In this document: positions 1-64,000 of the stretch, piece after piece | Numbering within the stretch: position 1 is the stretch's first letter | Layout: each line of letters begins with the position of its first letter | Assembly (NCBI GenBank): GCA_000733355.1 | Contig: JNVV01000026.1 | Coordinates: 451,077-515,076 of the forward strand | Length of the DNA stretch: 64,000 nucleotides | DNA from: Falciphora oryzae | Lineage: Eukaryota > Ascomycota > Sordariomycetes > Magnaporthales > Magnaporthaceae | Reading direction: 5' to 3' | Position numbers and translations under genes: made by a program | Notes under the pieces: model-generated | What the model was told of the DNA's origin: nothing | Database searches by the model: none | Seen by the model: the letters and a program-made list of their open reading frames with translations, nothing else

Positions 1-3000
1 TGTTCTTTTTGATTTTAATTTTTCTCTGCCCCTCATAGCCATGTGCGCGGCATGAGGTCAGTCGACATTAAACCTGAGTGCACCTGTGAGCCAGGAAAAA
101 GGAAAAAAAAAAAACTCTCACACCCTCCGCCATGGGAACAGAGCAGCATACCTACAGGCTTGTTCTCCACATGCACCCAGAGCAGGGGGGTTAGGTGTTT
201 CCGAGGGCAGGCCTGGAGCGGCAGTGTGCACCTGGCTTGCTACGGATATTGCGGCCAAGACCAGTGTGCCGGTTCTCGCGGGCGCATATGCAACATGCGC
301 GGAAACCCAGGCACTGTACGAGGGGGCGTGCCACAAGAAAAAAAAAAAAAAAGCTCCAGAGACAAACCGGCTCGCCGGTCTAGCAGCAAAGCATGTATGC
401 CCGTGTGTTTCCCTCGAGCCAAGCAGGAGGCGGGGGGGAGGGATGAGAACGAGGTTTCGCCAGCGGGGCCGCTGCGGTGCGAACGAACAAGACCTTCCCC
501 CCATCTGCCCGCCCGGCATCATGGCCGATGAGCGGAAGTGCGAGATTAGAAACCAAACCAAACGCAAGCCACCCGGGAGCCCAGGCCTGTTGCCGCTGGC
601 CTGCACCAAGGAGAGGGGTGGCCCTGGAAGCGTTTTGGCGTCGAGTCGGGGAAAGAGGCTTGTCGGATGTGTGTACCAGGTACCAGAAACAAACAAGAGA
701 AAAGCGAATAGTAATCGGCTCGGCCAGCTAGGCGCGCGCGGAAGGAGGCCAGGATCTGGGCTGGGCGTGCCCCATCAGCGATTTGGAAAACAAGATGGAA
801 AAAACCAAAACAAGCCACCGCACCCGGGGGCCTCCAGATCACGGCTAGAGGGCGATCCAGCCCAGCCGCCGAGCCATGGCGGGCATCGAGCCAGCCCGCG
901 GCAGAGCGAGGGGGGAGCTTGAGCTTCACCTTGGCTGGAGAAGCGCGTGGGCAGGCGGTGGAGACAAGCCAGCCCGGCCGTTCGCGCTGGTGCCGTAGTC
1001 TCGATCGCTTGCCAAAGCCACGCGCCCCCGGCGAGCCAGCCTGGAGCCGAACTCTTTTTTTTCTTTCTAGCTGCTCCTGATGGACGGCCTCTTGCCGCTG
1101 CGTACCACGCACCCGCAAAACTCTTTCTCCCTCGCTCTCCCTTTCGTCTCTACCCGCGATGACAGGCAACCGGCCAAAACTGTCGGCTAGGGGAGGCCCG
1201 AGCTTGCGGGACCGAGAGCCGCCGTCCGTCTGGCATAGCGGATGCACGCTTGAGCCCGCGCCCGCCCGTCACTCTTATTATTTTGGCTGGCAGGAGGCAG
1301 ATGCTGACAGATAAGACACTGGCTGGCTTGGGCCCGCGCAGGGGCAGTCGAGGAGGGGCAATTTTGAGGTTAGTAGTTGGGGCGAGTGGTTGGTGGTTGG
1401 GCTCGAAGGGTCTTTTTTTTTTTTTTCTTTGCTTCTTTTTTTCGTTTGGCGGAGCGGAATTTCCACCGCGGGCTGTTCGGTAATGCACCGACACAGAGGA
1501 GGCTGCCTGCCCACCTACCAAAAGGGCAGGCACCCCTCGGGCGAGCTAGGCCCGATCGGGGCCACCAGCATTGCCAATCTGGACGGGCTGGCCGGCTGGG
1601 GTGGACGTGCTTGGCACATGGCAGCAGCAATCCGTTGAAGATCAACCTCAGGCGCGCAGGCAATTCTCCGTCGGATATTGTCCCCGTTGCAGATTGTGGC
1701 AGTCGCAGGTCGTATTCCCCCACCACCAGTGCGGTGAGGTATTATAGCAGGCTCTTCTATTTTTGTTGCAAAAACATATCCGATGCTACCTTCCATCCGT
1801 TGCCAAGAAGGGGAAACTGGAAGGAAATTTTAACAACTAGACAAGCACCTCTTTGTGTCCTCTCTGCTGTTTTGTGTCCCCTCTGCTGTCCGACGGGGCC
1901 CTTGCCCCAAAGGTTAACGGGAATAAGGTGCTCCTCGAGCGACGACCAGTCGAGAACAATTCAGGGGTGGGACGTCTCCGGTTTCTCAACAGGGCGAGTC
2001 GTCTCCGCTCCACGACTGCGGCTGAGGCTTGATCCCCGACCGTCTTTCCCCTCCCCAGTGGCTTGCGCATGGACCGGCCCTGATCCGATCACTGTTGCTC
2101 GCCCAGATCACGGCCCGGTCTGTTGGGTGTTCACGTCCATTCTCCCATCAGAGATTCGCCTCTTGGATGCCGGACAGTCGCTATCGGATGCCTCACGGTG
2201 CTCGTATTCTCAGCGGTTTAGCGCGAGGCGCGCGGGAAATTTCTGCCGTTGGATCGGAAAGATAACTATACAATTGCATCCGAGCGCGTCTCGCGTGTGT
2301 GGACGATTCCAGCGGCAGCTATCCATCCTCCCATGCTAGCTCGCTCCACCTCCAAGCCTCACTGTTTCCCCAGGCAGGCAGAGCTGGGTTCCCTGCCCAA
2401 GTCGCCCCCGCGAGAGCGAGTGCCCAGCGGCGATCTCAATTTAGTGCGCACGAAAGGGCCCGATTGACTACTGGACGGCCGCGTCGAATCGAACGCGTGT
2501 TACAGCCTGGTCTTGGGGTGGACAGTCCTGTCTCGCCGCAACCAGAGAAGCGCGCAAAGATGGGAAGAAGGCTTATCCTGCCTGCCTGTTTGGTGCTAAC
2601 CTCTGCAAAACACACCGAGATCGAGTTACACCGAGGTGGCTCAAAGTCATATCTCCAGGATGAAGATTCCCCGTCGCTACTCCATGTCTAAGGATGGGCC
2701 GGGCTTGGAGGGCAGGGCAAGGGACGCCCGGACCCGGTTCCCCAATGGTTCCAACGTTTGATGTCTCTCCCAAGAAAAGCCGAGACATTGCTGTGGGTGC
2801 GACAGTATCTTGAACGACATGCCACGAGCAGAAACGAAGAAAAGAAACAAAAAAAAAAAAAAAAAAATTAAAGTAACAGGCATGATGTGCAGCGCACGAA
2901 CCTGGCGTGGCATGCCCGTTTTGCGAACTGACGATGCGATGCGGGATGCGGGTGTGTCGTTTGCCGTTGTTTGCCTTGTAAGATCGCCGCCCGGGCTTTG

Positions 3001-3530
3001 GAGGGCAGAGGACGAGAAACTAACGACCAACGAATCGCATCAGCAAGAGGCGCAATGTCTGCAGGGCGCGAAACGGCGTACTCGAAATTCATGCACACGG
3101 GCAGGCAGAAAGCCCAGCCGGATTCGAAACGTTGCGCCAATCCTCAATATACGGCCACAACGTCTGCCTTCCACGCGGGCTGGGATCTTCTTGCAAGTTG
3201 GAGTATAGCACGGACGCGATATAGCCCTGTTTTTGACAGGATTCTGGACGGGCTGCCGGCTACATCAAGTCCGTAAGGAGGGAAGGCCTTCATGCCGCGC
3301 TTGCTTTTTATTCCGACCTGGCTTGGTCCTGGGCATCACAGCCACACTTCCTAAAGCGGCAAGTGTAGAGAGCGAACGTCGCAACCACCCAGTTGTCGAC
3401 GCCGGCTGTCCGTTTGCCTCGCTCACTCCGCCGGGTTTCCCAGCGCAATACGAGCCCTGCAAACAATCGCCCCCTGCCACATCATCTGCTCCCGAAATAT
3501 CGGGGACATCTTCTACGCACGCAATTTGCC

Positions 3531-3555
3531 TTTTTTTTTTTTTTTTTTTTTTTTT
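3531..3555. repeat. T25 homopolymer
   Basis: An uninterrupted run of 25 T on the plus strand in non-coding sequence. Such runs recur through the first 17 kb. Confidence 0.95.
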
Positions 3556-4820
3556 CCTACTGTTTCCTCCCCGGCACGCGTTTACTGCTGATTTTCCAAG
3601 GTCGTATTCTCCAGACGTTCGTCGCTTCTTTTTCCCTCTTCTGATCGCGTCATTGAAAGGACTGCGTGGATCCTATAGTATAGACACCCCAAGCAAATAA
3701 GCGGGAGGCAGCCCGACATATTGGTACATAGGCTGGTTCCTGGATCCTTGCCTCCATCCTCCAAACCAACCCCTGGACCTCGGTATTGCGGAGGAGTCAT
3801 TGAGATCGGGCGGCTCCCGGCCCATGTCGACCGACCTAGCAGGCAAACCTTGGTTTGTTTGCCTGTTGGGTTTCACTGTCGAGTGCTACAACCGACGTGC
3901 ACCAAAACATGCAATACCAGCCCAGCCGCCTTGCCTTGGAAGCCATGGCATCTATCTGCGACCAGACACCCAGGGGCTTTTGACGTGGTCGAGGGAAGCA
4001 CGCGAGTGGCCCGGAAGGGAGCACCGGATCCTCGGGAGATCAGCACAGGCGAAGACTAAATTATTGGAACGGATGACGGCGTTGGTCGCGCAGACAGCCA
4101 CCGAGTGGGAGGAACGGACGCTTGCTACCTACTGTACGTCTGCACAGTTGATGGCCAGCGCACAAAGTTGACAGGTAGAATTTAAGCTTGTCGCCCAGCC
4201 AATCGAGAGCTACGGCAACAAGATGGAAGAATATGAGGAGATAAAAATGGAAATAAAAATAAAAGAATAAACGATCATTGACGCAACACAAGGCCAGGTC
4301 CCCCCGCCCAGCCTATGATCAGCGGCGGGTGGCTTCTAGAGTTACCGTCCACTTGGGATTTCGAACGGCTATTTGCAGGCGCCAGGGGTGCTCAACACGC
4401 AGCACTGGGCTGGACGCCACAATCTCTGTGTGCTGGGGCTGGCTTTCCGGCTCTCGTTTCTGTGGGCAACGGCTCACAGTTCCAGGAGCTGAAGGGCCAC
4501 GACGGGCTAGCCGGCAATCCTAGCTGCTGAGCTCCAAAGGAAGCCCGTCCATTTGGAATTATTGACCCTCTCCACCCAAGCCAATTCCAGCTCCGGCAAC
4601 CCCTGCCTCTGGCGGGAAACGTATGTTTCTTGGCACGCTCCTGGCTAGGCGGGCAGGCCATAGCCGACGGGCGGGCTGGCTGGCTAGAGCCTCCTCCCTC
4701 GAGCTAGCAGAGTCGCCCGTTGGGAGTGTTGCGTGCCCGCGTCCAGCTAAGCAAGCGCAGGAGGTGGCACTCGAGTGCGAGGGAACAAGTGTGGGTTTTG
4801 TGTGCCGTGTTTGGGCGCGG

Positions 4821-4844
4821 AAAAAAAAAAAAAAAAAAAAAAAA
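4821..4844. repeat. A24 homopolymer
   Basis: An uninterrupted run of 24 A in non-coding sequence. Confidence 0.95.
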
Positions 4845-6346
4845 CGGCGCCGCGTCCGTCCACCCCCCGTAGCCACGCGGCCGAAGGGACTGGACTGGAC
4901 CCAAAGGCTCGGAAACCAAGTGGCCGGTTCGCACTTGGCCACCAGCACAACGCGGAGATGCCGTGGGAGAAAATACACTCCTACCTTACCCATCCCATCC
5001 ATGCCATCCGACCTGGTTGCCGTCCATTCATCCTCCTCGCGACCAAACTGATAATCAAATGGTGTCCAAATAAATCAACACCCAGGCCGACGAGCTGCAA
5101 CGACCCCTGTCGCCACGCGATCCCAGCAACAATCCTTCCCTCGACCAGGGTTGCGGAGAGATTGTTTCGAAATGCACGCTGTCTTCTGACTTCTTATTCG
5201 TCGTTACCCCCGTACGGGTGGTGAGTCGGCCGATGCCACTTCATTTTCTCACCGTGGCCAGACTGCACGACAAATCACCACCGCCATCCTTGAGGCTGAG
5301 TCCTCTGGGTGTCGTGGCGGGGCATGGATTTGGCTTGTGGTTGCCAAACATGACCCGTCCAGGGCAGCGGTGAGGTAGGTCTGCCAGCTGCCAGCTGCTG
5401 CCGGGTGCCGTGTGTCGATCTGGGTGTGGAACCGGAAGGCGCGACGTATCCATTGCGTGCGTGCATGCCAACTCGGGACATCACAGCGAACACGCATGAC
5501 GGATGTTGGTCATCGCTCCTGCCCTGCCACAGAAACAGAGCCGCGGGGCCCGCGAGGGAACTGAGCTTGAACTGGTGAAGGCGGCTCAGCTCGCTCTGCT
5601 CAGCTCCACCCGCCATTTGTCACTCTCTCTCTCCCTGCCGAGCAACGGGCAAAACACAGCGTGCAACATCCGCAACATCCCATCCCTTTAGCGGCCGCCC
5701 CAACGTCTCTCGGTCCCGGCCAAGACGAACGCAACGCCTCGGTCGCCAACCAAGGCGCGCTATTGGCTTGTGCCCACAGCATTCTCGGCCGTGGGTGCTC
5801 CCAGGAACGGATGGCGCTAGTAAAACACAAAAAGAAATCCACACCGTTGACGCAATCGCTGGCTGGCTGGCTGGCTGCTGCCGTCCAAAAGGCCTGTCCC
5901 TGACGTCCTTTTGCCGCGGGGGAGCCTCTCGCTGCCATTGGCCCGCGGCGCCGTCGGGGCCCCATTCGGAACCGTCTTGGCCGGGGCTGGGGGACAGCGA
6001 AGCGGGCTTTCTCGATTGCCGTCCGCAGCCTCGTCGCGTCGCACCGCTCTCTGTCTCCCTCTCTCTGTCTCCCTCTCTCTGTCGCCCGGACATGTCGTGT
6101 CGATCGGGCCCGGGGTGGGCGACCAAGAACGACGTGACACCCACGGACGCACACCCCCGGCCACCATCATGATTAATCGGCGATCTCGGGGACCCACCTT
6201 CGGGGACCACTTTGTGGGAGGGCACTGCAGAGAGCGCTGCGGCTTGGGGTTCACTCGAGACTGGCACACTAGGCTCCCACTGGGCTCCTCTGGCTCGCGC
6301 CCAATGGGTGGAGGGGATCTGCGCCCAGCTCGCATGCCTCTGGCGA

Positions 6347-6361
6347 CCCCCCCCCCCCCCC
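6347..6361. repeat. C15 homopolymer
   Basis: A run of 15 C, the only long C run noticed among many A/T runs. Confidence 0.9.
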
Positions 6362-7842
6362 GGCTCGGGGGCCGGTTCTGGCGATTTCAAGCGAAAATCC
6401 CCAGCGGCTTTTCAGCTGAGGCGGGCCTGGGCCCCATGTCCCCCATCCGGACGGCTGCAACCTCATTTGGACGCGCCCTGCCTTGGCCCTCGTCCCAACT
6501 GGCACCCACAGGCACCCCTCCCTGCAGGTGTGGACGGCATGCGATGGCGATCAATCAGTGGGCAAGCTGAAGATCCCCCAAACCCACAAAATTCTGGCCC
6601 TGGCACCCTGGCTCCCCGACACCCACCACGAGCCACCTTGTGTGCCTGGCACTGCGAAGCACACTACTGCTGCTGCCGCTGCCGCTACCGTTGCTGCCCG
6701 CCTGTGGCCCTGCCTCTGCGAGTTCGTGCCAAGACCGGCTCCATGTCCAGGTCATCGCACGCGGAATGAAGAGATGACGGCCACCTGCCTTTCCCCCACG
6801 CCAATGCTGCGGTCCTGAAACCACGACCCTTCATCAAGATGCCGGAATCCAAAAGTCTAATTGTCCGTGTGCGCAATTTTCACAATATCCATGATGAGTG
6901 CTCCCGTGCTCGCTCTGAGCCGAGCCCGCCAGCTCCCAGGCGAGCGCCGTGGTAAGCCCTGGCGCTCGACGATAACATCATCAGACCACGAACCACCACC
7001 GCCTCGCTTCGATGGAAGGTGCGCCAGTCAGCTGTCGCCCAGCAGGCCCTGCATGCCTCATCACATTAGAAGGCTCCGGAGCGGCATACGGACGTAATGC
7101 ACTCCTTTTCAGCATCGATGATGGGGCTAGCCACGCATACCATAGCAGCAAAAACCAACAGCCCTCGCCTCGCTGGCCCTATTCGAAGTTCAGCTGCGGC
7201 GAATGACCCCCCTCAGAGACTGGTGCCTCGTTGAGGTTGAGGAAAACTCGAGAATCCCAACTGGTCGAAAGCCACCCAGCGGGCTGCGGTTGCATCATGG
7301 TTCCTCCCTGCCTCTAGGGATGGAGGGGGAGTGTGTTTAGGGGCACGTCCCGCCCCCTCCTTCTGACAAGCTACCCTGTAATTGGCCCTTTCCTGAGGGT
7401 CTCCTAGTCTCCACCACCCAGTGGGAAAAAAAAAGCACGATGGCAGCCGGCACACGCCCCTTCCTCTAACGCATGCCCCCCCTCGCTAAGGGTTTCATTG
7501 TGCCCGGGGCGCCAACGGCCGTACCCAGATCGTGGACGCTCTTGCGACAGAGAAGCAGAAAAAAGAAAAAGAAAAAAAAAAAAAGAAAGACAGGCCAAAT
7601 CAAACCGCCGAGGCCAGCTCAGCAGACCTGAACCAAACAGGCGTGTTTCTGTGGGCATGCTTCCACACGCCACAAATTCTCAGTACACGCACGCACACGC
7701 ACACACCACCGACAGTCAGGCTGGTGCCCCTGGCATCAATGGGCACTTTCCCGCATAATTTAGCCCCCTCGAGGCAGCGACAGTAGCTGAAGGGTTTTTG
7801 GGGCCGTTAGTCGCTCAGGTCCCCCCACACAGCCATCAGTCA

Positions 7843-7844
<2 letters not shown>

Positions 7845-7871
<27 letters not shown>
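7845..7871. repeat. (CAG)9 trinucleotide repeat
   Basis: Nine perfect CAG units. No supported reading frame crosses it, so it is probably a non-coding microsatellite. Confidence 0.9.
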
Positions 7872-7873
<2 letters not shown>

Positions 7874-8833
7874 CAGCCAAGCACACACGCCACACCACCG
7901 CAAAGCAGAGCCTCCAGGCGGTCCAGCGGGCCTGGCGAGACGGAATACCCGGAACCTCAGACCCACCACACCGGGACGGACCACGCTCCCGTTCGGTGCT
8001 ACATGTCGTCTACACTACCCAGAGGAGCAGCTGCCCCCGTTGTTGCGCAGCACAACTCCACCTTTGTGCTGGCGGCGACGACATGTCGAGGCACAGGCCG
8101 GGGCCGACCATCCGAGAATCGGCAGTCTTCTCTTTGTAGGAGAATTGTTTATTTTTAGCAGGCGGGAAAACCGTTGAGACGGCGATTGTCGCAAGGGCTG
8201 CGATTGGTCTGCTTACGGAATTGCCGGCAGGCTAGCCGGATTGCGATGGCATGCCCCTCGAGGAATACGATGGCGACGCGCTGTTGTCGTGCCACAAGGT
8301 TGCGAGCCCACGACGCTCGGACGGATGGGATCCCGCCGCAGCCCGAGACAGAGGAAAAGGCATGCCACACAGATTATGTGTCCCCAACGGCCGCTGCGTG
8401 TAGCCCTGGGCCGTCGCAACCAGGGCCCGGCGCCGGGTCCCGCCGTCCGCAGCCCGTATGTGCGTTTTTATTTATTTTTTTCTTTCTTTTTTCTTATTCA
8501 TTCTTTTGCTCACTGCAGCAGCATTCGATATCTCCGGCCAGACTCGGCCGGCTAGGCCGCGGCGTGGCGGTGGCCATTTTTGAGGCATTTTGATCTCGAC
8601 GCCTCCTTCCCCAAACCAACCGACCCAACCGACCAGCCAGGTCGGCCGAAGAGCACAAAGAACACGCAGACAGGGCAGCCAAGCGACAAGCATCAACCTC
8701 GCCGGCCAAATATCCCGATCATCGCGAAGGCGGCCAAAAATTGTGTTTCGGCGCCGAAGAGAGAGCGAGCAGCAGATTGCAATCTGCCAAGTCGGCGGCA
8801 AGGCAATATTCCACCGACGGGGCACACCGTTGT

Positions 8834-8872
8834 CGCTGTTGCTGCTGTTGTTGTTGTTGTTGTTGTTGTTGG
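8834..8872. repeat. (TTG/CTG)n trinucleotide repeat
   Basis: A block of CTG units runs into about nine TTG units. It is outside any supported gene. Confidence 0.85.
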
Positions 8873-11800
8873 CAGACGCCCTTGATCCATGCATGCCGTG
8901 TTGTCTGGATGCTTCCTTTTTTTTACTGTCCTGACCTTTTTCTTTCCTTTTTCCTTTTTCGCTTCTTTCCTCGTCGCCTCTTTGCTTTTTGCTCCCTCCA
9001 ATTTGTGCTCCCCGGCGTGTCCGGTGACGACGAGTTCCGAATGGGGAAATGGAGGCTAATTGTTCCTCTGTTGGCGGCTCCGCTCCGCCCACGGCCCCAG
9101 TGGACGCAAGAACCGCCGGCCTGCACTGTGCGAACGGTGTGGCGTCGTACAGTGAGCTACCCAGCCATGTCTGGCTTGACGGAGGTTGCCAGAGCAGGGG
9201 GCTAGGAGCTTCTTGACCCCTGTCCGGCTGGAAAATCTCAGAGAACGGCCAGTAGACGACGTCCTCGGGGTTCTCGCCAAGCTGGACGCGGGAGAGGCCT
9301 GCATTCTTTTTTTCTTTTTTTCTTTTTTTTTTCTCGTTTTCTTCTTGGCGTGGATCGGCCACCACCCTTTCACGGTACTCGTTGCTTCCTCGCGCCTCTA
9401 TCCTCGTTGGGGAAGTTTGTACCGTCACTCTGCATCTACTACATCACTCTTGCACGCTATGCCGCTGTTGTTGTCTTGCAGGCCGCCCACCCCTTTTCTT
9501 TCTTTCTCCTGTCCTGGCGGCTTCGCTGGCATCGCCCATGCCTTGGACTTTCCCATGCCGGGGCTCTGAGGCGAAATTTGATCTTCTGCCGAGCGGGCGA
9601 GGTCGTCTGGAGCGCATGGAGACACAAGGACGCCCGCGGCCTCCAGCCAGGCCCGCACACACATGCACCCCCTTCCCCGTCCGAGGGCGGGCGATGGATG
9701 TCGGTGTCGGATTCGTCGGTGGTTAGATCAATCAAGTCGCTGTGGGGGCCCCGGCATGATGCGGATTTGTGTGTTCCAAGCCGAACGGTCAGGCAGGCAG
9801 GGCATAGCGCCTGGCAACGGATATGGCATAGGCCGGCTCGTGTGCTCAGGCTGCGTCTGCCATTTCTGGACAGGAAAACGGACGCCCTTCTTTGACTGAC
9901 AGCGTCTCGCTGGGTTCGTCTCATCATTAGCTCGCCTCCTTCCCAACGGGCTGGCTGCTGGCTAGGCCGCCCTCAAACCCGTTCCAGTAGCAACTGGCTA
10001 GCAGCAGAAGGACGCCAGACCAACCACGGGAAGGCTCCCCGCCCACAGCCGGACTGGACTGGCTACCTCAACCTGAGCCTCTGAGTTGGGAAACGGCCCT
10101 ATCCTCGCCTGCACGTCCGATGGTCCCATCAGCGAAGGGGGAGGGGCCCGGGGCCGGCGACTGCAGCGGCCTAGGCTAGTGTCAAATGTCAGCCCCAACT
10201 GGCTACTAGACGGTGCTAGCAGGAATCCTCTGCTGTTGCTCCTTCTTCTTCCGGCTCTGCAAATCTGCAAAGGGGTGGGGGAGGGTGGTGTACGCAAGGG
10301 AGCTAGCCACCAGCCCAGAGCAGAGGCGAGAAGAGCACGCCTGAGGAGGGGAAGAAAAAGGGGGGGCTGAGGGCCAAGAGAGCGCTGTTGAGAACTCTGT
10401 GGCAGCAGCAGACTGAGACATACCACCCACCCACCGCTCCCACCGGCCTATCCAGGACATGCCTACATTCATCATCGTCGACATGGCGACACATCGGTGG
10501 GCTCCACCTGGCGGAACGGGCGACCGTCCGGAAGGCCTCTCTGGTCGTCGCGCGACGCGCACAAACTCGCTAGTGCCCTTCGCTAGCGGTCAAGCCGGCG
10601 TGACGCCCCCTCCCCCTTGTCTCTTTTGGGCTTGATCGCCCATTCCATTTTCTCTCATGGTCGTTATCTTGGGCGCCCCGTGGCGCTCGACTGGCTGAAT
10701 ATGGTTCCAGTTCAAGCCTCCCATGACGCCGTACTCGGGGCGCCGTTGGCCGTTTCACGGTTTCGGTTCTCCTCTTTTTGGCGTCGCCTCGAGAAGGCAC
10801 CTTGCCGCCAGCCCAATTCTTTTCTACTTTGGTGTGCCGCCCGCCGCCGCCCTGTTTCCTTTTCCACCTTGCCTGCAGAAGGGAGCAGCGCTGATCCTCT
10901 CCTCTTTGGAGCCCCCCGTTCCGGCACTTGGCCAAGCATGAATGGCCGCCGAGAGGGAGATTGTGGCTTGAAGATGATGCCCGAGATGGACAGGAAGAAA
11001 AAAGAAAAGAAAGAAACCAGGCATGAATGAGGTGACGAGGAAGCGGGAAAAGGACTACGACAAAAGGGCGTCGTGCTTGCCGTGTGACTAGTTCACACAC
11101 AACACACACACGTGGTCCACTAAACGGCTCCTCTCTCGACGCTTGCTCTCGAACACGGGCAGGCTGCAGACAATGCATTGGCCCTCATCAGAAAGATAGC
11201 AGCTGCCTTTGCGCACGGCAAGACGCTGTTGATGGGGTCACGGACGGGCAATCAAAATGGCAATCAAATAGGGGAGCGGTGGAAGGACGCTATGTAGCAG
11301 GGGCGAATGGGGGGCATGATGGATGGAGGAGGAGGGGAGGGGAAGGCCAGGCGGGGGCCACTGAGCCGACGGACGGAGCCACGGAGCTTTGTTTCCTGAG
11401 GCACAGACAGGCTGTGAATCACGGGTCCTCCCCTTCCCCCTCCCTGCCTCCCCTGTCAGTCGACGTGGATCAGCCGGCATGAGGATCGTTCTCTGCTTGT
11501 TCTGTTTCCCTCCCCAAACGCAAGCGCGGGGCGTTTTGTCATCCCAGCAGACGATCGACTTATTCCCCGCCCGCTCGCCCGTCGGGAACGGACGGGCTGC
11601 TGTAACGCCCAGGGACGCAGGCGCAGAAGAACGCACGCGCCCCAGCTAGTCCCCCAAGTTGCCGACGGCTCTTTCTCTGGGTATCCTCTGTGCCTCTCTG
11701 TCCCCTGGCCCCAGACAAAGTCGGTGTCGGACCAGTCACTTCACTCCACACCATGTCAGGAGGACGGGCGAACGGGCTTTTTTTTTTTTTTTTTTTGTGG

Positions 11801-13042
11801 AGGGGCGGCGGCAGCGGCATCATCTGAAGACTTTCCCTCCTTCGGTCTTGTCTTTGTTGTTTCCGATGTCTTGTTTCTTCTCTGTCTAGTTACATACCCC
11901 CTTGGCTCTGCTGTGTTACCCGCGCCTCTTGTTTTCTGCCCAGATCTGTTTTCTCAAATCCCCACACGCCAACGGAAACGCGAACACCAACGCACGCACA
12001 CAAAGGTAATTCCAACTTCCTACTGGCCTTGCTCATCTCCCGACGACGCCGTCTCGACCTCGGGGCCCTCCCCACCACACCAGCGCCTCTTTTTCGTCTC
12101 GCGACTGCAAGCCCTGTGGAGACGGAGGGGGAAGGGGAGGAGGGAAGACACAAACGAGTGGAGTCAGGGGGTAGGTGTAGATATCAAGGCTTGCATCCTG
12201 GACGGATCCAATGGCATCGAGACATTGAATACCTCTCTGTCATGAAGGGTGACGGGATCCCAGTAGGGTACTTGTGTGTCTTTCTCTGTTTCGTTGTGTA
12301 TTGTGTGTCTGGAGGTGCGTACCGATGTAAATGTGTGGATGTGTGTGTGCGCGCGCTTGTGCTTGGTCTATTCTGTTTCTGTATTGAACCAACAGGCCCG
12401 CGTTCCCGCCCATCAAGCCTGCGTAGCGTGGACGTGTCTCTGTCCGTGTCTGTACCTAAAATGCATGGACCGAAGAAAAAAGCATTTTGTTCCTTTTTTT
12501 TTTTCCTTTATTTATCTGAGGGAATAACCCACCGGTTTCTAGCCGACGACGCGCCGGTCACTGGCCCAGAAACATACACGCCCCCTGCCTCCTCGGTCTC
12601 GAGTTTTCATTTTCTTTCTTTTTATTGTGTACGTAGACAGTTCACCATCCCGCATTAGGCCCTGGAGCCTGCATGGTGGATGGGTGTGGTTTTTTTCACT
12701 GCAGGAAAAAAAAAAAAGAAAACGAGTGGGACTTGGCCGGAGAAGGAAGGGAACATGGCAGGGTAAGGGGGAGGGTGGGATCGGGAGGAGGGGTGTTTAA
12801 AACGAGAAAGAGCGAACGCGAGGGGAGACGAGGAGGAGTCACGGTACCCAGCAGAGCAGGGGACGACAGAAACATTGATGAGCCCCCGGGGGGTGGGGTG
12901 GGGTGGACGGGGCGATCAGGATCCCGCCACAAAAACGGCCGTTCCATCTTGAATACACGACATATAATCCCTCTTTTTCATCCAGCCAACTGCATCCCCT
13001 GGAAGGGCAGGCCGGTCCCCCTTTTGACGTTGAACGCTGCCC

Positions 13043-13043
<1 letters not shown>

Positions 13044-13077
<34 letters not shown>
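13044..13077. repeat. T34 homopolymer
   Basis: The longest homopolymer in the window, 34 consecutive T, just before a short GC alternation. Confidence 0.95.
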
Positions 13078-13728
13078 CGTTTGTGGCCGCGCGCGCGCTA
13101 AGTGATGATGGGAGGGGGAACCAGACACAGACAAGACAAGACGCGCGGGAGGCCCGATCAAAGAACAAGAAAGGCGCCGGCCGGCGGGCGTGTGGGTTCG
13201 AACGCGGCCGCTTGAAGCCGAGTGTGTGTGCACAGGAGGCGGGTTAGGTTTAGGCCCAGCCAGTTTTTTTTTTTTTGCCAGATGCAGCCAGAGAAGGGAA
13301 AGGAGAGAGAGATGGGCCTAATACACAACAAGACACAGAAAAAAAAAGAAAGAAAAAAAAAAACTCACACGCACATGTACACCTTGGTTTTTCTTTGTTG
13401 GGCCGTGTGCAAGGAGCGGAACGCCAGCCAGCCAGCCACAGCCAGGCTAGCCCCGTCGTCTTCCTGACTAGTCCGTTTTCGGACCCCTTGATGGATGGGG
13501 GGCCATCTCAGGTGTGCCTTTGGTTCTCGCGGTTGGGACCAAGAAGCACACGCCCTGGCCGGGGGGCCCCTGAGACAGCGAATAACAACGGCGGGATATT
13601 AGGGGTCGGGCAGGGCCAATGGGCTCGTGGGCTGGGACATTCCGTTCGGCAGTAGTGATGGAAGCAAAGAATGGCATAAAAATGCATTTTTTTTTGGTAT
13701 TGCGGTATCATGGCGTCTTCCGTGTTGA

Positions 13729-13761
<33 letters not shown>
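13729..13761. repeat. (GGCT)8 tetranucleotide repeat
   Basis: About eight GGCT units. Shorter GGCT runs also occur near 5860 and 42580, so the motif recurs in this genome. Confidence 0.9.
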
Positions 13762-14290
13762 CTTGGTTTCTTTTTTGTTTGTTGGCCCGGCCTCTGGACT
13801 GCCTCAGCTGCCATTTTACTTGATCGAAAAGCATTCTTGCACCCGGGACACCAAGGAAAAACACCAAGAATGTCTTTTCCTATCCCTCGCCTCCCTCCCC
13901 ACACAAAGCAGAGCCGAAACGACTCGGGACAAGAGGGTGGGTGGGAAGGACAAGGGGTGCGGTGGTGGTGAAAGGGCCGAGATCAGCCCTTTTTTTCGCT
14001 TTCGTTGTGTGGTGCGGTTTGCATCTTTTCTTCTTCGGTCGTGATGCTCGTGCCGCTCCTTTCCCCATCCAGCCCGTCCCCAGCTGCACATTTGTCAAGC
14101 CACGATCCCCCCGTTTTGGACTACGCGTTTGGTAGTATGGTCCCGCCCCCGGGGGGAGCTAGACATGGGGGGGTTGGAGGAAAGGGCAAGCTCGGCAGGG
14201 TTAGGGCCGCTTCGACTTGGGGTCCGGCAGCAAACGCAAAACGCTCTCTCCTCCTCGCTCTCGCTCTCGCTCTTCACGACGGACGGACGG

Positions 14291-14316
14291 GTGGTGGTGG
14301 TGGTGGTGGTGGTGGT
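14291..14316. repeat. (GGT)n trinucleotide repeat
   Basis: About eight to nine GGT units, preceded by GGAC repeats and followed by GGAT repeats. The whole 14.28-14.42 kb stretch is microsatellite-like. Confidence 0.9.
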
Positions 14317-17226
14317 CCCCCGTGCGAATCAGCGGGATGGTGGTGTGTGGGGATGGACGGATGGATGGATTGGGAAGAACCAGGGTGAGGACGATCAGGA
14401 CAGAGAGAGAGAGAGAGATGTGAGCCAAGTGACAGATACTGACTGCCGACTTTAGCGCCGCCCATCACCCATCCATGACGCCCCATTGATATGTGCACAG
14501 GAGTGCACACAGACCGGACCAGACCACCCCTGTCCCTCTCACTACCTCTCCCATCCCGCTTGGCAATTTCCCTGTGCCGTGCCGTGGGGGTGTGTGGTGA
14601 TTTTACGACCAAGGGGAAACAAGACAAGGCTTTGCCTCTGATGACCGCCATATTCCGTCACTGCGTGGTCCCTTCCAAGACGTGGAGTGCGGCATCCACG
14701 AATATACGATAAGTGGCCGCGGCCCATGCATGATGATAGCCACCTCCTTCCCCTTTCAGCACCCAGCAAGAAGCGTGGCAGAGGACGGGTGTGAATAGAT
14801 GGGCAGGAAACAGGGAAGGAAAAGAGCAGGGGCGTGTACGGCACCTCGTGGTTCAAGGCAGGATCAACAAGCCAAGGGAGGAGAAAAAAAAGAGAGAGCA
14901 GCGGGTAAACATGGCAAAGGGGACACAAGAAAAAGCAAAAAAGGCATAAACGAAAGCAAGCGAGGAAAAAAAAAAAGGCAAGATTTTGACACGAACACGC
15001 ACTTGACCGGATCCACGAAAGCTTGCAGGGCCAGGGCCGGCCATCCATCCAGCCATGCCCGTTTTCCCCTCCTCCGTCTCTCTCCCTATCCTCGTCGAGA
15101 TGGGCATGATAGACCGATATAGGGCCTTCTCTCGGGCCGGGCCCAACCCCAGCAGCAGCAGACAACAGGTCACCCCAGCCCGCTCATTGGAGGCAACGGG
15201 GGGGCCTGCCATGCTCGCAGTCGAGATTAGGCTGGCCAAGTGAACAACCAGGAAACTCGCTCGTCAGGTTTTGCTCTCCCCGCCCCCGACGATCTCCGCC
15301 GATGGGCTGCAGGGAAAGAAACCCTCGGTATGACAGACATGGTTAGGTTGGGCAGGTTCGGCACGCTGCCTACTTTACACAAGCACTCGGCTCTCCCACG
15401 TACACGCCCACGCCCCCTCCTCACCGGTGTGCGGACTGCCCGAGGCAAGCGAGTAAAAAAAAAACGGGGGGATGTGATGGCATGCGTGTGTTGTGCTCGC
15501 CGGTGAGGCGATGAGGGCAGGTGACATGCTGTCTGTCTGTCCATCCGCCCGTCAACGGCGCCCCTGGTGGATGGGCAGCGGAGACGAACAGAGCCTATCT
15601 AGCCCATCTAACGTATCCCCTAGGCGAGACTTGGGCAAGCAAAGGCCGGTTACGCTGTTGCACGAGATCTCTGCCGCCGGTGCCAGCCCAGTCCCGCCCC
15701 GCCAGTTGCGTGTGTGTGGCCGGCGGCCCACGATGGCGCCCAACACAGCTACGAAAGGCCCGATGACGGCCTTGCGCCACTCCCGTTCCGTCCGGTGGTC
15801 CGAAGAAAACAGAGAGGGAGGGCCAAGGTGGAGAAGGGCGTTCGCGAGATAACGGGAAAGGCGGGCGGGCTAGTGAAAGAGGGCAGGCAACCAATACGGC
15901 AACGGGCGTGGGAGGCGCCTGCTTCACTTGGGATCATATCGCAATATTGGCCCCATGCTGGACAGGAAAGCCAGGGGTCGGACGGGGACGGGCGGCAACC
16001 AAGCAGACCACGACGGCACACTGTGGCGGTTGTTTACTTTTCGCATGGAAAGACGCCGGAGGGAGGCGTCCGGGGAGCGTGATGGGTGCGGTGTCCCTCC
16101 TCAGCCCACCCACCTGTCCTGCTTGCCGCTCTCGGAGGCAACCACCATCGAGCAAAAGAGGCAGGCAGGGTGGGCGTGTGATATCCCAAGACGGCGAGAC
16201 GACCCCCATCACCGCACCGGCGAGTATTGGTGCATAAAGACCGGGATCCTGTCAGCTCCAGCCGCCTGTGCCCTCCATTCTAGGCCATTTTCCTCCTTTA
16301 GGATGAAGATAGAGGTGTCGAGTGGAAAAGGTGAAGGGCGCGATATAATGGGGCGGGTGAGTTGGGGCTGAGGGTCTTGGCATAAAAGAGACCCCTGGAG
16401 GTTGGGTTGGCAAGCGAGGAAACAAAAAAAAAAGCAAAGAAAGACTAGCGGCAGGAAGGGAAAAGAAAAGCGAAAATGATCCATCCCCCAGGAATCAATA
16501 AGAAGAAACTGAAAAGGTTGGGGAAGAAGGGACAGGGTACGCAAGAGTCGCCTCATGGTACCGGAAAGGGGGAAAAAAAAGAAAAGAGAGAAGAGCCGAT
16601 GACACATTTTTGTTTTTTCTTCTTTCTTGCTGGGGCTGCTGGCATTTTCCTTACCGTCTCGTGGCGATCAGCCGTGTCACCGCCCCTTTCGCGACTTCTT
16701 CCGCATGTGGTGATGGCTCGTGGGAATCCCTCATCGAGGGAAATCACAATTGATGCCCCAAAGGCACGCCTTGGCAGCACGGTGCTGTGGGTAATTCAGA
16801 AAAAAAGCAAACGATATACCGGACACTCCCGTTGAACCCAGACCAGAATCCTTTCATTCGTCCGTCCCGTCCGTCCCAGTCGCATAATCCCATTTCCTAC
16901 TCTCCATCCGGAGGCGTGGAAGGTGTGCCCAGCTCCAAAACTCCCATCATAATGCCGCTCAAAAAGTATATAGCTTCAATGAAAAACAGAATAGGAAAAT
17001 GGTCGTTAAAAGAGAAGATAAAAGAAAGGCGTTAAGGTGATGGAAAAAAGCGCGCATGGAAATAGCTGGCGACACAGGCAAGACATGTTCGCATGTGCGC
17101 CCACCCGGTATATACGCGAAAGAAAAACAAAGAAACAAAAACACGCAAGCTAAGAGGTGTCGTGATGGCGGTCAAACGAGACCATGGGGCCACTCCGGAT
17201 AAAACACCACGCAGACAGGCAGGCAA

Positions 17227-20200
17227 CTAGAGGTGAATGTCACCCCCTTCGCCCGCGACCCATCTCCGCCAGGCTTCGTCGTAGGCGTCTTCTAGATCCC
17301 GAACCCAGCGCCGCGTGTCAAACAGCGCACAGGTCCACTTGCTCTCCCAGAGCAGCCGCCGCAGCTCGGCAAGCCGGCCCGAACCTTCGCCGTACCCGCC
17401 AGGCACGTTGAACCGGTACGAGAGCCCGTTGGCAAGTTTGACAGCCAGGTTCTCGTAATCGACGTCATCCTCGGCCACCAGCTCCGACGCGGCGCGTATG
17501 CCCTCCTCTGACTTGGGCAGTGCGCCCTTAAGGATCGAGGCGGCCATGCGGGAGCACATCTTGTACTCGTATCTCGGCAGCGTCAGAAGCGGTGTGCTGG
17601 ACCACAAGATGTCCGCTGCCGTGGTGTGCGCGTTGCACTCGGGTGTGTCCAGGAATAGGTCGCAGACTCGGGCCCGCGAAATGTGCTGTTGCTTGGGCGC
17701 AACATCGGTAAACAAGATGCGGTTGGCCACATGCTCGCCGGCCCACTCCTTGGCCGTTCGCTTCAGGTTGGTCTCGCCCAGGTCTGGGAAACGGAGGAGC
17801 CAAAGGATGGCCTTGGGAACCGCTGACAGGATGCGCAGCCACGCCCTGAAGGTCGTCGGATCGATCTGTGTAGTGTTTGTCGGTCAGTAATGAGCAGCTT
17901 TGCTATACATGTTATGTTAATCACAGACGACTCACCTTGTAGAGCTGGTTGAAGTTGCCGAGGATGATGGTATCGTCGGGCAGGTTGGGAAACAGCTCTT
18001 TGCGCATCTTCCACCGCCGTCGCTGCTCCTCCTCCCACGACATGTTCCGCTCGTCCTCGACATCGGCCGACTGCGCATGGTCGCAGCAGAAGAACGTGTC
18101 CCTGCAGTAGATGATGTTTTCCGAGTACACCCAATCGCCATTGTCGACATCTGCCTCGTCCTTGAACACATCCTGGAGGCTGAGGTTACCGCGCCACGGT
18201 CGAAGCGTCGAGGGCGGCACCGCGGTGGCGTCTGCAAGAAGGTAATCGCACCATTCCGCGCCGAGAGTGCCGGCGAAGCCCATAAATGACATCTGAATTG
18301 GTGCCGGGCGCGCTGCGAAGATCTCGTTCCGGGCCCCGCGTGTGTAGCCGTTGAGGTTAACCAGGATGTGAATGCCGTCTTGCACGATCTGGTCCACAAG
18401 CTTGTCCGAGGACCAGCTGCTCACGTCGCGGAACACGGGCGCTTCTCGCTCTATCTGCTGCCGATGAATCGACTTGTCGCTCGCCGTCGTCGCATAGCAG
18501 AACGCCTTGACGCGCGTCTGGTCGTGGAAGCCAAAGACGGACTGCATCAAATGTGCCAGCGGGTGGTTGTTGAAGTCCGACGAGAGATAGCCGACGTTCA
18601 GCTGTGGTTTGGGAGGAGCCGGTGGCGGATATACGGAGCTGGACAGCCAGGGGGCGCGAAGAGTCGAGCACGATATCCGGTGCGCGTTGCGCTGAGAGAT
18701 CATGCGGATGTCCTTGGCCGTCAAGGGGCAGGTGAAGGTGTGGAAGGGGAGGACGGTAGGCGCCGAGGGGATCGTGAGGCTGCCCGGCAGGCGAGGCCTG
18801 GGGTAGCCTCCCGCCGCCTCCTGGCCTTTCACATACTTGTCCAGGTACCACGTTCGCACCGCCGCCCGCGTGGCGCGCTCGATCAGGCGAATGATCCTCG
18901 AGCCCTCCCACGGTTGATCCGTCCACTTGCGCAGTTCGGCTTCCAGGTCGATCGAAGTGTTCGTCGGCTTCGCGCCCGAGTTGGTCAGCTGGGAGACGAG
19001 GAGCGCGATAGCAGTCTCTACGAGAGTGCCGGCGCCCCACGACGCCGACTCCTGGAGCTGGCGCCCGACGATGTCCACCACTCGCTTCATCAACCCGCTG
19101 CCCTGACCGCTATTCCTGACGTCTTGGAGCATTCCCTGCTCGTCAACGTGCCAACGGTCAAATTTTGCGCCGTACAGATATACGCCTCCTCTTCCCCTCC
19201 AGTCGCAAACCGAGTTCAGGGCCGTCGACAAGCCGCAGACGGCCTCGGCGAAGTCTGGGTTAGATGTTACGGCGCGCTTGTAGTACATGATAGCGTCGCT
19301 GATGCGGCCTCGGTCCTTAACCGCATTCGCCAGGTTGGTAAGCGCTATGTCGAACGTCCCGTCGCACGCCACGGCCCGTTCGTACATCTGGATGGCCATG
19401 TCGAGTTGCCCGATGTCCTTCAGGAGACTGCCCAGGTTCGTGTGGAGGTGGACGTGGTGAGGATCCAGGGTAAGGCCGTACTGGTAATAGAGCAGCGCCA
19501 GCTCGAGCCCGCTGCCGCGCACGATGCCGGGGATATTCTGCACAAGGGCCGCTGACTCTGGAGACAGGGGCTCGATCTGGGCCGCCGATTGTTGTACACT
19601 GGCAAGGAGAATTCCGACGTTGTTCGCTGTCGAGGGGCTCTCCTGAAGGGAAAGAGACAGGTAGTAGAGGGCGAGAATGTCACCAACGCCAGAGGCCTGT
19701 CCGCCTTGGCCCGGCGGCGTGCCACCTGTGGCCATGGAGTCCTGGAATATCTTGGCGAGCGAAAGCAGGGAGTTGCTAGTCGTGGAGATGGCTGACTTGC
19801 GATGGCTGCCCTCCCCGACATATCGGAGGCCAGGGAGTTGGGCGTTGGTCGAGCCAAATACGAACCGTGCCGTCAACTTAGCCCGGTCCGGTGGCAGGAG
19901 AAGCGGGCCCGACACCGGCCTGCGCACTAGAGCCCCGGTGGTTGAGGGCATGGCTGACTGGCTGGGTCTGGGCGACAGTACCGTCTGTATCTCGCGGATC
20001 AAGCTCTGTATCCCTCGACTTTGCCTGCCGGTGCTGATCATGACAACCTCCTCAAACGCCTCTGATGCGCGCTCGATGTCCTTTAGGGCATAGAGCATGT
20101 TACCTTTGGCGTGAATGAGTAGAAGCATGCGACCGTTCTCGTTGCCTGGGATCATGTAGCCGCTCGATCCGAATCCCGGCTGGTTCGACGCTTCTGCGAA

Positions 20201-22093
20201 GGATGATGACGACGGCAGGGTCTGAGAGACTGCGTCGCCCTGAGGCGGCTGGTGTTCGGGCATGCGAAGCCCCCGCTGAACGCGACTTATAATGTCCACG
20301 GCCTGCCTGCTGCGCTGGGTCGAGCAAAGCAGGCCCACCAGATGCTCGACGGCTTCAAGATACCCCGGTCGGAGGGTTACAGCCTCTACCCAATACCTCT
20401 CAGCCTCATCGTGCCTGTTCAGACAGTATAGGGTGGCAGCGATATTGGAGATGGCCTCGACATGACTTTTTCGGGTCACTGGGTTAGTATAAATCTCGGG
20501 GAGGAATAAGGCGGGAAATGGAGATGATCGGTACCTTGCGTCGAGGTTGGTGATCCTCTTGAACCAGTCCAGAGCCTCCTCGTAGCGTTCCAGGCCGTAG
20601 TGCAGACAGCCACCGAGCAACATCCCATCGACCCATTTCCACCCGCTCTGCTCGCACAAGTTGGTGAGCATCTCCAGAGACTGCCTAGCGCTGGATACCG
20701 GCGAGGGAAGCTCGGCCGGGTTTCCGCTCCCGGCACGGTACGTCTTGCCCGCATATGCATACTCGGCCTGGCCAGAAGGCCCGAAGGCCGACTCAGCACC
20801 GGCGAACGAGCCGTGGGGAGCGTGCATCGCCGCGGTACGGCGAAGAGGGCCCAATGACAGACCCAGCTGTTTGGGTGGCTTCGGAAATACGACCATCTTG
20901 GACAATGTCCGGAGACCAGACATGGTCTTCCCAGGAAGCGACTGCTTCGTATAACTGATATACACAAGGAGGTCGGCATATGTCTTGTGCGCGTGCGCAA
21001 GAACCCTCTCCTTGAACCGAGCAGGCGTTGACAGGTCGGAGCGCGAAGCGAGGCTGCCGGCCGGGCTGGCGGCAGCCGAGCCGTGCAGGGATAGTGATTC
21101 GAGTCCACCGCGGGGCAGCTGCATTACCGTCTGAGGTGGCCGGAGCACTCCATGGTCCGTGTCGAATCCGGGAATTGGGGCATGCATGGCGTGGCCCTGG
21201 ACAGGGCCGCCAAGCATCTGCTGGCCCATTGGGAGGGGGTGGTGCATGGAGTTCTGGGCTGGCATATATGCGGCGTCAAAGGCGGCATTCTGGGGGATAA
21301 AGCCTAAATTGGACAGGGGAACTTGGCCACGGTAATCTGACACTCCGGGGTCCTTCCACACGGGTGGAGGAGTGAATCCGGCTGGGTTGAAGGCGGTTGG
21401 GCCCATGGTATTATGCTGGTACGACGGCGTGAAGACGCCCTGAAGCCGTGGGTCGTAGCTGAACAGGTTCGACGGAGGTTGCTGGGGGGCCATAATCCTG
21501 TCCGGCAGCGGTGCGCCGTCAGGCTGTATGGACTGTCCCAAGTTCCATCCCGCCGGCTGGGTCTCGTATCCCCCACCGACCTGCTGCCCTGTGGGCGGGT
21601 ACTGCCAGCTGTTGTTAGCCAGGTGCAACTGGCCGTTGACTGCGTCGGCCAGTTGAAGGTTGTTCTGGACAAACGCGGTCGGGAAGATCTTGGGAGAGGC
21701 CGGGATGATCAGCTGCTTCTGCGGGGGCCCGATGGCCAGACCGGCGGGCGAGCCATCGTAGCCGGCGTCGATGGTCCCGCTAGGCGTCTTTCGTCGCAGC
21801 TGATGCTGGCTGTGATCGGGTTGTGCCTGGGGGTGGCTCTGAGCGAACGGCGATGCGCCGGGCGCGCGATAAGAGGACTGCTGCTGCTGCGATGGCTGAG
21901 CGGGCTGCGAACTCCGGATCGGGAATGGCCTGGAGCCGACGTTTGGGCCCGGGTAGGGGTTCGATGGCCTCGGGTGTCGGGACTGTTGACATAGTGCCAG
22001 GTATTCGGGTTTGATGTGGTTCGAGACGGGGAGGAGGTGCTCGAAGTGAGGAGGCGTGGGCACCATCGGGTGCATCTGCATTAAGGGCAACAT
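17227..22093 (-). CDS. O-GlcNAc transferase homologue (GT41, TPR-containing)
   Basis: Predicted UDP-GlcNAc:protein O-linked N-acetylglucosaminyltransferase, which modifies Ser/Thr of nuclear and cytosolic proteins. Exons are 22093-17936 and 17865-17227 (1598 aa), with a 70-nt intron. Residues 1 to about 400 are Pro/Gln-rich and probably disordered. TPR-like helices span roughly 480-940, including an EEALDWFKR repeat and a later ISDAIMYYKRAVTSNP repeat. The catalytic half follows: SSDFNNHP places the His equivalent to human H498 at residue 1177, then HILVNLNGYTRGARNE, then NFNQLYK|IDP with the lysine equivalent to human K842 at 1386, and CNAHTT near 1463-1468 for UDP binding. All key residues are present, so it looks active. 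Budding yeast lacks this enzyme, but filamentous fungi have it. The start is the first ATG of the frame; an AG acceptor 14 nt upstream suggests a 5'-UTR intron. Confidence 0.93.
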
Positions 22094-25000
22094 CGGGGAA
22101 GGGGTATCCTATGGCTGAAATCACAACAAAAAAAGACAAACTCGCGGATCACCCGGGGCGGGGAACGGGGCCGGCGGGCAGAGCGACAAGAGGGGCCGTC
22201 GAGAGGGCGGAGAGACGGGCTGGGACCGAGCCCGATGGCGTAAGAGAGAGAGAGGGAGAGTCGTTGCCTGCTGGTTAAAGCAAGGCCGAGGGGGCCTATC
22301 TTGTGATCATTTGGGCTTCGCAGCGGCGGGACGAAGCCGGCGCCAAAGACGAGCAGATGCGTTCCAGAGAGCCCAGCTGCCCAAACCGGGAGAGTCGTGG
22401 GGTCGTCACCGAGGCAGGAGGCGATGTGTTTGTTTGGGAGAGGATCAGGATCTAGCTGGGGGAGGCAGGCGAGAGAAAATTACGGGGATTGAATTCGTCC
22501 TAGCCGTCGGGAGCCGGTGCGAGGGCGACCAAAGCCACCCGCGGTGCCGTAGTTTTGGGGGCGCACGCCGGATCCTACGCCTCGCTCGCAGTTTCTTGCC
22601 GTTGGTTCGGATTCCAATGGCCTCGGGCGGCGACGGCGGCCTAGATAGCGTTGCTGCTTGGACGTCGCCGTTGCGTGCTGGGTCCGTCCAGGCCCCCTCG
22701 CGGGAAAAGCGGGCGGGGCTCGATGGGATGCGGCGCCTTCAATTTTTTTTTTTTTTCTCTAATTTTTTGTCCTTCGACTTCACTCGCTCCGTCGAAACGT
22801 CGATGGCGGGGATGGCGGAATGAGGTGGAAAAAGAGAGGCCCCGATCGGATGTGGATCGTCGGTTTGCGGTTCTGCGGACGGCAGCGGTAATTAACTGGA
22901 GTGACTGGAGCGGGTTTGAAAGGCTGGCCTCCCCACCACAGTGGGTGCCGGTGTTGCAGCGACGCACCACCAAAGGACAGCCCAGCAAGGTGCGTCGCCG
23001 GTGCAAAGTGGGCGGGTGGGCGAGTGGGCGAGTGGGTGGGTGATTGGGTTTTGCCAGGGACCAGGGGCTAGGGGAGGGAGGGGAATGCAGGGCACGTTGA
23101 CAGGGAACTCCGCTGTGACTGGCGGTGGGCTGGTGCCGCCGGGGGGGCGATTGGCCAGGGAAGCACTCCCACGGGCACCAAGCCGGGCATGGAAAACCGC
23201 AGATGGCGCTCTTGCGGCGCAGCTGAGGCGCTGGGGCAGACGGCCTGCGGACTCCCAAGAGGCGACCCGTGGTCAAAGGGTGGTGGGCGCCTGCAGGAAT
23301 AGCGTCGCTGCGACATGCACGCCAAGTACCGGTAATCCGCCCGTCCTGCCCTCCCTCGCCCAACACTCGTTCGAATCCTCGCTGCAGCCGCATGGAGCAC
23401 ACACATGGGCCTGATTGCGTGGCAGGGCTTGCTGACCTGACCTCTTGGCGCCCATTCCAGTCACTCGCTGTCAAACGGTACATATCTCAGGCGAGCCCAG
23501 CGAATGAGTCCAAAGGCTCAATCATGGCGCTGCTGGTTGGCCGCCGCTGCTGCCAGGGAGTGCATGGCCGTGGGTGCTTTCTGCTCTCACCTGCATCAAC
23601 GGTGCATGTCGCGGCAACATTAAAGACACCTGTCGGCACAACCTAGCCTAGTCTCTCCCGCCGCCCGGCTGCAGAGTCACCGCCCGTTCCCATCGTCAGC
23701 CGGCCCCTCAGTCAATCATTTCAAGGCGGCGACTCACACAGACTCCAATGAAATACAAACAACCCCCCACAACCTCCATCAAACTTAAATCCGCCTCTCT
23801 CCCACCAACGCACAGCGCACACCGTAGCCTCACACATGTCTTGCCTACGGGAGAAAAAAAAAACACAGCTTGGGGACGGCGCCTTTCGGGCGGTGGACAA
23901 TGGATGATCGACACGCAAGAGGTAAGACAAAGAGCCAGGCAGGGTCAAGCGGGCCAACAGGGTCGGGTCCAGAAACGGACTGAATGGGTTGCCATGTCAG
24001 CCCGTGTCTCAACTCTCAAGCCCACCCACCCTCCCACACGCAAGGAGCTCGACGCTACCCTCCCTCGGCCGCCTTAGTGGCTGCGTGCCGTCCATTCCAG
24101 CAAAGCCGCCAGTTGTCACCCGTCATCCTGGCCGGCCGCAGGTAACGGGTATTGTTTCCCCAAACGTAGAAAGAGACCCTCCATTGCGGGATATTGGAAA
24201 CACTTATGGGGCTGTGATGGTGGTGTGCGGGCGGGTGATATTTGATGTGGCGCCCGCCTGGCTGCCCGGGGTTGAATATCGCTTGCTTTGCTGATGAACA
24301 AAAGGTACTTTCTAGGCAAGGGAATGAGCCTAGGAACTAACGGGCCCGACGTCACCGGCTAGAAAAACTCCGCGATGCCCAGCTGTCTGAACCTTGCTGC
24401 CCAAGAAAAAGCGGATTGGGTAAAGAAACGCGGCAAGGAATATCAGCAATGAACGGCACAATCAAGATGCAAGCACGATACCAATCCAGATTAATTGATG
24501 TGACTGTGGCAGGACCGCCGCCGCTGCCCGCCGCCACTGCACACATCCCTCCCATCCACACTCGCTGTAACCGCTTGGCGCTGTTCGCCCGCCGTTTACC
24601 CTCGCCAGGGTCAAAGGGGCACTGCAGGGGGGTTAAAAAGGCACCCAACACCCGCCCAGTCTTTCTGCCTTCCGGTCCGAAAATTTTTCCATCCTCGGGG
24701 ATGGGGGACCGCTATCTAATCCTCCCACATGCAGTGTCCCGAAGAATGGCGAGTCCTCTCAAGGACATTTCTTTACTGCCTCTCCTTTCGTACGCCACCG
24801 TGGCTTGGCGGCTCACCTATGGGAGGCGGCGGCCCTGAAGTTCCGTGCATCAAAACACCGTATAAAAACCGCCGATAATAGAGATACGACGCTGGGCCGG
24901 GGTCCGTCCCTGGAGGACATGGCCGGGCGCTTCGGAGAAGTGGACATGCCTGCCGGAGGACCTTGCTGCTTCCGTAATCTTCCTTCTCATTCCCTTCAAG

Positions 25001-25661
25001 CTCTGCCTCCTATCTCTCTATCCTGCCTCTTGCAGTCGCCTAAACATACACACCTACGGACCGCAGGTTTGAGGCGAGCAGCGCGGGAGGGTGCGTTGAT
25101 GCCAAAGGCCAGCTGGTCTCGCCGGTTTGTGGCACACACACACCTACGTATACATCCGTTCCCACCGGGGTCACGGGAAGACTCACCTCGCCGATAACGT
25201 CAGCTGGCGGGTGGATGGGGAGAGGCGGCGCCGTTAAATGGCTCGTAACGACTTACACCGTGCCTGGAGGGTCCCCGATTATGGTTGCATATTACCATGT
25301 GTTTTTCTTTTCTGTCCCACATTCCAGCTTCCATGGTGCGCAAAGTTGCATCCAACCACGGCCGCCTTTGCAATGGGGAGCTGAGAAACGAGGACGCACA
25401 CGGCCGGACGCCGGCTCCTTAGCTTCCATGCGTGCCATGCTACACTCTGTTCTCTTCTTCCACTCAGGAAGCATGTCCCGCTGGTGTGTTGAAGTCAACC
25501 GCCACGCATGCCCTGCCGGTATTGGCTGATCGGCTTGCAGGCTGTCGATCCGCCTGACATGTTTTCATGCAGAAACCTGGCGAAAAGCAAGGTGACACGA
25601 GGCGAAGTGGAAGAAGGAGACGTGCATTGGCTGCGGCTAAGATGAACAATACGAGAAAGCG

Positions 25662-25694
<33 letters not shown>

Positions 25695-26763
25695 CAGGCC
25701 ACACTGCCGCCAAAATTGTCCGTCCTCTTGCAACCAACGACTCCAAGCAAAAAGGCCAAGCTGGACAAAGAAAAGCAGGCACGAATACGGGCTAGATAGG
25801 TGTAGATTTCGGTGCTGTCAGGTAATAAACGACATCAAGGTCTCGATAGAGCCCTGAAACACGCTGCTCCCCCGTATCTTTCCTTGGATCCTGGGCCCCG
25901 TTTCGGATCTGCATTTGGTGGCCACCTAGACGGCACGGCAGTCTGCGGCAAATGGATAAACGTGAGGCCGATCTGGATGCATCACTGACGCAAACGCCGA
26001 ACTCAGCTGAGGCTCTGGGCTCCTGTCGTGTTCCTGCAAAAAGTACCATTTCTGCCAAGCCGGCCCGGCCTGGCAGGGGATCGTCAACCCGGCGGCACTG
26101 CGGCACGGAGATCCCTCAAAACACCCGCCGCATCCGAAGAGGATTTGAGTGTACACCGTGCCATCGTGCCGATCCCAAACTCCCAGCCAAGGCCAAATCC
26201 GCTCCGATCAGTCCGAAAATTACCAGGTGGTCAATAGGACGTAGTCTGTAGACTTGTCAGAAAATGCAGGAGCAAGACACAGCCAGGGGCGCAAAGCAAT
26301 AGCTCGCCAACCTTTCACCGCTGCCGGGCGGAATTGCAAGTCGGCTAGTTTGGGAGTATGTCAGCTTCAAATGATGGACCGCTGCTTCCACCTGTAGCAG
26401 GAAGCCGCGGTGAGTAGTGAGCCGATTAGTATCAATCTTCCTCGGCACCAAAATTGAGACAGCAAACGGGGAGCTTTGTCATCTCAGAGTGTAGGCCAGG
26501 TGGTGGAGAGTGCCTCCGTGTCGTGGGGGAAATAGTACGCAGGGCGGATGGAGGATCGTCGAACCAAGTCACTTTACGTGCTGGTGCTGCCCATCTGCTT
26601 CTTGCTTCACTTCGTGAACATGTTCGCGCGCAGAAACCACGATGCCATAACCTTTCCGTTTTGTAAATTCCATGGCTGGGCAAGCCTAGTTTTCAAAGCA
26701 AGCCTGAACTCCAATTCACATGCCCCAAAGAAGAAATTCCCGAATCGTCGTTGTTCGTTTCGC
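22094..26763. other. 4.7-kb intergenic region
   Basis: No gene is supported. It holds the upstream region of the O-GlcNAc transferase gene (22.1 kb leftward transcription) and the 3' flank of RPL12. It includes a GA-rich block (22244-22260), a T15 run (22742-22756), and an A31 run (25662-25692). Several isolated minus-strand donor-like sites (for example 23588 and 25180) could belong to 5'-UTR exons, but nothing confirms this. Confidence 0.5.
25662..25692. repeat. A31 homopolymer
   Basis: Thirty-one consecutive A in intergenic DNA between the O-GlcNAc transferase and RPL12 genes. Confidence 0.95.
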
Positions 26764-27665
26764 TTACTCCTCCGGGACTATGGGTGCGCGTGACGTCCGT
26801 GGTTAGCAGGCACGCCCACAGGGCCTTTCGATGGACCTGCGCGGAGGCACAGGCATAAACTCGAGGTCCACAGGGGCGAAACTCACTATCAATCTCTCCA
26901 GCGTCAATGGCCTCGGTGATTTCACGCGGGCTCTTGCCGTCAACCTGGCAGCCGACGCTGAATGCGGTACCCAGAATCTCCTTGACGCAACCCTTCAGAT
27001 CCTTGGAGTACGACTTGAACTTCATCGTCCTTGCGATCTCAATGACCTCGTCGATCGTGATGGACTTGTTGTGCTTGATGTTCTTCTCCTTTTTCCGGTC
27101 CCGCGGGGGCTCCTTCAGGGCCTTGATGATCAGGGACGACGCAGTCGGGACAACCGAGACGGCGGCTTGACGGTTCTGGATCGTGAGCTTGACGGTGACG
27201 CGGAGACCCTTCTGTATTCGGGCAAAGAAATCCGTGGTAAGCGCTTATTCCAGTGCAAGCGAGAAGGCACAGGTCCCCCAGGAGCCCGTGCATGCACGCA
27301 AGAGAACGGAAGGGGTCGTCGTTCGTACCCAGTCGCCGGTCGCCTTGGCGATATCTTCTCCGACCTTCTTGGGCGACAGGCCCAGAGGACCGATCTTGGG
27401 AGCCAGCGCCGACGAGGCACCGACCTCACCGCCGGTGGCGCGGAGGGTGCTGTATTTCGAGTTCGCCGTCAGTCCAATTCGCCGTCGTCGCAAGGCGCCC
27501 GCCCACCATCGCCGCCCGCGCGCCCAGAGGATATCGCGAAGGGTCGGTGTTGTCGTACATCACCTTAACCTCATTGGGGTCGAACTTGGGAGCTGTAGAC
27601 GGATCGAATTAGCAAGACAGTCAAACGGTCTCATGGCAAGTTCAATGAGCGTCTCACGTACGCAT
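26764..27665 (-). CDS. rpl12: 60S ribosomal protein L12 (uL11)
   Basis: Cytosolic large-subunit protein uL11, which forms the base of the P-stalk where elongation factors dock. Five exons join in frame to 165 aa, the usual family length: 27665-27662 (only ATGC), 27592-27559, 27449-27329, 27211-26887 and 26777-26764. The joined start reads [11 protein letters not shown], followed by [20 protein letters not shown], then the IQNRQAA and KEPPRDRKK region. It ends GEIDIPEE, close to the yeast ending. Each junction has GT...AG ends, and the last intron has a clean GCTAAC branch site. The 4-nt first exon and 14-nt last exon are unusually short but are required to restore the conserved ends. It lies on the same strand as SMC1, about 520 nt downstream of that gene's stop. 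Confidence 0.95.
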
Positions 27666-28186
27666 TTTGACGGCTATTCGGTTGGTGACAGAGGCTTGCT
27701 GGAAGTTCGAAAGGGAGGATTGTCGCCGTTTTCAAGAAAAACCAAGCCCGCCGCGGATGAATTAAAATTCGTGTGGGATTTCGACTCAGGGCAAGTGCGT
27801 CGGTGGGGGTTGCCGTCTTTGCGGGACCAGTCATAACGTAAGCAGGGAGGGAGCGCCACATTGCCTCCAGCGGATTGTCCAGCACGTGGATATCACGTGG
27901 ACCAACGGAGCAAAGCCTGTCTGTCGGATTGGCCACAAATGAACTGCCGATAGCTGGGTAAGGCGGGCGGAGCCCAGGAGCGGGTTCTTAGGTATAAAAA
28001 ATGTGTCTACGGAAGGTAAAATGCGACAGAACCTCCGTGGTATTCACACCAAGACTGAAATAAACAGGCGTCACTAGCAATAGTCGCGTATAATAAACAA
28101 ATAAGGATAGCCCCAGGCGCCATCAACAACTCCAGAGCCAACCCGCGCGAAGAAAGTGCCCAAGAACATCGACATGCCCCCACGAA
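27666..28186. other. SMC1-RPL12 spacer
   Basis: About 520 nt between two same-strand genes. It must contain the SMC1 3' UTR and the RPL12 promoter and leader. No further gene is seen. Confidence 0.6.
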
Positions 28187-31100
28187 TCATTGGTATTTGC
28201 GAAGCTAGAGAGATTATCACGATTAGCAATTGAGAGAGGTCGTCAGGGAAAGGGGGGAAGCTCACATCAAGAGTTAGAGTCCGTGAACTGTTCACGTCCT
28301 GGTCTCGGTATACGCCGACAAGACTCTCGCTGTCCTGGAACAGTCCAGGCTTCAGGGAGATGACGATAAACTGCATGCCTGGCCCGGCGTGCTCGCGAAT
28401 GTATTTCTTGATCTTGTCGACGTTGGCATTGTCCAAGGCGGCGTCGACCTCGTCGAGCACGAAGAAAGGACTAGGCTGGTAGCTGTGGATCGCGAAGAGC
28501 AGCGCCATGGCGGCCATAGTCTTCTCGCCGCCGGACAAGTGGTCCATATCTCTGAAGCGCTTCAGCGGCGGCATGGCGTGATACTTGATGCCAGACAGAT
28601 ACGGCGTCTCGGTGTCCTCCTCCATGTCGAGATAGGCCTGGCCACCAATAGGGTAGGCCTCGGACCGGGTAAGCTCCTTGTAGACGTGTGTGATTTGTTG
28701 TTGGATGTGCTTGAACGCCTTGTCGAACAGCTCAAACCTCTTTGCCTTGACTTCGTTGAAGGCGTCCTGGGCGGAGTTCCAGGCGGCCTTGGACGTCTGG
28801 AACTCCTGTTCGACCTGCTTGAGGCGAGTCTCGACAGTCTCGAGTCGCTCGACGGCGCGCATGTTGGGGTTCGACTTCTCGAGTTCGGAGTTGAGGTCCG
28901 AGATCTTACGCTCGAGGATCTCCTCTACACCGTCCTCATCAGACTGTTCATGGTAATTGTCAGCTTGGTACATGCCCCCTCAAGTTGAACGTGAAATACT
29001 CACGTTCTTGTATTCCTCAGGCAGACCGTCGTAGTCAACCTCGATTCCATGATCGTCCATGGCGGCCTCCATCATGGCGTCGTCACCTTCATCCACGTCC
29101 ATGGCGTCCGCATCCGGGTTCAGAAGGTTGTCCTCATTGGGCAGATCGTCGAGCGAGCCGTGCTTCAGCGGTATCTGGATCTGCTCGATCTTGCATTTCC
29201 GCAGGAGCGAGAACTTGAGTGCACTGTTCTTCTGCACCTCCGTCTCCAGAGCATCGATCTCCTTTTGCCTCGCGTCGATTTCTTTGCTTCTGCTCTGCAC
29301 CTCGGCCCTCGCTTCTTGGACCTTGGCAACCTTGCGCTGGTGGTCCTCCTTGACTTCTTCGAGAGCTTCCTGCAGGGCGGTCAGCTCATCGCGCAGGCTT
29401 TCCAGGTTCTCGTTGACGGTTGCCTCCTGCTGCCTGTAGTTCTCGATATCTCTCTGGAGGCGCTCGAGCGTCTCCTGTAGGTCGTGCAACCTCTTCTCCG
29501 TATTGCTCAGTCGGTTTGTCTCGAAGCTGAGGGCAGAAGTCACCCGCTGTTTCTGGACCTCGAACTTGTTACGTTCTGCCGCAGCCTGAGACTCCAGGCT
29601 ACCCTTCTGCGCCTCGTACTCGCGGATATCCGTGTACCCGAGCCTCTGGCAAAAGCTGCCGAAGATGGCGTCTTCGACAGCGGCTATAGCGTCCTTGAAC
29701 TGTGCGAGTTTCTGTCGCGACTGCTCCAGTTCACCGGATTTTTCCTCGAACTTGGACCGCCATTTTCCGTACTCGCTCTCGGCATTGTCCAGCTCTTTGC
29801 GCTTGCTCTCCAGATTTTTGCGGAGCGCGTTGAGCTCTGCTCGATCATTCTTGAGAGCCCGCTCGAGCATGGAGAGTTCTTCCCTGATGTAGTCGGTATC
29901 GCGCAACTCCGAGTCACGACGCCGCAGCTCCTCGAGTTGGTTCTGGAACTCCCTGACCATCTCTTGAAGGTGCTGAACATCTTGCTCGTCGAACCGGCGC
30001 CTGCCCCCCTTGTTATTGTCGTTCGAGCGACCGCCCGTCATCAGACCGCCCTTGTGGATGAGCTTGCCGTCCAGCGTCACGGCTTTGACAGCGAATTTCT
30101 CGTCATAGCAGATCGTCTTGGCGATATCAAAGGTGTCGCACACGATAGAGCTACCACAGGCGTATGCCATGGCACGCTCGACGGACGGGTCGAAATCGAT
30201 GGTGTCGATCACCAGACGAACGCCGGGCTTGCCCTTGAGAGCCGAGAAGGGAGTGGTTGCCTTGATGTTGTCCAGGGGGATGAAGTGCATGCGGGGCAAC
30301 CGTTGCTTCTTGAGGTAGTCCAGACATTCGTCAACCACCTTGTTGGTTTCGACCACAATGGTATCAAAGTCGTGACCTAGGGCTGTGTCGACAGCTTCGG
30401 TGTATTTCTTCTGCTTGGGCTTGCAGAGCTCGCCGACCCGGCCCTTCACACCGGGGTAGAGCTGCTTCAGCCTAGCCAGGGTCTCCTTCCTGTCCCTCTC
30501 CTTAGCACTCTGATGTCTGCCCGCCGTAGCCTCTGAGAGCTTCGCCGCAGCCTGCTGGAGCTTCTCCTCAATCTCGGTGCGCGACTGCCGGATTCTCGTC
30601 TTCTCCGATTGCGAAGTGTTGAAGGCCTTCTTCTTCTCTTCGATCTCGGTGGCCCGTTCACGCTCCGAAATTTGCAGCGATTCCGCCGTCTTCTCGATGG
30701 ATTTCACCTCCGCCTGCAGCTTCTCCACCACCGAGCCTGAGACATCGACTTTGCTCTGGAGGCTGTTGAATGTTACCTCGTCGCCTTTGAGCTGTCTGGC
30801 AAGCTGCTCCATCTTGACCTTGTTCTCGGCAACCTTGGCGTCGGCTTGGCGCCGTAGTGTGTCGTATTCTTTTCGGTCGGCCTCGCTCAGTTCCTTGCCT
30901 TGGTGCTTGAGCTTCTCTTTCCACTGCGCCTCGAAAAGCTTCTCGTCCTTCTCCACCTTGGCCAGCTCCCTTGTGTGCTTCTGGACCGCCTCAGCCTGCT
31001 CGTCGCGCACCTTGGTCAGGTTCTCAAGGTGTTTATTCCGAACCTCGGCGCTGTTGACGCTCTCCCGAACCTTGGTCTGGATTGGGATTAGGCTATTCTC

Positions 31101-32243
31101 CTCGTCCTCGATCTGCTTCTCCTTCTCCTTGATTGTCCTTTCGATCTTGCCCGCCTTGCGGCCAACAGTCGCCTGATCCTTCATGGCGGCTTCCAGCTGT
31201 TTTTGAAAGGTATCCATATTGCGTCGAAATTCCTTGAGGTTCTCGTGGTGTTCCTGGATTTTGTCATTCGAGTCGTCCATGATACGCTGGTAGTGGTATA
31301 GCCTCCAGAGGATCTGCATCACTATGGCCTCGTCCCGCTCCTCGGTTTTCTTTTGAAATTCCTCGGCCTCCCTTTTCTGCTCCTGGTACTGTTTTATTTC
31401 CGAGTTGATGCCCCGCCTCCGATGGAGCATGAACGCCTGGTTCTCCGAAGCCTGCTCTAGGTCCGCCTTGAGCCTCTCGTACTCGGCCTTGTACTCGAGA
31501 CTGCCGGAGATCTGCTCGATGAGGCGAGTGAGGTCTTGGGGCGACTGGGCGGCAATGGCCTCGACGTCGCCCTGGAAGACGAGGAAGTTGCGGGCCTTGA
31601 TCAGAATGTTCTCGTCCTCGAGGGCCTGGTTGTACGCCTGGGAGGTTACGACGCGGTCGTTGATGCGGTACTCGCTGGTTCCCTGGTTCGTGATGGATCG
31701 TTTCCACCTCTGTTCGTCACCTGCGTCGTCCTCGTACACGGCCATGACCCACGCGGTCTTGGGGTCGCCTCGCGACGCCCGCGAGGACTCGTCACCACCG
31801 TTCTGGGCGCCATTGGAGTGGCCGTTGGTCTCTGGTGTTCCTGCGGAGCCGTCCTCTTTGATCTTGGACGTCTTCATGACACGGCCACGGTAGACGAGGT
31901 CTTTCAGGTGGGTCGACCGCAGGTGGCTCGATTTGATGCCCAGCACGAAGGAGATGGCGTCCATCCTAGAGTCGCGTCAGCACCGCAAGGTCGAAGCAAT
32001 GATGCGAGGCAAGACAGAAGAGGGGGTATCGCAAGTTTGCGCCTTACGAGTTGGATTTGCCCGAGCCATTGGGTCCGATGATGGATGTGAAGTACGAATC
32101 ACCAAAAAGGAGTGTGTGGTGGCCCTTGTAGGACTTGAAGTCTATTGCGCCAGATCAGCGCGTGCCGTTCCGCAGTCGAGGGCAGAGCTGGGAGGGAGAG
32201 GGGACGGCCTACTGGAGAGCTCCAACCGAAGCAGTTTCCCCAT
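28187..32243 (-). CDS. SMC1: Structural maintenance of chromosomes protein 1 (cohesin Smc1)
   Basis: ATPase subunit of cohesin, pairing with Smc3 and closed by the kleisin to hold sister chromatids together. Exons are 32243-32213, 32141-32048, 31965-29004, 28943-28266 and 28204-28187 (1260 aa, normal for Smc1). The N-terminus reads MGKLLRLELSNFKSYKG, and Walker A GPNGSGKS is at 33-40. Long coiled coils flank a hinge at about 535-690, which contains YPGVKGRVGELC and GGLMTGG. The C-terminal head has the ABC signature LSGGEK at 1165-1170 and Walker B VLDEVDAALD, with the catalytic D1193-E1194 pair. All ATPase motifs are intact. The end is LRKYQ, encoded by an 18-nt last exon. The order of head, coil and hinge plus the YPGVKGRV hinge fits Smc1 rather than Smc3 or condensin SMCs. 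Confidence 0.95.
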
Positions 32244-33701
32244 CTTGCAGATTCTGGTCGCGCCAGGACGCGACGACGACGGGGAGACGCGTAGGCTGCC
32301 CAGGCGAAGGGGTAGTTGGACTATTTGCGCAATAAGCGCCTCGAGATGGTGGACGTAGAGCCTCGGACGGAGGCGATCACGTTAAACTAGAGAGTTGGGC
32401 GGCGGAGTGGTCAGGAGCCGCCGTGTCGCATTTCGGTTGTTGGAGGCGCGCGATCGAGCGACCCAGAATTTACAATTTACGCGACGCCATCTCGTGGTTC
32501 GGCTTAGTTGGAGGGGAACAGCACCCATGCCTGCTACCCACTGGCAAGGGGGTGCCCCAGTTTGGTAGGTGTGGCTGCGACCAGCTCGATCAGCTGTGGC
32601 TGGTGGCACAGACTGATGAACGTGCACGCGTTGAGAAGCCACATCTGTTGTGCAGGGGCCAGCCACTCCCTCACGCAATTCTCAAACACGTCGCGGAAGA
32701 ACAGTGGAACAAAGTGGGTGCATATGTCATTTGTGGGGCCAACGTCGGGATGTGCAAGTTGGCTGAGATGGGAAAGTTGAGATGCTTCCGTTTTCAGCAC
32801 TTCGATCTCATTGAAGCCTGGTGCTCCCAGCATGCTGCCGCTGAAGGGTCATCTCCGCCATGCCAGGTAGAGGCCACACAATCCAAGTTTGGGAGCATAA
32901 AGTCATGAAGTCTGCTAAACAGGCGGGGTGGTCTCACGAATGACTCTGCACAGGATTCTGCCTTCTGCGGCTCGTCCAACCAGAGTGCAGTCCAGGGACA
33001 CGCCCTGAGGAGCTGGGCTAGGGGGCGTCTGAGTCGCACTAGCACCTGCATATCAACGTCAACACCGCCCGAGGCCAAACGACGGCCTTGTGACGAAGCA
33101 CCAGACGTGTGTGGCCCTCCCTCCTTCCAACTCTTTTGCGTCACCTGGCCTTCTAGCTTCCCATAGCACCTGGTCCTGCTTTGCTGTCTTGGTCCCCTTC
33201 CCAATAGCCGCGCACGCTGGCACGACAAGGCTGTGCTCCTGTGAACTCGCTCTCGCCATCGAGGACTTCGACCCCTAAACTCGTCTCGATACCGACTGTC
33301 ACCTGGCACACCGACCTCCGGCTGCACCCCCACCTTCCGACCTCGAACCGTCTCACAAGCCTGAGCTGATCTTATACGGCGGACTCCCTCGACACACCTC
33401 GGTCGGCCTTTTCTCCTGGCTGCGCATATCCTCAACAAAGGCCCCTACTGCCTACTTCATTTCAAAGGTGCTCTCTTGGCGGGCCCAGACGCTTGCGTCG
33501 TTCCCCGCTGGTTTTCTTTGTACCATCAAGGTGCCCATTTTTGCCTGGTAGGTATGACATCCGTCCAGAATCACCTTGGCTGCATAGCATTTAAGACGAA
33601 CCTTCCAGGACTTCTTTATCTAACACCGTTACTTCGACCATCCCAATCTCACTAGCCGCTCCCCCAGCCCAGCACCAAACTCCAGACCACAGCCGTCAAA
33701 G
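32244..33701. other. Divergent promoter region, SMC1 and GPC1
   Basis: About 1.46 kb between the divergent starts of SMC1 (leftward) and the Gpc1-like gene (rightward). The last 250 nt before 33702 are pyrimidine-rich, as usual for fungal leaders. No further ORF or RNA gene is supported. Confidence 0.55.
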
Positions 33702-35351
33702 ATGTCAGAACCAGATCCGAAGCCGGCACCGATCCCCAAATCCAAATCGACAAGCACTCTGACCGACAGCGAGCACATAATGACGCCTGACGAAGGCGCC
33801 ACGTCGCAAGGGTCGTCCTCGCCGCGCGAGCGCGCTGAGAGCAACGCCGCCCCCATGCTCCCCGAGACCCCGACGCTCGGGGCGACGACGCCCAAGAGCC
33901 CACGCCTGTCGCGCAACCCGTCCTTCTCGGGCAGCAGTTCGTACCAGGAGGACTGGGAGGCGCTGCCGCCGCTCGACCGTCTGACCGTGCTCGACCTGCT
34001 CGACAACTTCGCGTTCCCGCAGCAGCTCGAGCTGCAGTTGGGCAAGATCCAGAAGGGAATCTCCAAGTCGCGGCAGGCCCTCCGCGCGAGGGGACAGGTA
34101 GCGCGCGAGCGCATGGTGGAGGAGTGGCGCCAGCGCGTGCCCTCGGCCGACGAGCAGCTGGAACGGTACCGCAAGCGCATGCGCACGAGCGTCGAGAAGC
34201 TGGGTCGCCAGTGGAACGACACAAAGGCCGTGACGGCGCGCGAGAAGGTCTCGTTCATCTGCGGCGTCATGAACATTTTCATCAGTGGCTACCTCATCGG
34301 TGGCTTCCCTGAGTGGATGCCGCTGTGGTACACGGCCCAGGTGCTCTACTTCCTGCCCATCCGCTTCGTTACCTACCATCGCCGTGGTTATCACTACTTC
34401 CTCGCCGACCTTTGCTACTTCGTCAACTTCCTCCTGCTCCTGAGCATCTGGGTCTTCCCGAATTCCAAGCGCCTCTTCACGGCCGTCTACTGCCTCGCCT
34501 TTGGTAACAACGCCGTCGCCATCGTCATGTGGCGCAATTCGCTCGTCTTCCACAGCTTCGACAAGGTCACCTCGCTCTTCATCCACATCATGCCCTGCGC
34601 CACCCTGCACTGCATTGTCCACCTGGTCGACATGGCCTACCAGGAGGCCCGCTTCCCGGCTATCTATCAGGTCAAGCACTCACCCAAGGGCTCCCCGACC
34701 GCCTACGCCAACGTCATCTCCATGTTGGCCTGGTCCACCATCCCATACGCCTTCTGGCAGCTGTCATACTACTTCTTCATCACGGTCCGCCGCCGCGACA
34801 AGATCGCCGCCGGCCGCCCCACCTCCTTCACCTGGCTGCGCAAGTCCTACTCAAAGACCTGGATCGGCCGCATCGTCCTGGCCCTGCCCGATGTGCTGCA
34901 GGAACCCGCCTTCATGATGATCCAGTATTCGTACGCCGTCCTGACTATGCTGCCCTGTCCCGTCTGGTTCTACAGCCGGTGGGCCTCGGCCGCCTTCCTC
35001 ATCTTCGTCTTCGCCTGGAGTGTCCACAACGGCGCCACCTATTACATCGACGTCTTTGGCAAACGCTTCCAGAAGGAGCTCGAGGCCATGAAGGCCGAGG
35101 TCTCAAAGTGGCAGAGCCACTCAGAGTCTCTGGCCAGCCCGCCTCTCGGGCCCGTCCATGACGGCGCCAGCAGCATCGGCGGCGACGCAGACGACGCCGA
35201 GTTCGAGTCGGCCACGCCCTCGGGTGACGGCGCCAAGAAGGCCGTCCACGACGCCATCAACGTCATTCCTCTACTCAGTAGCGAGGACGAGATCTCTGCA
35301 ACAGGGGTCGACAGTGGGGCCAGGGACGTCGCCAGAGAACGGAAACAATGA
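33702..35351 (+). CDS. GPC1: Glycerophosphocholine acyltransferase (Gpc1-like, DUF2838)
   Basis: Probable acyl-CoA:glycero-3-phosphocholine acyltransferase, which turns glycerophosphocholine into lysophosphatidylcholine for phosphatidylcholine remodelling in the endomembrane. This is a single exon of 549 aa. Residues 1-80 are Ser/Pro-rich and low complexity. At about 80-180 comes a charged helical segment with REKVSFICGVMNIF at its end. About 183-450 is a multi-pass membrane domain containing the family hallmarks TYHRRGYHYFLADLCYF, FGNNAVAIVMWRNSLVFHS and a histidine-bearing IHIMPCATLHCIVH. The C-terminal tail is hydrophilic. Family assignment rests on these conserved blocks; no ortholog search was possible. 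The start ATG follows a CT-rich leader and is the first in frame. It is convergent with the microexon gene, whose stop lies about 320 nt away. Confidence 0.9.
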   Translation: MSEPDPKPAPIPKSKSTSTLTDSEHIMTPDEGATSQGSSSPRERAESNAAPMLPETPTLGATTPKSPRLSRNPSFSGSSSYQEDWEALPPLDRLTVLDLLDNFAFPQQLELQLGKIQKGISKSRQALRARGQVARERMVEEWRQRVPSADEQLERYRKRMRTSVEKLGRQWNDTKAVTAREKVSFICGVMNIFISGYLIGGFPEWMPLWYTAQVLYFLPIRFVTYHRRGYHYFLADLCYFVNFLLLLSIWVFPNSKRLFTAVYCLAFGNNAVAIVMWRNSLVFHSFDKVTSLFIHIMPCATLHCIVHLVDMAYQEARFPAIYQVKHSPKGSPTAYANVISMLAWSTIPYAFWQLSYYFFITVRRRDKIAAGRPTSFTWLRKSYSKTWIGRIVLALPDVLQEPAFMMIQYSYAVLTMLPCPVWFYSRWASAAFLIFVFAWSVHNGATYYIDVFGKRFQKELEAMKAEVSKWQSHSESLASPPLGPVHDGASSIGGDADDAEFESATPSGDGAKKAVHDAINVIPLLSSEDEISATGVDSGARDVARERKQ

Positions 35352-35672
35352 AGGATATGACTGGTTTGTTTTCTTTTTCTCTATTTTCGACGTCACGGCC
35401 ACTCAAGATATCCATGCTCTTTTTGGCGTCTCTGGTTCTGTTAGCATGTTATCTTGGCTTTGCACATGAATGTTCTCGTTTTTGGGGGTCGTTCAGACGG
35501 CCCGCTCTCATAATGGATTTTATGGTCCGCTGGAGTGATGACGACTGCCCACGTCTGCCCTCCCTCAGCCCGCACCTACCAAGTTTCCATCATCGAAATC
35601 ATCTAAATGTATGATATTTGTAGTTAGTATCAGGACAGCATTTTTGTATTCCCGAAGAAAGACCAGATGCAC
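35352..35672. other. Convergent 3' region
   Basis: About 320 nt between the stop of the Gpc1-like gene and the stop of the leftward microexon gene. It contains a minus-strand TACTAAC branch site and TTTAG acceptor (acceptor end at 35603), which would serve an optional last intron of the microexon gene. Confidence 0.6.
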
Positions 35673-37553
35673 TTACTCCTGCTGCGACTGCTGCTGCTGC
35701 TGCTCCTTCTCCTCCTTCTTCTTCTTCTCTTCCTCCTCCCTCTCCCGGTCCATCTCCTCTTCCTCCTCCAGGAACTGCCTCATGTTAGCAACACCTCATC
35801 GCAAACCATACTGCATATCAGTTAGTTACCTGGCGTTGGAGCCTGCATCTCTGTCACAGGACATGGTGTCAGACTGATGGGGTCTTCAAGTCTGCTATGA
35901 TAGCGAGCAAATGCACATACGGCCGCTTCGTTGGCGGCCTCCTAATCAACATTTAGTCACAAACATCGTCAGGAAATGGGATAAAAAAATAATAATAATA
36001 AGACAGGAAATACTAACCAGTATCTGGACCTCAAGTTCCTATCGAGCCGGTATCCTTGTGGTTAACATTGGTTTCTTTGTAAATACAACACCGCGCCACA
36101 TAGAACGGTCTTTACCTCTTTCTTCATTTCATAAAACTTCGTGACGAGAGCACGAAGGATATGGCTGTTAGTAGCACTCTGACTAGATATCTGGAACGTT
36201 TACTCACGGCAATCCGTCTTGCGTGCTTCTGTAAAAAGACGCATTAGCATTACATCTCGGAAACGCTAAGAGTAGTTTATTTTAATGGGAGAAGGTGAGT
36301 ATGGTGTTTGGGAAGGATCCAAGGTCATCTGAGGCAACTATAAAGAAATGAAGCCGCAGGAAGAGAGGCCGGAATGGGGAAAAGTGAAATAGAAGTCGAG
36401 AGGCACTGGTTCAAAGTGCTCACTGGAAGGGGGAGAGAGAAAAAGAGAGCTACTTACCGCAGCCAGTCTCTCGTGGTGGAGCTATGGGTATGGACACAAA
36501 TCAGTCAGGAATGTGATTATGTTTAAGAAGAGACTGGGGTGGCACTTACAGCCATCTGCCTACAGAACTCCTGGCACGAAGAAAGTGTAAGTGTTAGCAC
36601 GAGCACCGCTTTTTCCCTGCAACAATATGGATGCTTGTACCACGGCGCCAAGAACCTAAGCGACAACGTGGATTTGTTAGTCAATTTAACGCGGGCCAAC
36701 GGACAGGAAAAGCGGAGGAGAGAGGATAATGTCGTTTACGTTGATGTCAGGGGTCTATAAAACCACCAATGCGTGTGCGGTCAGCAACGGTAAATCCACC
36801 TCGCAAAGACAGTGGCTAGAAGAGGGACCGTCTCCGTATCGAAGGAGGAAGCGGGTGATAGGGAAGCAGAACGAGAGCACGAACGTCCGACGGCATTTCT
36901 GCGAACTAGATAGCATATGTCAGCGCCGAGTACAAGAACAAGAGAAGAGTCACGGCAGACAGTTCGCTCCAGTGGATGATATATACTTCTTGTTTAAGTT
37001 GGTAGTCTTTCAGAGGCAAGTAGGTTAGCTCGAGTGTCGGTGTACTCAAACTGTTAGAGAAAGGAGAGACAAGTTGAAAAGGGAATAGAGGGGAGGGCGG
37101 TGAAAGGACAGTGGAAGGAGGGCAGAAGGAGGGCGGTTGAATGAGGGTAAAGCTCAAGATATAGACAATATATAGGGCCAAATGTCGAGCTGGCATCAAA
37201 AGAGTGAACCCGCTGTTGGAGATGTACGTGCTGTTTGATGGTTTGTGGTCTAATAGGCAAATAGCATCGTGTTAGCTAGGTGGCCATCGAGGTACAAGCA
37301 GAAACCAGGAGCAATCATCCGAGAGGGAAGACTATCAGACCAGGGGGAACGTACGGCTCCGCAATTGTGGTGTCTGCATCAATTGTGCTGCCGGTTAGCG
37401 ATCTAAACGCCTAAAAAGAGCAACCAATGTCGACACGGCGGCGCTTGGAAAAGGGGAAAGGGGCATGGGGTTGCGCGCGAAGGGTATACGTACAGCGATG
37501 GTATCAGGTGGTGCCAAGGAAAAAAGAAGAGAAGAAAGGAAAGGAAAATTCAT
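35673..37553 (-). CDS. 15-exon microexon gene, 155-aa predicted protein, unknown family
   Basis: I do not recognise this gene. Exons: 37553-37494, 37373-37355, 37249-37228, 37050-36987, 36905-36885, 36754-36740, 36655-36641, 36570-36550, 36481-36458, 36228-36208, 36136-36116, 36038-36018, 35941-35921, 35850-35830, 35774-35673. All 14 introns (55-229 nt) have GT...AG ends and nearly all have a visible CTAAC/CTGAC-type branch site. Phases agree throughout: the first four exons sum to 165 nt, and the next ten are all multiples of three (seven of 21 nt, two of 15, one of 24). The predicted protein starts MNFPFLSSLLFSLAPP, a possible signal peptide or hydrophobic leader. Its second half is rich in Glu, Arg, Lys and Ala (for example KHARRIA, FYEMKKE), and it ends in a Glu/Lys/Gln-rich tail, probably helical. 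The ATG is the only one after an in-frame TGA. Weakest points are exon 4's acceptor, which has no clear branch site, and the N-terminus. A secreted coiled-coil protein is possible, but function is unknown. Confidence 0.72.
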
Positions 37554-40338
37554 CCCGAACCCAAGAAAAGTGTCTATCCAGGCCCAGTCTGCACACGGAA
37601 GTCACCACAAACCGCTTGCCTCCATCGTGCATTCCCTGTTGGGAGCTCCTGCCCAAGAACCGCAGGCCGCCAGGTGCGTTAGATGTCGAGGGCACACCTC
37701 TCACACAACCGTAATCCTGCACCCAAAGCATATGAATGTGCACATCTTCAAAATCGCCTTTGTTATCCCCCTGTCTCCGTTTAGGAGCCCGTTCCAGCAC
37801 GACACAGGTGGCTGCCCGAAACCCCGAGTCTCCAAAACACAAAGCAATGGTCGGGACGCGTTGCGCCGTTACCTATCACTTGGACCAGCAGCATATTCTA
37901 CCGACGTATACACTCAACTCCCTCTTGGGCCAGCAGCATCTGCTACCGACATATCTACTCAACTTCCTCTTACTTGGCCGCCATGCCGATCACGTCTCCA
38001 GCAGGCGGTCGCTGTTGTTCCTCTGGTATCCGAAAGATGGAAGTCGAGGTGCATTCGATTTGAGTATAAAGTAGTAAGTATCCAGGGTACCTAAATACCA
38101 CTTGGGGTGTATTGACGAGAGAAAGGCCACCTTGTGAAACTCCTTTGTGACTCCATCGAGTAGCTGAATGAGTGTGATAATGGGACATCAAGGGCGAATT
38201 TACCCTTACTAAAAGGTGCTTTATATATATAGAATAAACACAATGCTAATAGGGCGACCGGGCGGGCATCTTGGCCGGTCAGTCGCGGAACGGCCGTCGC
38301 GACGGCACGAAACACGGGGACAAGTGGGACTGCGGAAACAAGCTCGTTCGCGACGGAAAAAAAAATGGCACCCCATTGGATTGCTTCAATTCTTCCTGTC
38401 CTATATCTTTTTCCCGTGTCTTTTTCCCGTATCTTTTTCATGTATATTTTTTTCCTGTTCCTGTGTCTTTATGTGTCTTTTTTTTTTTGGCAGTGGTGCA
38501 GGCGGGAGGTGCCAACTTTTTTTTGTCGTGGAAGGGGCAGGGGGCTAAAATGGAAGAAAACAAACGCCACGGCCAGGCGCGGATGGAAGCGCGCAACTGG
38601 GCCAACTGTTGGGCTGCAGGAGAGCCTGACCAATGGGGCCGCGGCAAAGAGGGCGACACCCCTGCTCTAGGCCCCTGACATGTGTCCTGGAACCTCTGCT
38701 TCTGACCAGTCGGACGCGTCGGGGCCGTTTGGACCGCTGCCGCCACACTTCTCATCCAGGCCGAGCGCTGCGCAATCTGAAAACAAAACAAACAAACCCC
38801 CGTGCCCCTCCACGTCAACTGCAACGGCTTGGATGGCAGGCGATGCCGCTCGAGGGGGGCCGGGATTAGCTGCGTTCCTGTAGGCCTCCTTGGCTGGGAC
38901 CTGCTTTTCTTTTCTCGCAGCGGGCAAAACACAAGAAAACGCGACAAGTCCGGTCGTGGCCCTACATGACGCCCTGGGAGATATCGCTGCACTGGGGTGT
39001 GTGGGATGGACGTGTTGGGCGGTGTTTATTGTCCGTCTGTTGTGCCCCTGAGCATCGTGCGTGCATCACCAGCGCGTGCGCCACCGCTATTTCAATAGGG
39101 ATCCCGCCATGCCATGTTTGTTGTTGCAAGGTGGGTTCTTTTTGAGTCGCGCTCCGTCCCTTTCCCCTCGAACAGATCACGGAGACTGTCAACATTGTCA
39201 ATTGGCTGTGGTTATTCTAAAAAGCAATGGTGTTTTGTGCACGAGCCTGCCTCTCGCTTCTTTCAGTGTTCGGTTTCAATAGCATCAGCCAGGGGCGGAT
39301 TACGATCAGTGCTTGCCAGCCCAGCCTCCCCGCAATGTTGTTTTCTGCAACCAGGTGGCCGGCAAGGCGAGGCAAGGCAAGGCAATTGATGCGCGCGGGA
39401 CAATGACGACAAAAAATGGGGACAGACGATTGAGGGAAAGAAAGCGAGGGTTGAGTGCTGAGAATGGACTGCTTCTTGAACACCAAGTATGCACCCAGAA
39501 CAATAGAAACCCGCCTATTGTGATTTTTATTGTCTGATCTGCTTGATATTGTCGACCTCTCAATAATCCGGCGTGATGTTCTCGTCCAGCATCGACACTG
39601 GCGGGCTGGCATGCAGTCTTGGATCTGGGGCCCAAGTGAGGGTGAATTGGAGACCCGCCGTGTTAGCGTGCCTGAGGGTCCTGTGTTTTGACCAAGCTAC
39701 CGACACGCCTGTGGAGGGAACGCGCTAGCCCGCATTGGTACTAGTCAGCCTCCCACCTTAGCGCGACCGGCTCCCAGCTCCCAACCCCAAACCCGCCCAT
39801 CGCCTTTCCGCTTCGCACCTCGACTCGCACCCATCAACACATCACGCACCGTCGCTTGCTGCGAGGACTCGCAGCACCAAACCACCTACCGACCGCCAGC
39901 ATTCATATCCGCCACCTTGCTTCCTCCCCGCCGACATACCTGCAAGGTTCTCTTCGCCTCCTAGCTTCAAGCCATTCGTCGCGTTTTCTTTGTCGGCCCT
40001 GCGACGCACGAACCGCCCGCCAAATCCGAAACCGAGGAGGATGCGATAGGTCCTCCCCGTTCTTGCTGCTTCGTCGACGACAATTCCGACGCGCCTCGCA
40101 CCAAATCGACCGCCTGGGTGCACGCGCCAACTCAACTCATTCGAGAGGGCATTGCGGCAATCTCTCACGTCCTTGAATTAAACTATCCCTGCCTATGCTC
40201 GAAGCACCTCGCAATCCCGCCCGCAACTGAGGCCGATCCGAGATCTTGCTTCTCTCTACCTTGCGAACCAGCCACGACCGCCTCGCTACTGGCCGACAAC
40301 TCGCATTCTTCTATACGACCCGTGCCCCGCATCCGAAG
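37554..40338. other. Intergenic region between microexon gene and CDH1
   Basis: About 2.8 kb with no supported gene. It holds the upstream region of the microexon gene, copy A of a dispersed repeat (37821-37990), a minus-strand TATATATATA-like stretch near 38220, a T-rich low-complexity block (38395-38525), and a CT-rich zone (39750-40330) that is probably the long leader of CDH1. Confidence 0.5.
37821..37990. repeat. Dispersed repeat, copy A
   Basis: Related to 44890-45015. Shared blocks include CGCGTTGCGCCGTTACCTAT and CCTCTTACTTGGCCGCC. Copy A carries an extra internal duplication of about 50 nt (the CAGCAGCAT...ACTCAACT unit occurs twice). Many differences between copies are C/T or G/A. 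It is probably a decayed transposable-element fragment, but no terminal repeat or coding domain identifies the element. Confidence 0.75.
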
Positions 40339-42331
40339 ATGGGTGCCATCTCGGATGCTCTCGCCGGCAACGGCCTGGCATCCTCATCGAAACGCCCCGT
40401 CAGAGACTCGCGCAGTCCTGCCATCGCGACACCTGCCAGGAGCACCACCCCGCCCCCAGCTTCAGACCGCGCTCGCTTGGAGGCCAGGCATCATTTTGAT
40501 CCTAGCGGCTCACGCAGCTCGCGGGGCAGTGCACGGGCGAGCGACGTGGGTATTGGCAGGGAAAGCAGCCTGGATTCAGATGCGGTAAACCATGCTCTCA
40601 GGAGGGAGATGCTGAGCAGGCAGCAGAGGGAAACTACGCCAAACGGAAGCCCGCACAGGAAACGCCAGCGGATAAATGGTGACAGGTGAGCCTCACGTCC
40701 AGCCCCGGACGCGTCGGTGCCGCCCGGGCGGAATGGATCGGGCAATCGGCCATGCTCACACGTTTGCCATTCAGATTTATCCCGACCCGATCAGGTCAGG
40801 ACTTGCAGGCGGGCTTCAGTTTGTTGCACGAGGATGGCTCCCCGGCGACCCCGTCCAAACAAAAGAAGCGTACTCCGCACGGCGAGCTTCATTTCCAGAA
40901 GAGTAGGCACCCCTTTTCGGCACCCTTTGGCCCAATGCTATGGATCTGGCACGGTTGCTGACATCACCTTTAGCCGAGGAGGCAAACCGCACCTTCTCGA
41001 CCCTGCTGCGGGCCGAGCTTTTTGAGAACTCGATCCCACAGGCAGCTCCCGCACCAATAGACCACACCATTCCATCATCGAGGGGGTCCAATGTGCACGA
41101 TGGCACCAGAGCACAAACACCTCCCCACAACCCCCCGCCATCACTCCCTGCCTCATTAACCCCCTCAACCCCCCACAAGAACCTGTTCTCGTATATGTCT
41201 CCCCGCCACAACAGTATCGGCGGGCATCCGACACCATCACGGACACCACAGAGCCGACATGGCCCCAACCTGGACACCAGGTCTGAAATTTACAGCCTCT
41301 CTCCCGTTCGGTTTGGCAGCCAGCAGATGCTCTTGAGCCCCCGCCGGCAACCAAGAGCCGTCAGCAAGGTGCCTTATAAAGTGTTGGACGCACCAGAACT
41401 AGCCGACGATTTCTATCTGAACCTTGTCGACTGGGGAAGTGCCAACGTGCTTGGAGTGGGCCTCGGTTCCAGCGTGTACATGTGGAACGCGCAAACGAGT
41501 CGCGTCAACAAGCTGTGCACCCTAGAGGACGACACGGTGACCAGCGTATCCTGGATCCAGAAGGGCACGCACATCGCCATCGGCACCGGCAAGGGCCTCG
41601 TGCAAATATGGGACGCAGAGAAGACTCGGCGGTTGAGGACGATGACCGGACACACCGCTAGGGTCGGCTCTCTGGCCTGGAACACACACATCCTGACCTC
41701 GGGCTCCCGCGATCGCCTCATCTACCACCGTGACGTCAGGGCGCCCGACCAATGGCTCCGGAAGCTCGTCGGCCACAAGCAAGAAGTCTGTGGTCTGAAG
41801 TGGAATTGCGAAGACGGGCAGCTGGCGAGTGGAGGCAACGACAACAAGCTGATGGTGTGGGACAAGCTCTCGGACACGCCACTCTGGAAGTTTTCAGATC
41901 ATACTGCCGCAGTCAAGGCGATGGCCTGGTCTCCCCATCAGCGGGGACTGCTGGCATCTGGCGGTGGTACCGCTGACCGGCGCATCATCTTTCACGACAC
42001 TTTGCGAGGCACCGTCATCAACGAGATCGACACGGGAAGCCAGGTTTGCAATCTGGCCTGGTCTAAGAACTCGAACGAAATCGTGTCGACGCACGGCTAT
42101 TCCCAGAACCAAATTGTGGTCTGGAAGTACCCCTCGATGACCCAAGTCGCCAGCCTGACGGGTCACACCTACCGAGTGCTCTATTTGGCCATGAGCCCAG
42201 ACGGACGCACCGTGGTCACTGGCGCTGGCGACGAAACTCTACGGTTCTGGAATGTCTTCGGTCGACGGCCCGGGGCCCGCGAAGACGGCGAAAGCGGAGG
42301 ACGGCTATCTGACTGGGGCATCATTCGGTGA
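40339..42331 (+). CDS. CDH1: APC/C activator Cdh1/Hct1 (fizzy-related, WD40)
   Basis: Substrate-recruiting activator of the anaphase-promoting complex in late mitosis and G1. Exons are 40339-40685, 40775-40902 and 40974-42331 (610 aa). The C-box DRFIPTR falls at 115-121 across the first intron. The N-terminus is Ser/Pro-rich with many SP/TP sites, as expected for CDK control. A WD40 propeller runs from VPYKVLDAP (about residue 290) to the end. It includes SRDRLIYHRDVRAP and CGLKWN, and ends GHTYRVLYLAMSPDG, typical of the fizzy family. The last two residues are Ile-Arg, the tail that binds TPR subunits of the complex. SRDRLIYHRDVR and the lack of a Cdc20-type N-terminus favour Cdh1 over Cdc20. 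A meiosis-specific paralogue is less likely but not excluded. The frame is open upstream of 40339 without another ATG. Confidence 0.94.
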
Positions 42332-43490
42332 TGTCACCCAACGACCCACTTTTGCTCAGCACTTTATAGTAGCTGTGTGTACCAACCTTCTCACCTCTCC
42401 AGATGGGGGAATCACGTCGAATTCCTTCATGGGATCTGGATCCGATACCCTCCATGTCTCTTCATTTTTCATACCTTACTCTTGCATTGCAGCGGTGTTT
42501 TCATCTTTCAGCCTTGACTTTTATCCTTGGCCCCTCCCGCGGGGATTGGACAGCAAACCTATTTTTATTATGACTTGTTGGCTGGCTGGCTGGCTGGAGC
42601 GCAGGGTGGCGGGTGCTCCTGGCGTACATAGTATTTTCATGATATCATGGGCCGGCGGGTTATGTGAGGGAAGTCTTGGATATTACGGACAAGACTAAGC
42701 GCGAGCAGGGGCTCTCCGCGATGGAGACCGCACCAAACTCTGGGGACGATATGACAGGCCAGTCAGTAAGAAAACACATGACCGGACAGATTTGAATCGA
42801 CGCAGCCCAGACTCCCCTAGCGGACATGAATGCATCGCGACTTCCCGTGCTTTTTGCCGCGCAGGCACTCTTGTGACTTGGCCCTGGGGACTGACGCAAG
42901 TGCAGGAATGGACAGGAAAAGCCCTCCCGTATTATTTGACTTTCTCACCGTCCCCGAACAATTCCAAGCCTCCATAGGTAGGTATCCTCGCCTACGACAA
43001 AAAGGTTGGCACCTCAAGGCCTCAACTGCCCGTATTACCGCCAGAGAAGAGGTGTGGATAAAAGACGGGAACAGGAATTAATACAGTAACAGGATAAAAT
43101 TTAGGGATAGGAAAAAAAAACATAGGAGTGGGAAAAGATGTAGGAAATCGAAGCAATGGGGTGCCATCTTTTGCGTCGTGAACGAGTTATCTTTCTCGAA
43201 CACGATTCCATCAAAGCTAGAATAACCGGTATGACTACAGCGTTCAAACATGCGCCAGCCTTTCATGAGCAAAACGGCCGGGAACCTCGAGCGCAATATG
43301 GAGTCATTTCTCTCAAAATACACGCAACCATTTCTCCGAAGAGAAAGCCAAAAGGCCATATCCAGCACTTCCCTCGGGGCTTATAACTGAGGAAGCCCGC
43401 CCGATCTGTCACCCTAGATCTTAATCACACTCTCCCCACTGCACGAAGCAAAGCAAGAGGAAGACGCGGAAGGGATTCACAAAGGCATAC
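42332..43490. other. Intergenic region 3' of CDH1
   Basis: No gene is supported. It contains a GGCT run near 42580-42597 and AT-richer sequence from 43000 that marks entry into the decayed stretch. Confidence 0.5.
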
Positions 43491-44350
43491 ATGACAATGG
43501 CAGGCCACGGCCGCACATTCAACTTGTTCGGCAAGCTGCCCAAGGAACTCCGAGACAAGATTTGGAGCGTGGCTGCCGCTGCTGGAGACCAAGAAGAGGG
43601 AGAGCAGCAGCGCCCAGGAGTCCACTTCTTCACCGTCCCGGACAACGGCGGCTGGCACACGGGCCCGCCTCACTGCGCTCTACGACCAGGTCGGTCAGGT
43701 CGAACGGGTAGACCCTGAATTTCTAGGCGCCTGCCCATCCATTCCTGCCAGCGACATGCTCGACTGGAACGATCGCCCGCCGGTAAACCGCTCAGCGGGG
43801 AACACGACCAAGTCTTGCTTCTTCACCGACGGGAGGGGCAATGGTCGGCAATACCGTGTGTTTCCGCGCGATCTCGTCTGCGTCAGGCCTTTCGACATCG
43901 CCAGGACGTTTGCAGACACGGCGGTCGACCACTACATCTGCAAGGGCGCCGAGCATGTAGCTCTGGAATTCGACCCGACCTGGCGCACACCCGCGGCTCT
44001 TTCGCTTTGGCAACCTACGAACTGGCTTCTGGGAAGGGGTAGCCCGCCGAGATCTCGATGGCCCGGCCGGTCTAGAGCTGGCTCTAGCAGGAGCCAAGTC
44101 GTACCTGCAACGGATGTGGCTCACCGACCACCGGATAAGAAGAAGGCCCGGCGGCCGGGGCGGCGTACCCAAGGGCCGCTTCGTGTTTTATGGCGGCAAC
44201 TGTTGGGTCGCCGAAGTGGAGGCGACAGGCGGCGAGTGGGGATACGATGGGAGGCCGCTCGTTGGCGATGAGAAGCTGCTCATGTCGGTAGAGAAGGGTT
44301 TTCCGTTTGGTGCAACCCCCGGTGTTCTGGCTTTTAAAGCCTTGGGATAG
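43491..44350 (+). pseudogene. 2EXR-domain protein gene, broken by two frameshifts
   Basis: The start reads FNLFGKLPKELRDKIW, the signature opening of the fungal 2EXR domain, a large family of unknown function. The frame then changes twice. Translation in the first frame is sensible to about 43665. The frame one base later gives LTALYDQVGQVERVDPEFLG and onward to about 44000. The frame two bases later gives GFWEGVARRDLDG through to GFPFGATPGVLAFKALG and a stop at 44350. No plausible intron spans either switch. All three segments look like one protein of about 285 residues, so this is a recently broken gene or carries two indel errors in the assembly. Start could be 43491 or the ATG at 43497. 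Confidence 0.75.
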
Positions 44351-44889
44351 GTCTCGGGTACCTCTAAGCGCATAGGTGGGTATTCGTTTGCTGCGTGTAC
44401 CTAAGAGAGGAATGGTTCTGAATGATGCTATCAGCAAGTCGATACTGTCCAAGACGAACCTACCTAATCAATGCGGATACAGGATCAATGCCACTCGATA
44501 CCATGGGGTGGCACACACGATAAACAGCCCGGTGGCGCATGGCAAGCTCGCTTTTTCGTTTACCCAGGTAGGTACCAACCTGTAGGTACCTATATTTCTT
44601 TGCTCTTTCATTGGGCTGCCCCTTTTCCTGCCCCTTTTCCTTTCCCCCACCCGGACTTTTCTATTTCGGCAGCCACTTCTCCCTATAATAACGATAAGTC
44701 CACCGTTCCGTTTCGCGGCCCTTCTCTTTCCCCGTTTGAAGCCCCCTAAGTAGGTATCTAAGGGTGGTGCAACCCATTCGCAGTCTGGGTCGCTGGCCCC
44801 TCGCCCCGAATAGCGCTCAGAGTAGGGGTAGAAGCCTCCGCCGGCACGGGCGGCTGTTCGAAACTACCTAGGCTAGCTGTTTTTTTATC

Positions 44890-45015
44890 CTGCGTCTCCA
44901 CAACACAGAGCAATGCCCGGGCCGCGTTGCGCCGTTACCTATGCTGTCACTTGGCCCAGCGGCATCTACTACCGACATGTCTACTCGACTCCCTCTTACT
45001 TGGCCGCCGTGCCGA
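44890..45015. repeat. Dispersed repeat, copy B
   Basis: Shares an interrupted match of roughly 120 nt with 37821-37990, same orientation. It has one copy of the unit that is doubled in copy A, and keeps G/C at several sites where copy A has A/T. Confidence 0.75.
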
Positions 45016-45369
45016 GCCACGATTCCCTTCTTACCGACGACCCGTCGAAACCATCCGTCCCCCAGGTCGAGGTTGGGGTTGTCGGCATCCTTCGGGGCCG
45101 GCCGGCAGAACCATGTAGTGAGAATGCCCTTCCTCCCCTCAAAGAGGGCTCGCAGGCACGTTTGGCCGGGCAATACCCCACGTGCTCGGCTATTGGGTTT
45201 GACTCTCAGTGGCTGCTGAGATCGTCGTCGGGCTCACAGAACGGCTCCCAGCGCTTCTACATGGGGTGACTCCCAGCGGCTACCGAGGGTGTCTTCTGGC
45301 CCCTCAACAACGGCTGCCTGCGCTTTTATTGATGAGAATGACCTCCGGGTGGTTTTTACCCTCGGCAGT

Positions 45370-45580
45370 GGCACTCATCGTGGGAAACTTCGGGTCCCCT
45401 CTTCCCCCACGCCTGCTCGGTAGATACCGGTCGTCAGCGCTTGGGAGGATTTTCAGCCTCCGGGGGAACTGACCCCCGGAAGCGGCATCCTGCATCGCGG
45501 CGAAGGGGACCTTCCAGTCCTATCTTCCTGCAACGCCTGCTCGGTAAACACCGGTCGTCAGCGCTATGGGGTCCTCCAGT
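45370..45580. repeat. Minisatellite, unit about 123 bp, truncated by gap
   Basis: CGCCTGCTCGGTA followed by ACCGGTCGTCAGCGCT occurs at 45410-45442 and again at 45534-45565, with alignable flanks on both sides. Two units are visible, and the second runs directly into the N gap. More degenerate copies of a CTC(C/A)CAG(C/T)GGCT motif lie at 45207-45290. Confidence 0.75.
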
Positions 45581-45621
45581 NNNNNNNNNNNNNNNNNNNN
45601 NNNNNNNNNNNNNNNNNNNNN
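45581..45621. other. Assembly gap (41 N)
   Basis: Forty-one N. The gap sits at the edge of a tandem repeat, so the true length is uncertain. Confidence 0.99.
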
Positions 45622-46721
45622 GTGCCGGCGGGCAGTGAAGCCGGACTCTGCGGCCTCCTCGTGGTACTGCTTGGGTAGCGCCGATGCGGAGACGCCAGCC
45701 GGTCGGCTGAAATGTATACAGGCATTGGATCTAGACCTCGTTTTATTCTCTGCAAGCGTGTTTGGAGCCTGAACAGCATGCCTTCGTGTAGGAGTGTAGG
45801 GGTGGCGGGAGGGAGGAATTGCGGGCGATCTATTTGATATCGGGTGGCGTGTCGGGCGCGAGGCCGATAGGCCATGGCTTGATTGATGTGGACATCGGCG
45901 GCACGGCACGGGCATCTGTACAGCACGATGGCGGACAGCCCATGGAGCGATCCCACGTGGTGGCTGACATAGATGCAACCCCTGCGTCCCCAAGCACTTG
46001 GCCGCCGGCAGGGAACCTATCACGAAGGGCCATGCATATTGAGCGTCTGGTAGAAGGGGTGGGACCTTACCTGTTGGAGCTATTGTGCATTGGTCGCCCC
46101 AAAGCAGCCGCGCAGTCTCGCGAACCAACAGCCCTCCTCGAGTCAAATAATGCGGCGTCAAGCAGCTCCCTTGCTAGACAGTTGCCTGGAAGCCCAAGGG
46201 ATGGAAGGAATTGTAACAAAACCCGTATCGCGGACAAGTATAAGCAGGGGTGGGTGAGCCGACTTCCAGCCATCACGACGGACGGATGGTGTCCATTTCC
46301 TGAGGTCGGTTGGTGTCGATACTGGCCGTTGGGAACTTTTACCAGCAAGATAATTGCAGATAGGTGGAGCGTGTCGACGTTCCCAGTGGACATATATTTG
46401 TCCCACCAAGACCACCTGCCGGAACTGGACCGTGATAAGGCCGGACCAGACCCATCAGCATAACCAAGATGTCGCAAAAGTACGGAGAAGGAGGGCGAGG
46501 AGGACCACAAGTTTTGTCTTTTTGTCGTCCAAAGCCAAGACAAGGGACTATCCAAGGGCCATGCCATTCTTAGGGAGGGAAGGCTCAAGTGAGAGGTGCT
46601 CCTATTCGGGTGGGTGTTTCGACATCGTATCTGCCATTCATTTGGCAGCCCATGTGCTCTTCTCGGTGTTCAAGTCGTTGTTTATCCAAGTATTAGTTTA
46701 ATATTTTGTCTTTCTTTCAAA

Positions 46722-47960
46722 ATGGACACGGAGCTCGCCCAAAAATCGATGGGTCAAAGGATCCCTGCGCTCTGCCGGGTCGGCCGGCGGCGGTGGCCGG
46801 TCCTGGTGCTCGCCGCTTCCACCATGGCCGTCATAATCCTCGCCTCGGTTGGCTCGTACAGGCCTGGGATCTATGACCCCGTCAAGCATGCGGCGGTCAA
46901 GCTCAAGGAGCACGTCACCGGCAGTAAGGACCAAGCCCAGATGGCGCCCAGCGTTACGACGCTGCTTCAAACAGGACCCTCGGCCTCGAGTCAATCCGGT
47001 TCATCAATATGGACTACCGCCACGACCGCTTCGACGCCCTCGCTATCCGGTGCTACCTGTCCGACATCGAGGTGCACCCCAGCCGGGGGTTTCCCAAGGA
47101 GAAGGCGGGGGCTGAGATGGTCGACTTCCCTCCGACGAGGAGTCCGACTAGGAACGGACCGCCAGAGGTCGCCACATGGCGGGCACATGCCAGCGTTTGT
47201 CGTACCCGGTAGACTCTTCCCCTGGATGCTATCTTGTCACTATCTGACTTGCGGTCTCCAAAACAATCAAGATCCGGCAGCACATGCTTATGAAACGACC
47301 CCCGGCCGTTTTAATCATGGAGTCCGACGCGGTGTGGGACACGCAGCTCCGGCGCATAATGGGCAACCTCAGCCGGCCCTTCCTGGACCTCCTCCGCGCC
47401 GACAACCCGGACGCCGACGTCGTCGCCGGCCGGAACGACCCCTGGGCGGCGCGCAGCGGGCTCTGGGACGTCATCAGCCTCGGCCACTGCAGCGACCACT
47501 GGCGGGACGACACGGGGTCCCGGCTCTACGACGACGAGCTCGCCGCGCGCGGCATGGTCCACCTTCCCGGCTACGTCGTGTCGCTGACGGGCGCGGCCAA
47601 GCTGCTGGTCCGCACGGCCATGAACCTCAACGAGCCCGTCGACATACTCATCGACAACATGCTCAAGGGCCGCGAGCTCGTCGGCTACAACGTCCGGCAC
47701 CAGCCAGTCGCGCAGTAGGTCTACTCGCCGGGCCTGGGCATGCAGTCGCGCGGCGCCAACAGTGGTACCCGCCCCAACGGCTCCGAGAGCAGCCAGTCCG
47801 GGGACGACGGGTCGAGGGAATGGCGGCCGGCCGCGCAGAAGAAGGGGTCCGTCTGGGAGATGGAGCCGCAGTGCGCTGGCGTCGACTTCCCCGACTTTGG
47901 GCTGGGCCATGCGTGGAAAAGGTCGCCAAGACCCGGAAGATGCCGCACTTCTACGAACGA
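46722..47960 (+). pseudogene. Family-25 glycosyltransferase gene, disrupted
   Basis: The N-terminus MDTELAQKS is followed by a membrane anchor (WPVLVLAASTMAVIILASVG), as in a type II Golgi enzyme. A frame change near 46930-46960 leads to LGLESIRFINMDYRHDR, the conserved opening of GT25 (LPS glycosyltransferase-like) domains, ending TWRAHAS at 47194. A 77-nt intron (47195-47271) then joins IRQHMLMKRPPAVLIMESDA, with the acidic ESDA metal-site motif, and LGHCSDHW. An in-frame TAG at 47716-47718 interrupts the domain; coding-like sequence continues after it to about 47960. The TAG could come from CAG or TGG by a single RIP-type transition. The intron donor GTTTGT is weak and the 3' end is uncertain. 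The substrate cannot be inferred. Confidence 0.72.
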
Positions 47961-48540
47961 CGGTCGACCTCACCGGTTTTTGCCCAGTTTTTCTCTCCCT
48001 CCCTCCCCTCTTGTATTTACCCTCGTCCTACCGTCCCCCCTTTTCCTTTCTCACTCTCCTGTGCAAGGTTACGCGTCCATCATAGGTCGGCTTGGCTGCA
48101 CGTGTATGGCTTACATCCAACCGACCGAACGCCGAAGTGGGAATTCACGTTCCACGAAGGACACCACCTCGATCAAGTGCCCAGAACTGCGCTCTCCCAC
48201 TTGAGTATAGAGCACTAGATGGCTTATGTCAGAATATAACTTGGTGTTGCATGGAGAGTGCAGAGTTGCGGAGGCGAGGCTGTCTTGGTCCCCTAGGCGA
48301 GGCAGAGACTTAATTAACAGACCACCTTGTGCCACCCTATGTGGATGTTAGAAGCTGTATCCAACATGTCATGCCGAGCACAAACGCTGCATCAACACCT
48401 CATCGTGAAGGATCGAGGTGACGATAATCAGCTTCCAAGACGCTTGGAGACACTTACCAATTCTCGTGCTGCCCGACTTTCTGCATCGCTGCGGCCCGGT
48501 CGTGATGGTTGATGGTCGTTGACTGCCCTCTGCTTGCTTG
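47961..48540. other. Intergenic sequence
   Basis: No gene seen. Pyrimidine-rich 47980-48060, otherwise unremarkable. Confidence 0.5.
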
Positions 48541-48624
48541 GTGACATGCACTCTCCACGAAGTTGTGACGATCGCGTCTTGGGTGATGTATGCTTACCAC
48601 GGAGTTATGAAGATCACGTCTCAA
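48541..48624. repeat. 42-bp tandem duplication upstream of secreted-protein gene
   Basis: Two adjacent 42-bp units, 48541-48582 and 48583-48624, align without gaps. They differ at 14 sites, 12 of them transitions. The array ends about 18 nt before the TATA box of the next gene. Confidence 0.7.
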
Positions 48625-48642
48625 GCAGTCGACCTTCATGGC

Positions 48643-48649
48643 TATATAA
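48643..48649 (+). promoter_or_regulatory. TATA box of secreted-protein gene
   Basis: TATATAA lies about 160 nt upstream of the ATG at 48807. It is one of the clearest core promoter elements in the window and suggests a regulated, TATA-dependent gene. Confidence 0.65.
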
Positions 48650-48806
48650 GGGGCTCCTGGTCCCCCATCTCGGTCTGCTTGTTTCCTCTGTCCTCAGAGC
48701 ACCAGCACCAGCCTGCCAAAGCCATCATCACTCTCCAGCCTCCTCTCACGTCAAAAGCCAAGTGTTTCAATACGCCACCACCATCCACCCCAAAACCTCA
48801 GCCAAC

Positions 48807-49079
48807 ATGCGCTTCTCCGCCATCCTCGCCGGCCTCCTCTCGGCCACCGCCGTCTACGCCGCCGTCGTCCCCGAGGCCGCCCCCGAGGCCATGGAGGCCC
48901 GCGACGAGGAGGCCGACATTGTGGCCCGCCAGAGCTGCAACCCCGGCAGCTACCGGTGCAGCGGCCGCAACGTCCAGGTCTGCAACTCGTCCAGGCGCTG
49001 GGTGCTGAGCGCCACCTGCGGCGGCGGCTCGGCCTGCTGCAGGGCGTCGGGCGGCTCCGCCTGGTGCGTCCCCTGCTAG
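48807..49079 (+). CDS. Small secreted cysteine-rich protein (effector-like)
   Basis: Ninety residues, one exon. The start MRFSAILAGLLSATAVYA is a textbook signal peptide. An acidic Pro/Ala-rich propeptide-like segment follows (residues 19-45), ending in VARQ, where processing after Arg is possible. The mature part of about 45 residues has eight cysteines: two well-spaced singles, then QVC, a Cys before GGGSA, a CC pair, and two at the C-terminus. This spacing suggests a compact fold held by four disulfides. No family is recognised from memory. It is intact although its neighbours on both sides are broken. A secreted effector or antimicrobial-type role is inference from size, signal and cysteine content only. 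Confidence 0.82.
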   Translation: MRFSAILAGLLSATAVYAAVVPEAAPEAMEARDEEADIVARQSCNPGSYRCSGRNVQVCNSSRRWVLSATCGGGSACCRASGGSAWCVPC

Positions 49080-49649
49080 ACGCCTCGCTCGCGCTGCGAT
49101 AAGACGCCACAACCCCCCCAACAGACGACAAACTGCTCCCGGCCAAACCTTTCAGCAGGACTTTGCGGGGTGTTAGCTCGCGTCCTACCGCAACCCAAAC
49201 CACCACCCTCCTTCGCTTCGCCCGAAGAAAAAAAAAAAAGCCCTAGTCACACTCCTTCGCCACAATACTCGAGTGCCTCGTGGCAGCCTACCCTGGGTTC
49301 CCAACTTTTTCCTTTCTAGTCGGCGAGGATCTGTCTCTCCATCTATCTGTACCTGCGTCCGCCGTGGCTCTTTGGAGGATACGGCGGTATTTCTTGGCAA
49401 AATGGTTACCGAAAGTCGGTGTTCAGAAACTAGCAAATACAAAGTATACTTTCAACAAATTCAGGGGCGTGTGCCCCTTGTAGGGGTGACAAAGCAAGAA
49501 CTGCCGAAAGCGTCCACTCAGGTCCGATCAAGTGCAAACGCACCTGAAGAAGTAGAAAGTGCGAAATAGGATCTACGAGTAGCAATAACAGAAGGAGCAG
49601 GATGCCTCTACGACGTAGGAATGAAAGAGAAACCCAGATTTGACACCTC
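49080..49649. other. Intergenic sequence between convergent genes
   Basis: About 570 nt between the secreted-protein stop and the stop of the broken leftward membrane-protein gene. No gene seen. Confidence 0.5.
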
Positions 49650-51704
49650 TCACTTGTACGGCGTATTTGGCAGCACCCTATTTCCAATATCATTCTGCTT
49701 GTCCTCCATCGACTGCAGCAGCAAGTCCTCGCCATCGGCAGCGATGCGGTACCGCCCGCCCAGCACCCTGGGGTTCCCCACCAGGCTGCTGGGCAGGACC
49801 TCGTCGGCGGGCCGGGGGCTGCGCAGCGCGAGCGCCACCATCTCGAGCGGCGAGTCCCAGCTCGAGCTGGCGACTCCCACGAACCCGACGCTCCAGAGCA
49901 GGAACAGGATGGCGACAGCCGAGTAGGCGGACAGGCCGGCCAGGAGCGGGCCCGCGTTCTCGCTGTTGTGCGAGTACCCGTAGCCGAGCACGGCGGCGTT
50001 GAACCAGAGCGGGAGCTCCTGGTCCCCGGGCGCCAGGTTGGGCCGCACGAAGGCGCCGTGCCGGTATTGGGGGTCGATGTCGCTCAGCTGAAAGATGCCG
50101 AAGATGGGCCTGGTCGTGAACAGCTCGAGCCACCACTTGCTCTCGGGCCTGGCGATCCGGGCCTCGGTGTCGGCGTCGCTGCACGCGTTGGACAGGCCCA
50201 TGGCGAGCAGCATGTTGATGAGCGACCCGACGTGGCCGAGCGTGTGGTTGGCGGAGCGAGACGCCGCGTCTCCCGGCTCGGCCAGCCCGGCGGCCGCGGC
50301 CAGGCGCTGGAATATGGTCGTGTTGGTCGAAGGGCAGATGGGTACGTCGATGAGGTCCGCATACGACTTTTCGACCAGTATACAGTGGAAAGCACCCACC
50401 TCCCAGCCAGGCACCAGGGGCTGAGGGCGCGTGGTCATCATCCTGTCAGGTGTCGTTTCGAGGTCGTTCCAGATCCATTTTGTGGTCGACACGCAGCCAT
50501 ACAGCGCGGAGCCCTAGCCCTTGAGGGGTAGGAAGACGACCGTGGCGACTAAAACATTCCGTCCGAGCCCGGGGGTGCTGGGATTGAAGAAAAACAGCTG
50601 CGAGACGGAGCTGTTTCGCGTCGACAGGAAACTGTCCAGCCCGGCGTCTGGAATGGTCATGTTCCGGTACAGCTTCCCCTCCTCCTTGCTGCGAACATCG
50701 GGGAAGACGATGAGCTGACTGCCGTTGGCTGCGAGAGATTCGCTCTGCCCGATAGTAGTCGCCTGGCATCGCGTCAGAGCACCCGCGTGGGGCGAAAAAG
50801 ACCAGAAGCGAAAGTTCGACCCGCGCCGGTCGACCTTCTCTACTTCGGCCATCAGGAGCATAGCGTCCCAGAAGTGGCCTATGACGTGGGCCACGGCCAC
50901 GGCGATGGCGCGGTGTGGCATGAGGATCATAGAGTCCCCCCATGGCTGCGGAAGGTTGCCGCCAGCTTCTCCATCGATTCCCAACCTTCCGAAGGGCACT
51001 TCGGGTTCCCCGAAACCTTGCAAACATCGCCGGCAAGCGTGCCGGTGGAGGTGATGTTGGCTTCGGGCCGACTGGCATCGCCAATCCTGTACTTTTTGAG
51101 ATTGATGTAAAACGGGCTACTACCTGTTGTGAACTAGCCGTTGGTTGGCAGCAGGGTTGTTGCCGCTAGGGGTGTCGTAAAGGTGATAACGACACAGCCA
51201 AGCCACCACTCCAGTGGCGGCGATGGGGACAAGGTGAATCGTGGCAGCCAAGGAGGCCTGAAAGCGGTTCCTGTGAATGACGACATGTTTTGAGGCCTTG
51301 AGGGTGGCTTGCAGGTTGACCACTTGAGTGTAGATGGGGAGCAAGCCCCATGCCTTCAACGTACTTTCAGTGAAGCCCCCGATTTTGGATACGCCCGGGC
51401 TGGTCCCTTCTGGGCCTTTACCACGGGCTGCTTTGGGGCCGCTTCGAGGGGTGTCCGGCACAACTCTGGAACCAGGAAAGGCATATTAGCAAGCAGAGCC
51501 GGAAGGAAGTATATCAAAAAGGAGGATGAGTCCTGAAGCGGAAGATAGATACCCACACCGTATCTTTGACTCTGGTTTTGGGGCCTGTTCCCGGGTCGCC
51601 ATTGCCTTTCCCACTTCCCGAAGCTGAGCTGATGTGTTCTTCTTGGGGCGCTCCTGCTGAGGCACGAGGGGCTCCTTGGCACCGGATTTGCTGATATCGG
51701 ACAT
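49650..51704 (-). pseudogene. Fungal membrane-protein gene, disrupted
   Basis: A multi-pass protein of unknown function. Reconstructed exons are 51704-51559, 51465-51124 and 51071 onward, with in-phase introns of 93 and 52 nt. The N-terminus is soluble and basic (residues 1-85), followed by a hydrophobic segment reading HLVPIAATGVVAWLC. A large probably extracellular region carries several N-glycosylation motifs. A C-terminal helix (YSAVAILFLLWSVGFVGVAS) precedes WDSPLEMVALALRS, a pattern seen in uncharacterised fungal membrane proteins. Two lesions are visible: a G6 run at about 50936-50941 where one more G would restore the frame, and an in-frame TAG at 50514-50516 where CAG is expected (C to T in CpA). 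Sequence downstream of both remains protein-like to the stop at 49650. Confidence 0.68.
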
Positions 51705-52425
51705 CTTCGATGCTATTCTCAGGGGTAACCCGACCACCAAGGTACAGTTGGCCGAAGGGCACACGTAGCGCGGTCAAACGAGCGGATGAAGAATGGCGAT
51801 GTAGAGCCGAAGGCCAAAGACATTTTGAGACAGACCAGCGTTGCATTCTTATATCTTAATCCGTGTCTCTCGATCGCGTGGAGCATGGTCCTCGGCCGGT
51901 TTCAACGCGTATGGTACCCGAATGAATTCAAGGTCCTGTGCATAATGCATCCAACCGTTTCTCACCATTTGGCGCGCGGTCCCTAGGTGAGCATGTGTTC
52001 TTTATTACATTGAGTGATGAGAGGCGAGCTGTATACGGGCTGATAGCGAGCATCTCATTTCCTAGGTGCCTTCAAACGAACGTAGATGCTGCCAACGGCC
52101 TGCAGCGGGCAAGGCCGGCAACTGCGACTCGCTCCTGCACCGGGCGGTAATGCGTCGTAGCTTCCCCCTCGAGACCTGTCTGCCCGTCTTCACGCCCATG
52201 ACCATGTCGTGGACGCTCACTGATTCGTTGACAATTTCTTGCCAAGTGCTCTCCCGCTTCCAATCTTCTCCCAAAATCAGGGGGTTCTATAGCCGCACAG
52301 GCCCATGAGGCTGCACAACTCCGCTTGATCAGAGTCAGCGAGGAAGCCATCGCCGTTCCTCCAGATCACATCTACCACCCGGCCATGCTACCACCTAAAG
52401 CCCCAGCCTTGCCCTTGCCAGCTCC
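51705..52425. other. Divergent intergenic region
   Basis: About 720 nt between the broken leftward membrane-protein gene and the rightward 798-aa gene. No further gene seen. Confidence 0.5.
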
Positions 52426-54945
52426 ATGAATTGGACTGAAGGGAACCTTGCTCGCCACGCTCGCGGTGGGCGCGGCAAGGAACTTCTTCTTCGCCAACGC
52501 CAGCACTTCGCAAAGGCAAGGACAGGCGTACTCAACAGCACTCGCAAAACCAGCAGCCCGCCCAGGTCGGCCAAGTTTGGTAGCCGCTCACCACCAGCGG
52601 CTGGCGTCAACTACAGCCCTCGAACCAACGATGCGCCGCCGCACAAGGCGGACTCAGCCAGTCGGAAGCGGCAGCGGGAGCCGCATTCACATCACCTTGC
52701 CGACAAGAGCAGCCACGAGCATCTGGACGCGGACACGTTCACCCATGCAGCACGCACAAGACCAGGTGGCGGCGACACATCCCTCGCCGACAAGAGGCGG
52801 AAACTTCTGCTCAAGGAGGACTGGACCGGGGTGGAGATACAGAAGCCGCTTCGCCGTTATACCGGTTCCCGTAGAGCCACGTCACACTTACCACCATGGC
52901 CTCCCAACAAAGATCGCACGATTCCTCAAGCGAGCCACGTTCTTGGGCACAAGTACGATGCTAGGATGAAGTCTGGTCGTAACCGACATGAGTCCTCGCC
53001 AACATTGGGGGATATTAAGATCAGAGTGGGAAGCCAGGAGGCGAGATTCGGCGAGAGCTCCAGCATGGGTCGCCGTCACAGTCATCGAGGACCATCTGGG
53101 ACTAGCCAGGATGACCTCACAAGCAGCCCCTATTTTCAGTCTTCTTGTAAGCTCCTCCTCCGCCTCGTCGTCGTACGTTCGTATCCTTACAAATACAGCA
53201 TGTGGGCAGGAGACAGGGAGCGCCAGAGCCAAGAGGTCCTCGAGTCGATGTTCAACATCCAGCGGATGCCTTCACCAAGAAAGACGCCAGGCGGCGGGAC
53301 GCGCAAGACGGGCCAGTAGCAGCTCCTCGTCGCTGTCTCAGGCCATACATCATCCTGTCCCGTGCCGACTGCACCAGATCATCCTCGCCCCGCTCCTCGA
53401 TTCTGCATCCGACGGCTTCGACCCTGAAGACAGCACCGTGGCCCAGGTTGGCCTGAGGCAACCCGTTGTAACGGCTTCGTTGCAAGAAGAAAATGAAAGG
53501 TGGAGAGGGTTGATGTGTTCGTCCCCTAGCAGCAGATCATCGAGCCCCACTCGGCCAGTCATTAGCCCTGGCGTGAGCGCTCTGGGCCATGCGATTCCTG
53601 GCGCCGGACAAACCGGCCTTGACGGATTGGGTGCTTCCGGCAGCGGGAGTCCTTCCAATACCGGCAATGCACAAGAAACGCACCACTCCCGTGACTACGA
53701 GGACTCCTCGAGTAGCTTAGCTAGACGGGATGTTGCCGCCCAGGCACCACCGAGCGTTCCGAAGATAGCCGCAGACTCGATGCCAAGCTTCAGTCTCCCC
53801 GCGCAGTTTCTACCCTCAACGAGCCCCAGTTCAAGCAGCGAAATCCAGGGCGAACAACAACCTCGCGCAGATTCCAGAGAAATGTGCGCTGGTGTCGAAC
53901 CGCCTGAGTTCGATGAGCATCAGCGGGCCCCACAGCAATCTATCTCAAGTTCAAAGCATATTGGCAGCCAACTGGGCGACTTGGCCCGAGAGAGCCCAAA
54001 GCCGCGAGACCAAAGAGAGGAACATGAAGCCTGGATGAAGTCGATCTTCTCAGACAGCAGTAGCGAAGGGGTCTACCAACAGGCCCTTCTAGAGGCAAAG
54101 TCGGATGCATCCCGCGCGCTGCGACAGGAGGTGAGGGCTCAGATTCACCCTGCGCGCGAACGAACCCCCGATGCAACCAGAGGCCCTTATACGGAACCGA
54201 TTCCGACCGTTGATGCTTTCGCAAGCGAGAGAGCCACAGCCGGATCACCTACCTCATCGTCGGGAGTGTCGGACATACACAGCTTTGTCACCGCGCTGTG
54301 GAAGGCTCCAGGGGCTGACGAGCATCCCGAGTCGGATGGCAGCATGCAAGGAAATATCTCCGCATCCGGGAATATGTCCGGAGAATGCGGCGCGGAGAGT
54401 CCCACATATCCGCAGACCCCGGATATCGACTCGGTCGCTGCCGAGCCAGCACGGTCCAACTTGTCCGAGGATGCTGAGACGCAGAGCCCTACGTGCTTGG
54501 CGGTCCCTGATATCGATTCTGTCACTGCGGAGCCATCCCTGACCGCTGGGCCAACACAATCAATCTCGGCCAACGAGCCCAAGGCGTCTTTCAAGTTTGT
54601 TGCTCCCAAGCCATTTGTGGGCAAGAACGCCACCAATAAGCCAGGCCATCTTTCCTTGGAGCCAACCTTGCCTCTGCTGAGCAATCGGCGCAAAGGAAGA
54701 CAGCGAGGAGCGAGGGCAAGAGGAGGAGGAGTCCGCAAGCGAGCTGGGCAGACTGTGATTCGGCAGCTGCCCAACCACGATGATGACCCAATCGAGGTCA
54801 GTGCATTTTTGGTGTATTGTCTCCCGCCGTTTGCTGAAGAGAAGAGGCTGACTCCGAATTGCTCCAGGAATTTGAAGACGAAGAGGTCGATTTGGTCAAG
54901 TGTCCCAAGTCGCCGCCGCTGTTCGGAGCCCTCGAGACGGAGTGA
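52426..54945 (+). CDS. Uncharacterised 798-aa basic, Ser/Pro-rich protein
   Basis: Exons are 52426-53146, 53199-54796 and 54868-54945, in phase throughout (798 aa). I do not recognise a named domain. The N-terminus is basic and low complexity. A short ordered-looking block DKRRKLLLKEDWTGVEIQKP lies at about residues 125-145. Further short blocks are IHHPVP and DSTVAQVG followed by ENERWRG. Near the C-terminus FKFVAPKPFVGK precedes a basic RRKGRQRGARARGG stretch, and the end is acidic. Most of the rest is Ser-rich and probably disordered. Lys/Arg clusters suggest a nuclear protein, which is inference. The first intron (52 nt, GTAAGC...TACAG) and last intron (GTCAGT donor, CTGAC branch) are both needed to keep the frame open. 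Confidence 0.7.
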
Positions 54946-57748
54946 GGTTCTGACCCGAGTTGCTTGTTCGTGCGGGTTGGGTGGTGGATCCTCTGGTGCG
55001 GAAACGGGATATATTTCGCTCTACATGGCCATTTCAGGGTCGATGGTGCCCGTAGACTTGCTCCATTTGCTCCATTTGCTTGAGGATATGAGCTATAGTA
55101 GCCAAGTGTTATGCAACAGATAGTCTGTGCAGCAAGAAACGAAGAAAAAAGAATAAGCGGTCACATAATTCCCAAGTTTGCCTGTCGGTCCCTGGTCGGG
55201 TTGAGCGATTAATCGGCGTGGGACGCGGAGCCGGCATGGCCGACCGGGCGTGTGATCGGAGGCTCGATGGCGGCGCGGCGAGAAAAGCGCTCAGCGGCGC
55301 GCAGCTCGGGGTCAGGCAAATAACATAAAAGAATCGTGGAGGGCCAATCAGGAGACGGCGATATGGACGGCTCTGAGGTTGCATCCCGAAAGGGGTGCGG
55401 CAGGTCCCAAAAAGCAAAACAAGCACATGATGCAAGGCCGTCCATTGGAGGGGAAAGCGGCGCAGAGGGTAAGGAAGGGATTGGATACTCGTTACATGAC
55501 GGGGAGGGAGGGTGGTGTGGGGTGAGTTGGTTCGGGGGACCCAGCAGTCTGGGGAAAGGGAAGAGAGGAGGCTCCGGAGAACGGAGGTGTCATTATCGCG
55601 AAAAAAAAAGTCGAGTTAGCATCGGAAATGACCAAACTGTTAGTCAACGATGGACTGGGCTGGCTGGCTGTGCTTTTTTGGGTCCCGCTTGGAATGTTGT
55701 TTGGGGGGCTGGAAACGATGCCAGACCAGACGTGTTTTGAACGGGATGTCGAATAAAATGCCCAGAGTGGACAAAAACCTCGCTGTCAGGCAGTTGCTGA
55801 GCGGGCAGTCAAATTGTGAGCTGCGTGGAAGAAGAGTGTCGGCAAGATTTTCCCATTGTGATGTGTACATGGTCGGTGTGTGTCTTCAGTGTGTTCCCCG
55901 TCCAATCGTGCGCAAACCCGTAAACCGGGCCAAGTGTGGGCTTGGCGGTGTCAGGAACGAAAATAGCAGCAGGGCAGATCTGCAAATTGTACGTAATAGG
56001 TGCCATGGTTTCAACCGTTCGCTACTGGGTACTGGGCAGAGAAAAAAAATAAAGAAAAAAAAAAATAACCATGCCCGTATCGAAACGTGGCTGGGCGTTG
56101 TTTGTCAAACCAGGTTTTGGACCGTCCCCGTATCGTATTCTTGAGCCGAGAGAGCACGGATGAGTTTTGGCATTCCCGCCGGGGTGGGAGGAAAGAAAGC
56201 CCCGAAGCCGGCGACGGGGGTTTCTGCGGGGTGAAGACCGCTTTTGCAACACACCACCACCCATCAACTCTCGTCCAGTTCAGGCATCTGGCCAGGTGCC
56301 CAGGTCTCAAAGCCAGCCCTCCCGGACTGGAGTACCGACCGCTGCGGAAGCAAGGGGTACGAAGCACGGAAAAGTCACCCACGAAACCCCACCCCACCGA
56401 TCAAGGCTAGGTGGGTGGGAAGGACCCTCCCTGCAGCGCACCGTCATGGTGGTGGTTGCCAAAGTGCATCCCACCCCCCACCCTGCCTGTCATTTCATCT
56501 TGTTTGGAGAGAAGGACGCGTTGATGCGACGACGACGAGGGAGGAAAGGGAAATCCTGAAAGATTAAAAAAGCAGGGAAGAGGGCAAAGAAGGCTCCGGA
56601 GGGATGCGTCAGGCAACGTGTGCTTTTCCTTCTGATTGTTGAGAGCCGGGCGCCGGATCGAGAAATAAAATGGAGGTCACGGTCACGTCTGCAGCAAAAC
56701 CAGCTGAAAGTCTGCACGATTGATGGTACGGTATGGTGGTACCGTGCCTGTTGTACCCAGCAGCGCAGCGCAGCCAGCCAGGCCGCCGCCCCCTGCGTCT
56801 GTTCACCTTGCAGAAAAGCAGAAAATTCGGTGTGTACGTATAAACTCCCAAAGGCTTGGTCTAGGTAGGGCCAGCCGACAGAACACAGCCTCCCTCCATC
56901 GCTCAACAGTTTTGCTATTGCCAGAAACGGCACCTAGCTGGTATTCAAAGTCAAAGAAACAAACGGGGGGTACACAAGACACATGGTATTTGAGCCCCAC
57001 ACACGTCGTTTCCCCATGGATAACAAAAAAAAAAAAAAAAATCTCCCCAAGCCCTCCGCCGGGGAAAGGCCTCAGAGCTAAACCAGAAGCATCGCTTCAT
57101 TGCCGCGAGTATCCCGTGTCCCACATGCTCTTTAGCCCAAGTTCCCACCAGCCACGGCGGGCTGGCGCAGATAAGGAGCCGGAGCGTTAGCGTAGGTGTA
57201 GGAATGGGTGTCGCTAGCGCGTGGTGGTGGTGGCGACGGCGCTGGTGTGGGTAGGCAAGGCGAGGCAGTGGAGGGTGCCACGGCCGCCCACCTGTTTAGG
57301 CCCCGATCCAATCCCATCCAAACCATTGCCAACTGTTTTCCTTATCTCTTGTATTTTCTTTTTTTGCCATGGGGTTTTTGCAGGGTCCATACCGTATTTT
57401 TGGGTCCGGGGGCGTCTCGGAACAAGCGAGGAGAAGCCAGAGGAGGAACGACTGACTTGCATGCACGTAGCCCAGCCGTCATATCGGAGGTACCTGTGTA
57501 CATACCCATCCCGGTAGCTCGTGTGTCGTCGCGGTGGATAAAAAGCCCCCGGCTGCCTCCTCCCCCACGGCAACTGTCCCTGTATCTCCCTCGTATTTAT
57601 ATATCCTTTGAGCCGTCGCACGTCGCCCTCGTCTTTGTCCTTGATCTCCCCAATCATCATAACCACTGCTACTACTCACTCGCCAGACGTCTGTCTCACC
57701 TCTCCTTCTACCCTCCTCTTGCAGGAACAAACCCTCACAACCACAAAA
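54946..57748. other. Intergenic region upstream of glutamine synthetase
   Basis: About 2.8 kb with no supported gene. Poly-A tracts at 56041-56065 and 57027-57043. The last 250 nt are CT-rich with a TATA-like element and belong to the glutamine synthetase promoter and leader. Confidence 0.5.
57596..57604 (+). promoter_or_regulatory. TATA-like element of glutamine synthetase gene
   Basis: TTTATATAT lies about 145-150 nt upstream of the ATG at 57749, in a CT-rich leader. Confidence 0.5.
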
Positions 57749-60002
57749 ATGGCGGCACAAGTAACATACGTCGAGAACGTAAGTCAACAGCGACCCCAAC
57801 AACCCCTTGCAGGACAAACTGTTGCTAAAAAGTCTTTGTTTCTGTCGAATTCAGCTCCAGAAGTACCTGAAGCTGGACCAGAAGGGCTCCATCATCGCCG
57901 AATATGTCTGGATCGACAGCGAGGGTGGTGTTCGCTCCAAGTCAAGGGTGAGTTGCGAATCTTGAGCCCTTGAGCCTCTTTCCCTCTACGTTTTCCTTCG
58001 GTCCTACACGCACGCGACACTCTTCTCGAAAAAAAAATTGCACACATCTTCCCTCTTGGCTTTCCAGTGGGGGGAGTAGCCAGGGGAACGCGCGCCCTGT
58101 CGGTCACATCAGGCACGCACCGGTGGAGCGCGAGCCTCCTCCCCCAGCCCGCATGGGCCCTTTGGGCTGCCGTGATGCTTGACGACCCTCCAGGGCCCTC
58201 CCCGAGATGGGAAAGTTCTCTGTTGGTGGCTTTGTCCCCCTGCCTTCCGCTTTAGTTTGGCGGCGGCGCCTCCGAGCCAGGAAGCCCCGCGACTCGGGCT
58301 GGCTGCGCTGCACGCAGCCCGGAAAGTCTAGCCCCTTTCGTGGGCCCCGACATTGCCCGCTCCAAGGTTTCTGCTGTCAGTGGAAAGGGGCAAAAGGGCA
58401 AAGAAGAAGAATGGAACGTGGAATCCGCCGCTCAGCACGGAGTCCCGATTTCATCCTATTCCATTACCTAAAAGACCCCACTCCACTCCGTCATTCTGCC
58501 TCAAGCTTTGGCCCGAAGCAGCGGCTTGTTCGTCCGGTTCGGGCCTACACCCTGGTTCGTCCCTTTGGGCCGACGAAGAGCGAAGCAACACAAGACAACA
58601 CGACGTTTTTTTTTTTTTTTTTTTTCTCTCTCGCGGTTGGCGGGCCGAGGGTCGTTGCGTCGTCGTCTGGTCGTGTGTTGCGCGGCGGCGGCGGCACCGC
58701 ACCCACACTTGCCAAGAACGGCCGCGGCCCAGTGGCCTGCGTGCTTGCCCGTGCTTGCACGAACCTGGATGTGCTTTGCATGGCCGCCCGTCCTCTGGGA
58801 TTGATTCGCGAACAATTCCATCGACTCCCAGTTCCCCACCCCATCATTCTTCCCGCTGCTATGCAACCCACCACCATCACCGCCACATCTCGATTCATCA
58901 TGATTGAGGGTACCCACATTTATCTTCCCGCATTGCACACGCACACACGTGCTAACCACACCCAACCCCCCAATGCCAGACCCTGAAGGAGGCCAACTAC
59001 GAGCCCAAGGACCTGCCGACATGGAACTTTGACGGCTCGTCGACGGGCCAGGCGCCCGGCGACAACTCGGACGTGTTCCTCAAGCCCGTCGCCGTGTTCC
59101 CGGACCCGTTCCGCGGCTCGCCCAACATCATCGTCCTGGCCGAATGCTGGAACCCGGACGGCACCCCCAACAAGTTCAACTACCGCGATGAGGCCGCCAA
59201 GCTCATGGCCGCCCACGCCGAACACGAGCCCTGGTTCGGCCTCGAGCAGGAGTACACCCTGCTCGACATGGAGGACAGGCCCTACGGCTGGCCCAAGGGC
59301 GGCTTCCCCGCCCCGCAGGGCCCCTACTACTGCGGCGTCGGCACCGGCAAGGTCGTCCAGAGGGACATCGTCGAGGCCCACTACAAGGCCTGCCTGTACG
59401 CCGGCGTCAAGATCTCGGGCACCAACGCCGAGGTCATGCCCGCCCAGTGGGAGTTCCAGGTCGGCCCCTGCGTCGGTATTGAGAGTAGGTTTTCTTCTCC
59501 CCATGTCTCCCCTCCCTTCTCCCCTAAAGTCCACCCGACACTAACAAAAACCTATTCAGTGGGTGACCACCTCTGGATCGCCCGCTTCCTCCTGCACCGC
59601 GTGGCCGAGGAGTTCGGCGCCAAGGTCTCGTTCGACCCCAAGCCGATCCCGGGCGACTGGAACGGCGCGGGCCTGCACAGCAACTTCTCGACCAAGGAGA
59701 TGCGCGTCGAGGGCGGCATGACCCACATCGAGGCCGCCATCAAGAAGCTCGAGGGCCGCCACGCCGAGCACATCGCCGTCTACGGCGAGGGCAACGAGAA
59801 GCGCCTGACCGGCCGCCACGAGACGGGCGCCATCGACCAGTTCTCGTACGGCGTCGCCAACCGCGGCGCCTCCATCCGCATCCCCCGCGAGTGCGCCGCA
59901 AAGGGCTACGGCTACTTCGAGGACAGGCGCCCGGCCTCCAACGCCGACCCCTACCAGATCACCGGCATCCTCATGGAGACCATCTTTGGCGCCGTCAACT
60001 AA
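57749..60002 (+). CDS. GLN1: Glutamine synthetase, type II
   Basis: ATP-dependent ligation of ammonium to glutamate, the central step of nitrogen assimilation; a cytosolic decamer in eukaryotes. Exons are 57749-57778, 57855-57947, 58980-59484 and 59560-60002 (356 aa, normal length). After [10 protein letters not shown] come [38 protein letters not shown] with active-site glutamates, and [12 protein letters not shown]. The ATP-grasp signature [19 protein letters not shown] is at about 237-255, and the [10 protein letters not shown] block with catalytic arginines follows. All expected catalytic residues are visible. Intron 2 is 1032 nt, far longer than any other intron here, yet its ends (GTGAGT...GCTAACC...CCAG) are standard. 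The 3' UTR starts with a T24 run only ten bases after the stop. Confidence 0.97.
57948..58979 (+). other. 1032-nt intron 2 of glutamine synthetase
   Basis: Flanked by coding exons that join exactly (SKSR then [10 protein letters not shown]). It contains a T20 run (58606-58625). No protein-like frame or RNA gene is recognised inside. Other introns in this window are 52-229 nt. Confidence 0.9.
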
Positions 60003-60464
60003 GGTTCTCTCTTTTTTTTTTTTTTTTTTTTTTTTGCATGCCCTTGTAATGTGGGAGGAGTTTTGGGATATTACTCTTTTGTTTGGGATGCGGTAATGGG
60101 ATATGGGTGTTTTTCTTCAACAGTGTCCGAGCCATGTTATTGTGTTTTCCTGCCTACTACCCCGGCTTATAGATTTCACGAGTTATATAGAATCTACAAC
60201 TTCAAGTTTGAACCTCTTGTGCCCGATGATCGTGTCTGATGATTCTGTGCCTTGCTGGAACAAGAGACGCGTTGGTCAAGATATCTGGCGTAGCCCGAAA
60301 CATTGGTCACATCAACCCGTTTACGGTTCTCAATTCACATCGAGAACCAATACTGGTCAAGTATTGGTTAAGTATACGTGTATTTATGCCTCTTGTATTC
60401 CTGATTTTCTCTACCCCGAAGGACCCGCGCAAACCTGGACCCCCAACGAGCCCAAACCCCTCAC
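60003..60464. other. Convergent 3' region
   Basis: Contains the glutamine synthetase 3' UTR with a T24 run (60012-60035). No gene is seen up to the stop of the leftward F-box-like gene at 60465. Confidence 0.6.
60012..60035. repeat. T24 homopolymer in 3' UTR
   Basis: Twenty-four T directly after the glutamine synthetase stop. The mRNA would carry a U24 tract. Confidence 0.95.
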
Positions 60465-62392
60465 CTAGCGACTCCTGAGGGCAACAGATGACGAAAACGA
60501 GGGCGACGATGCCGGAGAAGACCCCAGAGTGACCGACGCCGCATCGCCACCCAGCCCCCCTCCTCTTTGCCCGAGCTGCCCCTCTTGCTGCGCCTGCTGC
60601 GCCTGCTCCTGCAGCTCCTGCCGCAGACGGGCGTCGCGCTCCAGGTCCTCCTGGCCGGGTATGACCCTGCAGCACCAGCCGCACCAGCTGCGGACGCGGC
60701 CCGCGATCTCGCGGCCCAGGACCTCGCCACCGCCGCCGCCGCGGCTGGCCGGCTTCTCGTCCTGCCACTCGGGCACGCCGGCGCCGACCTTCACCATGCG
60801 CACCAGCTTGGTCTTGACCACGCCGCCGATGCCCTCGATCTCGTGCCGCGCGTAGCCGGGGCTCGGCGTGTGCCGCCGGCTGCCGCCCGCGATGCTGAGC
60901 GACGAGTCGGGCGTCCCCATGCCGCCGCCGCTACTGCTGCTAGGCCAGGTGGCGACTGGACTTTGGAGGAGGAGGGAGTTGCTGCCCCCCGCGTTGCCGG
61001 CAGCCTGCGACTGCTGCTGCGCGAAGTAGGTGTCGGCAGCGGCGGCGTCGGCGGCCTCGCAGTCCGTTTCGTGCTCGCACTCCTTAGCGCTGAGGCACTC
61101 GTCCTCGCGACCGCACGGGACGCCGCGGTCCCCGTCGCCGATCCCGGTGCCGACGCCGCCGAGGACCTCTCCGTATTGGCCACGCCAGCGCCATAGTCTG
61201 ACCGATTTTTTCTCGTTAGCAAAAAGGGGGTGAAGAAGAAACGGTTGTGCCGAGAAAGCCAACAAAGGTGCCAAGCTTTTCACTTGACAAATCACTCACC
61301 CCTTATACTCATGATCGGCGCCACGGATAGAGCGGCCGCACGTCTGGCAGAGCCAGACGCCGCTCTCGCAACGACATATCTTGCTCTGCATGGCAGGCGA
61401 AGCGAGAGGGGTTGTCGGGTCCAGGGGCGGCTTCACGAGCTCTGTGATGGGTGCCTTGGTGCACGTCTTGCATAGCCGGCGGTGCCTGTCACGGAGCACG
61501 ATAGGCGCGGGCGGTTTTATCGCGCAATTCTAGGCAAGCGCATTTCAGTTGTAGCACATGTGCGGATTGAAGCATAAGAAATCTGAGAGAAAAAGGGGCA
61601 AGTATGTATGGTATTTGGCTCACACGACACACAACCTATGGCAACCCAGTGGTCAGCTTTAGTTTTTTCAATGACATACGATCAAGACAAGACACTATGA
61701 AGGGCCTGAAAGAAAGACGACTAACCTGACCACATTTGTGGCACTCGCCGACGAGGTCACGGGCGCAGTCGCCGGGCTTGCCGCCGTAGCTTGTGCGGCT
61801 GGTATCCTCCATGTAATACCAGTTGACAGCCCGGGCGCGGTAGCGCAGCGCCTGCTCGGGGTCGACGGGCAGGGGCTCGTTGACACAGCGCAGCGAGGAC
61901 TTGATGAGAATGGACCGATACTGGATGAGGGCGGCGCGGGCCTGGCGGCAGGTGCGGGCCAGGCTGTCGATCGAGTTGAGGTCGAGCGACGCGGCGATGG
62001 CCACGATGATGCTGAGGACGGGATGTTTAGTCCCTCTGGTCTCGACACTTGCATTTCATTTGCATGTTTCCCACTCTTACGGCCTTTTGGGGAATTGGGA
62101 CATCAAAACAACAGGACAGATACCAGGCAACATGACTACTGATGGACAGGAGAAGGGACGAGAAAGGAAAGGGGAGGTCTTCGGCCTACGGGTAGCATCC
62201 CAGGGCCTCCGTGACTGAGTTCAAGTTTGGGTTGCCCGCCATGCCGGCCGGGTCGGCTCCGCTCTTGGACTCGGGCAGGGGCGGCGGCGGCGGCGGGGGT
62301 CGGTCCTCGGGTTCGGCCTTCCAGACGGGCTTGCCGTGCTGAAAATCCTGTGGCTGGTCCGATTCATCGTCGAGGTCGACAAAGACGGCCAT
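60465..62392 (-). CDS. F-box-like protein with CxxC zinc-binding pairs
   Basis: Exons are 62392-62190, 62011-61726, 61529-61300 and 61197-60465, in phase (483 aa). The N-terminus is Pro-rich with a run of prolines (about residues 33-39). An F-box-like helix pair follows (SLDLNSIDSLARTCRQARAA), then cysteine pairs CHKCGQNC, LCKTCTK and CRCESGVWLCQTCGRSI, which probably bind zinc. Next is WRWRGQYGEVLGGVGTGIGDG, an unusual glycine-rich block, and a further CGRE...C region. The C-terminal third is low complexity with Gln and Gly runs. Family members are common in Pezizomycotina and usually called F-box domain proteins, but the F-box match is weak. A role as an SCF substrate adaptor is only a guess. 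Phases, donors and acceptors agree at all three junctions. Confidence 0.78.
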
Positions 62393-63784
62393 TGTGCTAA
62401 AGGTGGGTGAAGGGGAGGAGCACAAGGATGAGCTGTTCGAGGCAAGGTGAGAGACTACCACTAAAGGGACGGTAGGTTGCCAAGCGCAGCTAGCGGAGCA
62501 AATAATGATGCAAGAAAAGCAGAGGAAAAAAAGAAGCAGGGAAAAAAGAGCTAGGATGCCATGTTATGCGGTCGGCTGTCCCGTTATCCTGGGGGCTCGT
62601 ATAGTCGGGCAGGCGAGGGATTTTGGACAAGCTGAGGTCGGGGTAAAAGGAAGACAGAAAAAGGAGTCGAGATGGCCTCGCGCCGCCAATTAATTCCCCT
62701 AAGAATGACGACGACACCAATCAAGACGGCCCCCGCCTCGCCTCCGAGGAGTGAGACACAGTGCCGTGCATACAGTTGCTGGGTGTGAGTGAGCTCAATT
62801 AGTGAAGGCCGGATTGAGCGATGCATGTTCGTGCCCGCATGCTCCTTCCGCCGCCAGCAAAGAGTGGGGGTTCCTTTGGGGTCGTGGGCAGGCATGTGAT
62901 GGCACGGAGTTCCTGGCCTTGAGCCATTTTCTTCCCGTCTGGGCTCTGATGGCCATTAATTTCTTGGGCAGTTGTCAGAACTGGTACCTATACCAATCAC
63001 TCATGGCTTCTTCCATCAATTGACAAAATACGTCTTGACGGCCCAGCCTCGGATGGGTGGCCCTGACATTTCATGCCGCTTGGTATGGAGACTCTCCGAA
63101 GTCGGACTCTTCTCGCTTCCTGAAGCTCGACACTCTACCAATGTCAGCCCCTGAGTCGCCGAACATACTTTCGCAGCCTCAATCGGGAAAATGGACACGT
63201 CCGGCCAGTCTGCTCCTACATTACTGCGTCTATCCTCGTCTATTCGCTCCGCAAGACCTCCAAACCTCCGCCCCTATTCAGTCCTGGTTGCTGGGCCCTT
63301 ATGGCATACCGGAAATATGCCCTCACTCCGCATCGTTATGCCCATCATGAGCTTCCCGGCTACCCGGATTGTGAGGCTCTGGGCTCTGGCGCCTTTTGTA
63401 TGTTGGTCCCGCTGCGAGGAGTCGGGAACGGCGGGATCTCAATGTGCCCGAATGGCTAGTTATCCAGGGGGCCCCGCTCTGTGCCGGCAAGACGTGGACG
63501 GCGGGGCCAAAGCTCTTTAGGTCGCGGGCTCCCCGACGAATCGGTCCAGGCAAGGAGCTCCATTATGGTCGTGCAGCTGTACCAAGGACAGCTTCCAGAG
63601 GCAGTACGCAAGCGGCTCAGACTCATCCGAGGGAGTCGTGTTGAAGGTGTCCCGTAGCAACTCGGCCCGCTGCCCAGCCGAGCTGCGGAATCAGCCCGGC
63701 GGGCTGTTGGAGATGGTGCGGCAAAGGAACGTCCGAATGACTTGCGGGTTGCCTGGCTCATAACACTGTTCAACTTTTCTTTAG
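62393..63784. other. Intergenic or decayed sequence at right end
   Basis: No supported gene. From 63050 on, all three plus frames carry short protein-like pieces broken by stops, which may be remnants or exons of a gene that continues right of the window. Confidence 0.4.
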
Positions 63785-63912
63785 TGGGCTGGTGCCCAGC
63801 TTTATACCGGTTGCCATCTACGTCTCACTTTTATTTGTGTTTCCGGTCCTCGGAAACGTGGCCCTAGCTGCGCACCGATACGGACTCGGGCAGAAAGGAC
63901 TCGGCGAAGCGT
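63785..63912 (+). CDS. Possible internal exon of a membrane-protein gene (partial)
   Basis: A TTTCTTTAG acceptor with a CATAAC branch-like site precedes a frame reading LVPSFIPVAIYVSLLFVFPV, one clear transmembrane helix, then a soluble segment ending at a perfect GTAAGT donor near 63912. Upstream exons could not be assigned in phase. No family is recognised. It could equally be a remnant. Confidence 0.3.
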
Positions 63913-64000
63913 GTAAGTTGCCCGGCACGCTTTCTCACGGGGTAGGACACGGCTGGCGGGTGGTCAAAATAAGTGTGGGAGGACTTCAAATGGGTCCCTC

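Follow-up and report, generated by a model that had tools for sequence, protein, structure and literature searches.

The window analyzed here is the whole stretch of 64,000 nucleotides C26:451077-515076 from a Falciphora oryzae genome assembly of 50.18 Mb in 123 contigs. On its minus strand, between a GPC1 acyltransferase gene (33624-35351, plus strand; named by eye from its translation and also by PF10998) and a Cdh1/Fizzy-like WD40 gene (40907-42331, plus strand; named by eye from its translation), lies a chain of very small exons that probably belongs to an unannotated gene. A DNA-level search of the organism's own genome matched the locus only to itself, indicating a single copy. Three ordinary neighbors were also recognized by eye from their translations: an OGT-like TPR protein (17921-22108, minus strand), an SMC1-like cohesin subunit (28980-31976, minus strand) and a glutamine synthetase (58956-60002, plus strand).

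Ten minus-strand microexons of 21, 15, 15, 21, 24, 21, 21, 21, 21 and 21 nt, all in phase 0, share one open frame with a last exon of 102 nt that is likewise in phase 0, just as a sequence-only reading of this DNA had described for exons 5 to 15 of its model. The array opens with a probable start-codon exon, (FAE)MPSD (36885-36905), which was picked by the splice-chain search, contains an ATG at 36896-36894 and marks the point from which the codon score becomes positive; with the alternative acceptor at 36898 this exon shrinks to 14 nt and still retains the ATG. Two 15-nt exons follow, TPDIN (36740-36754) and VLGAV (36641-36655, with the weak donor GTACAA), both supported by splice-signal scores and chain searches. 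Splice scores, a frame-free chain and the heptad register described below all support the 21-nt exons EFCRQMA (36550-36570), KHARRIA (36208-36228, after an intron of 229 nt), ELEVQIL (36018-36038), EAANEAA (35921-35941) and RCRLQRQ (35830-35850), while the 24-nt exon LHHERLAA (36458-36481), a heptad plus one residue, is supported by splice scores and the frame-free chain. The 21-nt exon FYEMKKE (36116-36136) has a weak acceptor (ACGAAG) and a weak donor (GTAAAG), and was placed by splice scores, chain searches and the heptad register. The acceptor choice proposed in front of it, by which a site directly after TACTAAC is passed over for one 28 nt later that alone keeps 21 nt and the frame, was reproduced. 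GTACAA, GTAAAG and GTAAAC are the low-scoring donors of the chain, and nine of the ten introns measure 55-130 nt, the exception being the one of 229 nt. The last coding exon, FLEEEEEMDRE...QQE plus stop (35673-35774), was assigned by its open frame and codon usage and encodes a charged tail rich in E, K and Q. A probable 3' intron of 74 nt (35603-35676, minus strand; GTAAGT...TACTAAC...TTTAG) was visible in the sequence and was picked by the gene-model search; its donor overlaps the stop codon (GA|GTAAGT), and the protein ends in QQE with or without splicing.

In order to judge how unusual this chain is, donors, branch sites and acceptors were scored with a generic fungal weight matrix, and chains of 12-30-nt exons were compared with a background of 672 windows of 1.4 kb, drawn from both strands of 264 kb of the same genome after windows with N were dropped. 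The target was the top microexon chain of the 672 windows at every length from three to nine exons, with an 8-exon score of 128.4 vs 88.8 for the best off-target window, and none of 1000 dinucleotide shuffles matched it at any chain length from one to nine. The array is thus more than chance would give, in line with the earlier judgment that so many matching phases are unlikely to be accidental. A frame-free search, in which frame and stop codons were ignored and exons of 9-40 nt were allowed, returned 15, 15, 21, 24, 21, 21, 21 and 21 nt as the best 8-exon chain, and eight of the best nine exons were divisible by three. Frame-free chains of 9-12 exons came to include the start exon in its 14-nt form as well as 20- and 22-nt exons farther upstream, none of these a multiple of three in length, and took up FYEMKKE only at 12 exons. 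In the frame-aware search, a different frame that omits FYEMKKE won until the chain had 12 exons, or 10 if the start was set at 37000. Codon usage over the 67 array codons amounted to +13.1 bits in the frame originally read, against -17.4 and -26.7 bits in the other two, and although 349 of 5000 base shuffles of the array were open, none scored as well on codon usage.

A genome-wide pattern consisting of a CTAAC branch site, an acceptor, 14-26 nt and a strong donor had 95 matches vs 174 for a reversed control, so microexons are not abundant genome-wide, and a general microexon excess in this genome was ruled out. Several of the 95 matches had clean 21-nt exons, and three loci proved to be arrays, all on the plus strand: L022 (C22:120400-122900), L023 (C14:595200-598600) and L024 (C22:21300-23700). 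Six of the 95 matches fall in the four arrays. The number of array genes is at least four, as 27 of the 95 matches were covered and the search needs an exon with strong signals. In stretches of 2.4-3.4 kb and under a donor limit looser than that of the 672-window scan, the 8-exon scores were 141.9 for L022, 148.7 for L023 and 115.9 for L024, the weakest of the four arrays, compared to 125.8 for the target under the same looser limit. Scores at 21 other loci around pattern matches reached up to 95.2 at eight exons (L043; among the best 22 rows), and the best chains of three, four or six exons at these loci held at most two exons of 21 nt. One of them, L030, scored 66.5 at four exons (24, 26, 27 and 30 nt) vs 63.3 for L024. 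Both L030 and L043 (21, 16, 22 and 28 nt) are minus-strand chains of mixed exon size and are perhaps ordinary intron-rich genes.

In frame-free searches, 9 of the best nine exons at L022, 8 at L023 and 8 at L024 had lengths divisible by three; of the best 12 exons, 9 at the target, 9 at L022, 11 at L023 and 11 at L024 did. The best background chains had a mean of 2.1 of six exons divisible by three (132 windows), and one background window that scored 98.5 at six exons, about as high as the target and L024, had none of six. Gene models built with codon usage, the N- and C-terminal parts of which are uncertain, consist of exons that are mostly in phase 0, with one 25/38 pair off phase in L022. 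Together they contain 43 microexons, leaving out longer exons, 9-nt exons and off-frame exons: 29 of 21 nt, eight of 15, four of 18, one of 24 and one of 12. L022 and L023 are single copy at the DNA level, and the six 5-kb flanks of L022-L024 contained no 21-nt array; one chain there exceeded the threshold of 70, with 78.6 at five exons (20, 12, 17, 17 and 17 nt; L053). In pairwise comparison, the four proteins resemble one another little or no more than noise would (p 0.009 to 0.40), which does not establish common descent.

Each of the additional loci has features of its own. The 18-exon model of L022 (1-2501) has an Ala/Lys/Glu-rich last exon after the array, in which the stop codon overlaps a donor (GAG TGA = GA|GTGAGC), like that of the target. 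L023 (500-2850), the locus with the top splice-chain score of the four, has N-terminal low-complexity polyAsn exons and carries a KRKLD stretch that resembles a nuclear signal. At L024 (400-1760), the succession HAAAV (15 nt)-EHQAMMA (21 nt) resembles VLGAV (15 nt)-EFCRQMA (21 nt) of the target in sizes and residues, with a whole-protein p of 0.05.

The proteins themselves share a register. In 27 exons of 21 nt from the four genes, strongly hydrophobic residues (VILMFYWC) occupy residue 2 in 16 exons and residue 6 likewise in 16, compared with 3, 1, 3, 7 and 5 at the other positions, and none of 5000 within-exon permutations reached this residue 2/6 count, without alanine, even with the pair of positions left free. 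Counting alanine, residues 2 and 6 had 17 and 20 vs 3, 7, 8, 7 and 14 (0 of 20000 permutations). By our own choice these counts omit FAEMPSD and RHGPAVP; across all 29 exons, with alanine counted, the values are 18 and 21 vs 4, 7, 9, 8 and 14. The spacing from residue 2 to residue 6 to the next residue 2 is 4-3, as for the d and a positions of a coiled coil. The profile was flat in 128 decoy exons of 21 nt taken from 200 kb, and among 20000 samples of 27 decoys two reached the count without alanine and none with it. As a rough yardstick, a stretch of coiled coil in the neighboring SMC1-like protein attains at most 0.38 in one register, vs 0.59 in the exons. The register is strongest in the frame used (the other two frames of the 27 exons gave p 0.059 and 0.001), although a positional bias of some degree is present in another frame as well. 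The pair of residues 2 and 6 is the best pair in L022-L024 and holds at 9 of 12 places in the target.

Individually, the genes say less. The six 21-nt exons of the target give p 0.03 with the pair given and 0.44 with the pair free, no helical periodicity was detected across the whole target protein alone (p 0.71), and L024 alone is weak (6 of 10 places, p 0.09). The heptad reading is nonetheless stronger than it would be from the target alone, because three more loci share its register. This common residue 2/6 register in four genes argues that one exon corresponds to one heptad, which bears out the original suggestion of one seven-residue helical unit per 21-nt exon.

We therefore think it likely that the locus is a real, unannotated gene for an intracellular coiled-coil protein of about 97 residues, made from 11 coding exons separated by 10 short introns and held in a fixed heptad register, and that at least three other genes of this kind, dispersed and divergent in sequence, lie elsewhere in the genome. 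Database searches were silent on the protein. Two protein searches (~5.8 billion sequences; candidates of 80-256 and 41-131 residues) returned 0 homologues of the target, none of the four proteins had a Pfam match above cut-off, and the target had no NCBIfam or PDB match. A non-coding RNA family was rejected as a candidate, with one sub-threshold Rfam match (E 0.59). The same type of protein search with the adjacent GPC1 returned 1621 relatives, with 97% identity to one unnamed protein, 87% to Pyricularia sp. CBS 133598 and at most 82% to the remaining named records in the best 120 of the 1621. The genome and viral contig collections were also searched for contaminant contigs bearing GPC1 as a source of comparative DNA, and contained none.

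These searches bear on the most serious competitor, an ordinary, conserved small coiled-coil subunit that has very many introns in this organism and whose few-exon relatives were missed. The loci are single copy and dispersed and the composition is helix-forming, as such a subunit would be, and the protein search registers a sequence only if it has three 5-residue words in common with the query and falls within the limited candidate lengths, so distant or differently modeled relatives would escape it. Nevertheless, 0 homologues vs 1621 for the neighboring GPC1 (87% in Pyricularia), the same exon size in four genes and the lack of any Pfam match above cut-off make this explanation an unlikely one, though it deserves more weight than the others that follow.

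The 5' end bears on the second alternative. The sequence-only reading had extended the gene upstream to a fifteen-exon model of 155 aa with a hydrophobic leader, and had compared it with the secreted proteins of schistosome MEG and aphid bicycle genes. Exons 5-15 of that model stand as described; for exons 1-4, similar signals are present, but the exact 155 aa could not be rebuilt and the codon scores are negative. In bits per codon, exon 1 scores -0.64, exon 2 -0.11 and exons 3 and 4 together -0.36, vs +0.33 for the array, and these negative upstream scores agree under a second choice of background. The first three array exons score +0.43, compared with -0.40 for a different frame upstream whose Met start is hydrophobic. 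All four upstream regions lie on the minus strand. That of exon 4 (36987-37006; splice search and codon score) may be a 5' UTR exon, its coding being unsupported; that of exon 3 (37228-37249; splice search and codon score) has splice signals, and neither it nor the regions of exon 2 (37355-37410) and of the leader, exon 1 (37494-37553), both judged by codon score, is supported as coding. The hydrophobic leader is thus unsupported, its candidate exons scoring as non-coding. Because the upstream codon scores are negative and an in-frame ATG is present in the 36905-36885 exon, we favor a model in which translation probably starts at this ATG (MPSD), giving 97 residues, a 5' UTR and no leader. A TATATAT at 37174-37168, followed by a pyrimidine tract, may represent a promoter, which it resembles.

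A microexon-encoded, secreted protein that has a hydrophobic leader, varies in length and works like the MEG or bicycle proteins would account for the symmetrical microexons of 15-24 nt, and the frame can indeed be extended upstream to hydrophobic Met starts. Its leader exons have negative codon scores, a measure that is fallible, since one exon pair in the L022 model also scores -0.14 bits per codon, and the MPSD start needs no leader. Phase 0, short introns and the heptad register are further points against it, and we consider such a protein improbable. The proposed kinship loses its support along with the leader, and MEG intron length and bicycle exon phase do not match either. Still less probable is a spliced non-coding transcript in which the open frame is incidental. 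The absence of homologous proteins, and the fact that splice signals alone carry the chain, would suit such a transcript, but four genes with exons divisible by three, a codon bias and a register that is strongest in one frame all point to coding. Least credible of all is a chance chain assembled from the many GT/AG pairs of any 2 kb, weak donors included, given that 0 of 1000 shuffles matched it, that it topped 672 windows and that three more loci are of the same make.

Under the coiled-coil reading that we prefer, each 21-nt exon would contribute one heptad, with residue 2 at d and residue 6 at a, so that an exon would run c-d-e-f-g-a-b. Fungal introns are short, and their ends are considered to pair across the intron. 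The introns of the target, mostly 55-130 nt, may likewise be recognized by intron definition, which would leave exon size free to be tiny. Intron retention would break the frame at all 10 introns of the target, which agrees with constitutive splicing no less than with programmed length variants; in the L022-L024 arrays, 1 of 21 introns could stay in frame without a stop. If expressed, as we expect, the exons would presumably be joined constitutively into a helical rod with a charged tail, which may pair with itself or with a partner. Since the exons are in phase 0 and mostly one heptad long, a heptad exon gained, lost or skipped would lengthen or shorten the rod while keeping frame and register. 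Fibrillar collagen genes, which are large and specify a triple helix, are built from 54- and 45-bp exons of Gly-X-Y triplets. As in those genes, exon length here is a whole number of repeat units, in frame; unlike in collagen, the product would be a coiled coil. Intron definition has been studied in S. pombe, in work that PMC11121469 cites.

Symmetrical microexon arrays are already known from schistosomes and aphids, and codon-sized microexons from a receptor family of Tuber. The original assertion that no fungal family had been described in this way was too strong, given what is in print on Tuber nank and Phanerochaete P450 microexons, although the accounts cited here mention neither 21-nt nor heptad exons. 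The NACHT-ANK (nank) genes of Tuber melanosporum have multiple, even tens of, codon-sized and alternatively spliced microexons (PMC4986451, PMC3689799, PMC10197012, citing Iotti et al. 2012). They resemble the present genes in being a group of fungal genes with tens of microexons, where in-frame length change is possible, and differ in that their exons of 3 bp build large NLR-type receptors, whereas here exons of mostly 21 nt build small proteins with no known domain; with Pfam, neither NACHT nor ankyrin domains came out above cut-off in any of the four proteins. Microexons also occur in P450 genes of Phanerochaete (PMC1184071) and in Xlr2 of Trichoderma virens, where a 20-nt switch microexon was overlooked by annotation (PMC11121469); the latter paper claims that functional microexons were previously undescribed in filamentous fungi. 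These are microexons of filamentous fungi too, but one or a few of them lie in genes of ordinary enzymes or regulators and do not form arrays of one size.

Among animals, schistosome MEGs have short exons that are mostly multiples of three, most commonly 15 bp, and that are hard to annotate automatically (PMC10526429). The target is like them in having many short exons, most of them divisible by three. MEG introns measure 100 to almost 5000 bp, unlike the 55-130 nt and single 229 nt of the target, where the commonest exon is 21 nt, and MEGs carry a signal peptide (PMC10526429), whereas the candidate leader exons of the target score as non-coding. Aphid bicycle genes, which encode putative gall effectors, average ~17 exons, with small internal exons nearly all in phase 2 (PMC9168663). 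Shared with the target are small internal exons of one phase, and bicycle proteins are likewise too divergent for sequence search and were found by gene structure; in contrast to their phase 2 and secretion, the target has phase 0 and no supported leader. Troponin T (TNNT3) is a heptad-repeat protein whose gene contains consecutive alternatively spliced exons, all of one phase class (PMC2447309), but this is an animal muscle gene with its heptad domain in 3' exons, and here there is one heptad per exon. Our search of open-licence papers found no array in which an exon equals a coiled-coil heptad and no arrays of 21-nt exons.

We hypothesize, tentatively and with rather less conviction than we hold for the gene itself, that these loci belong to a fungal class of genes, and a lineage of coiled-coil proteins, in which exon and heptad are one unit: rods would grow or shrink by entire heptads in evolution, and splicing may regulate their length in the same steps. 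Standard annotation would not see such a class, which could be widespread among the Pezizomycotina. Because a very large protein collection contains no form of the protein that has words in common with the model, fungal proteomes may be without a class of coiled-coil proteins. If exon and heptad are equal, the way in which introns and protein repeats arrive at one length could be tested directly, and the array would also test the minimum exon size that fungal splicing handles in series.

As for how the array arose, tandem duplication of exon-intron units received no clear support, the best unit pair scoring 26 vs 17-24 in 20 shuffle sets. Exon identity within the target is raised in its mean (p 0.0045) but not clearly in its maximum (p 0.18), and the heptad register can account for the signal in the mean. 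Introner-type gain was likewise rejected, as a genome search for copies of the introns returned the locus only. The best intron pair within the target scored 26 vs 17-23 in 20 shuffle sets, which was due to one 13-nt match. The same 13 bases (TTCGTGCTCTCGT) occur on the minus strand at 36883-36871 and 36156-36144, one copy near the start of intron 1 and the other in intron 6, downstream of the skipped acceptor and upstream of the used one.
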